Assembly (NCBI RefSeq): GCF_024436035.1
Contig: NZ_JANFNG010000002.1
Location: forward strand, 434,001 to 498,000
From: Streptomyces humicola
GTDB taxonomy: Bacteria; Actinomycetota; Actinomycetes; Streptomycetales; Streptomycetaceae
Direction: 5' to 3'
Length of the DNA: 64,000 nt
In this document: piece after piece, positions 1 to 64,000 of the stretch
Layout of the letters: each line of letters begins with the position of its first letter
Position numbering within the stretch: the stretch's first letter is position 1
Notes under the pieces: generated by a model
The model's database searches: none
What the model was told of the DNA's origin: nothing
The model's input: only the letters and a program-made list of their open reading frames with translations
Made by a program: the position numbers and the translations under genes

Positions 1-216
1 TTCCGCGTCGCCGATGTGTCCGGGGCGTTCTCCACCAATGAGTTCACGCCCACGGTCGCGGTGCCCGGCTTCGGCCCGCTGCCGAAGAACGTGGCGGAGA
101 TCTGCCTGCTCACCTGGATGTGCACCCCGTACGAGGACATCCACGCCAACCGGGCCGGGCATGCCGTCATCGCGGGCGTGTTCGACGACACCCTGGCGGG
201 CTACCGCCGCCCGTGA
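1..216 (+). CDS. SGNH/GDSL hydrolase, C-terminal fragment
   Basis: Only the last 71 codons are in the window; the gene begins upstream and is read in frame from base 1. The end contains DIHANRAGHAVIA, which fits the Asp-x-x-His block carrying the catalytic Asp and His of SGNH/GDSL esterases and lipases. The nucleophile Ser block and any signal peptide lie outside the window. It ends 9 bp before the convergent SDR gene. The family is inferred from this block and the surrounding sequence, so the substrate cannot be given. Confidence 0.7.
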   Translation, partial: FRVADVSGAFSTNEFTPTVAVPGFGPLPKNVAEICLLTWMCTPYEDIHANRAGHAVIAGVFDDTLAGYRRP

Positions 217-225
217 CCCGGTGCC

Positions 226-1002
226 TCACCACGGCATGGCGATCCCGCCGTTGGGACGCAGGATCTGGCCGGTGACGAACGCCGAGGCGTCACAGGCGAG
301 GAAGAGCACGGTGCGGGCGATGTCCAGCGGGCTGCCGAGACGCCCCAGCGGTGTCGCCCGCACCATCGGTGCCTCCACCGCGCGCTGTTCCTCGGCGGTG
401 GGGCGGGCGGTCATGGGGGTGCGCACATAACCGGGGGCGACGGCGTTGACCCGCACGCCGTGGGGCCCCGCCTCGGTGGCGAGCGTCCTGGTGAGCTGGA
501 CGACGGCGGCCTTTGCGGCGCTGTAGCACAGCAGGCCGGCCCGGCCGGTGTCGACGGCGCCGGAGGCCATCGTGATGATGGAGCCGCTGCCGCGCTGCGT
601 CATCACTCGGGCGGCCTCCTGGCAGCCGTGCAGAACGCCCTTGAAGTTGACGGCGAAGACGCGGTCCAGATCGGCGTCGGTGGTCTCCACCACGGTACTG
701 AGGTGCATGATCCCGGCAATGTTCGCCAGGACGTCGAGGCAGCCGTGCGTGCCCACCACGGCGCCGACGGCCTCAGCGACCTGCCGGCGGTCGGTGACGT
801 CGACGGCGTGCGCGGCCGCGGTTCCGCCGCTGCCGGTGATCCGTTCCGCGGTCTCGTGTGCCCCCGGGCCGTCGAGGTCGGCGCAGTGGACGGTTGCGCC
901 CGCCTCGGCGAGGAGCTCCGCCGTGGCCCGGCCGATTCCGCCGGCGGCGCCGGTGACGAGGGCGGTGCGCCCGGTGAGGTCGAAGGCCGCGAGGGTCGCC
1001 AT
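226..1002 (-). CDS. SDR family oxidoreductase
   Basis: A 258-residue classical short-chain dehydrogenase/reductase, the usual family length. The Rossmann motif TGAAGGIG is at residues 17-24, NIAG at about 94-97, catalytic Ser at 147, and Tyr160/Lys164 form the YxxxK pair (YSAAK). An Asp-Leu-Asp after the second strand suggests NAD(H) preference, but that is inference. The ATG at 1002 is chosen because the dehydrogenase fold starts directly after it; reading open further upstream only runs antisense to the next gene. It is divergent from the acyltransferase gene, with a perfect palindrome between the two starts, so joint control is likely. The substrate is unknown. Confidence 0.9.
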   Translation of the reverse strand: MATLAAFDLTGRTALVTGAAGGIGRATAELLAEAGATVHCADLDGPGAHETAERITGSGGTAAAHAVDVTDRRQVAEAVGAVVGTHGCLDVLANIAGIMHLSTVVETTDADLDRVFAVNFKGVLHGCQEAARVMTQRGSGSIITMASGAVDTGRAGLLCYSAAKAAVVQLTRTLATEAGPHGVRVNAVAPGYVRTPMTARPTAEEQRAVEAPMVRATPLGRLGSPLDIARTVLFLACDASAFVTGQILRPNGGIAMPW

Positions 1003-1024
1003 GCGGCGACGGTAGAATGCTTCC

Positions 1025-1037
1025 TGACGGACCGTCA
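1025..1037. promoter_or_regulatory. Palindrome between divergent SDR and acyltransferase genes
   Basis: A perfect inverted repeat TGACGG-A-CCGTCA lies about midway between the start codons at 1002 (minus) and 1048/1057 (plus). Its size and symmetry resemble operators of TetR-family repressors. No TetR gene is present nearby, so the regulator would be encoded elsewhere. The operator role is inferred. Confidence 0.5.
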
Positions 1038-1056
1038 ATCCATCTGCGTGGGGGTC

Positions 1057-2058
1057 ATGCGTCCATCTCCTGCTCCTGCCGGGCCGGACGAGGTCGCGGC
1101 GCGCCTCGGGCTCGGGCCGGGACACCGCCGGTGGCTCACCACGTTGGCCGCCGTCGGCCAGCCGCCGGACCCGACGCCACGTGACGGTCCCCGCGAGACT
1201 GCCGCTGTGCTGCGCCGTCTTGGTCTTTCCGGGCAGGATGCGGCGGAGGCGGCCGGGTTCGCGCCCTGCCCCGATAAGGAGCCGGAGCTGTGGTGGCTGC
1301 TGGAGCGGTGCCGCCATCTGCTGGCCCGCTCCCTGGGCGAGCCGGGGCCCGCGTGGCAGTGGCCGTCGTTGCCCGCGGCTCTCGGCGGGCACGGCCGCTG
1401 GTTCTTCGTCCACGTCTTCCTCGCCGCGGCGCCCGACGTCCGCAGCTGGAGCGCCGCCCGCGGGATCCCGGGTGATGTCGTCGACGCGACGCTCGCCGAC
1501 CTCGGGGAGAAGGTGGGCCTGCACCGCGTGATGCACGGAGTCGGGGGGCTGGACAAGCAGGACTGGTTCACGCTGCATTTCCGGGGCGCCGTCCACCGGC
1601 TGGGCGCGCTGCAGTACGAGCGGGTGGTGCTGGCCCGCGGGACGGTCCCCGGGGTGGAGGGCGCCGCGCTGAGCCTGCACATCCCGGCGGAGGGTCCGCT
1701 GACGCCGGACGCCTGCGAGGAGTCGCTTCGCCGGGCTCGCGCGTTCTTCCCGGCGTGCTTTCCGCACTGGCCGGCCCAGCGGGTGGTGTGTGTCTCCTGG
1801 CTGCTGGATCCCCAGCTCGCCCGGTATCTGGGTCCGGAGACCAACATCATGCGGTTCCAGCGCCGTTTCCGGCTCGCCGCGCCCGGCGAAGGCGGTTACC
1901 CGGGTGACGGGCCCATCGTGGAGTTCGTCTTCCGCGCCGCTTCCCCGGTGGCCGTGGACCAGCTGCCGCGGCGCACCACGCTGCAACGTGCGGTGGCCGA
2001 CCACCTGCGGGCGGGAGGGCACTGGCGGATGCACCCGGGCTGGTTTCCGCTGAACTGA
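1057..2058 (+). CDS. Acyltransferase domain-containing protein (NAT_N/GNAT_C type)
   Basis: The 333-residue product resembles the two-part actinobacterial acyltransferase family with an N-acyltransferase-like N-terminal half and a GNAT-like C-terminal half. The C-terminal part has the PETNIMRFQRRF and GDGPIVEFVF strands seen in that family. No signal peptide or membrane segment is visible. The ATG at 1057 is used; a GTG at 1048 in the same frame is possible, and neither has a clear ribosome binding site, so the mRNA may be nearly leaderless. It is divergent from the SDR gene over a shared palindrome. The acyl donor and acceptor are unknown. Confidence 0.7.
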   Translation: MRPSPAPAGPDEVAARLGLGPGHRRWLTTLAAVGQPPDPTPRDGPRETAAVLRRLGLSGQDAAEAAGFAPCPDKEPELWWLLERCRHLLARSLGEPGPAWQWPSLPAALGGHGRWFFVHVFLAAAPDVRSWSAARGIPGDVVDATLADLGEKVGLHRVMHGVGGLDKQDWFTLHFRGAVHRLGALQYERVVLARGTVPGVEGAALSLHIPAEGPLTPDACEESLRRARAFFPACFPHWPAQRVVCVSWLLDPQLARYLGPETNIMRFQRRFRLAAPGEGGYPGDGPIVEFVFRAASPVAVDQLPRRTTLQRAVADHLRAGGHWRMHPGWFPLN

Positions 2059-2110
2059 CCTGCCGCCGCCGTCTTGTCGCGGCGGAATCGGTTCTTCACA
2101 GTAGGTGGGT

Positions 2111-2127
2111 GCGCACCGTCGGTGCGC
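2111..2127. promoter_or_regulatory. Inverted repeat before APC permease gene
   Basis: GCGCACC-GTC-GGTGCGC is a perfect 7-bp inverted repeat just upstream of the ribosome binding site of the permease gene. It could be an operator or a small hairpin in the leader; sequence alone does not decide. Confidence 0.3.
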
Positions 2128-2148
2128 CGCGAGGCGGGAGGGTGATCC

Positions 2149-3654
2149 GTGACCGAGCCTGAGCCCCCGGCCGCCGTCGAGTCCGCCCGGACCAACCCGT
2201 CCGCCGACGCGCCGCCGGGCAGCGGCGGGCTCGAACGTCGCATCACCGCGTTCCAGGCGACGGCCCTCAACATGGCCGGCATGGTCGGCATCGGACCGTT
2301 CATCACCATTCCGCTGATGGTGTCGACGTTCGGCGGGCCGCAGGCGATCGTGGGCTTCGCGGCGGGCGCTCTGCTCGCGCTGTGCGACGGGCTGGGCTGG
2401 GCGGAGCTCAGCGCGGCGATGCCCGGTGCGGGCGGCGCGTACATCTACCATCGCGAGGCGTTCCAGTACCGCACCGGCAAACTGATGCCCTTCATGATCA
2501 TCTGGACCACCGTCCTGGGACTCCCCCTCGTCGTCTCCACCGGAGTCATCGGCATCGTGCAGTACCTGGGCTTCCTGTGGCCGTCGATGACCACAACGGA
2601 GGGGACGCTCGTCGGACTCGCGGTGATCGCCTTCACCATGCTGCTGCTGTGGCGCAGGGTCGGTTCGGTGGCGCGGCTCACGGTCGTCATGTGGGCGGTC
2701 ATGGTGGTGGCCGTGGCGGCTGTGCTCGTCGCCGCCTTCGTGCGGTTCGATCCGTCACGCGCCTTCACCTATCCGCCCGGCGCGTTCGACGTCGGCTCGG
2801 GCCACTTCTGGAGCGGTGTGGCAGGCGGTCTCGGCATCGCCGTCTACGACTACATGGGATACAACAACGCGGCCGTGATGGGCGCCGAGGTCGCCCGGCC
2901 GGGACGGAGCCTGCCCAAGGCCACGGTCGCGTCGATCATCGGGGTGATGGGCATCTATCTGCTGCTGCAGATCGGTGCACTGGGCGCGCTCGACTGGCAC
3001 CGGATGCTCGACCCGGACTCGACCGCCTCGAAGTCCGTCGCCTCCGCGGTGGTGGCGAACGCCTGGGGCCCGGCGACGGCGAACGCGGTGACCGTGCTCA
3101 TCCTGGTCACCGCGTTCGCCTCGGTCTTCGTCGGGACGCTCACCGCCTCTCGCACGCCGTACCAGGCGGCCCTCGACGGCCTGTTCCTGCGGAGCTTCGC
3201 CCGGCTGCACCCCCGGCACCGCTTCCCGCTCGTCGGCCAGCTCGCGATGGGCCTGATCATGGCGGCCGGATTCCTCGTCGGCCGGTATGCCGATCTCAAT
3301 GTGCTGATCCAACTGCTCGTCACCGCTGGGCTGTTGGTGGGCTCGTCGGGGTCCGTCTCGCAGACGCTCGCGCTGTTCGTGCTGCGCAGGCGCCAGCCGG
3401 CGCTGGAGCGGCCGTACCGGATGTGGCTGTATCCGCTGCCTGCCCTGGTCGCACTCGTCACCTGGCTGTTCATGTTCGCCGCGGCCGATCACGACGCGCC
3501 CGGCGCGCACCCGGTCGAATGGTCCGTCGCCTGGCTCCTCGCCGGCTGCGCCGCCTTCCTGGCCTGGTCCCGCAGGGAGCGGGTCTGGCCGTTCGGCACG
3601 AAGTCGATCGAGGAGCGGTATCTGGTCCGCCAGGAGCGCGCCCGCAGCTCGTGA
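2149..3654 (+). CDS. APC family amino acid permease
   Basis: A 501-residue membrane protein with about 12 hydrophobic segments after a 25-residue polar N-terminus. The first segment carries the Gly-rich GMVGIGPFITIPLM sequence typical of the amino acid-polyamine-organocation superfamily. SAAMPGAGGAYIYHREAF fits the second conserved block. The GTG start at 2149 follows a GGGAGG ribosome binding site. It runs the same way as the acyltransferase gene, 90 bp downstream, and is convergent with the mannosidase gene. It probably imports an amino acid or amine by proton or cation coupling; the substrate is not readable. Confidence 0.85.
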   Translation: MTEPEPPAAVESARTNPSADAPPGSGGLERRITAFQATALNMAGMVGIGPFITIPLMVSTFGGPQAIVGFAAGALLALCDGLGWAELSAAMPGAGGAYIYHREAFQYRTGKLMPFMIIWTTVLGLPLVVSTGVIGIVQYLGFLWPSMTTTEGTLVGLAVIAFTMLLLWRRVGSVARLTVVMWAVMVVAVAAVLVAAFVRFDPSRAFTYPPGAFDVGSGHFWSGVAGGLGIAVYDYMGYNNAAVMGAEVARPGRSLPKATVASIIGVMGIYLLLQIGALGALDWHRMLDPDSTASKSVASAVVANAWGPATANAVTVLILVTAFASVFVGTLTASRTPYQAALDGLFLRSFARLHPRHRFPLVGQLAMGLIMAAGFLVGRYADLNVLIQLLVTAGLLVGSSGSVSQTLALFVLRRRQPALERPYRMWLYPLPALVALVTWLFMFAAADHDAPGAHPVEWSVAWLLAGCAAFLAWSRRERVWPFGTKSIEERYLVRQERARSS

Positions 3655-3675
3655 GGGCCTCGGGGTCTCCCGGTG

Positions 3676-6600
3676 TCAGCCGTCGGCGTCGTCCTGCGGG
3701 ACGATCTCCATCGGGACAGGACGGGTGTAGTGCAGGCTGCCGAATGCGGCCACCCGGACCAGCGCCCACAGCCGGCTGCCGGGGCGCGCGGTGGGGGCGG
3801 CCGTCGCCGTCCAGCGCAGCACGTACGCCTCGCCGGGACCGACGGCGAAGCCCTGCGTCCACGGTTCGACGGTGAGGTCGGCCCGTCCGCCCCAGGTCCC
3901 GTAAGGGCTCAACAGCTGGGCCTCGCCGCGGACTTCGCTGCCCGCGAGGCCACGCAACCGCACCTCGACGGGGGCGCTGCGACCCGGTTCGAGCCGTAGA
4001 GGGCCGGTGTCGAGGCCGACCGAGAGCGGCTGGATCTGCGTCTCGCCCGGAATCGGCCCGGCGAGGACGGGGAGTGCGTCCTCCAGGGTCTGGCCGTACT
4101 CGTCGCGGATACGGGCCGCGACGAACAGCGGCACGCCCGGTGCGGGGGTTCCGAAGGTGCCGGAGACGCGGACCGTGAGGGTGAAGGCCGCGTGCTCGCC
4201 GGGCGCCAGGTCGTAGTCGAGCGTGGGCGCCTGGACGGTGAGCCCTTCGGGGACGTCCAGCTCGATGCGGCCTGCGGCGGGGCGCGTCGAGGTGGCCACG
4301 GTGAGGCGGAGCCGGGTCGCCGACCCGGGCTCAGGGAGCACGGCATGCGCCGAGGCCACCGGCGTCAGGTGCACGCTGACGGGCAGGTACCCCAGGGGCG
4401 CCGGGCCCTTGTTGTGCAGCCAGTACCGGGTGAAGACCGGTTGCGCGGGCTCCGTGCACGGGCCGAGCGGGACGGTGGATCCGGCGGCGTCCGTGGCCGT
4501 GCCGGTGGCGGACGGGTGCAGTGCGAGGGTGGCGACCTCTGCAGCATGCAGCGGGAGTTCGGCGGTCGCGTCGCGCACGACGAGCGCGTCCCGGTCGTCC
4601 TGTTCGAGGAGATCGGTGCGGTGTGCGGCCTGCACGCCGGTGAAAAGGCGGATGCGGGCGGTGGTGGCCCGTCCTGCCGACTCGTACAGACGCGCGGTGA
4701 GTCCGGCGCCGTCCGCCGGTTCGCGGGTGTGCGCCGAGGCGAGCGGGTTGCCGCGCGCCTTGAGCGCGGTCAGCAGGACAGTGTCGGGCTCGACGGAGGC
4801 GAGGCCCGCCACCGGGGGCAACGATGCCTGAGCCGGGCTCGCCGCACCGTCCCGCTCGGGCACGGGACGGACGAGGAGGGCGTGGTTGTACTCCTGTCCC
4901 GCGCGGACGAACCGGCCCTCGCGCCAGTCGCCCTCGCCCGCGACGAGCGCGTACTCGAAGGTGTGGGACCAGTGCTGGAGCTGGAACCCGGAGCCGTCGG
5001 GGGCGGTGCGGCGTTCGCCGTCGAGCCAGACGCCGCTCGGCCAGGCGGTGCACGAGCGCATCAGGCTCAGGTGGAAGGTGCCGTCGGTCTCGGCGACATG
5101 GCTCGGGGTGCCCCGGTTCAGCAGGGCGACACCGTGACCGCCGTAGGGTTCGGTGGTCCCGGGCAGCTCGGCCTGGCCGACGTCGATGACGGAGTCGTCG
5201 AGGTCGGCGGCGAGGGCGGCGATGCCGGCGACGACCAGCGCCGGCAGATCGCGGGTGCCGGTGACGTCGGCGCCCGGCACCCATGTCTCGCGCTGCGGGC
5301 GCGCGGCGGGCACGAAGACCCGCCCGGTGTCGGCGAGGACCTTGGCGTAGGCCGGCCCCGCGGCGTCGAGGAGCTCGGCCGCGTAGCCGTTGGTGTCCGG
5401 GCTGCCCAGCACGACGCGCAGGTCGGGCAGGTTGGAGTCGAGGTCGAGCGCACCGTAGCGGGGTCCGCCCGGGCGGGTGCAGGTGGCGGTGACGCCCTGG
5501 CCGGCGAGGGCGGCGAGCAGCGCACGGACGTCGTCGCGCCGCGTCTCGTCGTCGGGCTCGACGACCTCGGCGACGCCCACGGCATGCTCTTGCGTGTCAC
5601 CGTCTGGGCGGCGCAGTGCGATGCGGACGGTGGCCGAGAGCCCGGCCCAGGTGTGGGCGGGGTTGTCGAGCGTCCACAGCTCCTCGCCCGCGTCGGAGCC
5701 GGGGAAGCCGAAGGAGCGGCCGATGGCCGCAAAGCCGACCTCGTGGACGGGCTTGGCGCCCGGCAGATCGAGGCCGAAGCGCACTCTGAGCAGGTGGTCC
5801 TGGCCGATGGAGCCGTCGACGTGGGCGCTGAACTCGATCCGTTCCAGGCCGTCGAGGCAGCTCGCCACCTGGGTGATCGTCAGGTCGCCGATGCGCGCGG
5901 CGGTGACGAGGCGGGAGCCGATCGGTGAGGCCTCGGCGCGTACCCGGCCCCTCGACGAGCCCGACCCGATGCCCGGGCCCTTGGGCAGCAGGTGCCACGG
6001 GCCTTCGCCCCATCGCGGGTGGGTGGCGTACTCCCCCTGAAGGGTGAACTCCGCGCCGAGCGCGCCGTTGCGCAGCAGCTCGCGCCCGGCTCGTAGGTCG
6101 CGGATGCTGGTCAGGGCGCCGCCGCGGCCCGGGTCCGCTTCGATACGGAAGGCGGCGTTCTGGGCGCGGCAGCCTTCCCTCTCGCACCAGGCGTCCGGGA
6201 GTCCGGGGGCGTCCACGATCCGGTAGAGGCGGTGTCCGAGTGCGGGCACGCCGCGGGCGAGGAAGCCGAGCGTCAGCTCGGCGACGGTGCCGTCGGGGTG
6301 GCGGCGGACGGCCTCAGTGACGGCGGGCAGGGGCGTGCCCGTGTGGTCGTGCACGGCGGCGCCGCGCGGGCCCGGCTGCGGGTAGCGGACGGTGACGGTG
6401 GCGAGGCCATCGCGCGGCCAGGACAGGGTGTTGACGGCGAGTACGGGCCGGCCGGGTGTGTCACCGGTGTCGATCAGGGCGGCGAGACGGTCGGCGGCCG
6501 CGGTGCGCACCGCGTCCCCCAGTTCGTAGGCCTCGCGCCAGCCGCCGAGCAGATCAAGATAGACCTGGTCGGATTCGCTGCCGGTGACGGCGTCGTGGTG

Positions 6601-7992
6601 GGCGCCGAAGGCGAGTTGACGCCAGGCCTTGTCGAGGGCCTCGTCCGGGTAGCGCCCGCCGGTGAGGGTGGCGAGCGCGGCCAGCCGTTCGGCGTCGAGC
6701 ACCGCCACCTCGGCGGCGCGCTGGGCCTGTTTGGTGTCGATGTATGAGACGTCCTTGCCGGTGTAGACCGGGTTCATGTCACGGGTCTGCGGGCTGAACG
6801 GCCGTCCGCCCTGCTCGGTGCGGACGGCGTCGAGGTATTCGCGGGGCAGGCCGACGATGAAGCGGGGCCAGAGGTACCTGTCAGCCCAGGCGCGGTGGAC
6901 GTGGGTGCTCCACCGGGAGGGGATGACGTGGTCACCGCCGACCGGCAGCATCACATTGCGGGTGGCGGCGACCGGTTTGAGCTGTGCGTACTGCTCGTAC
7001 GCCTGCTCCATCGCCTGCTCCAGGGTCTTGGCGTGGTTGTCCAGCGCCCAGCCGGCGCTGTAGTGGTTGGCCATGTAGCTGGTGAGCAGCCCGCGTCCGC
7101 TCGGCGAGATCCACTCGAACTCGGAGGGGAACTGCATGCGGGTGTTGTCGCGGACGTGTCCGCGGGGGCCCCACATGTGGAAGGGGCCGCGCGCCCAGGA
7201 GCTGGCGGTGAGACCGGCGTCGGCCATCAGCCCGGGGTAGGAGGGGTCGTGGCCGAAGACGTCGAGCATCCAGGCGGTGCGCGGGTCGCCGCCGACGACG
7301 TCGCGCTGGTAGCCGATGCCGTGAACGGCGTTGCGGACCGTGGACTCGGGGTGAGTGAGGTTGGTGCTGGGCTCGTTGTAGTTTCCGCCGACGAGTTCGA
7401 CGCGCCCTTCGTGCAGGAAGCGGCGCAGGTCCTCCCGGTCCTCCGGGCAGGCGTCCCAGTGCGGTTTGAGGTAGTCGAGCTCGGCGAGGACGAACTTGTA
7501 GTCCGGGTCCTTGCGCGCGGCATCCAGGTGAGCCCGCACCAGGTCGAAGGCGGTGAGGACGGCGGTCTTGTGGCGTCGCTCCTCGGCGACGGGGACGTCG
7601 TACCACGACTGGGTGAAGGCGGCCTGCGTGTTCCACCACACCGGGTCGTAGTGGAAGTGCGAGACCATCCACATCGTCCAGCCCGGGACGGCGGCCTCGA
7701 TGCGGCCGTCGAGCGCGGCGGTGGCGCCGGTGCTGTCGGCGAGGGCGGTGACGCGACGGAAGGAGCCCTCCTGGACCGGGGCGGCGAGCACGACGCCCAC
7801 CTCGGCCTCGCGCTCCTCCCCGTCGCCGAGCCCGGGCAGTACCGCCGGTTCCGGCGTGCTGACGGCGGGGCCTTCGAGCCGCACCGAGACGGGGCCGCCG
7901 GCCGGGCCCGCCACCCGTATCCGGACGACTTGCCGCGGTGCGGCCGCGGTACCGGTAAACAGGTCGGTGGCGTAAATGGCGCGGATCTGCAT
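3676..7992 (-). CDS. GH38 family alpha-mannosidase-like glycoside hydrolase
   Basis: A 1438-residue protein, long for the family. The GH38 metal-binding block VSHFHYDPVWW is at about residues 109-119. LDVFGHDP, with the likely nucleophile Asp, is near 220, and HHDAVTGSESDQ, the family HHD block, is near 460. A long beta-rich C-terminal half with Ig-like stretches follows. No signal peptide is seen, so it probably acts in the cytoplasm. The ATG at 7992 has a GGGAGAG ribosome binding site. It lies 52 bp downstream of the GT87 gene on the same strand, which suggests a shared role in making and trimming mannose-containing glycans. That link is inferred. Confidence 0.88.
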   Translation of the reverse strand: MQIRAIYATDLFTGTAAAPRQVVRIRVAGPAGGPVSVRLEGPAVSTPEPAVLPGLGDGEEREAEVGVVLAAPVQEGSFRRVTALADSTGATAALDGRIEAAVPGWTMWMVSHFHYDPVWWNTQAAFTQSWYDVPVAEERRHKTAVLTAFDLVRAHLDAARKDPDYKFVLAELDYLKPHWDACPEDREDLRRFLHEGRVELVGGNYNEPSTNLTHPESTVRNAVHGIGYQRDVVGGDPRTAWMLDVFGHDPSYPGLMADAGLTASSWARGPFHMWGPRGHVRDNTRMQFPSEFEWISPSGRGLLTSYMANHYSAGWALDNHAKTLEQAMEQAYEQYAQLKPVAATRNVMLPVGGDHVIPSRWSTHVHRAWADRYLWPRFIVGLPREYLDAVRTEQGGRPFSPQTRDMNPVYTGKDVSYIDTKQAQRAAEVAVLDAERLAALATLTGGRYPDEALDKAWRQLAFGAHHDAVTGSESDQVYLDLLGGWREAYELGDAVRTAAADRLAALIDTGDTPGRPVLAVNTLSWPRDGLATVTVRYPQPGPRGAAVHDHTGTPLPAVTEAVRRHPDGTVAELTLGFLARGVPALGHRLYRIVDAPGLPDAWCEREGCRAQNAAFRIEADPGRGGALTSIRDLRAGRELLRNGALGAEFTLQGEYATHPRWGEGPWHLLPKGPGIGSGSSRGRVRAEASPIGSRLVTAARIGDLTITQVASCLDGLERIEFSAHVDGSIGQDHLLRVRFGLDLPGAKPVHEVGFAAIGRSFGFPGSDAGEELWTLDNPAHTWAGLSATVRIALRRPDGDTQEHAVGVAEVVEPDDETRRDDVRALLAALAGQGVTATCTRPGGPRYGALDLDSNLPDLRVVLGSPDTNGYAAELLDAAGPAYAKVLADTGRVFVPAARPQRETWVPGADVTGTRDLPALVVAGIAALAADLDDSVIDVGQAELPGTTEPYGGHGVALLNRGTPSHVAETDGTFHLSLMRSCTAWPSGVWLDGERRTAPDGSGFQLQHWSHTFEYALVAGEGDWREGRFVRAGQEYNHALLVRPVPERDGAASPAQASLPPVAGLASVEPDTVLLTALKARGNPLASAHTREPADGAGLTARLYESAGRATTARIRLFTGVQAAHRTDLLEQDDRDALVVRDATAELPLHAAEVATLALHPSATGTATDAAGSTVPLGPCTEPAQPVFTRYWLHNKGPAPLGYLPVSVHLTPVASAHAVLPEPGSATRLRLTVATSTRPAAGRIELDVPEGLTVQAPTLDYDLAPGEHAAFTLTVRVSGTFGTPAPGVPLFVAARIRDEYGQTLEDALPVLAGPIPGETQIQPLSVGLDTGPLRLEPGRSAPVEVRLRGLAGSEVRGEAQLLSPYGTWGGRADLTVEPWTQGFAVGPGEAYVLRWTATAAPTARPGSRLWALVRVAAFGSLHYTRPVPMEIVPQDDADG

Positions 7993-8044
7993 GGAACGCT
8001 CTCCCCTGTCTGATGGCACGGCGCTGCCGTGTGCATCAGCGCTC

Positions 8045-9298
8045 CTACCCAGCGGGAGGGGGAAGCGCACGGCTGTCCGGTGGATCCCCTACGAGCGTCG
8101 GCGGGTTGCGCATGACGGCCTCGCGTGGCGCGTCCGCCGCCTGCTCCCCGGGTGCCGCGGCGATGCACAGGAACGTGACAACGGCGCAGGCCGGATAGAC
8201 CCAGCCGAGGGCCGACAGGTACCAGGGGCGGCTGAACGCCCAGATGGTCGGCTGGAGCCGCAGCAGCAGGGTGACGGGCCAGGTGGCGGTGGCCGCCGTC
8301 CACGCCCAGCACGGCAGCCGTCCGACGGCGGATCGCCGCGGAGCCGACCAGATGATCACGGCGGCGGCCCACACCCAGTGGTGGTCCCATGAGATCGGGG
8401 AGAGCAGCAGGCCGAGGAGTTCGACGGTGACGATCGCGGCGAACGCGTCATCGTGCCTGATCGCGGTCCGCAGGGCGCGCACCGCGAGGACGACGGCGAG
8501 CGCTGCCGCGATCAGCCAGGGTGCGGTAGTGCCCACGTCGTGACCGGCCGTGCGTGAAAGAGCGCCGCGCAACGACTGGTTGATCACCGAGCCTATCGGC
8601 CCGTCACGTCCGGCGTCGCCCAGCAGATGGAACCAGAAACGTTCCGACGCTGCCGGGGAGATCAGCCAGGCGACGCCTGCCGTCGCCGCGCAGACCGCGG
8701 CCCAGCAGGCGGCCGCCGAACGGCGCCGGGTGGCCAGCAGGTAGAGCACCGAGATACCGGGGACGAGTTTGACCGCGGTGGCGATCCCGGTCCCCAGCCC
8801 CGTCGCCCACGCGTTGCGCTGGGTCAGGGCCCACAGGGTGAGCGCGGCGAGGAAGAGGTTGACCTGACCGAAGTCGAGCGTGGTCTGCACCGGTTCGATC
8901 CACAGCAGACCCGCGGTCCACACCATGGTGACGCGGGCGTCGCGCACCCCGGTCAGCGACAGGCAGCGGTGGACGAACCACGCCAGGCACAGCAACGAGG
9001 CCGCGTCCCACAGGACGCCGACGACCGTCCACGGCAGGGCGGACATGGGCAGGAACAGCAGGGCGGCGAACGGCGGATAGCTGAACGGCAGCGGGAAGAT
9101 GCTCGTGCCGTGCAGGACGAGTCGCACGTCGTACAGCTGCCCGGTCAGCAGGGCGGGCGGCAGTGAGCGGAAGACCCGCAGATCGATCAGCCCATCGGTG
9201 CGCAGACCGAACACCAGGAGAGCCACGTGGGGCACGAGGGACGCGGCCAGCAGCCACGGCGCGTTCCGGATCAGCCAATGTCGGCCGGGCTTGGACAT
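8045..9298 (-). CDS. GT87 family membrane mannosyltransferase-like protein
   Basis: The 417-residue polytopic membrane protein has about ten hydrophobic segments. It shows GT87 (polyprenyl-phosphate-mannose-dependent alpha-mannosyltransferase) signatures: an early luminal Asp in TDGLIDLRVF, INQSLRG near residue 240, and SPISWDHHWVW near 310. Family members add mannose from polyprenol phosphate mannose on the outer face of the membrane. The ATG at 9298 begins a short basic N-terminus before the first segment. The downstream mannosidase gene makes a two-gene glycan operon likely. The acceptor is unknown. Confidence 0.85.
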   Translation of the reverse strand: MSKPGRHWLIRNAPWLLAASLVPHVALLVFGLRTDGLIDLRVFRSLPPALLTGQLYDVRLVLHGTSIFPLPFSYPPFAALLFLPMSALPWTVVGVLWDAASLLCLAWFVHRCLSLTGVRDARVTMVWTAGLLWIEPVQTTLDFGQVNLFLAALTLWALTQRNAWATGLGTGIATAVKLVPGISVLYLLATRRRSAAACWAAVCAATAGVAWLISPAASERFWFHLLGDAGRDGPIGSVINQSLRGALSRTAGHDVGTTAPWLIAAALAVVLAVRALRTAIRHDDAFAAIVTVELLGLLLSPISWDHHWVWAAAVIIWSAPRRSAVGRLPCWAWTAATATWPVTLLLRLQPTIWAFSRPWYLSALGWVYPACAVVTFLCIAAAPGEQAADAPREAVMRNPPTLVGDPPDSRALPPPAG

Positions 9299-9509
9299 GG
9301 GCGGAATGCTATGCGGTCCACCTGAATGGGGACCGACGGTGGGCCAGGGTGGGCCGACGGGATGGCAACACGCCGTCAGGAACTTTTGGACCGCGTTAAG
9401 AATATCCCACTCTTATGTTCATCTTACGTTCCTTTTTGTGATGATTTATGGCGACTCGTAAGCGTGGAGCCGGTCCGTCGCACCGCCACAGATGCCAGGA
9501 GGAACAGAC

Positions 9510-9635
9510 ATGCACCGTAAACGCGTTGCTCTTGCCGCCTTCTCTATGGCGGCTGCATCGATGGTGTTCGGGATGCCCGCCGCCTACGCCGTTTCGCCGT
9601 CGCAGACGGCCGGCGACGACAGGTTCAGGTGGTGA
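9510..9635 (+). CDS. Very short secreted peptide
   Basis: A 41-codon gene with an excellent ribosome binding site (AGGAGG, 7 bases before the ATG). The product has a textbook signal peptide: MHRKR, a hydrophobic core, then PAAYA with likely cleavage after Ala27. Only 14 residues would be left, SPSQTAGDDRFRW preceded by Val. The size and spacing do not fit a normal secreted enzyme. It may be a genuine exported peptide, or the remnant of a longer gene, because the DNA after the stop is AT-richer and lacks continuing coding signal. I do not recognise a family. It lies between the GT87 and alcohol dehydrogenase genes. Confidence 0.55.
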   Translation: MHRKRVALAAFSMAAASMVFGMPAAYAVSPSQTAGDDRFRW

Positions 9636-9741
9636 CCGTGTCAAGCCGCCCAAATATCAGGCGCTTTACCCGAATTCGCGATGACATAGGTAGATGGACT
9701 ATGCGAGCATTCCGCGATAGCGGGCTTTTCGTAAGAAAAAG

Positions 9742-9755
9742 GGGAATGAATTCCC
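9742..9755. promoter_or_regulatory. Palindrome upstream of alcohol dehydrogenase gene
   Basis: GGGAAT-GA-ATTCCC is a perfect 6-2-6 inverted repeat in an AT-richer stretch about 85 bp before the dehydrogenase start. A small CCGC-GATA-GCGG hairpin followed by CTTTTC precedes it at about 9712-9730 and may end the peptide transcript. The operator role is inferred. Confidence 0.35.
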
Positions 9756-9837
9756 GCGCGCGCGGATGCGCCTGTCCTCGGTGGTCCCGGATCACCCGAC
9801 TTGTGTTCGAGTGCGCTCCAAGTCGTACGGTCGCGGC

Positions 9838-10884
9838 ATGAGCACCACCGTTTCCGCCTATGCGGCACCTACTCCCAAAGCCCCTCTGGAACCCACGACG
9901 ATCACTCGTCGCACGGTCGGCGAGCACGACGTCCTGATCGAGATCAAGTACGCCGGTATCTGCCACTCCGACATCCACCAGGCCCGCGAGGAATGGGGTG
10001 ACGGAATCTTCCCCATGGTCCCCGGGCACGAGATCGCCGGTGTGGTCACCGAGACCGGTCCCGGCGTCACCCGTCATGCGGTCGGCGACCGGGTGGGCGT
10101 CGGCTGTTTCGTCGATTCCTGCCGCTCCTGTGCCCATTGCAAGGGGGGGCGCGAGCAGTACTGCACCCAGGGAGTCGGCACGTACAACGCCGTGGGCCGC
10201 GACGGAGAGCCGACCTACGGCGGCTACAGCACACACGTCGTCGTCGACGAGAACTACGTGCTACGCATCCCGGACGCGCTGCCGCTCGACGTCGCGGCGC
10301 CGCTGCTGTGCGCCGGCATCACCCTGTACTCGCCACTGCGCCGTTGGAATGCAGGACCCGGCACTCAGGTAGCGATCGTCGGCATGGGCGGGCTCGGGCA
10401 CATGGGTGTCAAGATCGCCCACGCCATGGGTGCCGAGGTCACCGTCCTCAGCCACTCCCTGCGCAAGAGGGACGACGGCCTGCGGTTCGGCGCCGACCAC
10501 TTCCGCGCCACCGGTGACCCCGCCACCTTCACCGAGCTCGCCGGCTCCTTCGACCTGATCGTCAACACCGTCTCGGCCAACCTGGAACTCAATGCGTATC
10601 TGGGCCTGTTGACGGCGGAGGGCACACTCGTCAACGTGGGCGCGCCCGAGAACCCGGTGCCGGTCGCCATGTTCTCGCTCATCCAGGGCGGCAAGAGCCT
10701 GGCCGGGTCGATGATCGGCGGCATCGCCGAGACCCAGGAGATGCTCGACTTCTGCGCCGCTCACGGCATCGGCGCCGAGATCGAGACCATCCCGGTGGAC
10801 CGGATCAACGAGGCGTACAAGCGGGTCGTCGACAGCGACGTCCGCTACCGCTTCGTCATCGACACCTCGACCTTCGCCCGGTAG
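9838..10884 (+). CDS. Zinc-dependent NAD(P) alcohol dehydrogenase (CAD-like)
   Basis: A 348-residue medium-chain dehydrogenase. GICHSDIH carries the catalytic zinc Cys at about residue 42, GHE follows near 64, and the structural zinc cluster [15 protein letters not shown] is at about 95-109. The cofactor motif GMGGLGHMG is near 182. The pattern matches the cinnamyl alcohol dehydrogenase/YahK group, which reduces aldehydes with NADPH. The ATG at 9838 has no clear ribosome binding site, so translation may start on a nearly leaderless mRNA. It is convergent with the phosphodiester glycosidase gene, with a strong terminator between. The physiological aldehyde is unknown. Confidence 0.92.
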
Positions 10885-10896
10885 GGCCGAGTTTCC

Positions 10897-10926
10897 GGCG
10901 CCCGGCGGCCCGTGCCGCCGGGCGCC
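10897..10926. terminator. Bidirectional terminator hairpin
   Basis: A perfect 12-bp stem (GGCGCCCGGCGG / CCGCCGGGCGCC) with a 6-base loop sits between the convergent dehydrogenase and phosphodiester glycosidase genes. There is no U-tract, as is usual in streptomycetes. Confidence 0.75.
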
Positions 10927-10929
10927 CGG

Positions 10930-12312
10930 TCACTTGTGGACGAAGATGCCGACGCCGTCGGCCACCGGCCGTTCGGAGCCGCCCGACGGGTGGTTGCGCA
11001 CCGAGACATGGTCGCCGCCCGGGGTACGCACCACCAGCGTGCTCGAACCGCCGCCGTCCAGGTCCACCGCGTCCTCGGATCCGATGCTCCGCATCAGACC
11101 GGCCAGTTCGCGCAGGGTCATCCCGGAGCGGGCACGCGAGTCGCCGTCCAGTGCCATCAGATAGAACAGGTGGCCGCCGGGGCCGTATCCCGCGCTGGTG
11201 CGCACGGCGCGCGCCGCGTCGTCGAGTCCGCGTACCGGTTTGCCACCGCGCAGGATGGGGAAGCCACCGATCGCGAACCGCAGTGGCGGGTGCTGCGCCG
11301 CGGACACCTGGCGCTCCACGTTTGCCTCCTCGCGCAGCATGAGGTTCTGCAGTGCGAGCGCGAGCGGTCCGGTCTTCGTGCCGTCGCCCGACACGGAGAA
11401 CCCCGCCATCACCAGCGGCCCCGGGGCGCGGTCCGCGCCGCCGGCGAGCCGGTGCGTGACGTGCACCGCGTCGCCCACCCGCAGCCGCCGCAGCTGCTCC
11501 GCGCCGGCCTCACGGCCCACCAGGACGACGGTGTCACGGGGGATGGCGCCGGAGCCGGGCGTCTGCGAGACGGCGCTGACCCGTCCGTGGGCCACCGTCA
11601 CCTCGTGGGTGTCCGTGCTGCAGGAGTCGGCGCGCCGGTGGTCCGTGCCGCAGACGGCCCGGTAGCGGGAGGTGCGGCCCCACCGCGAGGTGTAGGCGCC
11701 GATCCCGCCCACGGGCAGGGCGTACTGGTTCAGGCCGCGCAGTTCGAGCGTGCCGTGCGGGGTGGTGATGGAACCGGTCATGGAGAGCCGGTCGATGCGC
11801 GCCACGCGGTCGATTCCCACTCCGATGACGTCCTGGTCGGAGGCGCCGGTCGGCAGGGCGGGGCCGAACCGCTGGCCGCGCGGCACCGCGGCCTTCAAGA
11901 CCTCGCCGGCGGCGATCGCGGGGCCGACCGCGGCCCCCGTCGCATCCACGCCCGGGTGCTGTGCCTCGCTGACGTCGAAGAAGTCCCCGTTGACACCCCC
12001 CACCGCGCCCTGGTCGTCCGCCATCCGTGACACCGTCTCGCGGCCGGCGACGGCGGCGGGGTGGAGCAGATCGACCGACACGCGACGGTCACTCAGATCC
12101 GCCACCAGCAGGTGTCCGTAGGCAACGCCGTGCGCCAAGGGGACGGAGAACTCGCGGTACTCGACGCCCGGTGCCACCTGGAGCTGCTCCGTGAACCGCA
12201 CGCCGTCGGGGACGAAGGCCCCCGCGACCCCCGTGCATGCGACCAGTGCGCTCGACGCGATCAATGCCGCTCCCGCCACACGAAGGTGGTACACACGACG
12301 TGACACGATCAC
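10930..12312 (-). CDS. Secreted phosphodiester glycosidase (NAGPA domain) protein
   Basis: The 460-residue protein has an N-terminal hydrophobic export signal (AGAALIASSALVACTGVAGA). A Cys at the end of that core could act as a lipobox, but the match is imperfect. The NAGPA-type domain (family of N-acetylglucosamine-1-phosphodiester alpha-N-acetylglucosaminidase) is marked by GGVNGDFFDVSE near residue 103 and VDLDGGGSSTLVV near 420. Such domains cleave sugar phosphodiesters, and bacterial members act on surface polymers. The GTG at 12312 is used; a GTG two codons in is an alternative. It is divergent from a secreted polysaccharide deacetylase, which fits a shared cell-envelope role. Confidence 0.83.
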   Translation of the reverse strand: MIVSRRVYHLRVAGAALIASSALVACTGVAGAFVPDGVRFTEQLQVAPGVEYREFSVPLAHGVAYGHLLVADLSDRRVSVDLLHPAAVAGRETVSRMADDQGAVGGVNGDFFDVSEAQHPGVDATGAAVGPAIAAGEVLKAAVPRGQRFGPALPTGASDQDVIGVGIDRVARIDRLSMTGSITTPHGTLELRGLNQYALPVGGIGAYTSRWGRTSRYRAVCGTDHRRADSCSTDTHEVTVAHGRVSAVSQTPGSGAIPRDTVVLVGREAGAEQLRRLRVGDAVHVTHRLAGGADRAPGPLVMAGFSVSGDGTKTGPLALALQNLMLREEANVERQVSAAQHPPLRFAIGGFPILRGGKPVRGLDDAARAVRTSAGYGPGGHLFYLMALDGDSRARSGMTLRELAGLMRSIGSEDAVDLDGGGSSTLVVRTPGGDHVSVRNHPSGGSERPVADGVGIFVHK

Positions 12313-12343
12313 CCCAGGCGCTTCACGATGACCAACGGTCAGA

Positions 12344-12356
12344 GTTGAATATCAAC
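12344..12356. promoter_or_regulatory. Inverted repeat in divergent promoter region
   Basis: GTTGA-ATA-TCAAC lies in an AT-rich stretch (about 12340-12395) between the divergent glycosidase and deacetylase genes. It is a candidate operator or promoter element for the minus-strand gene. The role is inferred. Confidence 0.3.
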
Positions 12357-12513
12357 ATATTCATCGACAAATGCGCAGAAAATCACACCCACTGAATGGG
12401 GGAATCTGGCCACGGTCGTTGTCGTCCGCCGGCCCGGCGGGAGGGGGATGAGGTGACGGTCCGTCCGGGACTTGAAGCCGCCCCCCGGCCCGCCACTACA
12501 GTCCTGCACTGTT

Positions 12514-13293
12514 ATGACAAGAACGCCGATATCCCGCCGGACCCTGCTGTCCGCCGGTGGTCTGCTGCTGCTCAGCGGATGCTCCGACAGCGGTGCCACG
12601 CACGCTTCAGCGCCGGCCCGGCCCACCACCGAACCGACGATGATGCCGGGCGACTCCCACCGAGGAGGCACGCCGCAGCCGGGCGCCGCGGGCAAGCGGC
12701 CGACGACGCAGGCGCCCGAGTTCTACGTGGAGGACGGATCGCGCGCGATCGCGCTGACCATAGACGACGGTCCGGACCCGCAATGGACGCCGCAAGTGCT
12801 CGACCTGCTCGGCAGATACGGGATAACCGCGACGTTCTGCCAGGTCGGCATCCGCGCCGCCGCAGACCCCGCCCTGGTGCACGCCGTTGCCGACCACGGC
12901 CACCTCGTCGCCAACCACACCTGGACCCACGCCGACCTGGCCGCGGCGACCCCGGCGGGCGTCCGCGAGCAGCTCGAACGCACGAGCGACATGATCGAGA
13001 GCATCTCGGGCCAGCGGCCGAGGCTCTTCCGCGCCCCCTACGGCGCGTGGACGCAGTCCACCTTCGCCGCCTGCAGGGCACTCGGCATGCGCCCCCTGGA
13101 CTGGTCCGTCGACCCGCGCGACTGGGCGCGGCCGGGGGTCTCTCGCATCGCGCAGACGATCCTGCGGACCACCAGGCCCGGCTCCATCATCCTCGAGCAC
13201 GACGGGGGCGGGGACCGCTCCCAGACGCTGTCGGCTCTGCGGATCGTCCTGCCGCGCCTGCTGGACGCGGGCTATCACTTCGTCACGCCGTGA
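12514..13293 (+). CDS. Polysaccharide deacetylase (CE4), exported lipoprotein
   Basis: The 259-residue protein has a CE4/NodB domain. Motif 1 is TIDDGPDP (metal Asp) near residue 88, motif 2 NHTWTH (metal His residues) near 137, motif 3 RAPYG near 172, and a C-terminal ILEHDGG block carries a His. The family removes acetyl groups from chitin, peptidoglycan or similar N-acetylated glycans. The N-terminus MTRTPISRRTLLSAGG has twin arginines and is followed by LLLLSGC, a good lipobox, so it is probably exported folded and lipid-anchored. The ATG at 12514 places this signal at the extreme N-terminus. A Thr/Pro-rich linker follows. Confidence 0.9.
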   Translation: MTRTPISRRTLLSAGGLLLLSGCSDSGATHASAPARPTTEPTMMPGDSHRGGTPQPGAAGKRPTTQAPEFYVEDGSRAIALTIDDGPDPQWTPQVLDLLGRYGITATFCQVGIRAAADPALVHAVADHGHLVANHTWTHADLAAATPAGVREQLERTSDMIESISGQRPRLFRAPYGAWTQSTFAACRALGMRPLDWSVDPRDWARPGVSRIAQTILRTTRPGSIILEHDGGGDRSQTLSALRIVLPRLLDAGYHFVTP

Positions 13294-13323
13294 CCGTGCG
13301 CGGGTGGTGACCCGGGCATGGCG

Positions 13324-13356
13324 GAGCCCTCGTCCCCGGGAGCGGGGCGAGGGCTC
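13324..13356. terminator. Bidirectional terminator hairpin
   Basis: A perfect 9-bp outer stem (GAGCCCTCG / CGAGGGCTC) encloses an inner CCCC/GGGG pairing between the convergent deacetylase gene and the small gene ending at 13369. Confidence 0.7.
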
Positions 13357-13368
13357 GGGCGGCGGTTC

Positions 13369-13632
13369 CTAGGCGGCGTGACGGGTCTGCGCCGGAACCG
13401 CCGGCTTATGTCGCAGCGGTATGTCCCGGCCCTTGGCGCGCCACTCCCGGACGACGGCGTCGAACACCGGCGTCAGCGAGCTCTTCACGCTGCGCTCGAC
13501 CGCCGGTGCGCCGGCCCGAGGAGACGAATCCTTGGTCGTCGCGGCCTCGGCCGTTGCCTCCTCGCTGGCCTTCTCGGCGAGATGGACCACGTCCGGCATG
13601 TCACTTTGTGCTTTCTTCTTCGCATCAGTCAT
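13369..13632 (-). CDS. Small charged hypothetical protein
   Basis: An 87-residue soluble protein beginning MTDAKKKAQSDMPDVVHLAE, with an acidic Ala/Glu/Thr-rich middle and a basic tail (REWRAKGRDIPLRHK). No domain is recognised; the first part looks largely disordered or helical and the second half may bind nucleic acid or a partner by charge. The ATG at 13632 is chosen because the preceding in-frame sequence is compositionally unlike a protein. The gene is divergent from the GAF/PucR-type regulator, with a palindrome between them. Confidence 0.6.
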   Translation of the reverse strand: MTDAKKKAQSDMPDVVHLAEKASEEATAEAATTKDSSPRAGAPAVERSVKSSLTPVFDAVVREWRAKGRDIPLRHKPAVPAQTRHAA

Positions 13633-13727
13633 CCGCGCACCATACGTCACGCCCTGTTCATGGGCTGTGATCCACCTCTCCGGGAGGCGGCCTGCCATGG
13701 TGACGATCCCCACCCCGAAAGGTGAGA

Positions 13728-13746
13728 ATGTGGCCTCCTGCCACAT
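13728..13746. promoter_or_regulatory. Palindrome upstream of GAF/PucR-type regulator
   Basis: ATGTGGC-CTCCT-GCCACAT is a perfect 7-5-7 inverted repeat 85 bp before the regulator start and 96 bp before the divergent small gene. It is a plausible autoregulatory operator for the GAF/PucR-type protein. That role is inferred from position and symmetry. Confidence 0.45.
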
Positions 13747-13830
13747 GTGCGGCGGCCCGGATCTCCGTACCGTGGAGCCAAGCCGCTCCGATCCCCGCAC
13801 CCACCCGCCCCCGTCACGATCACCTCCGCC

Positions 13831-15831
13831 ATGCCCGAGCCGCATCGTCCCGTCGCGCCGTCCATGCGCCGTCTCGTCGAACTCCTCGCAGAAGGTGCCC
13901 CACCCGAGGCGTTCGACGAGGTCGTCGCGGGTGCGCGCAGTTGCGGGACCGGCAAGGACGATCTCCGCGAGCTGGAGGTGGCCGCGGCGACCGCGCTGCG
14001 GGTCCGGCGTACGCTGCGTCAGCACCGCCGCCGCGAGAACGAGCTCACGGCGCTCTTCGACACCGCGGGCGATCTCGCCTCGCTGCGCGACCTCGGCGCA
14101 GTGCTGCCCTCGATCGTCCGCCGCGCCAGGATGCTGCTCGGCACCGACACCGCCTACCTCACGCTGCCCGACGAGGACGCCGGGGACACCTACATGCGCG
14201 TCACCGACGGGTCCGCCTCCGCTCTCTTCCAGAGCCTGCGGCTGGGCCTCGGAGAAGGTCTCGGCGGTCTCGTCGCGCAGACCACCAGGCCCTATGCAAC
14301 CCCTGACTACCTGAGCGACGAGCGGTTCCACCACACGCCGACCATCGACTCCGGCGTCCGCGAGGAGGGGCTGGTCGCCATCCTCGGCGTCCCGCTGCTG
14401 CTCGGGTCGAGCTCCGGCGACGGCGGCAAGGTCATCGGTGTGCTGTTCGCGGCGGACCGGCGGCCGCGTACCTTCTCCCCCGACGAGGTCACCCTGTTGT
14501 GCTCGCTCGCAGACCACGCCGCGATCGCCATCGACACCGCGAGGGCCCTCGCCGCCAACCGGGCCGCGCTCGCGGACCTCGCCGAGGCCAACTCCCTCAT
14601 CCGCGAGCACTCCGCCGCGATGCAGCGCGCCGAGCAGGCACATGACCGGCTCACCGATCTCGTCCTGCGCGGCGGCGACGTACGGGAGGTCGCCGCGGCG
14701 CTCGCCGGGCTGCTCGGCGGTGCCATCTGCGTCCACGATCCGCTCGGCAGACGGCTGACCGCCGTCGACCACGCGGGCCGCACCCTCGCCGAGGACACCG
14801 CCTGTGCGGTTGCGGATACCCGCCCGGACACCACGGGCAGGACGGTGCTTGCCGGGGCCACCGCGGATTCCCGCACCACCGCCCGCGCGATCTTCCGCGA
14901 CGGACGGTGGGTCTGCGCGGTGCTCGCCGGGCAGGAGCTGCTCGGCAGCCTGGTGCTCCACGGGCGCGCCCACCTCGACGACCCCGACCGGCGGCTCTTC
15001 GAACGCGCCGCGGTCGTCACCGCCCTGCTGCTGATGCTGCGACGCTCGGTCGCCGAAACGGAGAACCGGGTACGCGGCGAGCTCCTCACCGACCTGCTCT
15101 CCGCCCCGCACCGGGACCCCGCCGGACTCACCGAGCGCGGCCGCCGGGTCGGCGTCGACCTCGACCGGCCCCACCTGCTGCTCGCGGCGGAAAGCGAGCC
15201 CGAATCGCGCGGCAAGCTCGCCGCGGCCGCCGCGCAGCACCTGTTCGGGACCGGCGGCATAAGCGCCGAGCACGGGGAGCATGTCGTCATGCTGCTCCCC
15301 GACGACTCCGCGCCGGCCGGCGAGACGGCCCGCGGCGCCGCCGCCCAGCTCTCCCACCTGGCCGGCGCGCCCGTCACCGTCGCGGGCGCGGGTCCGGGTA
15401 CCGGTCCTTCGGCGCTGGCCGAGGCGTACACCGAGGCCGTGCGCTGCCTGGCCGCGCTGCGCATCCTCGGCCGCACCGGTGACGGCGCGGCCGCCTGCGA
15501 CCTGGGCTTCCTCGGTGTGCTGCTGGGCGGCGGGCACGACGTCGGCGGCTTCATCGCGGCCACTCTCGGTCCGCTGCTGGAGTACGACGCCCGGCGCGGG
15601 ACGGAGCTGGTCCGCACCCTGGAGGCCTACTTCGCCTGCGGCGGCAGCCTCACCCGCGCCAAGGAACGGCTGCACATCCACGTCAACACGGTCGTGCAAC
15701 GCCTGGACCGCATCCAGGCGATGCTCGGGCACGACTGGAACACGCCCGACCGGGCGCTGGAGCTTCAACTCGCGCTCCGCCTGCGCACGCTGGCCGGTGA
15801 GGCACCCGCCGGCGGCGCCCGGCCGCCCTAG
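13831..15831 (+). CDS. GAF domain regulator with C-terminal PucR-type helix-turn-helix
   Basis: The 666-residue regulator has an N-terminal helical stretch, then a GAF sensor domain at about residues 65-240 (LFDTAGDLASLRDLGAVLP to SLADHAAIAIDTARAL). A second sensory/linker region with RGELLTDLLSAPHRDP near 420 follows. The C-terminus has a PucR/CdaR-type DNA-binding segment, LVRTLEAYFACGGSLTRAKERLHIHVNTV, at about 590-620. Related proteins control catabolic genes or development in response to a small ligand. The ATG at 13831 is chosen; an ATG at 13864 in frame is possible. A palindrome lies upstream. The ligand and targets are unknown. Confidence 0.85.
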   Translation: MPEPHRPVAPSMRRLVELLAEGAPPEAFDEVVAGARSCGTGKDDLRELEVAAATALRVRRTLRQHRRRENELTALFDTAGDLASLRDLGAVLPSIVRRARMLLGTDTAYLTLPDEDAGDTYMRVTDGSASALFQSLRLGLGEGLGGLVAQTTRPYATPDYLSDERFHHTPTIDSGVREEGLVAILGVPLLLGSSSGDGGKVIGVLFAADRRPRTFSPDEVTLLCSLADHAAIAIDTARALAANRAALADLAEANSLIREHSAAMQRAEQAHDRLTDLVLRGGDVREVAAALAGLLGGAICVHDPLGRRLTAVDHAGRTLAEDTACAVADTRPDTTGRTVLAGATADSRTTARAIFRDGRWVCAVLAGQELLGSLVLHGRAHLDDPDRRLFERAAVVTALLLMLRRSVAETENRVRGELLTDLLSAPHRDPAGLTERGRRVGVDLDRPHLLLAAESEPESRGKLAAAAAQHLFGTGGISAEHGEHVVMLLPDDSAPAGETARGAAAQLSHLAGAPVTVAGAGPGTGPSALAEAYTEAVRCLAALRILGRTGDGAAACDLGFLGVLLGGGHDVGGFIAATLGPLLEYDARRGTELVRTLEAYFACGGSLTRAKERLHIHVNTVVQRLDRIQAMLGHDWNTPDRALELQLALRLRTLAGEAPAGGARPP

Positions 15832-15867
15832 GCCCTGTCCGGGCGATCTTCCCGCGGCGTCTGGCGC

Positions 15868-15897
15868 AGGGGGTACCTCCCGCCGCAAGGCGGAGGG
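15868..15897. repeat. Short dispersed intergenic repeat, copy 1
   Basis: Contains the 18-mer AGGGGGTACCTCCCGCCG, found again at 59688. Here it continues with CAAGGCGGAGGG, so the Gly/Cys-rich half folds back as a hairpin with a GCAA loop. Similar GGGGGTACC-containing repeats are common between streptomycete genes. It lies just after the GAF regulator stop. Confidence 0.6.
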
Positions 15898-16048
15898 TCG
15901 CCCAGGCACCGGGCCACTGCAGTCGACATGCCGCCGGCGCGGCGTGGTGGACGGGCCCGGCAACGCAGCGAGGTACACCCGCCGCGGCAGCGGCTGACGT
16001 CGCTGCGGGCGTCGCGGACCCACGAACATCGCCCGCGCCAGGCAGGCT

Positions 16049-16255
16049 CTAAGCAGGCCAGAGTTCGGGACCGCCGCCCCACCACTCGACCGACGCCGGA
16101 TCCTCGAGGTCCAGGTTCCCCAGACCGGCGCTGCGCATGAACTCGATCAGATCCGCCAGCCGGTGCGCACGCCCCACGTCACGTCCTTCGATCGTCACCC
16201 GGCGCGCACCGTGCTCCAGAGGATGGACCACGACAGGTGGACGCTCGCCGCTCAT
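16049..16255 (-). CDS. Conserved-looking small hypothetical protein
   Basis: A 68-residue protein beginning MSGERPPVVVHPLEHGARRV. It continues with a pattern (HRLADLIEFMRSAGL, then SVEWWGGGPELW at the end) that I associate with a small streptomycete protein family of unknown function. No signal peptide, membrane segment or metal motif is seen. It is divergent from the Rho paralogue, 344 bp away. Confidence 0.65.
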   Translation of the reverse strand: MSGERPPVVVHPLEHGARRVTIEGRDVGRAHRLADLIEFMRSAGLGNLDLEDPASVEWWGGGPELWPA

Positions 16256-16599
16256 GAGTACAGCGTGGACCGCCCGCGGGTAGGACGCACCCCGGCGGGC
16301 CGGGCGCGACGAGGAGCGAGGCCCGCGGCAGTGATGCTAACCTGACGGTGGCACGCGTGTACGCCGCTCTTCGGCGCCGGTGCCGATCCGTTCAATTCGC
16401 CGACGGTCTGCATACCGTCATCTCTCTCACGTGGCCACGGGTGTCGTCACCTGCTCGTCACGTGTCATCGCGAGTCCACGGCGCCTTCCCGATGCGCCGG
16501 GCCGCTTCCCCACGGCATGACGCCGTCTTCCCGACTCCCCCGCTTCATCTGCGACTTCAGGACCACGGCGCGCCTCGTCGCGCGCCCGAAGGGACCCTC
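16256..16599. other. Divergent intergenic region before the Rho paralogue
   Basis: A 344-bp gap without a convincing gene. It holds a 6-6-6 inverted repeat at 16402-16419 and two TCACGTG copies (at about 16428 and 16457). An in-frame upstream extension of the Rho frame from 16348 exists but encodes Arg/Pro-rich sequence unlike Rho. A long untranslated leader for the Rho gene is plausible, which would allow autoregulation, as rho leaders show in other bacteria. Confidence 0.5.
16402..16419. promoter_or_regulatory. Inverted repeat upstream of the Rho paralogue
   Basis: GACGGT-CTGCAT-ACCGTC, perfect 6-bp arms, 180 bp before the Rho start. It is either an operator or a hairpin in a long leader. 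Confidence 0.35.
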
Positions 16600-17769
16600 A
16601 TGACCATCACCGAAGAAAGGCGGCCCGCCCAAGGGCCCGCCGAAACCCTCTCCGCCGTCGCCGGGATCTTCGACCCGGTCGGCAACCACGGCTTCCTGCG
16701 CACCGGTGGCTACCTGCCCGCGCCCGGCGACCCGCACGTTCCGCAGTCGCAGATCCGCCGGCTCGGGCTGCGCAAGGGAGACCTCGTGGAGGGTGCCGTG
16801 GCACACCCGCGCGAGGGCGAGCGACGCACCAAGCCGCTGCCGCTCGTCCGCGTCGACCTCGTCAACGGCTGCCGGCCCGAAGAGCTCGCCGGCCGCCCGC
16901 ACTTCGCCGGCCTCACCCCGCTCTTCCCGACCGAACGGTTGCGCCTGGAGACCGCCCCCGGCGTCCTCGCCACTCGTGTGGTCGATCTCGTGGCACCGAT
17001 CGGCAAGGGGACGCGAGGTCTGGTGGTCGCACCGCCGAAGTCGGGCAAGACCATGGTGCTGCAGGCGTTGGCCAATGCGGTCGTCCGCAACCACCCGGAA
17101 TGCCACCTGATGGTGGTGATGATCGACGAACGGCCGGAGGAGGTCACCGAAATGCGCCGGTCGGTGCCCGGCGAGGTCATCGCCTCCACCTTCGACCGTC
17201 CCGCCAAGGACCACACCGCGGTTGCCGATCTCGCGGTCGAGCGCGCGAAACGGCTGGTCGAAGCGGGCCGGGACGTCGTCGTGCTGCTCGACTCGCTCAC
17301 CCGTCTGTGCCGCGCCCACAACACCAGCGCGCACAGCGGCGGACGCATCCTCACCGGCGGCGTCGACGCGACGGCGTTGACCGGCCCCAAGCGGCTGTTC
17401 GGCGCGGCCCGGAACATCGAGGAGGGCGGCTCGCTGACGATGCTCGCCACCGCGCTGGTCGACACCGGATCGCGGGCCGACGACTACTACTTCGAGGAGC
17501 TGAAGAGCACCGGCAACATGGAGCTGCGGCTGGACCGCTCCCTCGCCGACAAGCGCATCTTCCCCGCGGTGGACGTGACGCCGTCCGGTACGCGCCGCGA
17601 GGAACTGCTGCTCACGGCCGAGGAGTTGGCCGTGGTGCGCAGGCTGCGCCGCGTGCTGCTCTCGCGGGATCCTAAGGGCGCGGCGGAGTTGCTCATCGGC
17701 CAGATCCAGAACACGGCGAGCAATGCGGAGTTCCTGCTGCGGATCGACCGTACGACTCCGGCGGCCTGA
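16600..17769 (+). CDS. Short Rho-type transcription termination factor paralogue
   Basis: A 389-residue Rho homologue; housekeeping streptomycete Rho is far longer. It has the RNA-binding cold-shock-like fold (about 18-90; NHGFLRT, PSQIRRLGLRKGD) and a full RecA-type ATPase core. Walker A is PPKSGKT (145-151), followed by MIDERPEEVTEM, LLDSLTRL, and SGTRREEL with the arginine finger. The N-terminal helical bundle is absent. Against E. coli Rho from memory, Phe62 is His and Tyr110 is Arg in the primary RNA site, and Gly337 is Ser (Ser303 here, in KSTGN). The ATG at 16600 has a GAAGGGA ribosome binding site. It is probably a specialised or drug-tolerant second Rho; the role is inferred. Confidence 0.93.
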   Translation: MTITEERRPAQGPAETLSAVAGIFDPVGNHGFLRTGGYLPAPGDPHVPQSQIRRLGLRKGDLVEGAVAHPREGERRTKPLPLVRVDLVNGCRPEELAGRPHFAGLTPLFPTERLRLETAPGVLATRVVDLVAPIGKGTRGLVVAPPKSGKTMVLQALANAVVRNHPECHLMVVMIDERPEEVTEMRRSVPGEVIASTFDRPAKDHTAVADLAVERAKRLVEAGRDVVVLLDSLTRLCRAHNTSAHSGGRILTGGVDATALTGPKRLFGAARNIEEGGSLTMLATALVDTGSRADDYYFEELKSTGNMELRLDRSLADKRIFPAVDVTPSGTRREELLLTAEELAVVRRLRRVLLSRDPKGAAELLIGQIQNTASNAEFLLRIDRTTPAA

Positions 17770-17778
17770 TCCGCCGGT

Positions 17779-17810
17779 GCCGCCCGGGCCCATGGGGTGG
17801 CCCGGGCGGC
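17779..17810. terminator. Bidirectional terminator hairpin
   Basis: A perfect 12-bp stem (GCCGCCCGGGCC / GGCCCGGGCGGC) with an 8-base loop lies between the Rho paralogue and the convergent small secreted protein gene. Confidence 0.78.
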
Positions 17811-17827
17811 GGCGTTGCGGCAGCGGT

Positions 17828-18235
17828 TCAGTGGATGGTGACCTCGAAGACCGCGGAGGACGCGGAGCCGCTCACGATCCGCAGCTGGTTGAGGCCGTGC
17901 AAACCGAGCTCGACCCGCAGGTAGTAGCTGTGGTCGCGGTTGACGACGGTCCGCGCGGGCAGCGAGACCCACGTGCCGTGCTGCTTCTGCTGGAGCGTCA
18001 GGCCGGTGCCCGCTGCCAGCCCGGTGGTGCGGCCGGTGACGGTGAACTGCTGCCAGGCCTTGACGGACGCCGTGCTCGCCTTCGCGGTGATGCTCACCTT
18101 GGCGGCCGGGGTGGCGGTGACGGAGGTCGCCGCGGCGGCGGGGGTGGCGGCGAACGCGCTGCCGGCGCCCTGGGAGAGGGCGGCGGCAGCGAGCAGTGCG
18201 GCTCCGGCGACGACGAGCCTGCGGGTACGGTTCAT
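17828..18235 (-). CDS. Small secreted beta-sandwich protein
   Basis: A 135-residue protein with a clear signal peptide (MNRTRR, hydrophobic core, GSAFA then ATPA). The mature part starts Ala/Thr-rich and continues with alternating strands (VSITAKAS, QFTVTGRTTG, LQQKQHGTWVSLPART, SYYLRVELG), as in Ig-like or bacterial adhesin folds. No catalytic motif is seen. The ATG at 18235 has GAGGGG about 10 bases upstream. It is probably a surface or extracellular protein; the function is unknown. Confidence 0.7.
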   Translation of the reverse strand: MNRTRRLVVAGAALLAAAALSQGAGSAFAATPAAAATSVTATPAAKVSITAKASTASVKAWQQFTVTGRTTGLAAGTGLTLQQKQHGTWVSLPARTVVNRDHSYYLRVELGLHGLNQLRIVSGSASSAVFEVTIH

Positions 18236-18417
18236 GGAGTTTTCCCCTCTGCTGTTACTGGCGGTGTCCGGACCACCGGACGGAGCTGGTCCGGCTCCGT
18301 CCTTGTGCATGAGCTGTGGTGGTTCGTCCAGCCAGTGAGACTCCGCAGGGGCTGACATCGTTGCCCTTGGTTCGTCACCGGTTGGTAACAGGCTCCGGCG
18401 CCTGAGCAGGCAGTGGC

Positions 18418-20070
18418 TCACTCGGTGGGGACGACCTCGACCGAGCCGATGTACTCCTGGGTCTCCTCGTCCGGCAGCCGGACGAGATGGGCCCAGAAGT
18501 AGATGACCAGGCTGAACGCCGCGACGACCGCGATGTCCCACCACAGGGGGATGTTGGCGGTCGCACCGCAGGTCTGCGTGGAGGCGGGTCCCGTGCTGCA
18601 GAAGCCGCCCTGCCAGGAGATGACGCCCATGCCGATGAGGTAGACCGGCAGCCACTGGGCGTTCTTCCAGTCCATGTGCGGCACCTTCGGGTTGAGCTTG
18701 AACAGCGCCGAGGCTCCGAGCAGCAGATAGCCGAGCACGATGGCGAGGCCGAGCCGCCACAGCGTGTCCCAGCCGGACCAGTAGATGATCAGGTTGGCGA
18801 CGACGAAGGCGACCGGGGACCAGAACCAGCCGCCGGGCAGCCGGTACGGGCGCGGGCGGTCACGGTCCTGCTTGCGCAGGCAGCCGAAGGCGAGCGGAGC
18901 ACCCGCGTACATCAGCACGCTCGCGGAGGTGACGAAGCCGACCAGTTTCTGCCAGGTCGGGAACGGCAGGAAGACGATGAGGCCGATGATGAAGGCGAAG
19001 AGCAGCCCGAACCAGGGCACGCCGCGTTTCGTGGTGCGTTCGAAGACCGCCGGGACGTAGCCGTTGCGGGACAGGCCGTAGGAGACGCGGGAGGTGGCGG
19101 TCGTGTAGATCAGGCCGGTTCCGCTGGGGGAGATGACCGCGTCGATGTAGAGGAGTGTGGCCAGCCAGCCGAGGCCGACGGTGGTGGCGAGCCCGGCGAA
19201 CGGCCCTGCCTTGGCGGTGAAGGCGAGGTTGGCCCAGCCGTGCGCGAAGGCACTGTGCGGCAGCGCCGCAATGAACACCACCTGCAGCGCGACGTAGGCC
19301 AGGGCCCCGATGAGAATGGATCCGATCACCGAACGGGGAATGTCCTTCGCCGGATTGCGGCTTTCACCGGCCAGCTGGTCGGCCTGTTCGAAGCCGAGCA
19401 ACGCGAAGATGATGCCGCTGGTGCTCACCGCCGACAGAACACCCCTGGTGCCGAACGGAGAGAATCCGCCGACCCCGAAGTTGCTGGCGTGGAAGTGGGT
19501 GAAGGCGAGCACGAGGAGCGTGAAGACGGGGACGCCCACCTTCCACCACGTCGCCGCGCTGTTGGTGTGGGCGAGAATGCGGATGCCGAAGTAATTCACC
19601 ACGACGAAGAAGGCCATGAAGGCGACGGCGATCCCGTACCCGGCGGGCGTCAGATGGTTTTTCCCCGTCTGCACCCAGGGTGCGTGGACGCTGAGGTAAT
19701 TGAGCGACGCCATGACCTCGATCGGGGCGACGGTGACCGCCTGCAGCCAGGAGAACCAGCCGAACGAGGCGCCCGCGGCGCTGCCGAAGGCGTAGTGCGG
19801 GAAGCGGGCGGTGCCGCCCGCCACCGGGTACATCGCCCCCAGTTCGGCGTGGACGAAGGCGAGGATAATGATGGCGACGGCGCCGATGCCCCAGGAGATG
19901 AGCGCTGCCGTTCCGGCGGCCTGGGCGGCGAAGAGCGCGCCGAACAGCCATCCCGACCCGATGATGGACCCTTCGGATGTCCAGATGAGACCGATCAGGC
20001 CGATGTCCCGTTTGAGGCCGGGATTCTTCGGCGACACGGGCGCGCCTGCGGGCGGCGTCGGCGTCTCCAT
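18418..20070 (-). CDS. APC family permease (YveA-like)
   Basis: A 550-residue transporter with about 12-14 membrane segments. It starts DIGLIGLIWTSEGSIIGSGWLFGA, the Gly-rich first helix of the APC superfamily. VAGGTARFPHYAFG and GFEQADQLAGESRNPAKDIPRSV fit the family blocks after helices 2 and 6. The pattern recalls the YveA group of acidic amino acid transporters, but that assignment is tentative. The ATG at 20070 follows GAGGGGTG. The C-terminus ends in an acidic soluble tail. Its 3' end lies 182 bp before the small secreted protein gene start on the same strand. Confidence 0.83.
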   Translation of the reverse strand: METPTPPAGAPVSPKNPGLKRDIGLIGLIWTSEGSIIGSGWLFGALFAAQAAGTAALISWGIGAVAIIILAFVHAELGAMYPVAGGTARFPHYAFGSAAGASFGWFSWLQAVTVAPIEVMASLNYLSVHAPWVQTGKNHLTPAGYGIAVAFMAFFVVVNYFGIRILAHTNSAATWWKVGVPVFTLLVLAFTHFHASNFGVGGFSPFGTRGVLSAVSTSGIIFALLGFEQADQLAGESRNPAKDIPRSVIGSILIGALAYVALQVVFIAALPHSAFAHGWANLAFTAKAGPFAGLATTVGLGWLATLLYIDAVISPSGTGLIYTTATSRVSYGLSRNGYVPAVFERTTKRGVPWFGLLFAFIIGLIVFLPFPTWQKLVGFVTSASVLMYAGAPLAFGCLRKQDRDRPRPYRLPGGWFWSPVAFVVANLIIYWSGWDTLWRLGLAIVLGYLLLGASALFKLNPKVPHMDWKNAQWLPVYLIGMGVISWQGGFCSTGPASTQTCGATANIPLWWDIAVVAAFSLVIYFWAHLVRLPDEETQEYIGSVEVVPTE

Positions 20071-20300
20071 GATGTATGCACCCCTCGTTCCGGTTCGGAT
20101 GAGGCGGCGGGGGCGATATCCAGGGGTACGGATATCCCGCTGGACGCATCGCCTTCGCGTTTTGATCCCATCGTATGAATCCTGTTAGGAAAGCGGAAGC
20201 ATCGGGAAAGCGGCCTTTCCGCGCCGCACGTCCGGCCCAGTGGAGACCTCCGATGGCGGCACGGACAGGCTGACGGGTTGCCGAGTCCCGACGGGTCACA

Positions 20301-20314
20301 TATCAGTGCTGATA
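20301..20314. promoter_or_regulatory. Palindrome TATCAG-TG-CTGATA
   Basis: A perfect 14-bp palindrome 43 bp upstream of the 111-residue membrane-anchored protein gene, in an AT-rich patch of an otherwise GC-rich divergent region. It could be an operator over that promoter. The regulator is unknown. Confidence 0.4.
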
Positions 20315-20356
20315 AGGAATTTACGCATGGCCGGGATCGCCAGGAGGTCGGGAGAG

Positions 20357-20692
20357 ATGCAAGCCAGGCGTTTCGTGTGTGCGGCAATCGCGGCCGGTGT
20401 GGCCGTACTCGCTGCCGCGCCGGTCACGTCGGCCGCTCCTGTCGCCGGCGTGCCGGGCCGGGCGGCGCCCCCCGCCGCCGGACCGGGCTCCATCGTGACC
20501 GTGTACGACGAGCCCGAGCACGACGATGTCCGGGTGATCCGCCAGCCGCGCGGAGGGGTCAGGACGGGGCTCGGCGGCAGCGTACGGACCTCGGACCCTG
20601 CCGAGGTCGCCGCCGGTGCTGCTCTGCTCGTGGGGGCGGTCTCGGGCGCCGGCATCGTCGTGTACCGCCGCCGCGCCCGCAGGGCTGCGTGA
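20357..20692 (+). CDS. Small exported protein with C-terminal membrane anchor
   Basis: A 111-residue product: an N-terminal signal peptide (MQARRFVCAAIAAGVAVLAA, then APVTSAAP), a Pro/Gly-rich extracellular part with many charged residues (YDEPEHDDVRVIRQ), and a C-terminal hydrophobic segment (VAAGAALLVGAVSGAGIVVY). The basic tail is RRRARRAA. The topology is that of a sortase substrate, but no LPxTG is present, so it is probably a simple membrane-anchored surface protein. The ATG at 20357 has AGGAGG upstream. The function is unknown. Confidence 0.7.
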   Translation: MQARRFVCAAIAAGVAVLAAAPVTSAAPVAGVPGRAAPPAAGPGSIVTVYDEPEHDDVRVIRQPRGGVRTGLGGSVRTSDPAEVAAGAALLVGAVSGAGIVVYRRRARRAA

Positions 20693-20694
20693 TC

Positions 20695-20736
20695 CCGCCC
20701 GGCCGGGCGCCTTGGTCCCTTCGGAGCCGGGCGGGC
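20695..20736. terminator. Terminator hairpin
   Basis: Perfect 10-bp arms (CCCGCCCGGC / GCCGGGCGGG) around a 22-base loop begin 3 bp after the stop of the small exported protein gene. Confidence 0.6.
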
Positions 20737-20856
20737 CTGTGTCCTGGGCAGGTCTGAGATCGAGGACGACCCCGGCGTGCGTGCGCGGTCCGGCGGTGGC
20801 ACAGTGGCCAGCGGGAATGCGGGCAGGCGGACGCGGACGAGCGAGGTGAGCCAACG

Positions 20857-21636
20857 ATGTCGCCCTCAGGGCATGCAGTCCGCGGCGCACCGTGCTGGGT
20901 GAGCCTGATGACGCGCGACCTGCCCACCGCGGAGGAGTTCTACCGGGCGGTGCTCGGCTGGGAGTACCGGCCCGGCTTCCAGCCGGACTACTCGCTCGCC
21001 CTGGTCAACGGTGCACCGGTGGCCGGGCTCGGCGCGCTGGCCCCCACGATGGAGTTCCCCGTCTCGTGGACCTCGTACTTCGCCGTCGACAGCGCCGACC
21101 TGGTCGCCGACCGCATCCGGGAGCGGGGTGCGACGGTCGCGGTCGGACCGCTGAAGTTCGGCAAGGGCCGGGTCGCCTGGGCGGCGGACCCTGCGGGGGC
21201 GGTCTTCGGCATCTGGGAGGGCGAGGTCGACCCCCAGTGGCGCGTCGGCCGCAAGAAGGGCGCTCCGGCCTGGCTCGAGCTGCGCACCCGGGACGCCTTC
21301 GCCTCGGCGATCTTCTACGGCGAGGTGTTCCAGTGGGAGACCGACGACCCGGAACGGTACGACGTGCGATACGAGCACGACCGGGTGATCCTGCGGATCG
21401 CCGGTCACAGCGTCGCGGGCCTGACGGGCGGCGCGGTCGAGGGCGCGCCCGAGCCGCAGATCAGGCCGCGATGGCATGTCTACTTCTGCGTGTCCGACGT
21501 CGAGGAGGCCGTACAACGTGCTCAGGCCGCCGGTGGCACGGTCACCGCGCCGCCCGAGGACTCCCCCTTCGGGCCGGTGGCGATGCTGCGTGACCCGGAC
21601 GGCGGGCTGTTCACGGTGACCTCGGGCACCATCTGA
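20857..21636 (+). CDS. VOC family protein (two glyoxalase-like domains)
   Basis: A 259-residue protein built from two vicinal-oxygen-chelate modules. The first begins GAPCWVSLMTRDLPTAEEFYRAVLGWEY, and the second begins GAPAWLELRTRDAFASAIFYGEVFQWE at about residue 132. The pattern matches the two-domain streptomycete VOC proteins often annotated as hydrolase or bleomycin resistance-like. The ATG at 20857 follows GAGGTGAG. It is convergent with the methyltransferase gene, 29 bp apart. The metal ligands and substrate cannot be fixed from sequence alone. Confidence 0.87.
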   Translation: MSPSGHAVRGAPCWVSLMTRDLPTAEEFYRAVLGWEYRPGFQPDYSLALVNGAPVAGLGALAPTMEFPVSWTSYFAVDSADLVADRIRERGATVAVGPLKFGKGRVAWAADPAGAVFGIWEGEVDPQWRVGRKKGAPAWLELRTRDAFASAIFYGEVFQWETDDPERYDVRYEHDRVILRIAGHSVAGLTGGAVEGAPEPQIRPRWHVYFCVSDVEEAVQRAQAAGGTVTAPPEDSPFGPVAMLRDPDGGLFTVTSGTI

Positions 21637-21665
21637 CGGTCCCGTGTGCCTGGAGCTGCGTACAC

Positions 21666-22412
21666 CTAGAGGTTGACGTGCGGCTCGCTGTCGGCCAGGG
21701 ACGCCGGTCGCGCGGGGAGGGACGGCGCGACAGCGGTGTGGAGGTGCACCACGCCCCCGTCCAGCGGGCGCCACCGTACCCGGCTCCAGCCGGCGTCTGC
21801 GATGCGTTCGGCGAGATCGGCCGGGCTGGGCCACGCCTGAATCGACTCTCCGAGGTAGACGTAGGCCTCGGGGTTGGTGCTGACGCGGCGGGCGATCACC
21901 GGCACGGCGCGGCGCAGATAGGAGCGGAACAGCGCACGTCGTACGGGCGTGTTCGGCAGGCTGAACTCGCACACGGCGAGGGCTCCTCCGGGGCGGGTGA
22001 CCCGGAGCATCTCCCCCAGCACGCCATGGATGTCATGGACGTTGCGCAGGCCGAAGGAGATGGTTGCGGAGTCGAAGGCACCGTCGGCGAAGGGCAGTTG
22101 CCTGCCGTCGCCCGCGACGAAGTCGATTCCCGGCCGCCTGCGGCGCCCGACGGCGAGCATCCCCTGCGAGAAGTCGCAAGCGACGACCGTGGCCCCGGTA
22201 CGTAGCAGGGCGCTGCTCGATGCGCCGGTTCCGGCCGCGACGTCGAGGACCCGGCGTCCCGGGCCCGCTTCGGCGGCGGCCGCCGTGTGCGCTCCCCACC
22301 GGGGCATCCGTCCGAGCCACAGGCGCGCCCGGGTGCGGTCGTACCCTTCGGCGACCTCGTCGAACATGGCGGCGACATCGTCGGCCTTCTTCTCCAGACC
22401 TGCTCTGACCAT
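21666..22412 (-). CDS. UbiE/MenG-like class I methyltransferase
   Basis: The 248-residue protein begins with the UbiE-type DDVAAMFDEVAEGYDRTRARLWLG. It has the SAM-binding motif VLDVAAGTGASS near residue 56, DGRQLPFADGAFDSATISFGLRNV near 102 (the family FGLRN block), and EMLRVTRPGGALAVCEFS. That is the architecture of demethylmenaquinone methyltransferase. No other menaquinone genes are nearby and the N-terminus is divergent, so it may be a paralogue acting on another quinone or polyketide. The ATG at 22412 is used. Confidence 0.85.
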   Translation of the reverse strand: MVRAGLEKKADDVAAMFDEVAEGYDRTRARLWLGRMPRWGAHTAAAAEAGPGRRVLDVAAGTGASSSALLRTGATVVACDFSQGMLAVGRRRRPGIDFVAGDGRQLPFADGAFDSATISFGLRNVHDIHGVLGEMLRVTRPGGALAVCEFSLPNTPVRRALFRSYLRRAVPVIARRVSTNPEAYVYLGESIQAWPSPADLAERIADAGWSRVRWRPLDGGVVHLHTAVAPSLPARPASLADSEPHVNL

Positions 22413-22539
22413 GGTGTTCCTGCCTGCGCGCGCGGATGCTCCGGGATGGCGTGATCATTACATCCGATCGGCCCACGCGCGAGGGTCTGGGGCCGGCCCG
22501 TGACCGGACCGGCCCGCCGGACCCATGGCGCGAGCACTC

Positions 22540-23667
22540 CTATGCGTGGCCGGAGCGGGGCGGCCGGCAGTGCCTGTGGGCGGCCTGCAGTGTCACACGG
22601 CACCCTGACGAAGCACTGGTGAACGGCTCGAAGGTGTGGCTGAAGTACCACGTGCTCTGCTGGAGACCCGAGCAGGTGTCGGAGCCGCCGGTGCCTGGGC
22701 ATCCGCCGTTGTCGCGTTGGAGCGCCCAGAAGGACAGGGTGTTGATGCCCTTGGAGACCGCCCAGTTCTCCACGGTGGCGGCGTCCGCGGTGGTGAAGGT
22801 CTCGGCCGGCCCGTAGTCGTCGATGCCGGGCATCTCGGTGACGCCGATCATGCCCCACAGCTGTGCGGGCGTCTTCGACGGATAGAGCGACGCGAGCTGG
22901 TTGTACAGCCCCTGGGCGGCGTTCTCGGTGTCGGTCGCCATCTCGTGGGTGGCGCCGTCGTAGTAGTCGAACGTCATGATGTTGACGACGTCGACGCGTG
23001 CGCCGTTCGACACCGCGTTCTGCAGCACGGCGAGCCCGCTGGGGGCGAGTCCGCCGGTGGTGGCCGGCAGGGTGTAGGAGAACTGGACGGTGCGGCCGGT
23101 GCTCTTGGCCCACGCCTCGACCTTGGCGATCGCCTTGTTCCTCCGGTCGATTCCGGCGGAGTCGGTCAGCGAGTTGTCCTCGGTGTCGAGGTCGATCCGG
23201 GTCACGCCGTAGGTGGTGATGACGCTCTCGTAGGCGGCGGCGATGGAGTCCACGTCGGTGCAGCTGTCGGCGATCTCGGTTCCGCCGTGGTCGGCCGCAT
23301 AGCCGCCGAACGACGGTATGACGTCACCACCGTGGGCCTGGATCGAGGAGATGTCGCCGCCGAAGCTGGACGAGGAGATCGGCTTGCTCGTGTCGCCGTT
23401 CCAGTACGGGGTGCACGAGCCGGGAGAGTCGGTCTGGATGAACGCCATCGACAGGTACTTGGCACCCGACTGCGAGGACAGTGCCGCGGGACTGTCGCTG
23501 CTGTACGCCTCGAAGTAGGGGGCGAAGACGTGCGCGGGCAGTGGTGTCGCGGCCGGCGCCGCGTGGGCCGCATGGGCGGTGCCGGCGCCGCTGAGGGCGA
23601 GGCCGGCCGAGGCGGTGGCGGTGGCCAGCGCGATGAGTGCGGCCCGGAGCGCTTGGGAGCGTCGCAT
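22540..23667 (-). CDS. Secreted GH18 chitinase
   Basis: A 375-residue chitinase with a signal peptide (MRRSQALRAALIALATATAS through GTAHAAHA). The catalytic domain starts VFAPYFEAYSSDSP. The GH18 active-site block reads RIDLDTEDN near residue 177, giving the D-x-D-x-E with the acid Glu, and MTFDYYDG is near 236. There is no chitin-binding domain, unlike many streptomycete chitinases. After SHTFEPFTS the last 22 residues are Cys/His/Arg-rich (GCRVTLQAAHRHCRPPRSGHA), unlike secreted protein, suggesting a frameshifted or read-through tail. The ATG at 23667 has GCAGGAGC upstream, and a DasR-type operator lies 56 bp upstream. Confidence 0.9.
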   Translation of the reverse strand: MRRSQALRAALIALATATASAGLALSGAGTAHAAHAAPAATPLPAHVFAPYFEAYSSDSPAALSSQSGAKYLSMAFIQTDSPGSCTPYWNGDTSKPISSSSFGGDISSIQAHGGDVIPSFGGYAADHGGTEIADSCTDVDSIAAAYESVITTYGVTRIDLDTEDNSLTDSAGIDRRNKAIAKVEAWAKSTGRTVQFSYTLPATTGGLAPSGLAVLQNAVSNGARVDVVNIMTFDYYDGATHEMATDTENAAQGLYNQLASLYPSKTPAQLWGMIGVTEMPGIDDYGPAETFTTADAATVENWAVSKGINTLSFWALQRDNGGCPGTGGSDTCSGLQQSTWYFSHTFEPFTSASSGCRVTLQAAHRHCRPPRSGHA

Positions 23668-23981
23668 ATGTGCTCCTGCGGGGAGGAGGTGGCGGGGAAG
23701 GAGCGTGCTCTGGCGCGCCATGATTGGACTAGACCAACACCGTGTCAAGAGCCATGGCAGTCACGGCAGTTGAATCATGGTCACCGGTTGGTTCGCATCG
23801 CGCGTACACCATCCGGCGCCCTCATACGCCCCGCCGGCCTCGCCGATGGCGCTTCACGGCCGCGCTGCGGCCGGGCGGGTGACCTTCCATCACTAACAGC
23901 TCACCCTCGGTTGCACAGCGTAGTGAGACCCCGGCACGGTGGACGGGAATCAGCCAGCTACATCGGAAGGATCACTGGCTC
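23668..23981. other. Intergenic region between chitinase and secreted protein genes
   Basis: A 314-bp divergent promoter region. It carries the DasR-type site at 23723-23738. The rest (about 23760-23960) holds no gene or strong repeat that I can see. Confidence 0.6.
23723..23738. promoter_or_regulatory. DasR-responsive element (dre) of the chitinase gene
   Basis: ATTGGACTAGACCAAC, or GTTGGTCTAGTCCAAT on the chitinase strand, matches the 16-bp dre consensus ACTGGTCTAGACCAGT at most positions and keeps the TGGTCTAG/CCA core. DasR is the streptomycete GntR-family repressor of chitin and N-acetylglucosamine genes. It sits where it would block the chitinase promoter. Confidence 0.75.
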
Positions 23982-24650
23982 ATGCGTATATCCCGGAAAT
24001 CCGGCGTCCTTGTCTCCTCTGTCGTGGTCGCGGCGGCGGCCCTCGGTGCCGTCGGCAGTGCGGCCGCCGCCATGTCCATGGCCGGCGACCCGATGGCCAG
24101 GCCCTCCGGCGCGCCATCGGCCCTCCCTTCGGGATCTCCCTCGCACGCCGTGCCGTCGAGCGCACCCTCGGGCGCTGTTCCCAGCACTGTGCCGAGCTCA
24201 CCGTCAGCGATGCCGTCGTCGGCCGCCCCCTCGAAATCGGCTCCTGCTGCGAACCCCATGGCCGTTCTGGCACCGCTGAAGGGCTTCGCCACGGTCGGCC
24301 AGGTCGTCGACGCCCTCCAGCAGGCCGCCAAGCCCCATGCCAGTGCCGAGCAGGTCCGGGCGGCCGCCAACCAGGCGAAGCTGGACCTCGACGGCCTGCT
24401 GCGCCAGGCCAATGCCCAGCAGGAACGGCCCGGCGCGGCGCCGCAGTCCGCCCAGTTGATCGCGCGGTCCAATGCACAGGTCAAGTCGGCTCTCAACAGG
24501 ATCGTGGCGGCGGATCAGTCGAAGAACCCGGCGGATCTCCTGAAGGGTCTTCAAGACGTGGTCCAGGGGCTTGTGAACCTCGTCACCTCGCTGCTGTCCA
24601 GTGGCGGTCTGCCCGCGGCGGACCTTCCGGGCCTGTTCAAGCAGTCCTGA
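23982..24650 (+). CDS. Secreted Ser/Pro-rich protein of unknown function
   Basis: A 222-residue exported protein. The signal peptide runs from MRISRKSG through a hydrophobic Val/Ala core to about residue 30. A linker of about 60 residues follows, rich in Pro, Ser and Ala (repeated PSGAPS, PSS, PSS types), flexible and possibly glycosylated. A helical C-terminal domain starts at NPMAVLAPLKGFATVGQVVDAL and runs through QQAAKPHASAEQVRAAANQ to the end. The ATG has GAAGGATC upstream. No family is recognised; the layout suggests a wall-spanning or surface protein. Confidence 0.7.
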   Translation: MRISRKSGVLVSSVVVAAAALGAVGSAAAAMSMAGDPMARPSGAPSALPSGSPSHAVPSSAPSGAVPSTVPSSPSAMPSSAAPSKSAPAANPMAVLAPLKGFATVGQVVDALQQAAKPHASAEQVRAAANQAKLDLDGLLRQANAQQERPGAAPQSAQLIARSNAQVKSALNRIVAADQSKNPADLLKGLQDVVQGLVNLVTSLLSSGGLPAADLPGLFKQS

Positions 24651-24681
24651 CACCCTCCCCGGCGCGCATCACTCACATCAC

Positions 24682-24721
24682 TGCCGGCCCGTCACCGCAG
24701 CAGTGCGGCAACGGGCCGGCA
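24682..24721. terminator. Strong bidirectional terminator hairpin
   Basis: A perfect 11-bp outer stem (TGCCGGCCCGT / ACGGGCCGGCA) encloses an inner CCGCA/TGCGG pairing, between the convergent secreted protein and protease genes. Confidence 0.8.
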
Positions 24722-24738
24722 GTCGGGTTCCGAAGGGC

Positions 24739-25695
24739 TCACGGGGTGGCGGGCGGATCCCCGCGCACCGCGTGGACGTAGAGGGCGAGCGTGTCGGCGG
24801 TGAAGTAGGAGCTGTAGGAGATGTCGGGGGTGTCCCCGCCGGTGTGGTAGCCGCCGATGACGCCGATCAGCGCGTAGCCGAGCGGGTCGTGGACGAGGAA
24901 CGGTCCGCCCGAGGTGCCGTCGATGTACCCGGCACAGGCGATCTGCAGGAAGTCGCCGGGCGCGCCCGGGTCGTTGCTCACGAACTCCTGCGTCGACGAG
25001 TGGCAGTCGAGCGGCTTGGGGTACAGCGTGTCACTGAATCCCGGATAACCGATCAGCCGTACGTCGGGGTGGTCGAAGCCCGGGTACACCGCGAGGTCGA
25101 AGCCACCGACGACGTCCTCGGCCTGCGTGCCGTCCGCGCGCGGGCCGAGTTGGACGACGGAGTAGTCCCAGCGTGCGCCGAGCCCCGAACCGAGAGCGTA
25201 GTAGCGCGGATCGATGTAGATGCGCTGCACCGGGAAGATCCCATGCGGCTTCAGCCCGTCGTGGTACTGCGGCACGAAGGACAGGTAGCGCTTGGGGTCG
25301 GTGCGGCTGAGGCAGTGCCCGGCGCTGACGACCAGGTCGCGCCCCGGGCTGCGGACGACCGTCGCGCCGCAGAAGCGCCCGACGTTGTTGCCATCGGTCC
25401 AGAAGAAGGTGCCGACCTGGGGCAGGCCGTCGAAGGGGTGGCTGGGCGGTACGACGTCACCGGGGATCCCGGCGGCCGACGAAGGCGAGAAGGGGACGGG
25501 GACGGCGCCGCCGGGGGCGGGCTGCGCCGCCTCCATGCGCTGCGCCGTCCAGTAGGAGTCCGCGGCAGCGGCGGACGGAGCGGGCGGCGGACGGTCCGCC
25601 GCCGAGGCGGACGGGCCGGGCACGACGGTGGTCAGCAGCCCCAGGAGCACGGCGCACAGACCGCGCAAGGCTATGGATCGGCTCGATCGGCTCAT
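24739..25695 (-). CDS. Secreted trypsin-like serine protease
   Basis: The 318-residue protein has a signal peptide (MSRSSRSIALRGLCAVLLGLL then PSASA) and a likely pro-region. The S1 catalytic triad is readable: His in VVSAGHC, Asp in ARWDYSVVQL, Ser in DGTSGGPF. IGYPGFSD and VIGGYHTGGDTPDISYSSYF are shared with the neighbouring protease. The ATG at 25695 has GGGAGGATCC upstream. Two Cys pairs fit disulfides of an extracellular enzyme. It is probably a secreted endopeptidase; the cleavage preference is unknown. Confidence 0.88.
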   Translation of the reverse strand: MSRSSRSIALRGLCAVLLGLLTTVVPGPSASAADRPPPAPSAAAADSYWTAQRMEAAQPAPGGAVPVPFSPSSAAGIPGDVVPPSHPFDGLPQVGTFFWTDGNNVGRFCGATVVRSPGRDLVVSAGHCLSRTDPKRYLSFVPQYHDGLKPHGIFPVQRIYIDPRYYALGSGLGARWDYSVVQLGPRADGTQAEDVVGGFDLAVYPGFDHPDVRLIGYPGFSDTLYPKPLDCHSSTQEFVSNDPGAPGDFLQIACAGYIDGTSGGPFLVHDPLGYALIGVIGGYHTGGDTPDISYSSYFTADTLALYVHAVRGDPPATP

Positions 25696-25779
25696 CAACG
25701 AGGGATCCTCCCGGTAGGACGACGACGCGGGCAAGCAATCGTGCCATCGTCCTATGAACGGAAGGCGGATGACAGATGG

Positions 25780-26355
25780 TCAGGGGCGGCGGCCGAGCAG
25801 GCAGAGCAGCTTCGTCTGCTGGTCGGCGCCGGGCGGCGGATCGATCGAGGCGGCGAACAGGCCGCTCTTGGCGAGCGCGTGGGCGTACGGCTGCACCTCG
25901 CGCAGGGCGGCGTCCGCCAGGCCGTCCGGCATCCGCTCGTCGGCGCCGACGGCCCTGGCGAGGTCCCAGGCGTGCACCGCCGCGTCAGTCGTCATCTGAG
26001 CGCAGTACGCGGCGGCCGCGCTGTCGCCGTAGGACAGGTGCACAGTGCGGCGGAGCGCGTCCTTCTCGTTGAACGCCTCGATCGCGGCGGCGGAGGCGCG
26101 CTCCCAGGTGGCCACGGGATCGTCGCCCAGCTGGTCGCCGTCGTAGACGTCGCCGACCTCCGCGATCGTCGCGCCGTCGCGCACCAGGCGGGGAACCCAG
26201 AGTTGCTCGGCGGTCAGATGGTTGACCAGGTCGCGCACCGACCAATCGGTGCACGGAGTCGGCGCGTCCCACTGCCCTTCCTCCACGGCTCGCACGCGCG
26301 CCGTGAACATCTCCAGCGCCTGGCGGTGCCTGAGCAGGATCTCGTTGTCAGCCAT
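25780..26355 (-). CDS. TIGR03086 family / mycothiol-dependent maleylpyruvate isomerase-like protein
   Basis: The 191-residue protein begins with a DinB-like four-helix fold (LLRHRQALEMFTARVRAVEEGQWDAPTPCTDW). It carries SVRDLVNHLTAEQLW, with a metal His, and TTDAAVHAWDLARAVGAD, with the second His, which together mark the maleylpyruvate isomerase-like group. Many members use mycothiol and a divalent metal. The ATG at 26355 is used. It lies between two related protease genes but has no obvious functional link to them. Confidence 0.85.
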   Translation of the reverse strand: MADNEILLRHRQALEMFTARVRAVEEGQWDAPTPCTDWSVRDLVNHLTAEQLWVPRLVRDGATIAEVGDVYDGDQLGDDPVATWERASAAAIEAFNEKDALRRTVHLSYGDSAAAAYCAQMTTDAAVHAWDLARAVGADERMPDGLADAALREVQPYAHALAKSGLFAASIDPPPGADQQTKLLCLLGRRP

Positions 26356-26643
26356 GCCGTCGATTCTTCCCCGGAACCGGGCCGGGGCGCAGTGCGAGGC
26401 AGGTCGCCGTACGGCGTCCGGGCGCACGTGATCCGCCCGCCCGATGGATTTTCCCACGTCGCTCACGCATGTCGGCTCCGGACCCGCCCCACGGCCCGGC
26501 CGTCCTGTTACTGTCCAGTCCGCTCCACCCGCAGCACGCCCCGGCGGCCGGGTACATACACCGTTCGGGGGACTGCTGGAGTGTCCATCGGGGCACCCGC
26601 CGAAGGCCATCGGATCATCTGACTGTCCGAAGCCGACGGAAGG

Positions 26644-27498
26644 ATGCCGGTGGAACTGCATACCAGGGCGAGGGCGACCCGTGCCGGCGCCGTCGTCGCC
26701 GCGCTCCTGACGGCCGCGCTCCTCAGCTCCGCCACCACGACGAACCGCTCTTCGGCGGCGCACACAGCGGCGCTCCCCCAGGCCGCCGCGCTCTCGCCCG
26801 GCCCGGCCGCGGCGCGGGCGGCGGCCGCCGTCAGCTCCCTCGTCCACGAGCTGCCGAACTTCCCCGACTCCTACCGGGTGGGCGCCCTGTTCGCCCTCAC
26901 CGGCCAGGTGCACCACTACTGCACTGCAAGCGTCGTCGACAGCCCGCACCGCAACCTGGTGATCACCGCCGCCCACTGCGTCCACTCGGGGGCGGGCGGC
27001 GGCTACCGCTCCGGCCTCGGATTCGCCCCCGGGTACCGGGACAGCACCTACCCGGCGGGGATGTGGCGGGTGCACTCCGAACTGGTGGCACCGGGCTGGC
27101 GGGAGAGCACCGACCCCGACGTCGATGTGGCCTTCCTGGTGATGGAGCCTCGGGACGGGCGCAACATCGAGGACGTGGTGGGCGGCAACCCCCTGGAGAC
27201 CGGCGGCCAACCCGGCAGGACGCGGATGATCGGCTACCCCGACACCACCGACGCGCCCGTCTCGTGCACCGGCACCGCCACCCGCTACTCCGACACCCAA
27301 CTGCGCATCTACTGCCCGGGCTTCACCGCCGGCACCAGCGGCGGCCCGTGGCTCGCCGACCCCGACCCGTGGGGCGGCGGAGACGTGACCGGGGTGATCG
27401 GCGGCTATCAGTACGGCGGCAACAGCCCCGACATCTCGTACAGCAGCTACTTCGACGACCAGGTCGAGGCGCTGTACGAGCAGGCCGCCACCGAGTGA
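26644..27498 (+). CDS. Secreted trypsin-like serine protease (paralogue)
   Basis: The 284-residue protein has a signal peptide and an Ala-rich pro-region. The S1 triad is His in VITAAHCVHSG, Asp in PDVDVAFLVME, and Ser in AGTSGGPW. It shares NIEDVVGGN, IGYPDTTD and VIGGYQYGGNSPDISYSSYF with the protease encoded at 24739-25695, so the two are paralogues. Its stop directly abuts the stop of lysX with no intergenic base. The ATG at 26644 has AAGGATG-type sequence immediately before it. Confidence 0.87.
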   Translation: MPVELHTRARATRAGAVVAALLTAALLSSATTTNRSSAAHTAALPQAAALSPGPAAARAAAAVSSLVHELPNFPDSYRVGALFALTGQVHHYCTASVVDSPHRNLVITAAHCVHSGAGGGYRSGLGFAPGYRDSTYPAGMWRVHSELVAPGWRESTDPDVDVAFLVMEPRDGRNIEDVVGGNPLETGGQPGRTRMIGYPDTTDAPVSCTGTATRYSDTQLRIYCPGFTAGTSGGPWLADPDPWGGGDVTGVIGGYQYGGNSPDISYSSYFDDQVEALYEQAATE

Positions 27499-30400
27499 TC
27501 ACTGCTTGCGGACGAGGGGGAACGGCAGCGTCTCGCGGATGGTCAGGCCGGTGATGAACATGACGAGCCGGTCCACGCCGATGCCGAGCCCGCCGGTGGG
27601 CGGCATGGCGTATTCAAGCGCGGTGAGGAAGTCCTCGTCGATCTCCATCGCCTCGGGGTCGCCGCCCGCCGCAAGCAGCGACTGCTGGGTGAGCCTGCGG
27701 CGCTGCTCGACCGGATTGATCAACTCCGAGTAGGCGGTTCCCAGTTCGGTACCGAAGGCGACCAGGTCCCATCGTTCGGCGAGCCGCGGGTCGGTGCGGT
27801 GCTGCCGGGTCAGCGGTGAGACCTCGGTGGGGAAGTCCTTGTAGAAGGTGGGCAGGGTGGTGCGCTCCTCGACCAGGCGCTCGTACATCTCCAGTACCAC
27901 ATCACCGCGGCTCATGCCGGGCCCGTACGGCACGGCCGCCCGGTCGCACAGCGCGGTGAGGGTGCGCAGCTCGGTCCCGGGGCCGACCTCCTCGCCGAGC
28001 GCCTCCGACAGTGCCCCGTACACCGTCTTGACGGGCCACTCGCCGGAGATGTCGTGCTCGGTGCGTTCGCCGTCCGGGCCGGTGCGGTAGATCACGGGCG
28101 AGCCGTTGGCGGCGATGGCGGCGGCCTGCACCAGTTCGCGGGTGAGGCCGAGCATCACGGTGTAGTCGGCGAACGCCTGGTAGGCCTCCAGCATGGTGAA
28201 TTCGGGGTTGTGCTTGTACGAGGTGCCTTCGTTGCGGAAGGTTCGGCCGAGCTCGAAGACCTTCTCCATCCCCCCGACGCACAGTCGCTTGAGGTAGAGC
28301 TCGGGTGCGATGCGCAGATACAGGTCGAGGCCGTAGGCGTTGATGTGGGTGATGAACGGGCGGGCGTTGGCACCGCCGTGCACCTGCTGCAGCATCGGCG
28401 TCTCGACCTCGAGGAAGCCCCGGTCCAGCAGCCCCTGGCGCAGCGCCTGCACCGCGTTGCTGCGTGCGGTGAGGATGTCACGGGCCTCCGGGCGGATGAC
28501 GAGGTCGACATAGCGCTGGCGCACCCGGACCTCGGGGTCGGTCAGGCCGCGGCGCTTGTCCGGCAGGGGGCGCAGGCACTTGGCCGTCATCCGCCAGGAG
28601 CGGGCGAAGACCGACAGCTCCCCGAGGTCGCTCGCGCCGATCTCGCCGTCGACCTGGATGTGGTCGCCGAGGTCGACGTCGGAGGTGAAGCGGGCGAGCC
28701 CGTCCGCCCCGAGATCGGAGCGGGTCAGCACGATCTGCAGGTCGGCCGACCAGTCGCGCAGTACGGCGAAGACCACGCCGCCGAAGTCGCGGACGCGCAG
28801 CACGCGCCCTGCGACGATCACCGTCTGTCCGGTACGCCGTCCCGGTTTCGGGTCCGGGTGCGCGGCGCGGATCTCGCCGAGGGTGTGGGTGCGGGTGGCG
28901 GTGACGGGGTAGGGGTCCTGGCCGTCGTCGTGGAGCCGGTCGAGCTTCTGGCGCCGCACCCGGACCTGTTCGGGGAGCGCGGACAGGTCGTCCACGGCGG
29001 CGAGCGCCGCCTCGGGCCCGCCGGTGCCGGCCAGGTCCACCTCGGTGAGCGGCGGGAGCGGCGTGGCGCTCGCGGGCGGGCGCACCCCCCTGGGCCGCCT
29101 GCTGAGCGTCGGCAGGGCGACGAAGCCCTCGGCGATACCGGAGGCGAGGCCGATCCGGGCCAGCAGCCTGGCCTCGGGGAAGCACAGAAACCGCGGATAC
29201 CAGTCGGGCCGGTACTTCACATTCGACCGGTACAGCGCCTCCAGCTGCCAGAACTTGGAGAAGAACAGCAGCAGCCTGCGCCACATCCGCAGCACCGGCC
29301 CGGCGCCGATGCGCGCGCCCTCCTCGAAGACCGCACGGAAGACGGCGAAGTTCAGCGAGATCCGCTTGATGCCGAGCCGCGGCGCCTGGGCGGCGACCTC
29401 GGAGACCATGAATTCCATGATCCCGTTGGGCGCGGCGCGGTCGCGTCGCATCACGTCGAGCGAGATGCCGTCGGTGCCCCAGGGGACGAAGGAGAGCAGT
29501 GCTGCGGTGCGGCCCTCGGCGTCGACCGCCTCGACGAGCAGGCAGTCGCCGTCGGCCGGGTCGCCGAGGCGGCCGAGGGCCATGGAGAAGCCGCGCTCGG
29601 TCTCGGTGTCCCGCCAGGCGTCGGCCAACCGGATGACGTCGGCCATCTCCTCGGGGGTCAGGGCCGAGTGGCGGCGGATGCGGGTGGTCATGCCGGCGCG
29701 CTGGACGCGGTTGACGGCCTGCCGGGTGACGCGCATGTCGCGCCCGTTGAGGTCGAACTTCGCCGGATACAGGACGGCTTCGTCGCCCAGTTGCAGAGCG
29801 TTGAGCCCGGCCCTGGCGTATGCCCTGGCGCCTTCCTCGCTGGCGCCCATGACCGCGGGCACCCATGCGTAGCGGCGGGCGAGGTCGAGCCACGCGTCGA
29901 TCGCGGGGCCCCATGAGCCGACCTCGCCGAGCGGATCGGAGCTGGCCAGGCACACGCCGGCCTCGACGCGGTAGGTGACGGCCGCTCCCCCGCCCGGTGC
30001 AAACACCACGGCCTTGTCCCGGCGGGTGGCGAAGTAGCCGAGGGAGTCCTGGCCGCCGTAGCGGGCCAGCAGGGCGCGGATGCGGGCCTCCTGGTCCTCG
30101 TGCAGTCCCGCCTGGGCCCGCTGCGAGCGGAACAGCACGGCGGCGGCGTTGAGCAGGGCGAGGGCGCCGAAGAGGCCGAGGAAAAAGCTGAGCGCCGCGG
30201 GCGGGTGGCCGTTGAAGGTGTGGGCGCCGAGGTAGAAGCCGCCGAGGACGCGGTTGGCGGCCCACCCCAGGCGCTGTCCCTCCGGCAGGCCGCCCGGGAA
30301 GGCGTAGACGAGTCCCCAGCCGGCGAGGACGGCGACAGCGAGCCCGAGCACGAGCACGCCGAGCGCCCGCCAGAACGCCCCGCGCCGCACCCGGGCCGAG

Positions 30401-30801
30401 AACTGCCGGTACGACACGAGAAGCAGCAGCGCCACGATCCCGGTGATGGCCAGGCTGACCACGGCCTCGGCGAAGCTGACCATGGTGAAGGTCAGTGCCT
30501 CGGCGAGCAGGACGAGCGCGATGTAGAACGTGACGACCCACCAGGCGACGCGTTTCCTCGCGCCGAGGGCGCCCGCGAGCAGCAGCAGGAAGACGGCGTA
30601 GGCGAGGTTGGGCGAGGCGGGTACGAGCCATTCGTTGATCAGCCGCAGTACGGGGTCGAGCAGGAAGCGCAGCGGACTGATCAGCGCGCTCAGCGCGCAC
30701 GCGGCGCCGAGCAGCCCGAAGAAGGTGCCGAACCAGGTGGGAACGCGGTCGAGGGCCCGCTGCCACCGGCTGGTCCGGGTGGTGTCGTCCGCGGCGCTCA
30801 T
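27499..30801 (-). CDS. lysX: Bifunctional lysylphosphatidylglycerol synthetase / lysyl-tRNA synthetase LysX
   Basis: A 1100-residue fusion. The N-terminal third is a membrane domain of about seven segments. A MprF-type lysyl transferase domain (DUF2156) spans about 225-560, with SDPLGEVGSW, WRDTETERGFSMALGRLGDPADGDC and GIMEFMVSEVA. An OB-fold follows at about 655-760. A class II lysyl-tRNA synthetase core ends the protein: RYVDLVIRPE (motif 1), FRNEGTSYKHNPEFTMLEAYQ (motif 2) and GGLGIGVDRLVMFITG (motif 3). In mycobacteria LysX lysinylates phosphatidylglycerol and protects from cationic peptides. The housekeeping LysRS is expected elsewhere. Confidence 0.96.
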   Translation of the reverse strand: MSAADDTTRTSRWQRALDRVPTWFGTFFGLLGAACALSALISPLRFLLDPVLRLINEWLVPASPNLAYAVFLLLLAGALGARKRVAWWVVTFYIALVLLAEALTFTMVSFAEAVVSLAITGIVALLLLVSYRQFSARVRRGAFWRALGVLVLGLAVAVLAGWGLVYAFPGGLPEGQRLGWAANRVLGGFYLGAHTFNGHPPAALSFFLGLFGALALLNAAAVLFRSQRAQAGLHEDQEARIRALLARYGGQDSLGYFATRRDKAVVFAPGGGAAVTYRVEAGVCLASSDPLGEVGSWGPAIDAWLDLARRYAWVPAVMGASEEGARAYARAGLNALQLGDEAVLYPAKFDLNGRDMRVTRQAVNRVQRAGMTTRIRRHSALTPEEMADVIRLADAWRDTETERGFSMALGRLGDPADGDCLLVEAVDAEGRTAALLSFVPWGTDGISLDVMRRDRAAPNGIMEFMVSEVAAQAPRLGIKRISLNFAVFRAVFEEGARIGAGPVLRMWRRLLLFFSKFWQLEALYRSNVKYRPDWYPRFLCFPEARLLARIGLASGIAEGFVALPTLSRRPRGVRPPASATPLPPLTEVDLAGTGGPEAALAAVDDLSALPEQVRVRRQKLDRLHDDGQDPYPVTATRTHTLGEIRAAHPDPKPGRRTGQTVIVAGRVLRVRDFGGVVFAVLRDWSADLQIVLTRSDLGADGLARFTSDVDLGDHIQVDGEIGASDLGELSVFARSWRMTAKCLRPLPDKRRGLTDPEVRVRQRYVDLVIRPEARDILTARSNAVQALRQGLLDRGFLEVETPMLQQVHGGANARPFITHINAYGLDLYLRIAPELYLKRLCVGGMEKVFELGRTFRNEGTSYKHNPEFTMLEAYQAFADYTVMLGLTRELVQAAAIAANGSPVIYRTGPDGERTEHDISGEWPVKTVYGALSEALGEEVGPGTELRTLTALCDRAAVPYGPGMSRGDVVLEMYERLVEERTTLPTFYKDFPTEVSPLTRQHRTDPRLAERWDLVAFGTELGTAYSELINPVEQRRRLTQQSLLAAGGDPEAMEIDEDFLTALEYAMPPTGGLGIGVDRLVMFITGLTIRETLPFPLVRKQ

Positions 30802-30982
30802 GACCCTCCCTGTGTCGGCCGGCCGGGTGCCGGAGGATGTGCGGTCGTTCCCAAGGTCACGGTATGGCAGGTGCGCTGCTGTTGGCGCCGTGGTGGGCCG
30901 GGAGCCTCCGGCGTGGCGCCGGGATCTGCAGCTGTGGTGACCATATAGTCCGCCCGTGGACGCGCCACGAACACGTCTCGTG

Positions 30983-31022
30983 CCCGGAAAGGACCGGAAA
31001 GGACCGGCGAGGACCGGCGAGG
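30983..31022. repeat. Four 10-bp tandem repeats upstream of methyltransferase gene
   Basis: Units TGCCCGGAAA, GGACCGGAAA, GGACCGGCGA and GGACCGGCGA run head-to-tail, ending in GAGGAG, 13 bases before the methyltransferase start. Each unit carries a purine-rich Shine-Dalgarno-like core, so repeat number could affect translation. That is inference. Confidence 0.5.
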
Positions 31023-31034
31023 AGCTGCATTCTC

Positions 31035-31853
31035 ATGCCCGACCCAGGACCTGCCGGAGCGCATGGGGCGCACGAGAGCGGCGGCAGGAGGCTCACCACC
31101 AACCGCGCCGCCGTCGGTCACCGGGTCGGCTACGCCGTGCGCCATCCCGAACGGGTGCCGCGCCATCTGGTGCGCGCCGGGCGGGACGCCTGGCTGCGGA
31201 TGCGGCACCCGGACCACGTCGCGTACTACCGGGCGGTGATGCGGCACGACACATCGCGCGGCGCGGACGCGGCGGTCGGCAGTGGGACGCGTGAGGGCTG
31301 GCTGCGGCTCGGGGCGATGCAGTTCGACTACCTGGTCTCGCACGGCCTGCGCCCCGGCGACCGGATGCTGGAGATCGGGTGCGGCAATCTGCGGGCCGGC
31401 TGGCGCTTCATCGACTACCTGGAGACGGGGAACTACTACGGTATCGACATCTCCCCCGACATCCTCATCGCGGCCCAGGACACGCTGGCGCGGCAGCGGC
31501 TGCAACACAAGCTGCCGCGGCTCACGCCGGTGCGCGATCTTCGGTTCGCCTTCCTTCCGGAGGCGCACTTCCGGGTGGTGCATGCGCACAGCGTCTTCTC
31601 GCACTCGCCGCTGCACGTGATCGACGAGTGCCTGGCGCACGTCGGGCGCGTGCTCACCCCGGACGGGTGGTTCGACTTCACCTTCGACCGGACGGAGGGG
31701 ACCGAACACCATGTCCTGCGGGAGGACTTCTACTACCGCACGCAGACGCTGGTCGCGCTGGCGCAGGCGCACGGTCTTCGGGCGCGGTTCATGGACGACT
31801 GGGAGGCGCTGCCGCACGGCCAGTCCAAGCTCCGGGTGACCCTGGCGCGGTGA
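31035..31853 (+). CDS. Class I SAM-dependent methyltransferase
   Basis: The 272-residue protein has a SAM motif I at RMLEIGCGNLRAGWRF (about residue 115), motif II YYGIDISPDILIAAQ, and HVGRVLTPDGWFDFTF. There is no membrane segment. The N-terminal 80 residues are basic and family-specific. The ATG at 31035 has GAGGAG upstream, next to the 10-bp tandem repeats. It is divergent from lysX with a 233-bp gap. The methyl acceptor is unknown; proteins of this sort occur near glycan or lipid genes. Confidence 0.8.
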   Translation: MPDPGPAGAHGAHESGGRRLTTNRAAVGHRVGYAVRHPERVPRHLVRAGRDAWLRMRHPDHVAYYRAVMRHDTSRGADAAVGSGTREGWLRLGAMQFDYLVSHGLRPGDRMLEIGCGNLRAGWRFIDYLETGNYYGIDISPDILIAAQDTLARQRLQHKLPRLTPVRDLRFAFLPEAHFRVVHAHSVFSHSPLHVIDECLAHVGRVLTPDGWFDFTFDRTEGTEHHVLREDFYYRTQTLVALAQAHGLRARFMDDWEALPHGQSKLRVTLAR

Positions 31854-31854
31854 C

Positions 31855-31906
31855 GCCCCGTCGGCGGCAGGCGGGACCCCCGTACCCGTCCGCCGCCGTC
31901 CGGGGC
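31855..31906. terminator. Probable terminator hairpin
   Basis: Imperfect stem: outer GCCCCG/CGGGGC and inner CGGCGG/CCGCCG, directly after the methyltransferase stop and before the convergent oxygenase gene. Confidence 0.45.
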
Positions 31907-31949
31907 GCGTTCACCGGCTGCTGCCGTTCGGCTCAGCAGCGCCGGTGGC

Positions 31950-32924
31950 TCACTGGTCGCGCCGCGTCTGCGCGTAGCAACGGCGCAGCCAGCGGGCCCG
32001 GCCGGGAGCCGCGGGCTCGAACGGTACGCGGCGGTGGAGCACCCGGCGGTTGTCGAAGACGTGGAAGTCGCCGGCCCCGATGAGCACCGACGTGCCGTCC
32101 AGCTCCCCCAGCCGCCGCTCGAACCGATTGAGCGCGCGGTTGGCGCGCAGGGTGAGGCCGGAGATGCGGCCGGGCCCGTAGCGCACGGCGTCACGACCCG
32201 AGGGCAGCGTCCACATCACCGGGACGCCCTCGCGCGTGAGCGGGCCGGCGCCGGACCCGGCGGCGTACGACTCGGGGGCGGTGATGAGGAACTCCGGCAG
32301 ACGCAGGTCGTCCAGCACCCACTGCGGTAGCGCGGTGGTCACCGTGTCGACGGTGAGCAGCTCGGTGGGCACGCCCTCGTCGTTGCGCATGCCGTAGAAG
32401 GACAGGTAGTGCGGGATGGCAATGGACGACTCTGCCTTCTCCTCGTGGTCGAGCACGGAATCGTCCGTGTGCCAGTCGAGCGGGGCGGAGTAGCCCCATG
32501 AGGTGAGCGTCCCTCCGGACCCGGGGCGGGGGGCGACGTTGCGCATCAGCCGCCCGTCGTTCTCCCAGCGGTAGGCGACCGGCAGGAGACCGAGCAGGTG
32601 CAGCATGCCGAACTGGACGAGGTTGGGAACGGTCAGGTCCCTTTCGTCGCAGAACCCGTCCACCGGGGTCGGTATCCAGTGGCGCGGCTGCGGGAGGTTG
32701 GAGACCGTCAGCCAGGGCGACGGGTCGCCACGCCATTCGAAGAAACGTTCCAGCACGGCGGCGGGAAGGTGGTTGCGCAGATGCTTCGCCCCGGTCTCGG
32801 CGAAGGTGCGGGCATGGGAATCGGATACGGAATGCGCCGTCGCCGTCTGTGCGCAGAATTCCTCGGAAATGGCCTCCCTTGCATCGTCGGCGACGCAGAC
32901 ACTTCCCCCAAGAACGTCGAGCAT
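31950..32924 (-). CDS. Fe(II)/2-oxoglutarate-dependent oxygenase (TauD/clavaminate synthase-like)
   Basis: The 324-residue enzyme has the iron triad visible as WHTDDS (His152, Asp154) and distal His297 in NRRVLHRRVPF, with 2-oxoglutarate-binding Arg near 309-311 (GRARW). The lid and sequence resemble the VioC/AsnO group that hydroxylates free amino acids such as Arg or Asn. Most AsnO/VioC members have HxE; here it is HxD, as in TauD. The ATG at 32924 follows GGAGACATCGAAAGGA. It stands alone, with no NRPS genes nearby, so the substrate is unknown. Confidence 0.86.
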   Translation of the reverse strand: MLDVLGGSVCVADDAREAISEEFCAQTATAHSVSDSHARTFAETGAKHLRNHLPAAVLERFFEWRGDPSPWLTVSNLPQPRHWIPTPVDGFCDERDLTVPNLVQFGMLHLLGLLPVAYRWENDGRLMRNVAPRPGSGGTLTSWGYSAPLDWHTDDSVLDHEEKAESSIAIPHYLSFYGMRNDEGVPTELLTVDTVTTALPQWVLDDLRLPEFLITAPESYAAGSGAGPLTREGVPVMWTLPSGRDAVRYGPGRISGLTLRANRALNRFERRLGELDGTSVLIGAGDFHVFDNRRVLHRRVPFEPAAPGRARWLRRCYAQTRRDQ

Positions 32925-33112
32925 TCCTTTCGATGTCTCCTATCGAGGCACAATTGGACCCGCCAGCGTATCGAATTCATGGACGAAAATGACCGTACCT
33001 CGAAGGCGCGTACCGCACTCCCACGTTCAAGATTTTTTGAGCTGGATCTGAGGTTCCCCTGTGAGGCGCGCCACAAAGAGCGCCCGCGCGCAACCTCTGC
33101 GACGCTGTGCCC

Positions 33113-33790
33113 ATGCGGCTCCTGATCGTCGAGGACGAGAAGCGGCTGGCCGCCGCCCTGGCCAAGGGCCTCGCGGCCGAGGGATTCGCCGTCGACATGA
33201 CCCACGACGGCCTCGAAGGGCTGCACCTGGCCACCACCCAGGACTACGACCTGATCATCCTCGATCTCATGCTCCCGGGCGTGAGCGGCTACCGTGTCTG
33301 CTCCCGGCTGCGCGCCGCCGGCAACACCACGCCGATCCTGATGCTCACCGCCAAGGACGGGGAGCTCGATGAGGCGGAGGGGCTGGACACCGGCGCCGAC
33401 GACTACCTGACCAAGCCGTTCTCGTACGTGGTGCTGCTCGCCCGGGTCCGCGCGGTGCTGCGCCGCAGGAACCGCGACGGCTGCCCGGTGGTCAAGCTCG
33501 GCGACCTGACGGTGGATCCGCACACGCGGCGCTGCTTCCGCGGCGAGGACGAGGTCGCCCTGACCGCCAAGGAGTTCGCCGTGCTCGAACACCTCGCGGC
33601 GCACGCCGGGCAGGTGGTGTCGAAGTCGGAGATCATCGAACACGTCTGGGACTTCGCGTTCGACGGCGACCCGAACATCGTCGAGGTGTACATCAGCACG
33701 CTGCGCCGGAAGATCGACGCGCCGTTCGGGCGCCGCTCGATCTCGACGGTGCGCGGCGCCGGGTACCGGCTGGCGGCCGACGGTGGCTGA
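33113..33790 (+). CDS. OmpR/PhoB-type response regulator
   Basis: The 225-residue regulator has a receiver domain: VEDEK near the start, phosphoacceptor Asp51 in DLIILDLMLPGVSGY, Thr in MLTAKDGE, and Lys in YLTKPF. It is followed by a winged-helix DNA-binding domain (about 130-225; TAKEFAVLEHLAAHAGQVVSKSEI and STVRGAGYRL). The ATG at 33113 gives a standard start; a GTG two codons upstream (33107) is the alternative. It overlaps the histidine kinase gene by 8 bp, so translation is coupled. Confidence 0.93.
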   Translation: MRLLIVEDEKRLAAALAKGLAAEGFAVDMTHDGLEGLHLATTQDYDLIILDLMLPGVSGYRVCSRLRAAGNTTPILMLTAKDGELDEAEGLDTGADDYLTKPFSYVVLLARVRAVLRRRNRDGCPVVKLGDLTVDPHTRRCFRGEDEVALTAKEFAVLEHLAAHAGQVVSKSEIIEHVWDFAFDGDPNIVEVYISTLRRKIDAPFGRRSISTVRGAGYRLAADGG

Positions 33791-35261
33791 CGGACGCGTC
33801 CGCCGGGGCCGTATGCGGCGGCCCTGCTGGTGGGGGTCGGTGCGGGCGCGCACCACTTTGGCGTCGACCGCGGTCGTCGCGGCGGCGCTGGTGGCGGCCG
33901 GGATCGCCGTGCTCACCGCGCTCCACCGGCACCTCGTCGACGGCGCGAGCCTCCAGGCGGAGGTGACCGCCCGTGAGATCGCCGCCCAGGTGGCGGCGGG
34001 CACCACCTTGAACTCGCTCGATCTGCCCGACGCCCAGAACCAGCCGGTCCAGGTGGTCTCACCCGAGGGCCGGGTGCTGGCCGCCGGACGGACGCTGCGG
34101 GGCGCGCCGCCGTTCGCGGACTTCGCCCGCGCGCCCCGGCGGACGTTCCTCGCCCGCACCGATGGCAACCGCTATCGCCATGACGACGACAGGGTCATTC
34201 CGGCGCGCGGATTCGCCACCACCACGGCGCGCTTCGAGGACGTACGGGTGCCGGGCAGCGGCGGCTCGGGCCATGACTTCCGGGTGGCCGCCGTCTTCGC
34301 CACCACCCGGCGCGGCCACACCGTAACCGTCTACGCCGGCGCCTCCCTCAACACCGACCGGCAGGCCGTCGCGGAGGTGCGGCGCGTGATGCTGATCGGG
34401 CTGCCCCTGCTGCTCGCCGTCGTGGGGGCGATGACCTGGCTGGTGACGGGCCGGGCGCTGCGCCCGGTGGAGGGGATCCGGGCCGAGCTCGCCGAGATCA
34501 TGAAGGGGGACCTGTCCCGCCGGGTACCTGAGCCGGTCTCGCGCGACGAGGTGGCGGCGCTCGCGGCCACCACCAACGCCACGCTCGCGGCGCTGGAGGA
34601 AGCGGTGGTGCGGCAACGGCGCTTGGTCGCGGACGCCTCGCACGAGCTGCGCAGCCCCATCGCGAGTCTGCGCACCCAGCTGGAGGTGGCACGTGCGCAT
34701 CCGCACCTGCTGGAGATCGACGGGCTGATCGACGACACGCTGCGGCTCGAACGGCTCGGAGCCGACCTGCTGCTCCTCGCCCGTCTCGACGCAGGCGAGG
34801 AACATCGCACCGAGCCGCTGGATCTAGCCGAGCTCGTCCGGCTGGAACTCGCGCACCGGGCCGCCGACCGGGTGCCGGTCCGATCGGCGATCCCGGACGG
34901 CCCGGTGATGGTGGCGGGCAGCCGCACCCAACTGGCCCGTATCCTGCGCAACCTGGTGGACAACGCGCAGCGCCACGCGGCCTCCGCGATGCACGTCGCC
35001 GTCCACCACCGGCACGGCCGCCAGGTGGTGCTCGACGTCACCGACGACGGTCCCGGCGTCCCCGCGTCGGATCGTGAGCGGATCTTCGAACGGTTCGTGC
35101 GGCTGGACGACGCCCGCAGCCGGGACGCCGGGGGCGCGGGGCTCGGCCTGGCCATCGCGCGCGACCTGGTCCAGCGGCACGGCGGGCGGATCGAGGTCGG
35201 TGACGCGGACGGTGGCGGCGCACGCTTCACCGTGACGCTCGCGGCGCTCACAGCGCAGTAG
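33783..35261 (+). CDS. Sensor histidine kinase
   Basis: The 492-residue membrane kinase has transmembrane segments near residues 25-47 and 205-222 flanking an extracytoplasmic sensor of about 155 residues. A HAMP linker (GRALRPVEGIRAELAEIMKGDLSRRV) follows, then a phosphoacceptor domain with VADASHELRSPIASLRTQLE (H box) and an ATPase domain (NLVDNAQRH N box, DDGPGVP, GAGLGLAIARDL G box). The GTG start overlaps the response regulator gene. The signal is unknown; the sensor is rich in charged residues and lacks known metal motifs. Confidence 0.94.
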   Translation: MADGRVRRGRMRRPCWWGSVRARTTLASTAVVAAALVAAGIAVLTALHRHLVDGASLQAEVTAREIAAQVAAGTTLNSLDLPDAQNQPVQVVSPEGRVLAAGRTLRGAPPFADFARAPRRTFLARTDGNRYRHDDDRVIPARGFATTTARFEDVRVPGSGGSGHDFRVAAVFATTRRGHTVTVYAGASLNTDRQAVAEVRRVMLIGLPLLLAVVGAMTWLVTGRALRPVEGIRAELAEIMKGDLSRRVPEPVSRDEVAALAATTNATLAALEEAVVRQRRLVADASHELRSPIASLRTQLEVARAHPHLLEIDGLIDDTLRLERLGADLLLLARLDAGEEHRTEPLDLAELVRLELAHRAADRVPVRSAIPDGPVMVAGSRTQLARILRNLVDNAQRHAASAMHVAVHHRHGRQVVLDVTDDGPGVPASDRERIFERFVRLDDARSRDAGGAGLGLAIARDLVQRHGGRIEVGDADGGGARFTVTLAALTAQ

Positions 35262-35654
35262 TGCCCGTCACACCGGGGGCGATGGCGACGATCGCGATTC
35301 GTCGAGGAGCCGGGGGGAGCAGGACAGATCGGTGTCGATGAATCCGACGACCTGCGAGGGCGCCGGGTGGTGCACGCCGCGGCGAACCGGCCGCGCAGCC
35401 GTTCGGTCAGCGGGTAGAACTCTCGAAGTCCCGCACGTCGGCCGGGGTCTCGTTCAGCATGGCCACCTCCGGAGGGTGTGCCTGGGTGGCGCCCGGTCTC
35501 AGCGTCGCACCGCCCCGGTGCCCGCGCGATAAGGCCGCTCGGCCCCGTCCGGGATCGTCCGTGCGGCAGTGCCGGGGTGCGGTGGCGCGGAACGGCCCGC
35601 AGGCTGTGGGGTGGTGGTGCCGAGCGGATGGGAGGGACGGGAGGAGCGGAGCCG
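35262..35654. other. Intergenic region with a small or decayed reverse-strand gene
   Basis: A 393-bp gap between the kinase and the FAD oxidoreductase. It holds only the short reverse ORF at 35407-35460 and its apparent continuation in other frames down to about 35275. No other coding signal is seen. Confidence 0.5.
35407..35460 (-). CDS. Short ORF, possibly the start of a frameshifted gene
   Basis: Encodes MLNETPADVRDFESSTR, 17 residues, after an excellent ribosome binding site (GGAGGTGGCC then ATG). A one-base shift near the GAGAG at 35415-35425 would continue as EFYPLTERLRGRFAAA, and a further shift as VHHPAPSQVVGFIDTDLS, ending near 35262. The most likely reading is a decayed gene whose start is preserved; a real micropeptide or leader is the alternative. 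I recognise no family. It is divergent from the FAD oxidoreductase gene. Confidence 0.35.
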   Translation of the reverse strand: MLNETPADVRDFESSTR

Positions 35655-36887
35655 ATGGAACGGACCACGTGCTGCGTGGTGGGAGGCGGCCCGGCCGGGA
35701 TGGTTCTCGCCCTGCTGCTGGCCCGGGCCGGCGTCGAGGTGACCGTGGTGGAGAAGCACGGGGATTTCCTGCGTGATTTCCGCGGCGACACCGTGCACCC
35801 GTCGACGCTGTCGCTCCTGGACGACCTGGGTCTCGGGGAACGGTTCGCCGCCCTGCCACAGCGGCACGTCACCACCGTCCAGCTGCCGGTCGGCCCCGGC
35901 CGTGAGCTGCTCACCGTGGGCGACATCAGCACGCTGCCGGTGAAGCACAACTACATCGCCATGGTGCCGCAGTGGGATCTGCTCAACCTGCTGGCGGACG
36001 AGGCCCGGGGTGAGCCCTCCTTCCGGCTGCGGATGGACACGGAGGCGACCTCCTTCGTCCGGGAGCGGGACCGGGTGGCGGGGGTGAGCTACCGAACGGC
36101 GGGCGGCCGCACCGGGGAGCTGCGGGCCTCGGTCACGGTGGCGTGCGATGGCCGGGGGTCGCTCGCCCGGGGGCTGCCCGAGCTGGGGCTGCGCCGGTTC
36201 CCGTGCCCGATGGACGCCTGGTGGTTCCGGCTGCCGAGGCACGACGGCGACCCGGTCGGGCTGGTGGGGAATGTCGGCGAGGGGTTCATCTCGGTCATGA
36301 TCGACCGTGGCGGGTACTGGCAGTGCGCGGCCCTGATCCCGAAGGGCAGCGACACCGTGCGCCGCGCGGCCGGCCTTCAGCGGTTCGCCTCGCAGATCGC
36401 CGCCGTCGCCCCGTGGCTCGGCGAGCGCGCGGGGGCGCTGCGGTCGTGGGACGAGGTGAAGCTGCTCGACGTGCGGCTCGACCGGCTGCGGCGGTGGCAC
36501 CGCCCGGGGCTGCTGTGCATCGGGGATGCGGCCCACGCGATGTCGCCGGTCTTCGGGATCGGCATCAACCTGGCCGTCGAGGACGCCGTCGCCACGGCCC
36601 GGTATCTCGCAGGACCGCTGCGCGCCGGCACGGTGGGGCTGCGCGACGTGCAACGCGTTCAGCTGCGCCGCTGGCCGACCGCAGCTGCGACTCAGGCCCT
36701 GCAGCGCGCCGCGCACGCCCACGTCATCGAGCCGGTGCTCGCGGGGCGCCCTCCGCTGGGAGGCAGGGCGAACCCGCTGCGGGTGACCGAGGTGCTCGCG
36801 GCGGCGCCGTGGCTGAAGCGGCTTCCCGGCTACTTCTTCGCCTACGGCGCCGTGCGGGAGCGTCCCCCGGCGGAGTCGTTGCGGTGA
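35655..36887 (+). CDS. FAD-dependent oxidoreductase/monooxygenase
   Basis: The 410-residue flavoprotein of the p-hydroxybenzoate hydroxylase class has the FAD Rossmann motif GGGPAGMVLALLLARAG at the N-terminus. DG and RGSLARGL lie in the middle fingerprint, and GDAAHAMSPVFGIGINLAVEDAV near residue 295 binds the FAD ribityl/pyrophosphate. Members hydroxylate aromatic or polyketide substrates with NAD(P)H. The ATG at 35655 has GGAGCGGAG upstream. The neighbours do not reveal the substrate. Confidence 0.9.
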   Translation: MERTTCCVVGGGPAGMVLALLLARAGVEVTVVEKHGDFLRDFRGDTVHPSTLSLLDDLGLGERFAALPQRHVTTVQLPVGPGRELLTVGDISTLPVKHNYIAMVPQWDLLNLLADEARGEPSFRLRMDTEATSFVRERDRVAGVSYRTAGGRTGELRASVTVACDGRGSLARGLPELGLRRFPCPMDAWWFRLPRHDGDPVGLVGNVGEGFISVMIDRGGYWQCAALIPKGSDTVRRAAGLQRFASQIAAVAPWLGERAGALRSWDEVKLLDVRLDRLRRWHRPGLLCIGDAAHAMSPVFGIGINLAVEDAVATARYLAGPLRAGTVGLRDVQRVQLRRWPTAAATQALQRAAHAHVIEPVLAGRPPLGGRANPLRVTEVLAAAPWLKRLPGYFFAYGAVRERPPAESLR

Positions 36888-36911
36888 CCGGACCGGCCGC
36901 GACCGGTCCGG
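36888..36911. terminator. Bidirectional terminator hairpin
   Basis: A perfect 9-bp stem (CCGGACCGG / CCGGTCCGG) with a 6-base loop exactly fills the gap between the convergent FAD oxidoreductase and DUF347 genes. Confidence 0.72.
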
Positions 36912-37778
36912 TCAGCGGCGAGGCCTGCGGTGCTGGACCGAGTCCTTGGGCGGGACGGGCGCGGTGCCGGCGTCACCGTCGGTCTGCACGTCCTTGCGGC
37001 TGACGGCCAGGTAACCGACGAAGCCGAGGATCGCGAGCGTCCAGACGAGGGTGACGGGACCGAGGCCCAGATTCAGCCCGCCGCGGCTGCGGTCCACCGC
37101 CATCCAGTCGGCGAACGACGCGCCGAGCGGCCGGGTGATGATGTAGGCGAACCAGAAGGCGAGGATGGCGCCGAGCCCGAACCGGCCGTGCGCGACGGCG
37201 GGGACCGCGATCACCACGGCGAACAGGATGCCCGACGCGAGGTAGCCCAGGCCGAAGGTGCTGGCCGTCAGGTCGCCCGCCGCGGTGCCGAGCGCGAAGG
37301 TGGCCAGCACCGTCGCCCAGTAGAACGCCTCGCGCCGCCGGGTGTGGATGCTGTGGATCGACAGGGTCTTCTCGGTCGCGTACCAGACGGCGAAGATCAC
37401 CGCCAGCGCGACCATGAAGAACGGGGTGGAGATCAGGTAGGGCACCCCGAGCCCGACGTGCAGCGCGTCGGCGGCCATCGTGCCGAAGACGCTGACCATG
37501 ACGATGGCCGTCCAGTAGACCCAGGCGACGTACCGGCGTACGGAGAACTGCAGAACCAGCGCCGCAACGAACGCCAGGCCGCCCACGCCGACGGCGACGA
37601 AGTTGCCGAGCACACGGGCCAGGAAGTCCGATGCCGCCTCGCCCATGCCGGTGGTGAGCACCTTGGTGATCCAGAAGTATGCGGTCACCTCCGGGACCTT
37701 GCTCAGTGCGTGCCGGGCGGGGGCCAAGGGCGCGTTCTGCCGGAGTGGAGCTGTCGTCATGGCCGCCAAGGATGGCAT
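36912..37778 (-). CDS. DUF347/COG4705 integral membrane protein
   Basis: The 288-residue membrane protein has repeated DUF347 units: ITKVLTTGMGEAASDFL, YWATVLATFALGTAAGDLTA and YIITRPLGASFADWMA, each a helix with conserved Thr/Gly/Asp. Eight or nine hydrophobic segments fit the family. The function of COG4705 proteins is not firmly known; metal-ion transport has been suggested. The ATG at 37778 is chosen for AAGGA six bases upstream; an ATG six codons in is less well placed. A basic tail ends the protein. Confidence 0.85.
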   Translation of the reverse strand: MPSLAAMTTAPLRQNAPLAPARHALSKVPEVTAYFWITKVLTTGMGEAASDFLARVLGNFVAVGVGGLAFVAALVLQFSVRRYVAWVYWTAIVMVSVFGTMAADALHVGLGVPYLISTPFFMVALAVIFAVWYATEKTLSIHSIHTRRREAFYWATVLATFALGTAAGDLTASTFGLGYLASGILFAVVIAVPAVAHGRFGLGAILAFWFAYIITRPLGASFADWMAVDRSRGGLNLGLGPVTLVWTLAILGFVGYLAVSRKDVQTDGDAGTAPVPPKDSVQHRRPRR

Positions 37779-37848
37779 ACGAATCCTTGGCTCCCGGTGG
37801 CGGGTCGCTGCCTGCCGCCCGCCGCCGGGAGGCTTCGCCGGGGCGCCG

Positions 37849-38285
37849 TCACCGTCGTGCGGCCACCCGCCGGGCACGGACGCGGTCGGCGGTGATCGCC
37901 AGGCCGAGAAAGCAGCCCAGCACGATATCGGTGTAGTCGGAGTTGATCTGAAGGATCGTCAGATCGTCGTTGATCAGTTCGAGCAGCACCGTGCCCGCGA
38001 CGATGCCCACGATCCGGCCCTGGCCGCCGACGAGACTCACCCCGCCGATCACCGCGGCGGCGATCGCGGACAGCTCCCAGCCGACGCCCACCCCGCTCGC
38101 CGAGCCGACGCCCATACGGCCCAGCACCAGCATCCCGGCGAAGCCGGAGAGCAGCGAGCTGGTCACGTACATCCACACCACCCGCCGGTTGCCGCGGATG
38201 CCGGCGAGCCGTGCCGCCTCCGCGTTGCCGCCGACCGCGTACACCTGCCGTCCCACGTACGTGCGTTCCAGGAAGCTCTCCGGCC
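37849..38285 (-). pseudogene. Sugar ABC transporter permease (RbsC/XylH-like), C-terminal remnant
   Basis: About 145 codons of a ribose-family permease are left, from ESFLERTYVGRQVYAVGGNAE to the stop. Typical blocks are visible: AARLAGI, VWMYVTSSLLSGFAGML, ELSAIAAAVIGGVSLVGGQG and TVLLELINDDLTIL. A complete protein has about 320-350 residues, so the N-terminal half is missing, and coding similarity stops at about 38285, where a plus-strand ribulokinase fragment takes over. Only a GTG within the fragment at 38256 could start it. It is almost certainly not a functional transporter. It is part of a sugar-locus scar. Confidence 0.82.
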
Positions 38286-38395
38286 GCGCCGTGGTGGTCT
38301 GCGTCGCCGACGGCGCCGAACTCGGCAGCGCCGTCCACGAGTACCGCTACGGCTCCGTCGAGCGGCGGCTGCCCCGGCCGGACGGCGAACCGGCC
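38276..38395 (+). pseudogene. Ribulokinase (AraB-like) N-terminal fragment
   Basis: About 40 codons read LSGRAVVVCVADGAELGSAV then HEYRYGSVERRLP, which matches the conserved start of L-ribulokinase, where SGRAVVV follows the Asp-Tyr-Gly-Thr phosphate-binding strand. The first ten or so residues and all the rest of the kinase (about 550 residues) are absent. It abuts, in opposite orientation, the permease remnant. It is evidence that an arabinose-catabolic gene was once nearby. The identification rests on memory of the family pattern. Confidence 0.6.
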
Positions 38396-38430
38396 TGCTG
38401 CGGGGCGCGGTCCGGGGGCTGCCCGTCAAG

Positions 38431-38448
38431 ATTGTTAGCGCTCACAAT
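38431..38448. promoter_or_regulatory. LacI-family operator
   Basis: ATTGTTAGC-GCTCACAAT: 8 of 9 positions are symmetric around the AGCGCT core typical of LacI/GalR-family sites. On the minus strand it is followed at once by TTGACG, a possible -35 element pointing at the remnant permease. It therefore probably controlled the lost sugar-transport operon. Confidence 0.7.
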
Positions 38449-38566
38449 GACTTGCACTCCGAGGGAACGAAGGCGGAGGGGAGTGGTGCGGTGTGCTACT
38501 CGGGAGTGGTGCGGCGCGCTGCTGTTGCGAACCGGGCGCTGTCCGCCGGGGCGCCGGGGGGCGGAC

Positions 38567-39275
38567 TCAGGAGGTGGCGGTACTGCTACTGCTGCGCACG
38601 ATCAATTGCGGCTCGATGACGACGTGCAGGCCGTCGAAGCCGCCGGGGGGCCGGGAGGCGACGCTCCTGTCGGGACCTGCCCCGTCAGGACCTGCCCCGT
38701 CTGCGCCGATCCGGCCCGTGATGGTCTCCTCGATCCGCTCCAGCAGCAGCTGGATGCTGCGCTTGCCCACCGCACCGAAGTCCTGGCGGACGGTGGTCAG
38801 CGGCGGCGCGAAGAACTCCGCCTCCGGGATGTCGTCGAAGCCGACCATGGCCACGTCTTCCGGCACCCGGACGCCCGCCTCCCGGAAGGCGCGCAGAATC
38901 CCCAGTGCCATCTGGTCGTTGGCCACGAACACCGCGGTCAGTCCGCCGCTGCCGGCCCGCCCGGCGAGCTCCTGGCCCGCGCGGTAGCCGGAGAGCGGGC
39001 TCCAGTCCCCGGTGAGCGGTTCGGGCACGGGTGCGCCCGGCGTCGAGAGCCGCGCGCCAGCCGGCCCGCCGCGCCTCGGCCTCCAGCCAGTCCCGGGGGC
39101 CCGACACGTGCCAGACCGTCTCGTGCCCGGCAGCGAGCAGGTGCTCGGTGGCGAGCCGCGCGCCCAGCGCCTGGTCCACGCTGACCCCAGGGATCTCCAG
39201 GTCGTGCCCGCCCTAGACGGTCACCACCGGGAAGGGGTTCGGAAGTTCCGCGACCGCGGCGACGGCCGCGCTGTG
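38567..39275 (-). pseudogene. LacI-family regulator pseudogene
   Basis: The ligand-binding half of a LacI-type repressor is readable: PNPFPVVTV, then a TAG stop at 39213-39215. Next comes VDQALGARLATEHLLAAGHETVWHVSGPRDWLEAEARRAGWRAAL, a one-base insertion (extra G at about 39036-39038), and PEPLTGDWSPLSGYRAG to VAMVGFDDIPEAEFFAPPLTTVRQDF and the stop. The N-terminal helix-turn-helix and about 100 residues are missing. Three independent lesions make it a clear pseudogene. It most likely bound the preserved operator at 38431. Confidence 0.85.
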
Positions 39276-39510
39276 TCAACGCTCACATCACAACGGCGTC
39301 AAGCCCTCGGACGTCGGCGACCTGTTGTGACGCTGACGCCGCGTGAGCTGTGCGACGCGGTGGGCCACCACGCGTACTCCGTATGCGCGATGACGGCGTC
39401 GGAGCGCCGACGCATTCCGGTCGTCTGGGTCGCCGTGGGGATTATTACGGCATTGCGGATGGAAGGGGCCGGAGTCTGCGGGCACGATGGAAACCCCGTC
39501 AGGAGGTCCC

Positions 39511-40899
39511 ATGCCGCTCCATCGTGTCGAACGTGATCTGCAAGCACCCGACGACCTGTATGCGATGCCCGCTGCCGGGGAACCGCTGCCCCGCTACCGC
39601 ATTCCCGACGGGCCGATGCCTGCCCGTCAGGCGTTCCGGCTGGTCATGGACGAGCTCGCCCTCGACGGCAACTCCCGGCAGAATCTCGCCACGTTCTGCA
39701 CGACATGGTCGGAGCCCGAGGTACAGGCCGTCATGGCCGAGACCCTCGACAAGAACCTGGTCGACAAGGACGAGTACCCGCAGACCGCCGAGCTGGAATC
39801 GCGCTGCGTGCACATTCTCGCCGACCTGTGGAACTCCCCCGACGGCGCGACCACCGTCGGCTGCTCCACTACCGGTTCGAGCGAGGCGGCGATGCTCGCC
39901 GGCCTCGCCCTGCAGCGGCGCTGGCGCGCCCGCCGCCGGGGCGAGGGCAAGCCCGCGGACAGTCCGAATCTGGTGTGCGGCCCGGTCCAGGTGTGCTGGG
40001 AGAAGTTCGGCCGGTACTTCGACGTGGAGCTGCGGCAGGTGCCGCTGCTGTCGGGCAGCACCACCATGCGTCCGGAGCAGCTCGCGTCGTACATCGACGA
40101 GAACACGATCGGGGTGGTGGCGACCCTCGGCGTCACCTTCACGGGCGTCTACGAGCCGGTGGCTGAACTCTCCGCCGTCCTGGACGAGTTGCAGCGGACC
40201 ACCGGACTCGACATCCCGCTCCACGTGGACGCGGCGAGTGGCGGCTTCGTCGCCCCGTTCCTCGAACCCGACCTGGTGTGGGACTTCCGTCTGGAACGGG
40301 TCAAGTCCATCAACTCCTCGGGGCACAAGTTCGGCCTGGCCCCCCTGGGCGTGGGCTGGGTGGTGTGGCGGGACGCCGCCGAGCTGCCCGCGGAGCTGGT
40401 CTTCCATGTCGACTACCTCGGCGGTGACATGCCGACCTTCGCGCTGAATTTCAGCCGCCCCGGCGGCGAGGTCATCGCGCAGTACTACAATCTGCTGCGG
40501 TTCGGCCGTGAGGGCTACCGCACGGTGCAGGGCGCCTGCGCGAAGACGGCGGCCGAACTGGCCGACGCGGTCGCCGCACTCGGACCGATGCGGATCCTGC
40601 ACGACGGCCGGTCCGGGCTGCCGGTGGTGTGCTGGACTCTCACCCGGCCCCCCGATCCGGGCAGCGGCCAGTGGACTTTGTACGACCTCTCCGAGCGGTT
40701 GCGGATCCGCGGCTGGCAGGTGCCGACCTACCCGCTGCCCGCCGATCAGCAGGATGTCGCCGTTCAGCGCGTGGTCGTCCGCCACGGCGTCAGCCGCGAC
40801 CTGGCCGACCTCCTCCTCGGCGACATGAAGTGGGCCCTCGCCGAGCTGGAGCGCCGTAACCTGTCGGGCGCCGAGGAGCAGCCCGGCTTCCACCACTGA
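39511..40899 (+). CDS. gadB: Glutamate decarboxylase
   Basis: A 462-residue PLP enzyme of the GadB family, close to the E. coli length of 466. The PLP Lys is Lys273 in SINSSGHKFG, with HVDAASGGF (Asp240) before it, and TVGCSTTGSSEAAMLAGLA is the phosphate-binding block. It converts L-glutamate to GABA and CO2, consuming a proton. The ATG at 39511 has AGGAGG five bases upstream. No GadC antiporter is adjacent; two APC permeases lie far upstream at 2.1 and 18.4 kb. It may serve acid tolerance or GABA supply. Confidence 0.95.
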   Translation: MPLHRVERDLQAPDDLYAMPAAGEPLPRYRIPDGPMPARQAFRLVMDELALDGNSRQNLATFCTTWSEPEVQAVMAETLDKNLVDKDEYPQTAELESRCVHILADLWNSPDGATTVGCSTTGSSEAAMLAGLALQRRWRARRRGEGKPADSPNLVCGPVQVCWEKFGRYFDVELRQVPLLSGSTTMRPEQLASYIDENTIGVVATLGVTFTGVYEPVAELSAVLDELQRTTGLDIPLHVDAASGGFVAPFLEPDLVWDFRLERVKSINSSGHKFGLAPLGVGWVVWRDAAELPAELVFHVDYLGGDMPTFALNFSRPGGEVIAQYYNLLRFGREGYRTVQGACAKTAAELADAVAALGPMRILHDGRSGLPVVCWTLTRPPDPGSGQWTLYDLSERLRIRGWQVPTYPLPADQQDVAVQRVVVRHGVSRDLADLLLGDMKWALAELERRNLSGAEEQPGFHH

Positions 40900-40941
40900 G
40901 ACCTGGCACGCCGGAGCGGGATGGGAACGGGCTGGAGTGGC

Positions 40942-42408
40942 TCAGAACGGGAAGGCGCTCCGGCCGTGCTGGATGGAGATCCACTTCAGGGTGGTGAACG
41001 CCTCGACGGTCGACTCGCCGTTGAGGCGTCCCAGGCCTGAGTGCTTCTCGCCGCCGAACGCCACGATCGGCTCGTCCGCGATCGTTCCGTCGTTGACGTG
41101 GATCATCCCGGTCTCGATTCGCTGGGCGACGCGGACACCGCGCTCGATGTCAGCGGTGTGGACGGCGCCGCTGAGGCCGAAGGGCGTGTCGTTGGCGATC
41201 GCGACTGCCTCGTCCTCGCCGTCGAAGGGGATGACGATGACGACCGGGCCGAAGAGCTCGGTGCTGAGGATCGGCGCGCCCGAGGGCACCGAGGTCAGCA
41301 CGGACGGGCTCATCAGCGTGCCCTCGGCGCCGCCACGCAGCAGGGCGGTGGCGCCGCCGTGGATCGCCTGGGAGACCTGGGCGTCGATGGCATCGGCCTG
41401 GGCGGCGTTGATGAGCGGGCCGATGTGGGTGCCCGGGTCCTGGGGATCGCCGACCTTCAGCGTCTTGATCTTGGCGAGGAACCGCTCGGTGAACTCCTTT
41501 TCCACCGTGCGGTCGACCAGGACGCGATTGGCGGCCATGCACACCTGGCCCTGGTGGACGAAGCGGCTGAAGACGGCGGCGTCGACGGCGTAGTCGAGGT
41601 CGGCGTCGTCGAGCACGATCAGGGCGCTGTTGCCGCCGAGCTCGAGAACGGCGCGCTTGAAGTGGCCTGCCGCGACCTGGGCGACATGGCGGCCGACCTT
41701 GTCCGAACCGGTGAAGGAGATGACCTTGGGCACCGGGTGCTCGATGAGGGCGTCGCCTATCTCGGCTATGTCCGTGACGACGACGTTGAGCAGGCCGGCG
41801 GGCAGGCCTGCCTCCTCGAAGATCTTGGCGATCAGAGTGCCGCCGACGACCGGGGTGTTCTGGTGGGGCTTGAGGACGACGCCGTTGCCGAGGGCGAGCG
41901 CGGGGGCGACGGATTTGATCGACAGGAAGAGCGGGAAGTTGAAGGGGCTGATGACCCCGACCACGCCGACGGGCAGGCGGTAGAGCCGGTTCTCCTTGCC
42001 GTCGATGGGCGAGGGGAGGATGCGCCCCTCGGCGCGCAGCGCGAGCTGCATGGCCTCGCGCAGCATGTCCTTGGTCAGCGACAGTTCGAAGGCCGCCTTG
42101 AGCCGGGTGCCTCCGAGCTCCTCGACGATGGTCTCGGTGATCTCCTGCTCGTGCTTCTCCACGACGCGCAGGGCGCGTTCGAAGACGAGTCTGCGGGTGT
42201 ACGGGTTGACCGCGGCCCACTCCTTCTGGGCCCGCTCGGCGGCGCGGTAGGCCTGGTCGATCTCGTCGACGGTGGCCACGGTTATCGAGGCGATTTTGTC
42301 TCCGTTGTACGGATTGAAATCGATGATTTCCCAGGAGCCGCTACCAGGCTTCCACTGGCCGTCGATGTACTGCAGCGCCAATTCGGGAGAACCGGATGAA
42401 TACGACAT
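40942..42408 (-). CDS. Aldehyde dehydrogenase (benzaldehyde dehydrogenase-like)
   Basis: A 488-residue NAD(P)-dependent aldehyde dehydrogenase, normal length. Catalytic Cys290 is in FVHQGQVCMAANRV, general base Glu256 in AVLELGGN, Asn157 in SPFNFPL and Lys180 in VVLKPHQ. The FVHQGQVC form is typical of the aromatic aldehyde (XylC/vanillin dehydrogenase) branch. The ATG at 42408 follows GAAAGGGAT. It is convergent with gadB, 42 bp apart; a link to GABA breakdown as succinic semialdehyde dehydrogenase is possible but the branch argues against it. Confidence 0.92.
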   Translation of the reverse strand: MSYSSGSPELALQYIDGQWKPGSGSWEIIDFNPYNGDKIASITVATVDEIDQAYRAAERAQKEWAAVNPYTRRLVFERALRVVEKHEQEITETIVEELGGTRLKAAFELSLTKDMLREAMQLALRAEGRILPSPIDGKENRLYRLPVGVVGVISPFNFPLFLSIKSVAPALALGNGVVLKPHQNTPVVGGTLIAKIFEEAGLPAGLLNVVVTDIAEIGDALIEHPVPKVISFTGSDKVGRHVAQVAAGHFKRAVLELGGNSALIVLDDADLDYAVDAAVFSRFVHQGQVCMAANRVLVDRTVEKEFTERFLAKIKTLKVGDPQDPGTHIGPLINAAQADAIDAQVSQAIHGGATALLRGGAEGTLMSPSVLTSVPSGAPILSTELFGPVVIVIPFDGEDEAVAIANDTPFGLSGAVHTADIERGVRVAQRIETGMIHVNDGTIADEPIVAFGGEKHSGLGRLNGESTVEAFTTLKWISIQHGRSAFPF

Positions 42409-42479
42409 TGCGCCATCCCTTTCACGCGCGCCGGTGGACCCGTCCGGGGCACCTGATGCCCATTCATACTACTGAGATC

Positions 42480-43346
42480 TCAGGCCCCTTGGAGAATCGA
42501 CCGGAGGAGGTCCCGGGTCCCCTTCACAGAGAGGCTGTCCGCCCGCAGCCGGTCCATCACCCGTACGTACTGCGCCACTTCGTCGCGCTTATCGAGATAG
42601 AGCGCACCTGTGAGCTGTTCGAGGTAGACGACATCGGGCAGTTCGGCGTCCGGGAAGCGCAGCAGGGTGAAGGCGCCCGTCTCCGCGGCGTGGCCACCGA
42701 ACGAGAACGGCATGACATGGAGGGTGACATGCGGCAGTTCGGAGACCTCGAGCAGCCTTTCGATCTGACCACGCATCACCTCCGGCCCGCCGTAGGGGCG
42801 GCGCAGCGCCGCTTCGTCCAGCACCGCGTGAAATTCGGGTGACTTCTCACCCATGAGCATCTTCTGCCGGCGAAGCCGCAGGTCGACGCGGCGCTCGACC
42901 TCGTCGTCCGAGGCGGAGGGCTGGCCGAGCAGCACGACGGCACGGGCGTAGGCGTCGGTCTGCAGCAGGCCGTGGACGAACTGGAGCTCGAAGATCTCGA
43001 TGCACGAAGCCGACTCCTCCAGACCCACATATGTCTGGAACCAGCCGGGCAGCACGTCGCTGTAGGAGTGCCACCAGCCCGCCACGCTCGCCTCCCGGGC
43101 CAGCCCGAGCAGCGCGTCCCGCTCCGTGGGCTCGGTGACACCGTAAAGAGTGAGCAGATCCGCGACATCGCGCTCTTTGAAGCTCACCCGGCCGAGCTCC
43201 ATGCGGCTGATCTTCGACTCCGACGCCCGGATCGAGTACCCGGCGTCCTCCCGCGTGACGCCTCTCGACTCGCGCAGCCGCCGCAGCTGGGAGCCGAGAA
43301 GGATACGGCGCACCATCGATCCGCTTCCCGGCTGATCTGTCGTCAT
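42480..43346 (-). CDS. WhiJ/Scr1-type helix-turn-helix regulator with DUF5753
   Basis: The 288-residue regulator has an N-terminal XRE helix-turn-helix (LGSQLRRLRESRGVTREDAGYSIRASESKISRMELG, about 17-52) and a DUF5753 domain to the end (GWWHSYSDVLPGWFQTYVGLEESA, VHGLLQTDAYARAV, EFHAVLDEAALRRPYG, VMPFSFGGHA). Such proteins pair with small DUF397 proteins and RsbW-like ATPases in streptomycete WhiJ/abaA-type loci that affect development and antibiotic output. Both partners are encoded just downstream on the divergent side. Confidence 0.92.
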   Translation of the reverse strand: MTTDQPGSGSMVRRILLGSQLRRLRESRGVTREDAGYSIRASESKISRMELGRVSFKERDVADLLTLYGVTEPTERDALLGLAREASVAGWWHSYSDVLPGWFQTYVGLEESASCIEIFELQFVHGLLQTDAYARAVVLLGQPSASDDEVERRVDLRLRRQKMLMGEKSPEFHAVLDEAALRRPYGGPEVMRGQIERLLEVSELPHVTLHVMPFSFGGHAAETGAFTLLRFPDAELPDVVYLEQLTGALYLDKRDEVAQYVRVMDRLRADSLSVKGTRDLLRSILQGA

Positions 43347-43433
43347 ATGTCTGGGTCCTCCTCCACGGAACAGGCGCAGTCTGCCACTTCACGTGACCGT
43401 TCGACTCCGGATCCGGTCACGAACGAGTGACGG

Positions 43434-43483
43434 ATGCACGTGAATCTTCCCCTGCATATGCCAATTTTGCATCTGCACGTGCA
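43434..43483. promoter_or_regulatory. CACGTG/GCATATGC motif cluster, copy A
   Basis: Contains ATGCACGTGAATCT (43434-43447), then six bases, then GCATATGC (43454-43461). A further TGCACGTGCA palindrome is at 43474-43483. It lies between the divergent DUF5753 regulator and ATPase genes. The first two elements recur with identical spacing, in inverted orientation, at 44347-44374, so it is a likely binding site for the DUF5753 regulator. Confidence 0.6.
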
Positions 43484-43570
43484 TTCGCCCTTGCATACGG
43501 ACCAGGCGTTGGAGAGCATGTGGGGCGTGCACATGTCGATGACCGTCAACGACAGGCCGAGGTGCGGCAC

Positions 43571-44023
43571 ATGAGGAGTGAGACCTCCACTGCGCTCTCC
43601 CCTTTATGGGATGTGCTGCCCGCGTCCGATCAGCTGGCATCGTCGACGTGCGAGCTGCCCGCGCGCTTTGAGGCGGTGTGGGAGGCACGGCAGTTCACCC
43701 GGCTGACGCTGCAACGGTGGGAGTTGCCCGAGCTGTTGGATACGGTGGCGCTCGTGGCATCCGAACTGGTGACCAATGCGCTGCGCCACGGCATGACTCC
43801 ACTCGCCGCGCCGGTGGTCCGCCTCAGCCTGGCGCGGCTGACGTCGCGCGTCGTATGTGCCGTCCGGGACCCGAGCAGCGCCGCCCCGGTGACCAGGACC
43901 CCTGATTTCGTGGCCGAGTCCGGCAGGGGGCTGCACCTGGTGGCGTCCTGCAGCGAGACGTGGGGATGGCACCCGCTGTCGGGTGCGGGCAAGGTGGTCT
44001 GGGCTCTGTTTCCGACCGAATGA
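43571..44023 (+). CDS. RsbW-like ATP-binding protein (HATPase_c)
   Basis: The 150-residue GHKL-type ATPase of the serine kinase/anti-sigma family has its N box at LVASELVTNALRHGMTP and its G box at VAESGRGLHLVASCSETWGW. Streptomycetes have many such proteins, and those beside DUF5753 and DUF397 genes form WhiJ/abaA-type modules. The ATG at 43571 is used; the open frame starts further upstream but that part is promoter DNA. It is convergent with the DUF397 gene, 22 bp apart. The partner sigma or anti-anti-sigma factor is unknown. Confidence 0.88.
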   Translation: MRSETSTALSPLWDVLPASDQLASSTCELPARFEAVWEARQFTRLTLQRWELPELLDTVALVASELVTNALRHGMTPLAAPVVRLSLARLTSRVVCAVRDPSSAAPVTRTPDFVAESGRGLHLVASCSETWGWHPLSGAGKVVWALFPTE

Positions 44024-44045
44024 CGTCCTGCGGGACGTCCGCGGG

Positions 44046-44291
44046 CTACGGCGCGCCCTGCACGAGATGGTCGAACTCGCCCTCCTTCACACCCAGCAAG
44101 AGCGCCTCGATCTCGGCCCGGGTGTATATCAGAGCCGGACCTTCAGGAAAACGGGAGTTGCGCACCGCCACGCCCCCGTCCGGCAGCTTCGCCAACTCCA
44201 CGCACGTCCCCTGGGAGTTGCTCCTCCGGCTCTTCTGCCAGACAACTCCGTGGAGTTCCGCAGCCGCCATGCCGTTGTACGTGTGGTGCAC
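44046..44291 (-). CDS. DUF397 domain protein
   Basis: The 81-residue protein has the diagnostic DUF397 pattern: VVWQKSRRSNSQGTCVELAKL, GGVAVRNSRFPEGPALIYTRAEIEALLLGVKEGEFDHLV. DUF397 proteins interact with their cognate DUF5753 regulator and modulate its DNA binding (WhiJ and Scr systems). The GTG at 44291 is chosen because GGAGG lies five bases upstream; an upstream GTG (44312) and a downstream ATG (44270) are alternatives. The partner regulator is encoded 0.7 kb away. Confidence 0.9.
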   Translation of the reverse strand: MHHTYNGMAAAELHGVVWQKSRRSNSQGTCVELAKLPDGGVAVRNSRFPEGPALIYTRAEIEALLLGVKEGEFDHLVQGAP

Positions 44292-44346
44292 ATGTACCTC
44301 CAGGGCCTGCACTTCTCACCAGCGCGCATGATAGCGCGACGCACAT

Positions 44347-44374
44347 GCATATGCGCGTGCAGATTCACGTGCAT
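44347..44374. promoter_or_regulatory. CACGTG/GCATATGC motif cluster, copy B (inverted)
   Basis: GCATATGC (44347-44354), six bases, AGATTCACGTGCAT (44361-44374): the exact reverse complement arrangement of copy A, including the six-base spacing. It lies between the DUF397 gene and the divergent GNAT gene, so both could answer to the same regulator. Confidence 0.6.
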
Positions 44375-44447
44375 ACAGATCGCCACCATCTCCGCACACA
44401 GCGTTAATCCGGATGCGCGACCGGCCGCGGGCGCGGCAACATGCCGT

Positions 44448-45302
44448 ATGGCCTGGACGACGACGACAGATCTGGCGGAGTACGAGAGGGCGGCGGGAGC
44501 GTTCGCGCGGTCGCTGCCTGTCGAACACACCACGGTGCTCAGCATCGCCGACCGGCTGCGGCAGCAGGGAAACGACGCCTTCGGCGACCGCGCCCCCGAG
44601 TTCGGATGGTGGTCACCCAACGGATCCGCGGTGACGGCGGCCTTCGTCCGCACCCCACCGCACCGCCTGCTGCTCACGCCGCTGCCGGACGCGGCGACGG
44701 CACTGCTCGCCGCGCACTACGCCGAGCACGACCCGCAGCTTCCCGGCGTCGTTTCGGCCGTGCCGACGGCGCACGCGTTCGCCCGCGCCTGGTCCTCGGC
44801 GACCGGGGCCGCCTTCACACCGCACCGCCGCGCCGAACGTCTCTACCGGCTCGGTCAATTGGAGCCGCCACGAACGGTTCACGGCGAACGTGGCCGGGTC
44901 GCCGGCGCCCATGACCGCGAGCTGCTGACCGGCTGGTACACGCAGTTCGCGCGGGCGATCGGCGAACCGGACCCACCGGACCCCGGCCGCTGGGTGGACG
45001 GCAGGCTCGCCTATGGCGGCCTGGCGCTGTGAGAGGACGGCGGTGAGCCGGTGGCGTTCGCGGGCACGACGCGCCAGCTCGCCGGAATGGTGCGCGTCGG
45101 CCCGGTCTACACGCCGCAGTCGCTGCGCGGCCGCGGTTACGCCGCGGCCGTCACCGCACAGGTCTGCCGCCGGGCGCTGGACGTGGGCGCCCGCGAGGTC
45201 GTGCTCTTCGCCGACCTCGGCAACCCGACGAGCAACGCGCTCTACCAGCGCCTCGGTTTCCGGACCGTCGCCGACCACGCCGTCCTCGACTTCACCACGT
45301 GA
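44448..45302 (+). pseudogene. GNAT family acetyltransferase interrupted by in-frame TGA
   Basis: A 285-codon frame beginning MAWTTTTDLAEYERAAGAFA. It runs through GRWVDGRLAYGGLAL, then TGA at 45030-45032, then continues in the same frame as EDGGEPVAFAGTTRQLAGMVRVGPVY. The acetyl-CoA motif follows as LRGRGYAAAVTAQV, with YQRLGF near the end. The family reading at the stop is Trp (TGG), so a single base change explains it. The acetyl-CoA-binding part is downstream, so the truncated product would be inactive. Restart at GTG 45051 is possible but lacks most of the fold. Confidence 0.82.
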
Positions 45303-45330
45303 CCGCGGGCGCCCTCAGGCCGTCAGGCCG

Positions 45331-46350
45331 TCAGGCCGTGCCGATGCGTGGGTCGAGGATCCGGCACAGGCGGTATCCCACGGGAGTGAAACCGAGCTTC
45401 GGCCAGTGGCCCGCCGCCAGCGGCGAGGCCGTCGGCCAGGCCGCCGTCACCTGGCGGTATCCGCGGTCGTATGCCCATGCCAGGGCAGTGGCCAGCAACA
45501 CCCGGCTGACGCCCTCGCCGCGCGCGGAGGGCTCGACGTAGGCCTCGGCGAGCTCGGCGCTCTGCTCCGGGGTGAACGGGCCGGGGCGCGCCGGCGTGAG
45601 CACCACCAGACCCGCCTCTTCCCCTCGGCGCATCGCGACGAACGCGGCGCACTGCGGATCGGCCAGGGCGTCGGCGTAGCGGGTGCGCAGCACGGCGAGG
45701 ATCTCTTCGGTCTGGGGCTCGAACACGGCCGCCTGCCTCCGGTACAACGCCGCGTCCACCGCCATCCGTCCGACGGCGGCGAGGTCGGCTGGGCCCGCCC
45801 GGCGGATCGAGAGCCCTTCGACGCCGCGCGGCTGACGGCCGCTCGCCCGTACGGGCATCGCACCGCGGATCCTTTCGAGACCGAAGCCGAGCCGGAACCA
45901 GGCCATGGCGACGGTGTCGTCGGCGGGCAGTTGCACGTGGTGCACGAGGCGGTCGCGTGCGACGAGCCGCTCCGCGACGGCCGCGTACATCTCGCGGAGG
46001 ACGTCGGCCACCTCGCCGCCGTGCACGGCGTGCCCGCCATGGGCGACCAGCGCCAGGCCGGGATGACCGTGCAGGTCGGTGCGGCCGTTCTCGTACGGGT
46101 CGCAGGGCGCCGTGATGAGGTAACCCGCCAGCCGTCCCCTGCCCCCGCGTGCCGCCACGGCCTCCGTGCTGGGGCCCTTGAGCAGCTCGGCGATGCGCTC
46201 CTCGGCGGGCAGGGCCGTGCAGCCGCGCCCGCCGACCGGGTACGGGTAGCCGTACGACCGGGGTCTGCGGATCCGGGCGTACCAGCGGTCAAGAAGTTCG
46301 GCAGCCTGCGGGAGGTGCTCGGCCGTCATCGGCGCGATGGCGAAGGTCAT
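45331..46350 (-). CDS. GNAT family N-acetyltransferase, tandem-domain
   Basis: A 339-residue protein with two GNAT-like halves. The second (about 190-339) holds the acetyl-CoA motif region VEPSARGEGVSRVLLATALAWA and HWPKLGFTPVGYRL, while the first half retains the fold without a clear pyrophosphate loop. The ATG at 46350 lacks a good ribosome binding site and lies 14 bp after the preceding GNAT gene, so it is probably translated with it. The substrate is unknown. Confidence 0.82.
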   Translation of the reverse strand: MTFAIAPMTAEHLPQAAELLDRWYARIRRPRSYGYPYPVGGRGCTALPAEERIAELLKGPSTEAVAARGGRGRLAGYLITAPCDPYENGRTDLHGHPGLALVAHGGHAVHGGEVADVLREMYAAVAERLVARDRLVHHVQLPADDTVAMAWFRLGFGLERIRGAMPVRASGRQPRGVEGLSIRRAGPADLAAVGRMAVDAALYRRQAAVFEPQTEEILAVLRTRYADALADPQCAAFVAMRRGEEAGLVVLTPARPGPFTPEQSAELAEAYVEPSARGEGVSRVLLATALAWAYDRGYRQVTAAWPTASPLAAGHWPKLGFTPVGYRLCRILDPRIGTA

Positions 46351-46364
46351 GGTGTGACGCGACG

Positions 46365-46889
46365 CTAATGGGCCCGCGACCGCGCCTGCAAGGGCTCGCC
46401 TGCGCCCCTGGCCGCCGGCAGCGGACGGCCGAGGCACACGCTGAGCGGTTCGCACCGGTACACACCGAACTTCGTCACCGGCCCGTAGCCGCACGAGGTG
46501 TAGAGGGCGAGCGCCTCCGGCTGCCGCTGACCGGTCTCCAGCACCATGCGCAGCCGCCCCGCAGCGGCCGCGCTCTCCTCGAGGGCGGCGAGGATCCGCC
46601 GCGCTATGCCGCGGCCGCGCGCCCGAGGCACCACGTACATGCGCTTGATCTCCGCGTCGCCGTCGCGGAAACCCTCCGCCGAGCCTTCCCGCGCCCGCCA
46701 GCCGCCGGTCGCGACCGGCTCGCCGTCATCGGAGTAGGCGAGGATGAACAGGCCCCGCGGCGGGTCGAAGTGGGCCGCATCCATCGGCGTCTCGTCGGGG
46801 CCGCCGTACCGTTCGACGTACTCCTGCTGGACCTGCTCGGTCAGGCGTACCGCATCGGGGTGGTCGTAGCGCACGCGTCGGATGTTCAT
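46365..46889 (-). CDS. GNAT family N-acetyltransferase
   Basis: The 174-residue acetyltransferase has acetyl-CoA motif MYVVPRARGRGIARRILAALEESA (about residues 90-113) and ALALYTSCGYGPVTKFGVY near the end. The start ATG at 46889 overlaps the stop of the preceding degenerate gene (TGATG), a classic translational-coupling arrangement. With that gene broken, expression of this one may be reduced. The substrate is unknown. Confidence 0.88.
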   Translation of the reverse strand: MNIRRVRYDHPDAVRLTEQVQQEYVERYGGPDETPMDAAHFDPPRGLFILAYSDDGEPVATGGWRAREGSAEGFRDGDAEIKRMYVVPRARGRGIARRILAALEESAAAAGRLRMVLETGQRQPEALALYTSCGYGPVTKFGVYRCEPLSVCLGRPLPAARGAGEPLQARSRAH

Positions 46890-47398
46890 CAGGGCATGGT
46901 ACGGGGCGTCCACGATGGGCTGCGTCCGCTGAGCGCAATCAGCCGTTCGAGGGGCAGGGCATCGGCGGCCACCTCCACCGGCTCACCGAACAGACCCTCG
47001 GGTCGCTCGGCGGACGCGGCCTGCCGGGGGACGAACTCCATGCACGCCTCGACCGCCTCCGGCTCGCAGTCGTACGGCTGCCCGCTGGCGCGGGCGACGT
47101 CCCAGCCGTGGATGACGAGCTCGTCCAGGGCGATCGTGCCGGGCGCGTCAGTCCTGCCGCAACCAGGTCGCGTCGCCGGACGGAGCCCGTGACGTCTCGG
47201 CCCCCAGCTCCTTCGCGGCAGCTGCGGTGAAGGCCCCGCACAGGCCCTGGACGTGGTCGATCAGGTCACCGAGGCAGAACCGCCGCTCCGGCCACGCGAG
47301 CACGGGGTCGGCGCCGTGAGCTGATCCTCGGTGACCCCGTCCAGCGGGTTCGCCGTCCGGCGGGCCGCAGGACCGAGATCGGGCATGTCCGCGGTCAT
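46889..47398 (-). pseudogene. TIGR03086/maleylpyruvate isomerase-like gene, frameshifted
   Basis: It starts well: GAGGAGG before the ATG at 47398, then MTADMPDLGPAARRTANPLD to APTPC. The frame then shifts (near 47302) to WPERRFCLGDLIDHVQGLCGAFTAAAAKELGAE. A deletion and second shift (near 47152) follow, then IALDELVIHGWDVARASGQPYDCEPEAVEACMEF and LFGEPVEVAADALPLERLI. All the blocks of the family are there but in three frames, and about 40 residues are missing in the middle. A relative lies intact at 25780-26355. Confidence 0.85.
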
Positions 47399-47499
47399 GA
47401 CAGCCTCCTCGCGGCCATTCGGTCCGTATCTCACCTCAATATCACCTCAAATGTCGTCGAGTACGCTGCGCAGGGCCATTCGTACGTCAGGAGCATCAC

Positions 47500-48297
47500 T
47501 TGTTCACCGTGTCGACCGTGAATGTCAACGGCCTGCGCGCCGCCGCGAAGAAGGGCTTTCTGCCGTGGCTCGAGGCCACCGGCGCCGATGTGGTGTGCCT
47601 GCAGGAGGTGCGTGCCGAGCCGGCCCAGCTGCCTGCCGAGGTGCGTGAGCCCGACGGCTGGCATACGGTGCACGCGCCGTCGGAGGCGAAGGGGCGTGCG
47701 GGGGTCTCGGTCTACACCCGGCGCACGCCGGAGCGGGTCCAGGTGGGGTTCGGCTCCGCCGAGTTCGACACCTCCGGCCGTTACGTCGAGGTCGATCTGC
47801 CAGGCGTGACCGTCGCCAGCCTCTACCTGCCCTCCGGCGAGGTGGGCACCGAACGGCAGTCGGAGAAGGAACGCTTCATGAGCGAGTTCCTCCTCCACCT
47901 GGGCGCGCTGCGCGAACGGGCCGCGGCGGACGGGCGCGAGGTGCTGGTGTGCGGCGACTGGAACATCGCGCACCAGGAAGCCGACCTGAAGAACTGGAAG
48001 GCCAACGGGAGCAACTCGGGTTTCCTGCCCGAGGAGCGCGCCTGGCTGACGCGCGTCTTCAACGAGGTCGGGTACGTCGACGTGGTGCGGTCGCTGCATC
48101 CGGGAGTCGACGGTCCGTACTCGTGGTGGTCGTACCGGGGCCGGGCCTTCGACAACGACGCGGGCTGGCGGATCGACTACCACGTGGCGACGCCGGAGCT
48201 GGCGAAGCGGGCGAACCGGGCGTCGGTCGAACGCGCCGCCAGCTACGACCGGCGCTGGTCCGACCACGCGCCGGTCACCGTCACCTTCGAGCTGTGA
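47500..48297 (+). CDS. xthA: Exodeoxyribonuclease III
   Basis: A 265-residue AP endonuclease/3' exonuclease of the EEP superfamily, the usual length. Visible active-site blocks are VNVNGLRAA, VVCLQEVRAE (metal Glu), YLPSG, CGDWNIAH (Asp-Asn) and SYDRRWSDHAPV (Asp-His). It acts in base excision repair. A TTG at 47500 is chosen as start because CAGGAG lies six bases upstream and it gives the normal FTVSTVNVNG beginning; a GTG three codons on is the alternative. Confidence 0.95.
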   Translation: MFTVSTVNVNGLRAAAKKGFLPWLEATGADVVCLQEVRAEPAQLPAEVREPDGWHTVHAPSEAKGRAGVSVYTRRTPERVQVGFGSAEFDTSGRYVEVDLPGVTVASLYLPSGEVGTERQSEKERFMSEFLLHLGALRERAAADGREVLVCGDWNIAHQEADLKNWKANGSNSGFLPEERAWLTRVFNEVGYVDVVRSLHPGVDGPYSWWSYRGRAFDNDAGWRIDYHVATPELAKRANRASVERAASYDRRWSDHAPVTVTFEL

Positions 48298-48644
48298 GCG
48301 CCGCCGGGCCGCGGGGCGAGTGAGGCCGGACGCGGCCCGGGGGCCGTGCCCGCCCCAGCGTTCGTCGTTGGCGGGATCGTTGGACTGCAGAGCGGAGCCC
48401 CGCTCACCTCGCGGCTGAATCCGGCCATTGGGCCGGCGTACTGATCGCGGTCTGGCGAGCCGGGTTCGGGCTGTGCCGGGACCGCTCCACGCTCGCGGCC
48501 GTGGCTTGCCCGGGGACGCCGCTCGCCGCCGAATGGAGTAGCCGCGGTTTGACAAACGGCTCAAACGGGAGGAAATGGTGAGTTCCCGGCGGGCCGGAGA
48601 CGGTCGACGTGCCCGCCCGGCCATCACGCCGTACGGAGGGGTCG
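48298..48644. other. Intergenic region before the ctaD paralogue
   Basis: 347 bp without a convincing gene. It contains TTGACA at 48549-48554 and a repeated CAAACGG (about 48553 and 48562). A GGGAGG-led 27-codon frame at 48575-48658 overlaps the ctaD start; it is treated as doubtful. Confidence 0.5.
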
Positions 48645-50309
48645 ATGACGCGCCTTGAGCAGACGACGCAGGCGGCGCAGGCCGACTCCGGCCGGGTCCG
48701 CACCGGGCGCACCCTGACCCGTTGGCTGACCACCACCGACCACAAGGTGATCGGCAATCTCTACATGGTCACCGCGTTCGGCTACTTCATGGTCGCCGGG
48801 GTGCTGGCGATGCTGATGCGGGCGGAGCTGGCCCGTCCCGGTCTGCAGATCATGGGCGAGCAGCAGTACAACGAGCTGTTCACCATCCACGGCACGATCA
48901 TGATGCTGCTCTTCGCGACGCCCATGTTCGCCGGGTTCGCCAACGCGGTGATGCCCCTGCAGATCGGCGCCCCCGATGTGGCGTTCCCGCGGCTCAACGC
49001 GTTGTCGTACTGGCTGTTCCTCTTCGGCGGGCTGATCGTCCTGGGCGGTTACCTCACCCCTGGCGGGGCCGCCGCATTCGGCTGGTTTGCCTACGCGCCG
49101 TTGAACAGTGCTGTCGACTCCCCCGGCTCCGGCTCGGATCTATGGGCGATGGGTCTGGTGGTCTCGGGGGCCGGCACGATCCTCACCTCTGTCAACTTCA
49201 TCGCCACCATTGCCTGTCTGCGCGCCCCAGGCATGACGATGTTCCGGATGCCCATCTTCACCTGGAACGTGCTGCTGACGTCGGTGCTGGCGCTGCTGGC
49301 GTTCCCGGTGCTGGCGGCCGCGCTGCTCTGTCTCGAAGCGGACCGCAAATTCGGCACCCACATCTTCGACGCGGCCAACGGGGGCGCCATTCTCTGGCAG
49401 CACCTGTTCTGGTTCTTCGGCCACCCCGAGGTCTACATCGTGGCCGTCCCGTTCTTCGGGGTCATCTCCGAGATCATTCCGGTCTTCAGCCGCAAACCGG
49501 TCTTCGGCTATGTGGGGATGGTGGGGGCGACGATCCTGATCACCATGTTGTCGGCCGCGGTGTGGGCCCATCACATGTTCGCCACCGGCGCCGTGCTCCT
49601 GCCGTTCTTCTCGGCGACGTCGTTCCTGATCGCCGTCCCGACCGGCGTGAAGTACTTCAACTGGATCGGCACCATGGTCAAGGGCAGCCTGTCGTTCGAG
49701 ACACCCATGCTGTTCGCGTTCGGCTTTCTCGTCTCGTTCCTGCTGGGCGGGCTCAGCGGGGTGCTGATCGCTTCGCCGCCGCTCGACTTCCACCTCACGG
49801 ACACGTTCTTCATCGTCGCCCACCTGCACTACGTGCTCTTCGGGACCATCGTGTTCGCGATGTTCGGCGGCTTCTACTTCTGGTGGCCGAAGTGGACCGG
49901 GCGCATGCTCGACGAAAGGCTCGGCAAGATCCACTTCTGGACACTGTTCGTGGGATTCCACACCACGTTCCTCGTCCAGCACTGGCTGGGCGAGATGGGA
50001 ATGCCGCGCCGTTACGCCGACTACCTGGCGGCGGACGGCTTCACGACGCTCAACACCATCTCGTCGATCGGAGCCTTCCTGCTCGGCCTGTCGACCCTGC
50101 CCTTCCTTTACAACGTATGGCGCACCTCGCGCTATGCGCCGATGGTCGCGGTCGACGATCCATGGGGCTTCGGGCGGTCGCTGGAATGGGCGACCTCGTG
50201 CCCGCCTCCGCGTCACAACTTCTATGCGCTGCCGCGGATCCGTTCCGATTCCCCCGCGTTCGACATGCGGCATCCGGCCGCCGCTGAAGTGGAGGTGCAG
50301 GAACGATGA
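48645..50309 (+). CDS. ctaD: Cytochrome c oxidase subunit I (aa3-type)
   Basis: The 554-residue haem-copper oxidase subunit has twelve membrane helices. Haem a ligand His is in FTIHGTIMM, CuB ligands and the cross-linked His-Tyr are in [12 protein letters not shown], and the His pair is in AHHMFATG. The haem ligands are in [10 protein letters not shown]. The D-channel Asp is in [11 protein letters not shown] and the K-channel TxxK in PTGVKYFNW. The ATG at 48645 has GGAGGGG upstream. It is coupled to ctaF but no ctaC, ctaE or qcrCA lies nearby, so it is likely a second copy of the main oxidase subunit. Confidence 0.95.
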
Positions 50310-50707
50310 GGACAGAGGCCCTTCTCTTCGGCGGATTGGCGCTCTTCTTCGCCGCCACCGGTCTGCCGTATGCCTGGCTCTCCCATGACCCCGCCGGCAC
50401 CGCGGCGTTGATGGTCTCGTTCCTGATGTCGTCCCTGGTGGCGTTCTTCTTCGTGACGCAGTACCGCCGGAGGGGAATGCGCCCCGAGGACCGCAAGGAC
50501 GGCGAAGTACAGGACCGTGCCGGGCCGTTGGACTTCTTCCCGCCGCACAGCATCCATCCGCCGCTGACGGCGTTCGGCGGCGCCGTTCTTGCGCTCGGCA
50601 TCGTATACGGCCTGTGGCTGTTCATCATCGGCCTCGGGGTCCTGGCCGCCGGCGTCTTCGGCTTCGTCTTCGAGTACGTACATCGTGACGAGGGCCCGGG
50701 GCCATGA
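50306..50707 (+). CDS. ctaF: Cytochrome c oxidase subunit 4 (actinobacterial CtaF)
   Basis: The 133-residue protein has four hydrophobic segments and the polar stretch [23 protein letters not shown], typical of actinobacterial oxidase subunit 4. Its ATG overlaps the ctaD stop by four bases (ATGA), so the two are made together. It is needed for assembly of the respiratory supercomplex in actinobacteria. It is convergent with qcrB, 40 bp apart. Confidence 0.9.
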
Positions 50708-50747
50708 CCGGTGCACGGCCGCCGGGCGCAAGGCCGAGCGCGCCCCT

Positions 50748-52421
50748 CTACTGTCCCGCCGATCCGCCCTCCTCACGCTCCGTCAGCGGTTCGCGCGGTG
50801 GGGCGGTGACCTCGGGGCGCGGGGGCGCGGCCCCGACGGGCAGCTCCACCCGGTCCCGGTAGTACCAGGAGCTCAGGACCAAGCGCAGGCGCCGGCGACG
50901 CGGCACCGGGCGGGGCTCGTCCTCGGCGGGCTGCAGCGGCAGCGGGACGTCCCTGAGCAGTAGCGTGTAACGGCGGCGCTCTGGCAGCGGGCGCCGGCCT
51001 TCGTCGATCCTCCCGTACACCTCCTGGCTCACCCGCCCGGTCTCCTCGCCCTCGCTCAGCAGGTCGCGGTCGTGTGCCTGCAACCCCAGGCAGATCCGCT
51101 TGGTGACGGCGAAGGCGAGTGGTGGCGCGATGAAGACCGCTCCGCGGAAGAGCCAGGTGAGGCTGTTGACGGAGACGCGCAGCGAGTAGGCGATCACGTC
51201 GTTGCCGCCGGCGAGCAGCAGTACGGCGTAGAAGGTGATCGCGGCGACGCCGAACGCGGTGCGCGTCGGGCGGTTGCGCGGCCGGTCGCACAGGTGGTGT
51301 TCGGCCTGATCGCCCGTCACCCACCGTTCGAAGAAGGGGTACAGGTAGAGGACGACGAAGAGCACCGCGGGCAGCAGCACCGCCGGCACCAGCACGTTCC
51401 ACATGAACGTGTGGCCCCACACGTTGGTCTCCCAAGGGCCCATCAGCCGCAGCGCACCTTCGAGGAATCCCACGTACCAGTCGGGCTGGGCGTCGGTCGA
51501 CACCTGATCGGCCCGGTAGGGACCGTACCGCCAGATCGGGTTGACCTGTGCGAGGGCTCCGAGAGCGGCGAGAAGGCCGAAGATCATGAAGAAGAAGCCG
51601 GTGGTCTTCGCGGTGAACTGCGGGACCATCGGCGCTCCGACGACATTGCTGTTCGTCCGGCCCGGCCCGCCCCAGTGGGTGTGCTTCAGATACACGACGA
51701 GGATGAGATGGGCGGTGATCAGTCCGACCAGCGCCCCCGGAACGAGCAGGATGTGCACCACGTACAGCCGGGGAATGAAATCGTGACCGGGATAGGCTCC
51801 ACCGAAGGCGAAGAAGTTCAGATACGTGCCCACGACGGGGATGGACCCGATGATGGTCGCTGCGGTGCGCAGCCCCGTTCCGGAAAGCAGGTCGTCGGGG
51901 AGGGAATAGCCGCAGAACCCTTCGAGCATGGCGAGTTGGAAGAGCGTCACCCCGATGAGCCAGTTGCCCTCGCGCGGCCTGCGGAAGGCTCCGGTGAAGA
52001 AGATCCGCAGCATGTGCGCCCCGACGGCGGCGACGAACACCAGGGCGGCCCAGTGGTGCATCTGCCGGATCAGCAGCCCGCCGCGGACCTCGAAACTGAT
52101 GCGCAGAGTCGAGGAGTACGCCTGCGTGGCCAGTACCCCGTGCAAAGGGGCGTACGCGCCGCGGTAGACGCTTTCGTTCATACTGGGGTCGAAGAAGAAC
52201 GTGAGATAGACGCCGGTGAGCAACAGCACCACAAAGCTGTAGAGGGCGATCTCGCCGAGCAGGAACGACCAGTGGTCGGGGAAGACCTTGCGCAGCAGGG
52301 TCCCGCCCTCCGCCGCGGGCAGCCGCTGGTCCAGCGCGGTGAAGGCACGCTCAGCCGCCTTGCCGGCCCTGCCTTCCAGTCGTCCGCTTCGTACCGCCGG
52401 CGCCTTTCGTTCCTCGCTCAT
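50748..52421 (-). CDS. qcrB: Cytochrome bc1 complex cytochrome b subunit
   Basis: The 557-residue cytochrome b has haem ligand His pairs in RQMHHWAALVFVAAVGAHMLRIF and in VVHILLVPGALVGLITAHLILVVYLKHTH. Quinol-site GFCGYSLPDDLLSGTGLR is present, and the C-terminal helices carry PAVLLPAVLFVVLYLYPF. The last 100 residues are cytoplasmic and Arg/Pro-rich. The ATG at 52421 is used, with ATG 52433 as alternative. qcrC and qcrA are absent. It is convergent with ctaD-ctaF, so a small set of extra respiratory subunits lies here without the rest of the supercomplex. Confidence 0.93.
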   Translation of the reverse strand: MSEERKAPAVRSGRLEGRAGKAAERAFTALDQRLPAAEGGTLLRKVFPDHWSFLLGEIALYSFVVLLLTGVYLTFFFDPSMNESVYRGAYAPLHGVLATQAYSSTLRISFEVRGGLLIRQMHHWAALVFVAAVGAHMLRIFFTGAFRRPREGNWLIGVTLFQLAMLEGFCGYSLPDDLLSGTGLRTAATIIGSIPVVGTYLNFFAFGGAYPGHDFIPRLYVVHILLVPGALVGLITAHLILVVYLKHTHWGGPGRTNSNVVGAPMVPQFTAKTTGFFFMIFGLLAALGALAQVNPIWRYGPYRADQVSTDAQPDWYVGFLEGALRLMGPWETNVWGHTFMWNVLVPAVLLPAVLFVVLYLYPFFERWVTGDQAEHHLCDRPRNRPTRTAFGVAAITFYAVLLLAGGNDVIAYSLRVSVNSLTWLFRGAVFIAPPLAFAVTKRICLGLQAHDRDLLSEGEETGRVSQEVYGRIDEGRRPLPERRRYTLLLRDVPLPLQPAEDEPRPVPRRRRLRLVLSSWYYRDRVELPVGAAPPRPEVTAPPREPLTEREEGGSAGQ

Positions 52422-52443
52422 GCCCACCAGCATGCTGGACGTT

Positions 52444-54549
52444 TCATGCGAAATGCGCGAAATGCGGCAGCAGCGCGTCCGGGCGAATCGGAAGCGTCCG
52501 TACACGGACTCCGGTGGCGTGATGCACGGCATTGGCAATGGCCGCGGCGGTGCCGACGATGCCGATCTCACCGATTCCCTTGGACCCCATGGGATTGAGG
52601 TGGGGGTCCTCCTCGCCGATCCAGTGCGCTTCGATCGCGGGTAGGTCCGCACACGCCGCGACGTGGTAGGAGGCGAAATCACGCTCGGCGTGGTCGCCGA
52701 ATTCCGGGTCCATGGTGCTGGCCTCCATCAGCGCCATCGACAGGCCCATCGTCATTGCGCCGATGAACTGCGAGCGTGCTGTACGGGGATTGAGGATCCG
52801 TCCTGCGGCGAAAACGCCGGTGAGCCGGCGCACCCGGACCTCGCCGGTGTCGGTGTCCACCTGCACCTCGGCGAACTGCGCGCCGAAGGCACACCGTGCG
52901 TACTCCTGCCCGGACTTGATGTCCTCGGTGGTGTCGGCGGACGCCGACAGGCCGCCGGCGGGCACGCTCCCGCCGCTGCGCTCGACCAGCTCGCGCACCT
53001 GCGCGCAGGCGTTGTGCACCGCCCACCCCCAGGACGCGGTGCCGGACGACCCTCCGGCGAGCGGCGCCTCGGGCAGATCGCTGCTGCCGATGCTGATGTG
53101 CACGCGTCCGAGTGGTGCGGCGAGCGCGTCGGCGGCGATCTGGGCGAGGACCGTACGCGCCCCGGTTCCGATGTCGGTGGCGTTCACCCGCACCCGGTAC
53201 TGGCCGTCGGGGTCGGCGTGGGCCGCGGCGCACGACGGAAAGATGATGACCGGGTACATCGAGGAGGCGACTCCGCTGCCGATCAGCAGCCGCCCCTCGC
53301 GACGGATCCCGGGGCGCCGGTCGCGCTCGTGCCAGCCGAAGCGGCGTGCTCCCTCCTGCAGGCACTCGACGAGATGGCGGCTGCTGAACGGCAGGCCGGA
53401 GTCGGGTTCCACCTCCGTGTCGTTGCGGATGCGCAGCTCGACCGGGTCGAGGCCGCAGATGTCCGCGAGTTCGTCGATCGCCGATTCCAGGGCGAACATG
53501 CCCGGGCACTCCCCTGGTGCGCGCATCCACGAAGGCGCGGGGATGTCGAGCCTGGTCACCCGGTGGGAGGTGCGGCTGTTCGGCGCGGTGTACATCATGC
53601 GGCTGGGCAGGGCGGCGGGCTCGACGAAGTGCCCCACCGTCGAGGTGCAGGTGACCACCTCGTGCGCGAGCGCGCGGATGCGGCCGTCGCTGCCGGCGCC
53701 GATCCTGATGCGCTGGATCGTCGGGGCCCGGTGGCCCACGACGGCGGGCATGTGGTTGCGCGGCACGGCGAGTTTGACCGGGCGGTCGACGGCGCGCGCC
53801 GCCATCGCCGCGAGAACGACGTTGGGACGGGGTGTGCCCTTGGAACCGAATCCGCCGCCGACGTGTTCGCTGACCACCCGCACCTGGCCCGCGTCGATGC
53901 CGAACAGCTGGGCGAGCGTGTGCTGGACGGCCGTCGAGCCCTGGTTGGAGTCGTACACCGTCAGTGCGTCGCCGTCCCACACGGCGGTGGCGGCGTGCGG
54001 TTCCATCGGGTGGTTGTGGAGCGGCGGGATGGTATAGACGGCGTCGGTGCGGATCTCCGCCGCCGCGTACGCCCCGCCGAAGTCGCCGTGCTCGCGGGTC
54101 CCCGGCCACAGTCCGTCGATCTCCTCCGGCGCATAGAGCCCGGGATGGTCCTCGGTGAGCACCACGTCGTGGTGGTCGGCCTTGTACTGGACGAGCACGG
54201 CGGCAGCGGCGGCGCGCGCCGCCTCCAACGAGGTGGCGACGGCGAGCGCGACGTACTGGCCGCGGTGGGCGACGTGCGGGGACTGCAGCAGCGCCAGCGT
54301 GCGGTCCTCCACGGGTCGCAGCCGCGGCGCGTTGTCGTGGGTGAGCACGACGAGGACCGCGGGATCCGCCATCGCCGCATCGGTGTGCACCGCCGTGACC
54401 TCGCCGCGCGCGATGCCCGCGGGCACGGGCCAGGCGTACAGCGCGCCTTCGGAGGCGTACTCGGCCGCATACCGCGCGGTGCCGCTGACCTTGGCGCGGC
54501 CTTCCAGGCGGGCCGTGGACGCCCCGAGCGCGGACTCCAGCGTCGTCAT
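52444..54549 (-). CDS. Xanthine dehydrogenase-family molybdopterin subunit
   Basis: A 701-residue large subunit of a molybdenum hydroxylase. Conserved blocks are GGGFGSKGTPR near residue 232, APGECPGMFALESAIDELA near 340, and GSKGIGEIGIVG near 665, which carries the active-site Glu. The substrate pocket residues do not identify it as xanthine dehydrogenase proper; the split three-gene form matches the YagR/PaoC aldehyde oxidoreductase type. The ATG at 54549 lies 10 bp from the FAD subunit gene. Confidence 0.92.
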   Translation of the reverse strand: MTTLESALGASTARLEGRAKVSGTARYAAEYASEGALYAWPVPAGIARGEVTAVHTDAAMADPAVLVVLTHDNAPRLRPVEDRTLALLQSPHVAHRGQYVALAVATSLEAARAAAAAVLVQYKADHHDVVLTEDHPGLYAPEEIDGLWPGTREHGDFGGAYAAAEIRTDAVYTIPPLHNHPMEPHAATAVWDGDALTVYDSNQGSTAVQHTLAQLFGIDAGQVRVVSEHVGGGFGSKGTPRPNVVLAAMAARAVDRPVKLAVPRNHMPAVVGHRAPTIQRIRIGAGSDGRIRALAHEVVTCTSTVGHFVEPAALPSRMMYTAPNSRTSHRVTRLDIPAPSWMRAPGECPGMFALESAIDELADICGLDPVELRIRNDTEVEPDSGLPFSSRHLVECLQEGARRFGWHERDRRPGIRREGRLLIGSGVASSMYPVIIFPSCAAAHADPDGQYRVRVNATDIGTGARTVLAQIAADALAAPLGRVHISIGSSDLPEAPLAGGSSGTASWGWAVHNACAQVRELVERSGGSVPAGGLSASADTTEDIKSGQEYARCAFGAQFAEVQVDTDTGEVRVRRLTGVFAAGRILNPRTARSQFIGAMTMGLSMALMEASTMDPEFGDHAERDFASYHVAACADLPAIEAHWIGEEDPHLNPMGSKGIGEIGIVGTAAAIANAVHHATGVRVRTLPIRPDALLPHFAHFA

Positions 54550-54559
54550 CGTGGTCTCC

Positions 54560-55546
54560 TCAGTCGAGCTCGGCGAGCTGCGCCAGGACGGCCACCGCGA
54601 GCCGCTCCGCCAGCGCCACCTTGTAGCCGTTGTCCCGCAGCGGCCGGCAGGCCGTCAGCTCGGTGCGGACGGCGGCGGCGAAGGAATCCTCGGTCGCCGG
54701 GCGGCCCTGCAGCGCCTCCTCGGCCCCGTTCGCCCGCCACGGCTTCGCGGCGAGACCGCCGAAGGCAAGGCGCACCTCGTGGACGGCGCCGTCCCGCACA
54801 TTGAGCACGGCCGCGACGGAGGCGAGCGCGAAGGCGTAGGAGGCCCTGTCCCGGACCTTGCGGTAGGCCGAGCGGGCCGAGCGCGGCGGGGGCGGCAGCT
54901 CGACGGCGGTGATCAGTTCCCCGTGCCGCAGGACGGTGTCGCGCTCCGGTGCGTCGCCCGGCAGCCGGTGCAGATCGGTGAGCGGGAGGGAGCGGGTCCC
55001 GGCCGGACCGGCGAGATGGACGGTCGCGTCGAGCGCCGCCAGGGCCACGGCCAGGTCGGAGGTGCTGGTCGCGATGCAGTGCTCCGAGGCACCGAGGACG
55101 GCGAGATCGCGGTGCACGCCCTCGCGGGCGGGGCAGCCGGAGCCTGGGCGGCGTTTGTTGCAGGGTTTGGAGACGTCCTGGAAGTACAGGCAGCGGGTGC
55201 GCTGCAGGAGGTTGCCGCCGATGGTCGCCGCATTGCGCAACTGGGCGGAGGCGCCGGAGAGCAGGGCCTGGGAGAGGGCTGGGTAGCGTTCGCGCACCAG
55301 CATGTGGGTGGCGAGGCGGCTGTTGCGCACGGCGGCGCCGATGCGCAGGCCGCCGCCGCCGGTCTCCTCCACCTCCCCGAACGGCAGCCGGCTCACGTCG
55401 ACGAGCAGTTCGGGGGTCTCCACGCCGAGCTTCATCAGGTCGACGAGGTTGGTGCCCCCGCCGAGGTACCGGGCGCCGGAGTCGCCGGCCACCAGGGCGA
55501 TCGCCGCGGCCGGGTCGGTGGGCCGCTCGTACCGGAACGTCTTCAC
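54560..55546 (-). CDS. Xanthine dehydrogenase-family FAD subunit
   Basis: The 328-residue FAD-binding subunit has FAD motif YLGGGTNLVDLM near residue 27 and NAATIGGNLLQRTRCLYFQDVSKPCNKRRPGSGC near 105. The extra Cys residues of the latter are typical of the YagS/PaoB type, with an additional [4Fe-4S] cluster. The GTG start at 55546 overlaps the stop of the iron-sulfur gene (GTGA) and has GGGAGG upstream. It passes electrons from molybdenum via iron-sulfur clusters to the acceptor. Confidence 0.92.
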   Translation of the reverse strand: MKTFRYERPTDPAAAIALVAGDSGARYLGGGTNLVDLMKLGVETPELLVDVSRLPFGEVEETGGGGLRIGAAVRNSRLATHMLVRERYPALSQALLSGASAQLRNAATIGGNLLQRTRCLYFQDVSKPCNKRRPGSGCPAREGVHRDLAVLGASEHCIATSTSDLAVALAALDATVHLAGPAGTRSLPLTDLHRLPGDAPERDTVLRHGELITAVELPPPPRSARSAYRKVRDRASYAFALASVAAVLNVRDGAVHEVRLAFGGLAAKPWRANGAEEALQGRPATEDSFAAAVRTELTACRPLRDNGYKVALAERLAVAVLAQLAELD

Positions 55547-56079
55547 CGGCCCGCCTCCCTGGCCGCCTCCGCCGCTTCGGCCACGGCGCTGACGATGTTG
55601 ACGTAGGCGCCGCAGCGGCACAGGTTCCCGCTCATCCGCTCACGGATCTCCGCCTCGGTGAGCGCCACGGACCCGACGGGACGTTCCTGCGCAGTGGCGG
55701 CGCTCGGCCAGCCCGACGCCGCCTCGGTGATCGCGCCGACGGCGGAGCAGATCTGACCCGGCGTGCAGTAGCCGCACTGGAAGGCGTCATGGTCGATGAA
55801 GGCCTGCTGCACCGGGTGGAGCACGGCATCGGAGGACAGCCCCTCGACGGTGGTGACCTGGGCTCCGTCCAGGGCGACCGCGAGCAGGAGGCAGCTGTTC
55901 ATGCGCAGGCCGTCCACAAGGACGGTGCACGCGCCGCACTGGCCGTGGTCGCAGCCCTTCTTCGTGCCCGTGAGCCCCAGGTGTTCGCGCAACGCATCCA
56001 GCAGCGTCGTCCGGTTGTCGAGATCCAGCGCGCAGCTCTCCGCGTTGATCTCCATGGTGACCGCCGTCGTCGTCCCCAC
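55543..56079 (-). CDS. Xanthine dehydrogenase-family [2Fe-2S] subunit
   Basis: The 178-residue subunit has two clusters: a ferredoxin-type KKGCDHGQCGACTVLVDG plus NSC, and an alpha-helical cluster CGYCTPGQI with CRCGAYVNIV. This is the first gene of the iron-sulfur/FAD/molybdenum operon. The GTG at 56079 is chosen because GGAGG lies nine bases upstream; ATG 56055 is the alternative. No molybdenum cofactor maturation gene (XdhC-like) is adjacent. Confidence 0.92.
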   Translation of the reverse strand: MGTTTAVTMEINAESCALDLDNRTTLLDALREHLGLTGTKKGCDHGQCGACTVLVDGLRMNSCLLLAVALDGAQVTTVEGLSSDAVLHPVQQAFIDHDAFQCGYCTPGQICSAVGAITEAASGWPSAATAQERPVGSVALTEAEIRERMSGNLCRCGAYVNIVSAVAEAAEAAREAGR

Positions 56080-56209
56080 GCCGCGCCCTCCTTCCACGGA
56101 TCGGCACAGCACCGTTGGCTAACCGGAACGCACCGCCGCCAAACTCGAGGGGCGCAAAGCTCAGCCGGTTGGCCGCCGGTACGAAGGACGTACGGCCGCT
56201 GCCGCCGGT

Positions 56210-56740
56210 TCAGTGTTTGCGGCCGCGCGGCACGACGAAGGCCGCAAGACGGGCGGATCCGGGGGCGAGATCCGGCCACGCGGCGGGCGTGGTGAGCACG
56301 GCGACCGCCGAGGTCGGGAACTTCTCCTGAACGCGCTCCAGCGCGTCGCGCTCCCCCTCGGCTGCGAGCTCCAGCGTCAGCTCCTGGACGCCCGGAGCGT
56401 GTCCGAGGAGCAGCAGCGTGCGGGTTGGCGTGGGCACGTCGTGCACCACGTCCAGAAGACCATCGGTGTCCGCGCCGTAGATCCGCCCGTCGTATGCCAC
56501 CGGCGGGTCCGCGGTGTCCAGCTCGTGCGCGACCAGCTCCCAGGTCGCGCGGGTGCGGTGGGCAGGCGAGCAGACGACGCGGTCGGGCTTGAACCCGTTG
56601 TCGCGCAGCCACCGGCCCACAGCGGGCGCGTCGCGCAGTCCGCGGGGGCCGAGCGGACGCTCGCGGTCCGCCACGTCCGGCGGCCACGCGGACTTCGCGT
56701 GCCGCACTACGATCAGATGCCGGTCCTCGCGCGCGTTCAT
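56210..56740 (-). CDS. SixA-type histidine phosphatase
   Basis: The 176-residue phosphatase begins LIVVRHAKSAWPPD, with the catalytic RHG-like RHAK motif at about residues 13-16. CSPAHRTRATWELVAH and LLLLGHAPGVQELTLEL carry the second Arg and His. SixA-family members remove phosphate from phosphohistidine proteins. The ATG at 56740 is used. It is divergent from the GH35 gene, 140 bp apart. The substrate is unknown. Confidence 0.87.
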   Translation of the reverse strand: MNAREDRHLIVVRHAKSAWPPDVADRERPLGPRGLRDAPAVGRWLRDNGFKPDRVVCSPAHRTRATWELVAHELDTADPPVAYDGRIYGADTDGLLDVVHDVPTPTRTLLLLGHAPGVQELTLELAAEGERDALERVQEKFPTSAVAVLTTPAAWPDLAPGSARLAAFVVPRGRKH

Positions 56741-56880
56741 CGCCCTGCTCCCGCCATGGGTGCCGATCGCTCGCAAGATTACGCCTGGGAATCTGCCTGG
56801 GGATCTGCGTTGCCTCCTTCCCGTGCGACCTTGTAACGTGCGCCAGCAAGCGCTTTCTACGACCGCCACCGGAGCCTGCC

Positions 56881-58650
56881 GTGCCCTTCCGAATCGTTCC
56901 GTCCGGCTTCCTCCTGGACGGACAACCGCTGCGCCTGCTCTCCGGCGGGATGCACTACTTCCGCGTCCTGCCGCAGCAGTGGCCGCACCGGCTGCGGATG
57001 CTGCGGGCGATGGGCCTGAACACGGTGGAGACCTACGTCCCGTGGAACTTCCACGAACCGCGCCCGGGTGTCTACGACTTCGACGGCATGGCGGACATAG
57101 AGGGGTTCCTCACCGCCGCGGCGGAGGCCGGGCTGCAGGCGATCGTGCGGCCGAGCCCGTACATCTGCGCCGAGTGGGAGAACGGCGGCCTGCCCTGGTG
57201 GCTGCTGGCCGAGCGCGACCTGCGGCTGCGCACCTCCCAGCCGCAGTACCTCGCACACGTCGCGCGGTGGTACGACGAGCTGATCCCGCGCATCGCGGCG
57301 CACCAGGTCACGCGCGGCGGCAACGTGCTGATGCTGCAGATCGAGAACGAGTACGGATCCTACGGAAGCGACACGGCCTACCTCGAACGGCTCGCCTCGA
57401 TGATGCGCGAACGCGGCATCGAGGTACCCCTGTTCACCTCCGACGGGCCGGAGGACTTCATGCTCACCGGCGGCACGGTGCCCGGCGCCACCGCCACCGT
57501 CAACTTCGGCAGCCGCCCGGAGGAGGCCTTCGCCTCGCTCGCCCGCTTCCGTCCCGACGACCCGCCGATGTGCATGGAGTTCTGGTGCGGCTGGTTCGAC
57601 CACTGGGCTGAGCAGCACACCGTGCGCGACCCGGCCGACGCCGCCGACTCGTTGCGCCGGATCCTCGCCGCAGGGGCCTCGGTCAACATCTACATGGCGC
57701 ACGGCGGCACCAACTTCGGCACCTGGGCGGGCGCCAATCACGGCAAGCCGCTGCAGGGCGGGGTCTATGAGCCGACGGTGACCTCGTACGACTACGACGC
57801 GCCGGTCGACGAACGCGGCGCGCCCGCGCCGAAGTTCTTCGCCTTCCGTGAGGTACTGCAGGACTACACGGGGAACGAGCCGCTCCCTGAACCGCCCGCG
57901 CTGCCGCCGCTGCTGGCACCCGCGCGGTTCGAACTCACCGAATCCGTACGGCTCTTCGACATCCTGGATGACGTGGGCACTCCGGTGAGCCACTCCCCCG
58001 CACCCCTGTCGTTCGAGGAGCTGGGGGTGGCGCACGGCCTCGTCCGCTACACGGCCACCCTGCCCGGGCCGCGGCAGCCGTGGCCGCTCACCGTCGAGGG
58101 TCTCGCCGACCGCGCGCACCTGTTCGTCGACGGAGATCCCGTCACCGTCCTGGAGCGCGACGCGGACATCGACCCGCCGAAGATCGCGTCACCGGATGCC
58201 ACCGGAACGCGCATCGACCTGCTGGTGGAGTCGATGGGGCGGGTCAACTACGGTCCGCGGCTTGGCGACCGCAAGGGCATCACCGGCGTGCTGCACGGCT
58301 GGCAGTACGTGCACGGCTGGACCGCACAGGCCCTGCCGCTCGACGTGCCGCTGCCCGCGCTGCCGTGGCGCGCCGGGCCGCCGGCCGCCGCTGCCGGCCC
58401 GGTCCTCCACCGGGGATTCCTCGACGTGAGCGTTCCCGGCGACGGCTATCTCGCGCTGCCCGGCGCCACCAAGGGTTATGTGTGGGTCAACGGGTTCTGC
58501 CTGGGCCGTTACTGGGAACGCGGCCCGCAGCGCGCCCTCTACCTGCCGTGGCCGCTGCTTATCCCGGGCCGCAACGAGATCGTGGTGCTCGAACTCGACG
58601 GACTGCGCGAGCCGTTCGTGGAGGTCCGTGCCGTCCCGGACCTGGGCTGA
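56881..58650 (+). CDS. GH35 beta-galactosidase
   Basis: The 589-residue enzyme has a TIM-barrel GH35 domain: GGMHYFRVLPQQW, GLNTVETYVPWNFHEP, and catalytic acid Glu157 in LQIENEYGSYG. The nucleophile Glu233 is in PPMCMEFWCGWFDHW, and NIYMAHGGTNFGTWAGAN follows. C-terminal beta-sandwich domains end with GYVWVNGFCLGRYWERGPQ. No signal peptide is seen, so it acts on imported oligosaccharides. The GTG at 56881 follows the natural beginning of the domain. It likely cleaves terminal beta-galactosides. Confidence 0.94.
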   Translation: MPFRIVPSGFLLDGQPLRLLSGGMHYFRVLPQQWPHRLRMLRAMGLNTVETYVPWNFHEPRPGVYDFDGMADIEGFLTAAAEAGLQAIVRPSPYICAEWENGGLPWWLLAERDLRLRTSQPQYLAHVARWYDELIPRIAAHQVTRGGNVLMLQIENEYGSYGSDTAYLERLASMMRERGIEVPLFTSDGPEDFMLTGGTVPGATATVNFGSRPEEAFASLARFRPDDPPMCMEFWCGWFDHWAEQHTVRDPADAADSLRRILAAGASVNIYMAHGGTNFGTWAGANHGKPLQGGVYEPTVTSYDYDAPVDERGAPAPKFFAFREVLQDYTGNEPLPEPPALPPLLAPARFELTESVRLFDILDDVGTPVSHSPAPLSFEELGVAHGLVRYTATLPGPRQPWPLTVEGLADRAHLFVDGDPVTVLERDADIDPPKIASPDATGTRIDLLVESMGRVNYGPRLGDRKGITGVLHGWQYVHGWTAQALPLDVPLPALPWRAGPPAAAAGPVLHRGFLDVSVPGDGYLALPGATKGYVWVNGFCLGRYWERGPQRALYLPWPLLIPGRNEIVVLELDGLREPFVEVRAVPDLG

Positions 58651-58669
58651 GTACCGGCGAGGACGACCG

Positions 58670-59083
58670 TCACCGCTTCTCGAAGAGCGCGACCAGGTCC
58701 TCCTTGCCGAACATGCGGGCGGTGTCGATGGCGGACGGGGTGCCCGCGGTGGGGTCGGCGCCGCCGTCGAGCAGCACCCGGATCACCTCGTCCTCGCCCT
58801 TGAAGACGGCGCCCGCGAGCGGCGTCTGCCCGCGGTCGTTGGCGCGGTTGGGGTCGGCACCACGGGCGAGCAGCGCGGCGGCGGTCCTGGCGTGGCCGTG
58901 GTATGCGGCGAGCATCACGAGGGTGTCGCCCTTGTCGTTGGAGAGATTCACCGGGACCCCGGCGTCGACATAGGCGTCGAGGGTGTCCGTGGCGCCCTGC
59001 CGAGCAAGGTCGAAGACCTTCGCCGCGAGCTGGAGCACCTCGGGGTCGTGCGCCGGCTCGGCCTCGGGGTTGGGCTCGGTCAT
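58670..59083 (-). CDS. Ankyrin repeat protein
   Basis: A 137-residue protein of about three and a half ankyrin repeats: GVPVNLSNDKGDTLVMLAAYHGHARTAAALLARGADPN, RANDRGQTPLAGAVFKGEDEVIRVLLDGGADPT, and GTPSAIDTARMFGKEDLVALF. Repeats form a binding surface, so it probably serves as a protein-binding adaptor. It lies downstream of the DUF3291 gene on the same strand, 56 bp away, and is convergent with the GH35 gene. Confidence 0.9.
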   Translation of the reverse strand: MTEPNPEAEPAHDPEVLQLAAKVFDLARQGATDTLDAYVDAGVPVNLSNDKGDTLVMLAAYHGHARTAAALLARGADPNRANDRGQTPLAGAVFKGEDEVIRVLLDGGADPTAGTPSAIDTARMFGKEDLVALFEKR

Positions 59084-59139
59084 CTGTCGTCGCTCCTGGG
59101 TTGTCCGTCCTCGGTCCTATGAGTTCACCCTATGTACGG

Positions 59140-59676
59140 TCAGCCTGCCGCACACCCCGCGGCGGGCGCACCGGCGGGTGTGCCGTCGGGGGCGGGGAAG
59201 GGCTCGCGCAGCGAGAACGCCTCCGGCGTCGGTCCGTGTGCGCGCAGGTGCAGCAAGCGCTGCTCGGCCTCGGAGACGGCGGGCCGGTGTCCGGCGGCCA
59301 CCCACCACAGGGCGGTGACCGCCTCCTCGATGCGTTCGAACCACTCGCGGCGGCGGCGCAGTACCTCGCGGTGGGGAGTGTCGTACATGAAGGCGCTGAG
59401 GGCGTCCACGTCACGCCAGACGGACATGTTCACGATCAGCCAGCGGTCGCCGAGCACAGGGATCGATGTCGCATTGCCGTCGTCGCCCTGGAGCCGCCAG
59501 ACGAAACCGTCGGCCGCGTCGGCGACGGCGTTGACCGGGTCGAGAGCCGCGACGAAGTCGGCGAGCTGCGGGGAGTCGAGCGGGGACTTCAGGCGGGCGA
59601 TGTTGACCTGAGCCAGTTCGTACGCCGGTCCACGCGCGTGTTCGTGCACGGATCGAGACACGGATCGAGAAGCCAT
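59140..59676 (-). CDS. DUF3291 domain protein
   Basis: The 178-residue protein has the DUF3291 pattern ELAQVNIARLKSPLDSPQLADFVAALDPVNAVAD and DGFVWRLQ, then IVNMSVWRDVDALSAFMYDTPHREVLRRRREWFER. The fold is a dimeric alpha-beta barrel like antibiotic monooxygenases or EthD, but no function is established. The last 25 residues are Ala/Gly/Pro-rich. The ATG at 59676 is used. Confidence 0.87.
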   Translation of the reverse strand: MASRSVSRSVHEHARGPAYELAQVNIARLKSPLDSPQLADFVAALDPVNAVADAADGFVWRLQGDDGNATSIPVLGDRWLIVNMSVWRDVDALSAFMYDTPHREVLRRRREWFERIEEAVTALWWVAAGHRPAVSEAEQRLLHLRAHGPTPEAFSLREPFPAPDGTPAGAPAAGCAAG

Positions 59677-59687
59677 GGCCGAACCTT

Positions 59688-59714
59688 AGGGGGTACCTCC
59701 CGCCGAAGGCAGGG
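59688..59714. repeat. Short dispersed intergenic repeat, copy 2
   Basis: Shares the 18-mer AGGGGGTACCTCCCGCCG with the copy at 15868; the following AAGGCAGGGG is a shortened form of the hairpin arm. It lies 12 bp upstream of the DUF3291 start. Confidence 0.6.
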
Positions 59715-59856
59715 GATTTCGGCGCCTCGAGACCCTCACTCGGACGTGGGACTTCACTGCTCCGGAAGCGGTGCCCTCCGCATGCCGCGGCGACCGGGGG
59801 TAATGATCGCGGCGAGGGCCTCCAGATGCCCGTACTCCGCCCATATCAGTGAAAAA

Positions 59857-59870
59857 GGTGAAGAATCACC
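59857..59870. promoter_or_regulatory. Inverted repeat in the smeA upstream region
   Basis: GGTGA-AGAA-TCACC lies in the AT-rich promoter stretch before smeA (about 59845-59900). It is a candidate operator or leader hairpin. No WhiA-type GACAC core was seen in 59680-59954. Confidence 0.35.
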
Positions 59871-59954
59871 TGTTCGGCGCCTTTAATCGATTATTACTCT
59901 TTGCGACGCTGGAAGAACTCATGGTGACCGTCCTCATCCCACAGGAGAAACCCC

Positions 59955-60149
59955 ATGATCCTGTCCCTATCGGCCGTGGTTCTGCTCGGCGTCATCGCGT
60001 TCCTGTTCTTCCGCAAGGACGGGTTGAAGGTCTCCCACGCCCTCGTGTGCTCCCTCTTCGGCTTCTACCTCGCGGGCACTGCCATCGCACCGAGCATCAA
60101 GGCAGGCGGACAGAGTCTGGCGAGCCTCCTCGGCGGCCTCAAGCTGTAG
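59955..60149 (+). CDS. smeA: Small membrane protein SmeA-like
   Basis: The 64-residue protein has two hydrophobic segments, MILSLSAVVLLGVIAFLFF and VCSLFGFYLAGTAIA, joined by the basic loop RKDGLKVSHAL. In S. coelicolor SmeA (about this size) is made during sporulation, sits at septa and recruits the FtsK-like SffA, encoded just after it, as here. The ATG at 59955 has CAGGAG upstream and the downstream gene starts 38 bp after the stop. The name rests on size, topology and partner gene, not on an alignment. Confidence 0.8.
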   Translation: MILSLSAVVLLGVIAFLFFRKDGLKVSHALVCSLFGFYLAGTAIAPSIKAGGQSLASLLGGLKL

Positions 60150-60186
60150 TCCCGCTTCCCCACCGCGCACACTCGACGGAGATCAC

Positions 60187-61719
60187 GTGGCCCGGCGCTC
60201 TCTCACCGGCATCCTGAGCGGCCGCCTGTCCATGGCCCGCGGACGCGACCTCGCCCAGGCCGCGGCGGAGGGCGCCGGCGACGTCTTCCACCCGGTGATC
60301 ACCCTCACCCGCGGTCTGCGGTGCCAGGCCGCCTGGCTGCGCGCGTGGTGGGCGCGCACCCCGAGCGACCGGCGCGGTCCCGTCCTGTTCCTCGCCGCCT
60401 CTGCCATGCTCGTCGTCACGCTCCTCCCCTACGGGCCGGCGCTCGTCGTCCTCGCGGTGATGGGCTCCGCCGCATGGGCGGGACGCGACCGGAACCCTGT
60501 GGAGACCGGCCCCGACGACACGGAGACCGCAAAGCTGCAGGCCGTCTACCAGGCGTTGGTGCCGTATCTGTCGGACCCGGCCGATCCGAAGCCGCTCTAC
60601 GCACACGACGGCTCGTGGGAAGACGCCGTCACCCACTACGAGTTCGACGACGGCCGGCTGGTCCTGCTCCAGGTGCGGTATCCCGCGTACTTCATGGACG
60701 GCGACGTAGAAGCGCGGGCGCGGGTCGAGCGGCTGCTGCACGCGAAGGCGGGACGGGGCAGGGAGTACCGTTTCGACTGGAACGAGGAGGAGAACCTCGT
60801 CACCCTGACCGCTCTGCCGGCGCTGACCACCGGCATCACCGCCCAGCGCTTCGTGACCGCGCCCGGCGAGACGATCCTGGGGTTCACCGACGACGACGCG
60901 GTCAGGCTCACCATCCCGGTCGCCGAGGGCGAGGAGACGTGGGACGCGCCGCCCGTGGTGTGGCGGACCGGCCCTCGCTCGACCGAGCCCCATCTGCTCG
61001 CCGTGGGGCGGCCGGGCACCGGTATCACCACCCTCCTCCGCTCGATCGCCCTGCAGGCCCTCCACCAGGGAGATGTGCTCGTCCTCGACGGGGCCGGCAC
61101 CGGCGAGTACGCCTTCCTCACCGGGCGGCCCGGCGTGCTCGCGGTGGAGAGCGGTCTCGCCGGGACGCTCGCGGCCCTGGAGTGGGCGGCGCGCGAGACC
61201 GAGCGCCGGCTGATCGCGGTCAACCGTGCGCGGCAGACCGGCCGGCAGACGCCGCAGGACGCCCGGACGCCGATGTGGATCGTGGTCGACCGCCCGACCG
61301 CGCTGGCGCACCTGGCGGCGGCCGAGGGCCGTCCGGACCCGCAGGAGCTGCTCGAAGTCCCGCTGCGGCACGGCCGGGCGGCGAACGTCACGGTCGCGGT
61401 CGGCGATCAGATCGAGGCGTTGGAATCGCTCGCCCTGGTGGTGCGCGCCCACACCCGGGCACGCGTGGTGCTGGGCCAGGTCTCCCCGGCGCAGGTGCAC
61501 GCCGTGCTCGGGCTGCCTCCGCACACCACTCCCGCCGCGCACATCCCTGCGGGCCGCGGTTACGCACGCCTCGGCGACGGCCCGGTGCACCGGCTGCAGG
61601 TGCCTCATACGCCGGACCCGCACGACGAGGAGACCGGCCAGGCGCATGCGCAGGCGGTGCTGTCGCTGCTGCCGGCGCACCCCACGCCCGAGCCCGGAAC
61701 GAGCACCGCCGGTCCGTGA
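60187..61719 (+). CDS. sffA: SffA-like FtsK/SpoIIIE-family protein
   Basis: The 510-residue protein has two membrane segments near residues 64-98, a middle domain and an FtsK-type RecA-like domain from about 260. The P-loop reads GRPGTGITTLLRSIALQAL (274-292), so the usual Lys of GxxGxGK is Ile280, and Walker B is MWIVVDRPTAL without the usual second acidic residue. In S. coelicolor SffA acts with SmeA in chromosome segregation into spores. The degenerate motifs suggest weak or no ATP hydrolysis unless typical of the family. The GTG start follows GGAG. Confidence 0.82.
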   Translation: MARRSLTGILSGRLSMARGRDLAQAAAEGAGDVFHPVITLTRGLRCQAAWLRAWWARTPSDRRGPVLFLAASAMLVVTLLPYGPALVVLAVMGSAAWAGRDRNPVETGPDDTETAKLQAVYQALVPYLSDPADPKPLYAHDGSWEDAVTHYEFDDGRLVLLQVRYPAYFMDGDVEARARVERLLHAKAGRGREYRFDWNEEENLVTLTALPALTTGITAQRFVTAPGETILGFTDDDAVRLTIPVAEGEETWDAPPVVWRTGPRSTEPHLLAVGRPGTGITTLLRSIALQALHQGDVLVLDGAGTGEYAFLTGRPGVLAVESGLAGTLAALEWAARETERRLIAVNRARQTGRQTPQDARTPMWIVVDRPTALAHLAAAEGRPDPQELLEVPLRHGRAANVTVAVGDQIEALESLALVVRAHTRARVVLGQVSPAQVHAVLGLPPHTTPAAHIPAGRGYARLGDGPVHRLQVPHTPDPHDEETGQAHAQAVLSLLPAHPTPEPGTSTAGP

Positions 61720-61742
61720 CCGCAGGCCCGGCGGAACCGGCC

Positions 61743-61797
61743 GGACTACACCCGGACTACACACGGACTACACACGGACTACGCTCGGACTACGCGA
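61743..61797. repeat. Five 11-bp tandem repeats
   Basis: Five head-to-tail units: GGACTACACCC, GGACTACACAC, GGACTACACAC, GGACTACGCTC, GGACTACGCGA. The 11-bp period is near one helical turn, so a protein could bind each unit on one face. The array spans the gap between sffA and the convergent MocR gene and covers the MocR stop codon. Confidence 0.8.
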
Positions 61798-63331
61798 CGA
61801 GCGAGCCCGGGCCCTGCAGATCCGCGACCGGCCCGCCCGAGCGGACCGCGTCGGCCGCCGACGCCAGCCGGGAGACCGCCTCGTCCGCGACGGCGCCCGA
61901 CACCGAGAACGGCAGCCGGATGTACCCCTCGAAGGCGCCGTCAATCCCGAACCGCGGCCCGGACGGGACCCGTACGCCGAACCGCTCCCCCGCGACCGCG
62001 AGCCGCGAGCCGGAGACGTCCCCGGTGCGCACCCACATCGTCAGCCCGCCCCTGGGAACCTCGAACTCCCAGTCCGGCACCCGCCGGCGAAGCGCCGCCA
62101 CCAGCGCGTCCCTGTTGGCGCCCGCGAGATCTTGGCGAAGCGCGACGGCCTCGCCCCAGCCCTCACCGCGCATCAGCGACACGATGGCGAGCTGTTCGAC
62201 GACTGGGGAGCCGAGGTCGAGGTAGGCGCGTGCGGCGACGAGATTGCGCACCACCTCGGGTGTGGCCCGTACCCAGCCGATCCGCATGCCGGCCCAGAAC
62301 GCCTTGCTCGCCGAGCCCACGGTGACCACGGTGCCGCCGCCGCGGTCGAAGGACGCGAGCGGGCGCGGCATCCCGCCCTCGGGATCGACGGCGAGCTCGG
62401 CCATCGTCTCGTCGGCGACGAGCACGACGCCCGCGGAGCGCGCGGCTTCGACGAGTCCGCGCCGCAGTTCGTCGCCGGCTAGCGCGCCCGTGGGATTGTG
62501 GAAATCCGGGATCACGTAGGCCATGCGCGGGGCGGCGTCGCGGAGCACGCGCCGCCAGGCGGCGAGGTCCCAGCCCGCAAGGCCTTCTTCCATGGGCACC
62601 GGGACGAGCCGGGCGCCGCTTTCGCGTAGGAGCTGCAGGACGTTGGCGTAGCTCGGCGCCTCCACGGCGATGCGCTCGCCGCGCCCGGCCACCAGCCGGG
62701 AGACCGCTGCCACCGCGCCCAGCGCCCCGGTGGTCACCATGATCTGTTCGGGCATCGTCGGCACGCCGCGTTCGGTGTAGCGGCGGGCGATGGCCTCGCG
62801 CAGCGGAGGCAGCCCCGCCGGGAAGTCGCCGTGGGTTGCGGCATAGGCGGGGAGTTCTGCGAGCGCCCCCTCGATGCCGCGGGTCAGCCACGGTTCGGGG
62901 GCGGGCAGCGCGGCGATGCCGAGATCGATGACGGAGGTGGCACTCGCCGCGTCGGCGGCCGACGTCCCCGCCGCGCCGGCGGCTGACGTCACTGTCGGTG
63001 GCAGCGGCTCCAGTCCACCGCCGGGTACCGGGTGCCCGTCCGGCATGGACGTCCAACTTCCGGCGCCGCGGCGGGACTTGACGAAACCCTCGGAGCGCAG
63101 GGCCTCGTACGCGGCGGCCACGGTGGTACGGCTGACGCCGAGCGCCACCGCGAGCTCCCGCTCCGCGGGAAGCCGGGCCGCGACGGGCACCCGCCCCTCC
63201 AGCACCAGCAGGCGTACGCCTTCGGCCAGCCCCCGGTACGCGGGGACGCGCCTGCCGTCCGGCCGGGCCGAGTGCGGTGCGAGCAGCCGGGCCAGATGCC
63301 CCGCGCCCACCGCTGCAGTCCACTGCGCCAT
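61790..63331 (-). CDS. MocR-type regulator (GntR helix-turn-helix fused to aminotransferase domain)
   Basis: The 513-residue fusion has a GntR winged helix at about 30-90 (RGLAEGVRLLVLEGRVPVAARLPAERELAVALGVSRTTV and AAYEALRSEGFVKSRRGAGSW). A fold-type I aminotransferase domain follows from about 135, with PDFHNPTGAL, ADETMAEL and PLP-Lys block VGSASKAFWAGMRIGW. MocR proteins sense PLP or amines, and many are divergent from YczE-type membrane proteins, as this one is. The C-terminus is encoded within 11-bp tandem repeats. Confidence 0.93.
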   Translation of the reverse strand: MAQWTAAVGAGHLARLLAPHSARPDGRRVPAYRGLAEGVRLLVLEGRVPVAARLPAERELAVALGVSRTTVAAAYEALRSEGFVKSRRGAGSWTSMPDGHPVPGGGLEPLPPTVTSAAGAAGTSAADAASATSVIDLGIAALPAPEPWLTRGIEGALAELPAYAATHGDFPAGLPPLREAIARRYTERGVPTMPEQIMVTTGALGAVAAVSRLVAGRGERIAVEAPSYANVLQLLRESGARLVPVPMEEGLAGWDLAAWRRVLRDAAPRMAYVIPDFHNPTGALAGDELRRGLVEAARSAGVVLVADETMAELAVDPEGGMPRPLASFDRGGGTVVTVGSASKAFWAGMRIGWVRATPEVVRNLVAARAYLDLGSPVVEQLAIVSLMRGEGWGEAVALRQDLAGANRDALVAALRRRVPDWEFEVPRGGLTMWVRTGDVSGSRLAVAGERFGVRVPSGPRFGIDGAFEGYIRLPFSVSGAVADEAVSRLASAADAVRSGGPVADLQGPGSLVA

Positions 63332-63354
63332 CAGAACAAGTCCACCTTCCCTGG

Positions 63355-63373
63355 ATTGGCCATGTAATTGGCC
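63355..63373. promoter_or_regulatory. Direct repeat ATTGGCC in MocR/YczE promoter region
   Basis: ATTGGCC-ATGTA-ATTGGCC, a direct repeat spaced 12 bp start to start, between the divergent MocR and YczE genes. MocR dimers often bind direct repeats, so this is the probable operator of both genes. Confidence 0.6.
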
Positions 63374-63429
63374 CTACCCCCGCGCCCAGACTGTCACGCA
63401 ACCAGCCACTTCCGCCAGGGGGTCCCCTC

Positions 63430-64000
63430 GTGCCTGCCGCCGGTTCGTCCGCAGCACTCCCGTCGGCTCGCGTCAGCCGTCGTCTCGTCCACCTCTACTG
63501 CGGGCTCGTGCTCTACGGGTCGAGCCCGGCGCTCCAACTCCGCGCCGGGCTCGGGCTCGATCCATGGGACGTCTTCCACCAGGGCGTGGCACAGCACACG
63601 GGGATCAGCATCGGGGTCGTGTCGATCATGGTTGGCGCTCTGGTGCTGCTGCTGTGGTGGCCGCTGCGGCAGCGCCCCGGACTCGGCACGACCTCCAACG
63701 TCTTCGTGGTGGGTCTGTCCATGGACGCCACGCTGGGGCTGTTGCCCGAGGTGCACCCGCTCGCCGTGCGGATTCCCCTGCTCGCCACCGCGATCGTGCT
63801 GAACGGCGTGGCGACCGGCCTGTACATCTCCGCCCGCTTCGGCCCCGGCCCGCGCGACGGCCTGATGACCGGCCTGCACCGCAGGACCGGCCGCTCGGCG
63901 CGGCTGGTACGTACCGGTATCGAGCTGACCGTGCTCGCCACCGGCTTCCTGCTCGGCGGCCCGGTGGGCATCGGTACCGTGGCATACGCCCTGGCCATCG
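63430..64000 (+). CDS. YczE/YyaS/YitT family membrane protein, 3'-truncated by window
   Basis: The first 190 codons are inside the window. The frame begins with GTG at 63430 (MPAAGSSAALPSARVSRRLVHLYCGLVLYGSS) and has the YczE-type GLGLDPWDVFHQGVAQHTGISIGVVSI, GTTSNVFVVGLSMDATL and ISARFGPGPRDGLMTGLHRRTG blocks. At least five hydrophobic segments are visible. YczE proteins are frequent partners of divergent MocR regulators and may move pyridoxal-like or amine compounds. The end lies beyond the window. Confidence 0.85.
   Translation, partial: MPAAGSSAALPSARVSRRLVHLYCGLVLYGSSPALQLRAGLGLDPWDVFHQGVAQHTGISIGVVSIMVGALVLLLWWPLRQRPGLGTTSNVFVVGLSMDATLGLLPEVHPLAVRIPLLATAIVLNGVATGLYISARFGPGPRDGLMTGLHRRTGRSARLVRTGIELTVLATGFLLGGPVGIGTVAYALAI

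Follow-up and report, generated by a model that had tools for sequence, protein, structure and literature searches.

Small secreted signalling and antimicrobial peptides of actinomycetes are encoded by short ORFs with a signal peptide. The 41-codon ORF at 9510-9635 (+ strand) of the window, by which we mean the whole 64,000-nucleotide stretch of Streptomyces humicola DNA analysed here, resembles such genes in being short and in carrying a signal peptide. It differs from them in showing neither a conserved mature peptide nor evident dedicated neighbours, and in clearly deriving from a longer gene. The second described system to be compared is the GVDTG sorting domain (NCBIfam NF058571). The C-terminal tails of four longer relatives of the ORF resemble this domain, with scores (14.9, 22.5, 23.9, and 18.7 bits for P0001, P0002, P0003, and P0004, respectively) that are all below the curated cut-off of 29 bits; the window copy has no such tail. 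We consider it very probable that the ORF is a pseudogene, the decaying 5' remnant of a larger secreted-protein gene. The remnant itself is ordinary in kind. A mini-gene that looks convincing, with a good ribosome-binding site and a textbook signal peptide, can turn out to be the front of a broken gene; such cases are settled by seeking longer paralogues in the same genome. The features of the locus are as follows.

9350-9365 (+): degenerate version of a ATGGGCCRAGGGAGTGG-like upstream element common to the four intact relatives (DNA alignment; 0.52-0.57 identity)
9425-9430 (+): TACGTT, identical in all five copies, either a putative -10-like hexamer or the beginning of the leader hairpin (DNA alignment)
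9428-9436 (+): GTTCCTTTT, the complement of the ribosome-binding site, forming the outer arm of the leader hairpin in the predicted fold (fold prediction)
9445-9492 (+): predicted inner leader hairpin formed by 9445-9453 and 9484-9492; the window copy has an A-C mismatch in it (fold prediction, covariation analysis)
9497-9505 (+): ribosome-binding site AGGAGGAAC, also the partner arm of the predicted hairpin (sequence, fold prediction)
9510-9635 (+): 41-codon ORF encoding a signal peptide and 13-14 further residues, the truncated 5' remnant of a gene for a secreted protein (sequence, homology search, protein and DNA alignments)
9618-9633 (+): GACAGGTTCAGGTGGT, the QVQVV codons of the relatives, out of frame through a net one-base loss and followed by TGA (DNA alignment, shuffle test)
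9636-9794 (+): expected place of the relatives' core, with no family sequence detected in any frame (profile model, DNA comparison, control)
9800-9837 (+): upstream region of the dehydrogenase gene, where unrelated sequence has already begun (likeness to sequence preceding oxidoreductase-like genes in other genomes)

The ORF is real as the sequence-only reading had drawn it, and the AGGAGG, the signal peptide, and the mature part of about 14 residues claimed there were confirmed directly in the sequence. The ribosome-binding site AGGAGG lies at 9497-9502, the ATG at 9510, and the TGA at 9633-9635. The translation is MHRKRVALAAFSMAAASMVFGMPAAYA|VSPSQTAGDDRFRW, where the bar marks the cleavage point placed by eye; the Sec-type signal peptide ends (also by eye) in AYA and is followed by VSPSQTAGDDRFRW, 13-14 residues. 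Use of an in-frame ATG at 9492 would extend the ORF to 47 codons. As the ATG at 9510 is common to all four relatives in the DNA alignment and none of them has an ATG at the position of 9492, the start was assigned to 9510. Scans of the ORF gave no match in Pfam at E 0.001 and none in NCBIfam at E 1.

The 41 residues were used as a query against 394 genomes of the bacterial family, drawn from a larger group and including both genomes of the genus (its own, G000, and a sister, G001). Besides the window copy, matches occurred in both genomes of the genus: G001:C6 (56% identity, E 5.7e-6), G001:C315 (53%, E 9.6e-6), G000:C11 (50%, E 1.4e-5), and G000:C3 (44%, E 7.9e-4), with E values calculated per genome. 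The homology spans residues 1-36 or 1-38 of the ORF, and because its N-terminus is thus homologous to four longer genes, the ORF is more than a chance reading frame. A sixth match (L006, E 0.51), in a frame that looked acyl-CoA-synthetase-like by eye, was dropped as chance. Altogether, six of the 394 genomes matched at E ≤0.01, namely the two of the genus and four others; the latter matches (E 0.006-0.008, in open frames of 307-497 amino acids) are about the number expected by chance for 394 genomes.

The four relatives are intact secreted proteins of 188-242 residues. Two of them (L004 and L005) are encoded in the same genome and two (L002 and L003) in that of the sister. All four share a charged linker, His-rich or Asp/Arg-rich, a core with two cysteines (RWHHRCGxGWDSGWVRG...RGWISxCxW(RR)), and a C-terminal tail (GxVRAGxGGS...hydrophobic...RRRSS). 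None of the four has a Pfam family over the cut-off, and no family name was found. A model of the core matched at E 6.3e-20 or better in two of the 394 genomes, both of the genus, and weakly in two further genomes (E 0.006-0.007), with 15 candidates scored per genome. A model of the whole family matched at least 109 of the 394 genomes at E ≤0.001 (seven candidates scored per genome); among the matches listed, none of those outside the genus starts before model position 85, and the majority are confined to the tail. So far, the protein family has clearly been seen only in the genus of Streptomyces humicola. The four proteins form a small family of secreted, probably cell-surface proteins, and may be anchored by one of the four class F sortases that score over the cut-off in the S. 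humicola genome.

The window copy shares with these relatives the control region, leader, ribosome-binding site, signal peptide, and first mature residues; in contrast to the relatives, which continue through core and tail, it ends at residue 41. It thus carries the leader, the ribosome-binding site, and the MRRTRLTIATLSMAASA-like signal peptide by which members of the family are recognized. The suggestion that the ORF is the intact start of a lost secreted protein is therefore supported by its N-terminal homology to the four proteins. Longer orthologues whose frame is broken here had been named as the finding that would speak against a peptide gene, and longer paralogues of this kind were found. 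The proposed signalling or antimicrobial peptide did not gain support: the search for conserved short ORFs in related genomes, with 394 genomes covered and both of the genus among them, found no second short version, and the relatives are long.

At the DNA level, the window copy is 68-75% identical to the intact copies over the 95 bases upstream of the ATG, and only 0.52-0.57 identical in the outer upstream stretch. After the signal peptide, the ORF aligns first with the linker of the relatives and further on with codons in a shifted frame: GACAGGTTCAGGTGGT (9618-9633) matches GACAGGTCCAGGTGGT of L003, where it is in frame as QVQVV, and the window copy is one base short (net) relative to L004, so that TGA results. 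The score of this match was reached by 1 of 3000 shuffles for L003 and 6 of 3000 for L004, and by 310 and 651 of 3000 for L005 and L002, respectively; as only the first two values are significant, support for homology past the stop rests on two of the four relatives.

Beyond this point we found neither core nor tail. The best score of a model of the mature part in the six frames of 9636-9840 was 0.7 bits, which was equalled by 726 of 2000 residue shuffles, and the core (RWHHRCGxGWDSGWVRG...RGWISxCxWRR) is accordingly not detected in the window copy. A frame at 9629-9841, in which a few residues align by eye, was tried as a worn core and dropped on the same figures. In the controls, an undamaged 67-residue stretch of each relative scored 44.9-64.9 bits with a model made without that relative, and copies with 30% random change were all detected (30 of 30 for every relative). 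At 50% change, 8-26 of 30 copies per relative exceeded 12 bits, and at 70% only 1-11 of 30 (substitutions only, no indels); thus, a core with half or more of its residues changed would often be missed. Because no core or tail was detected under conditions in which 30% change is detectable, the remainder has been deleted, replaced, or worn beyond recognition.

The same search bears on two other explanations. An assembly or sequencing error could have broken an intact gene, and the one-base difference near 9618 is of the type such errors produce. However, the site lies inside a contig of 565,614 bases, and beyond 9618 no family core or tail follows in any frame, by which this explanation is nearly excluded. 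Another account holds that a gene was never whole here, and that a copied promoter-leader-signal fragment of about 300 bp landed between two unrelated genes. The confinement of detected DNA homology to the 5' end (9419-9634) and the failure to detect a core in any frame agree with such an insertion; against it, the signal region of the window copy is more diverged from the intact copies (identity 0.70-0.73) than these are from one another (0.83-0.89). Since the window copy has diverged beyond the intact copies, the original event at the locus is not visible, and we regard the insertion of a fragment as very unlikely.

A displaced 3' part was also sought. Among 1004 open stretches of the window, the mature-part model scored at most 9.2 bits apart from one tail, at 21.8 bits, in a separate ORF near 20189-20692. 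The GxVRAGxGGS...RRRSS tail is absent after the 41-codon ORF, and the nearest one in the window is that of the separate ORF, at about 20531-20677. In the same genome, the whole-family model (all 107 candidates scored) recovered both intact copies, the window copy, and two matches to the tail only, with no clear displaced piece. With 15 of 75 candidates scored, the core model returned both intact copies plus a weak match at G000:C11:156479-156580 (E 0.003), which sits within a 337-residue frame. The separate ORF in the window, a short one at 20240-20692 (+), has a signal-peptide-like start and a tail (GGVRTGLGGSV...YRRRARRAA) of the same kind as that of the four relatives, and is possibly another sortase substrate.

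On the reading as a decaying remnant, a third paralogue of a small secreted, probably cell-surface family, found so far in this genus only, would have decayed until only the control region, the ribosome-binding site, the signal peptide, and a dozen or so residues were left. Through the net loss of one base, the frame would have run into TGA, and the charged region, the CGxGWDSGW...RGWISxC core, and the C-terminal sorting-like tail would have been deleted, replaced, or worn past recognition. If the locus is still transcribed and translated, its product would be a by-product of a signal peptide and 13-14 residues with no selected role. We infer the order of these events and the present lack of function.

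A candidate structured leader lies upstream of all five copies (L004:1420-1503, L005:1606-1690 (-), L002:1418-1503, L003:1606-1690 (-), and window 9425-9512). In the intact copies, the stretch of about 85 bases from GTTCCTCTT to AGGAGGAAC is predicted to form a long hairpin that could mask the ribosome-binding site. The folding z values are -4.61 (L004), -4.66 (L002), -3.06 (L003), and -3.72 (L005), and 0, 0, 2, and 0 of 200 shuffles, respectively, folded as well. In the window copy, the outer stem over the ribosome-binding site is kept (-26.1 kcal/mol), with a z of -0.98 and an equally good fold in 30 of 200 shuffles; the predicted fold is thus exceptional in all four intact copies but not in that of the window. 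In the alignment, 94.6% of cells pair, versus 39-60% when the partner is slid, although this control favours a structure that had been derived from these very sequences. Three pairs changed on both sides; covariation is not established, because there are only five sequences and 56 of 500 shuffles were as good. TACGTT could instead be a -10 box; the RNA would then lack the outer stem.

A model built from the five leaders found the same five places only in the two genomes of the genus (150 of 1877 and of 1167 candidates scored), and no place in the 392 remaining genomes of the sample, a weak negative given stricter filters and ten candidates scored each. Rfam, searched with L001-L005 at E up to 1, gave four matches, none at the leader. 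We think it quite improbable that the intact leader (GTTCCTCTT:AGGAGGAAC around the inner hairpin) is an undescribed cis-acting translation switch, limited to the genus so far, and that the truncated locus at the same time supplies a decoy leader RNA. A candidate leader RNA over a small secreted-protein family would be a testable regulator, and the leader of the intact relatives is the interesting thread here.

Constraint on the signal region was compared among the five copies. Over the first 29 codons, the window copy differs from the majority of the intact copies by 12 nonsynonymous and 3 synonymous changed codons. The four intact copies, each compared with the majority of the other three, sum to 12 nonsynonymous and 25 synonymous changed codons. 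This excess of amino-acid change in the window copy (Fisher p 0.0024) fits relaxed selection. Pairwise dN/dS is 0.31-0.52 with the window copy, compared with 0.07-0.25 between intact copies. The same pattern would arise from new selection for a different peptide, which nothing else supports. A paralogue could have been truncated to a short secreted peptide that is now selected as a signal or an antimicrobial, with the numerous amino-acid changes and the intact start, ribosome-binding site, and signal peptide in its favour. Against this stand the lack of a second short form in the 394 genomes, the unexceptional predicted leader fold, and the alignment of the post-signal part with the linker and then with frame-shifted codons. 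Furthermore, there is no evident peptide exporter, processor, or immunity gene among the five neighbours that were scanned with Pfam, which are of the types GH38, GT87, zinc dehydrogenase, phosphodiester glycosidase, and polysaccharide deacetylase. We hold a selected peptide to be highly improbable and retain the reading as a decaying remnant. Some observations do run against the latter: the signal peptide is well formed, the start and the ribosome-binding site are intact, dN/dS of the signal region is still below 1, and the predicted outer stem over the ribosome-binding site persists.

The ORF lies between a GT87 glycosyltransferase gene on the left (8045-9298, minus strand) and a zinc dehydrogenase gene on the right (start 9838, by eye; end 10884). 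Comparison of gene order with the sister genome failed, as neither flanking gene has a close counterpart there: the matches of the GT87 gene are only 36 and 38% identical, and the single match of the dehydrogenase at E ≤1e-30 is 36% identical. For this reason, the segment 8045-10884 may be accessory. The AT-richer stretch reported 3' of the ORF was found again (GC 0.59-0.61 in 200-base windows versus about 0.70 around), and the upstream side is likewise low (0.57); across 9300-9999, GC is 0.57-0.63. The hairpin at 9712-9730, placed at 9711-9724 by the terminator scanner, is judged weak because its stem has five pairs and 1.5 kb holds two terminator-like sites versus 0.5 (sd 0.7) in shuffles. 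The Rfam scan of the window gave nothing over the gathering threshold. Upstream of the dehydrogenase, CTTGTGTTCGAGTGCGCTCCAAG (9800-9837) is similar to sequences that precede a short-chain-dehydrogenase-like gene (L047) and an aldo-keto-reductase-like gene (L048; both names by eye) in other genomes, and it looks like a MerR-type operator.
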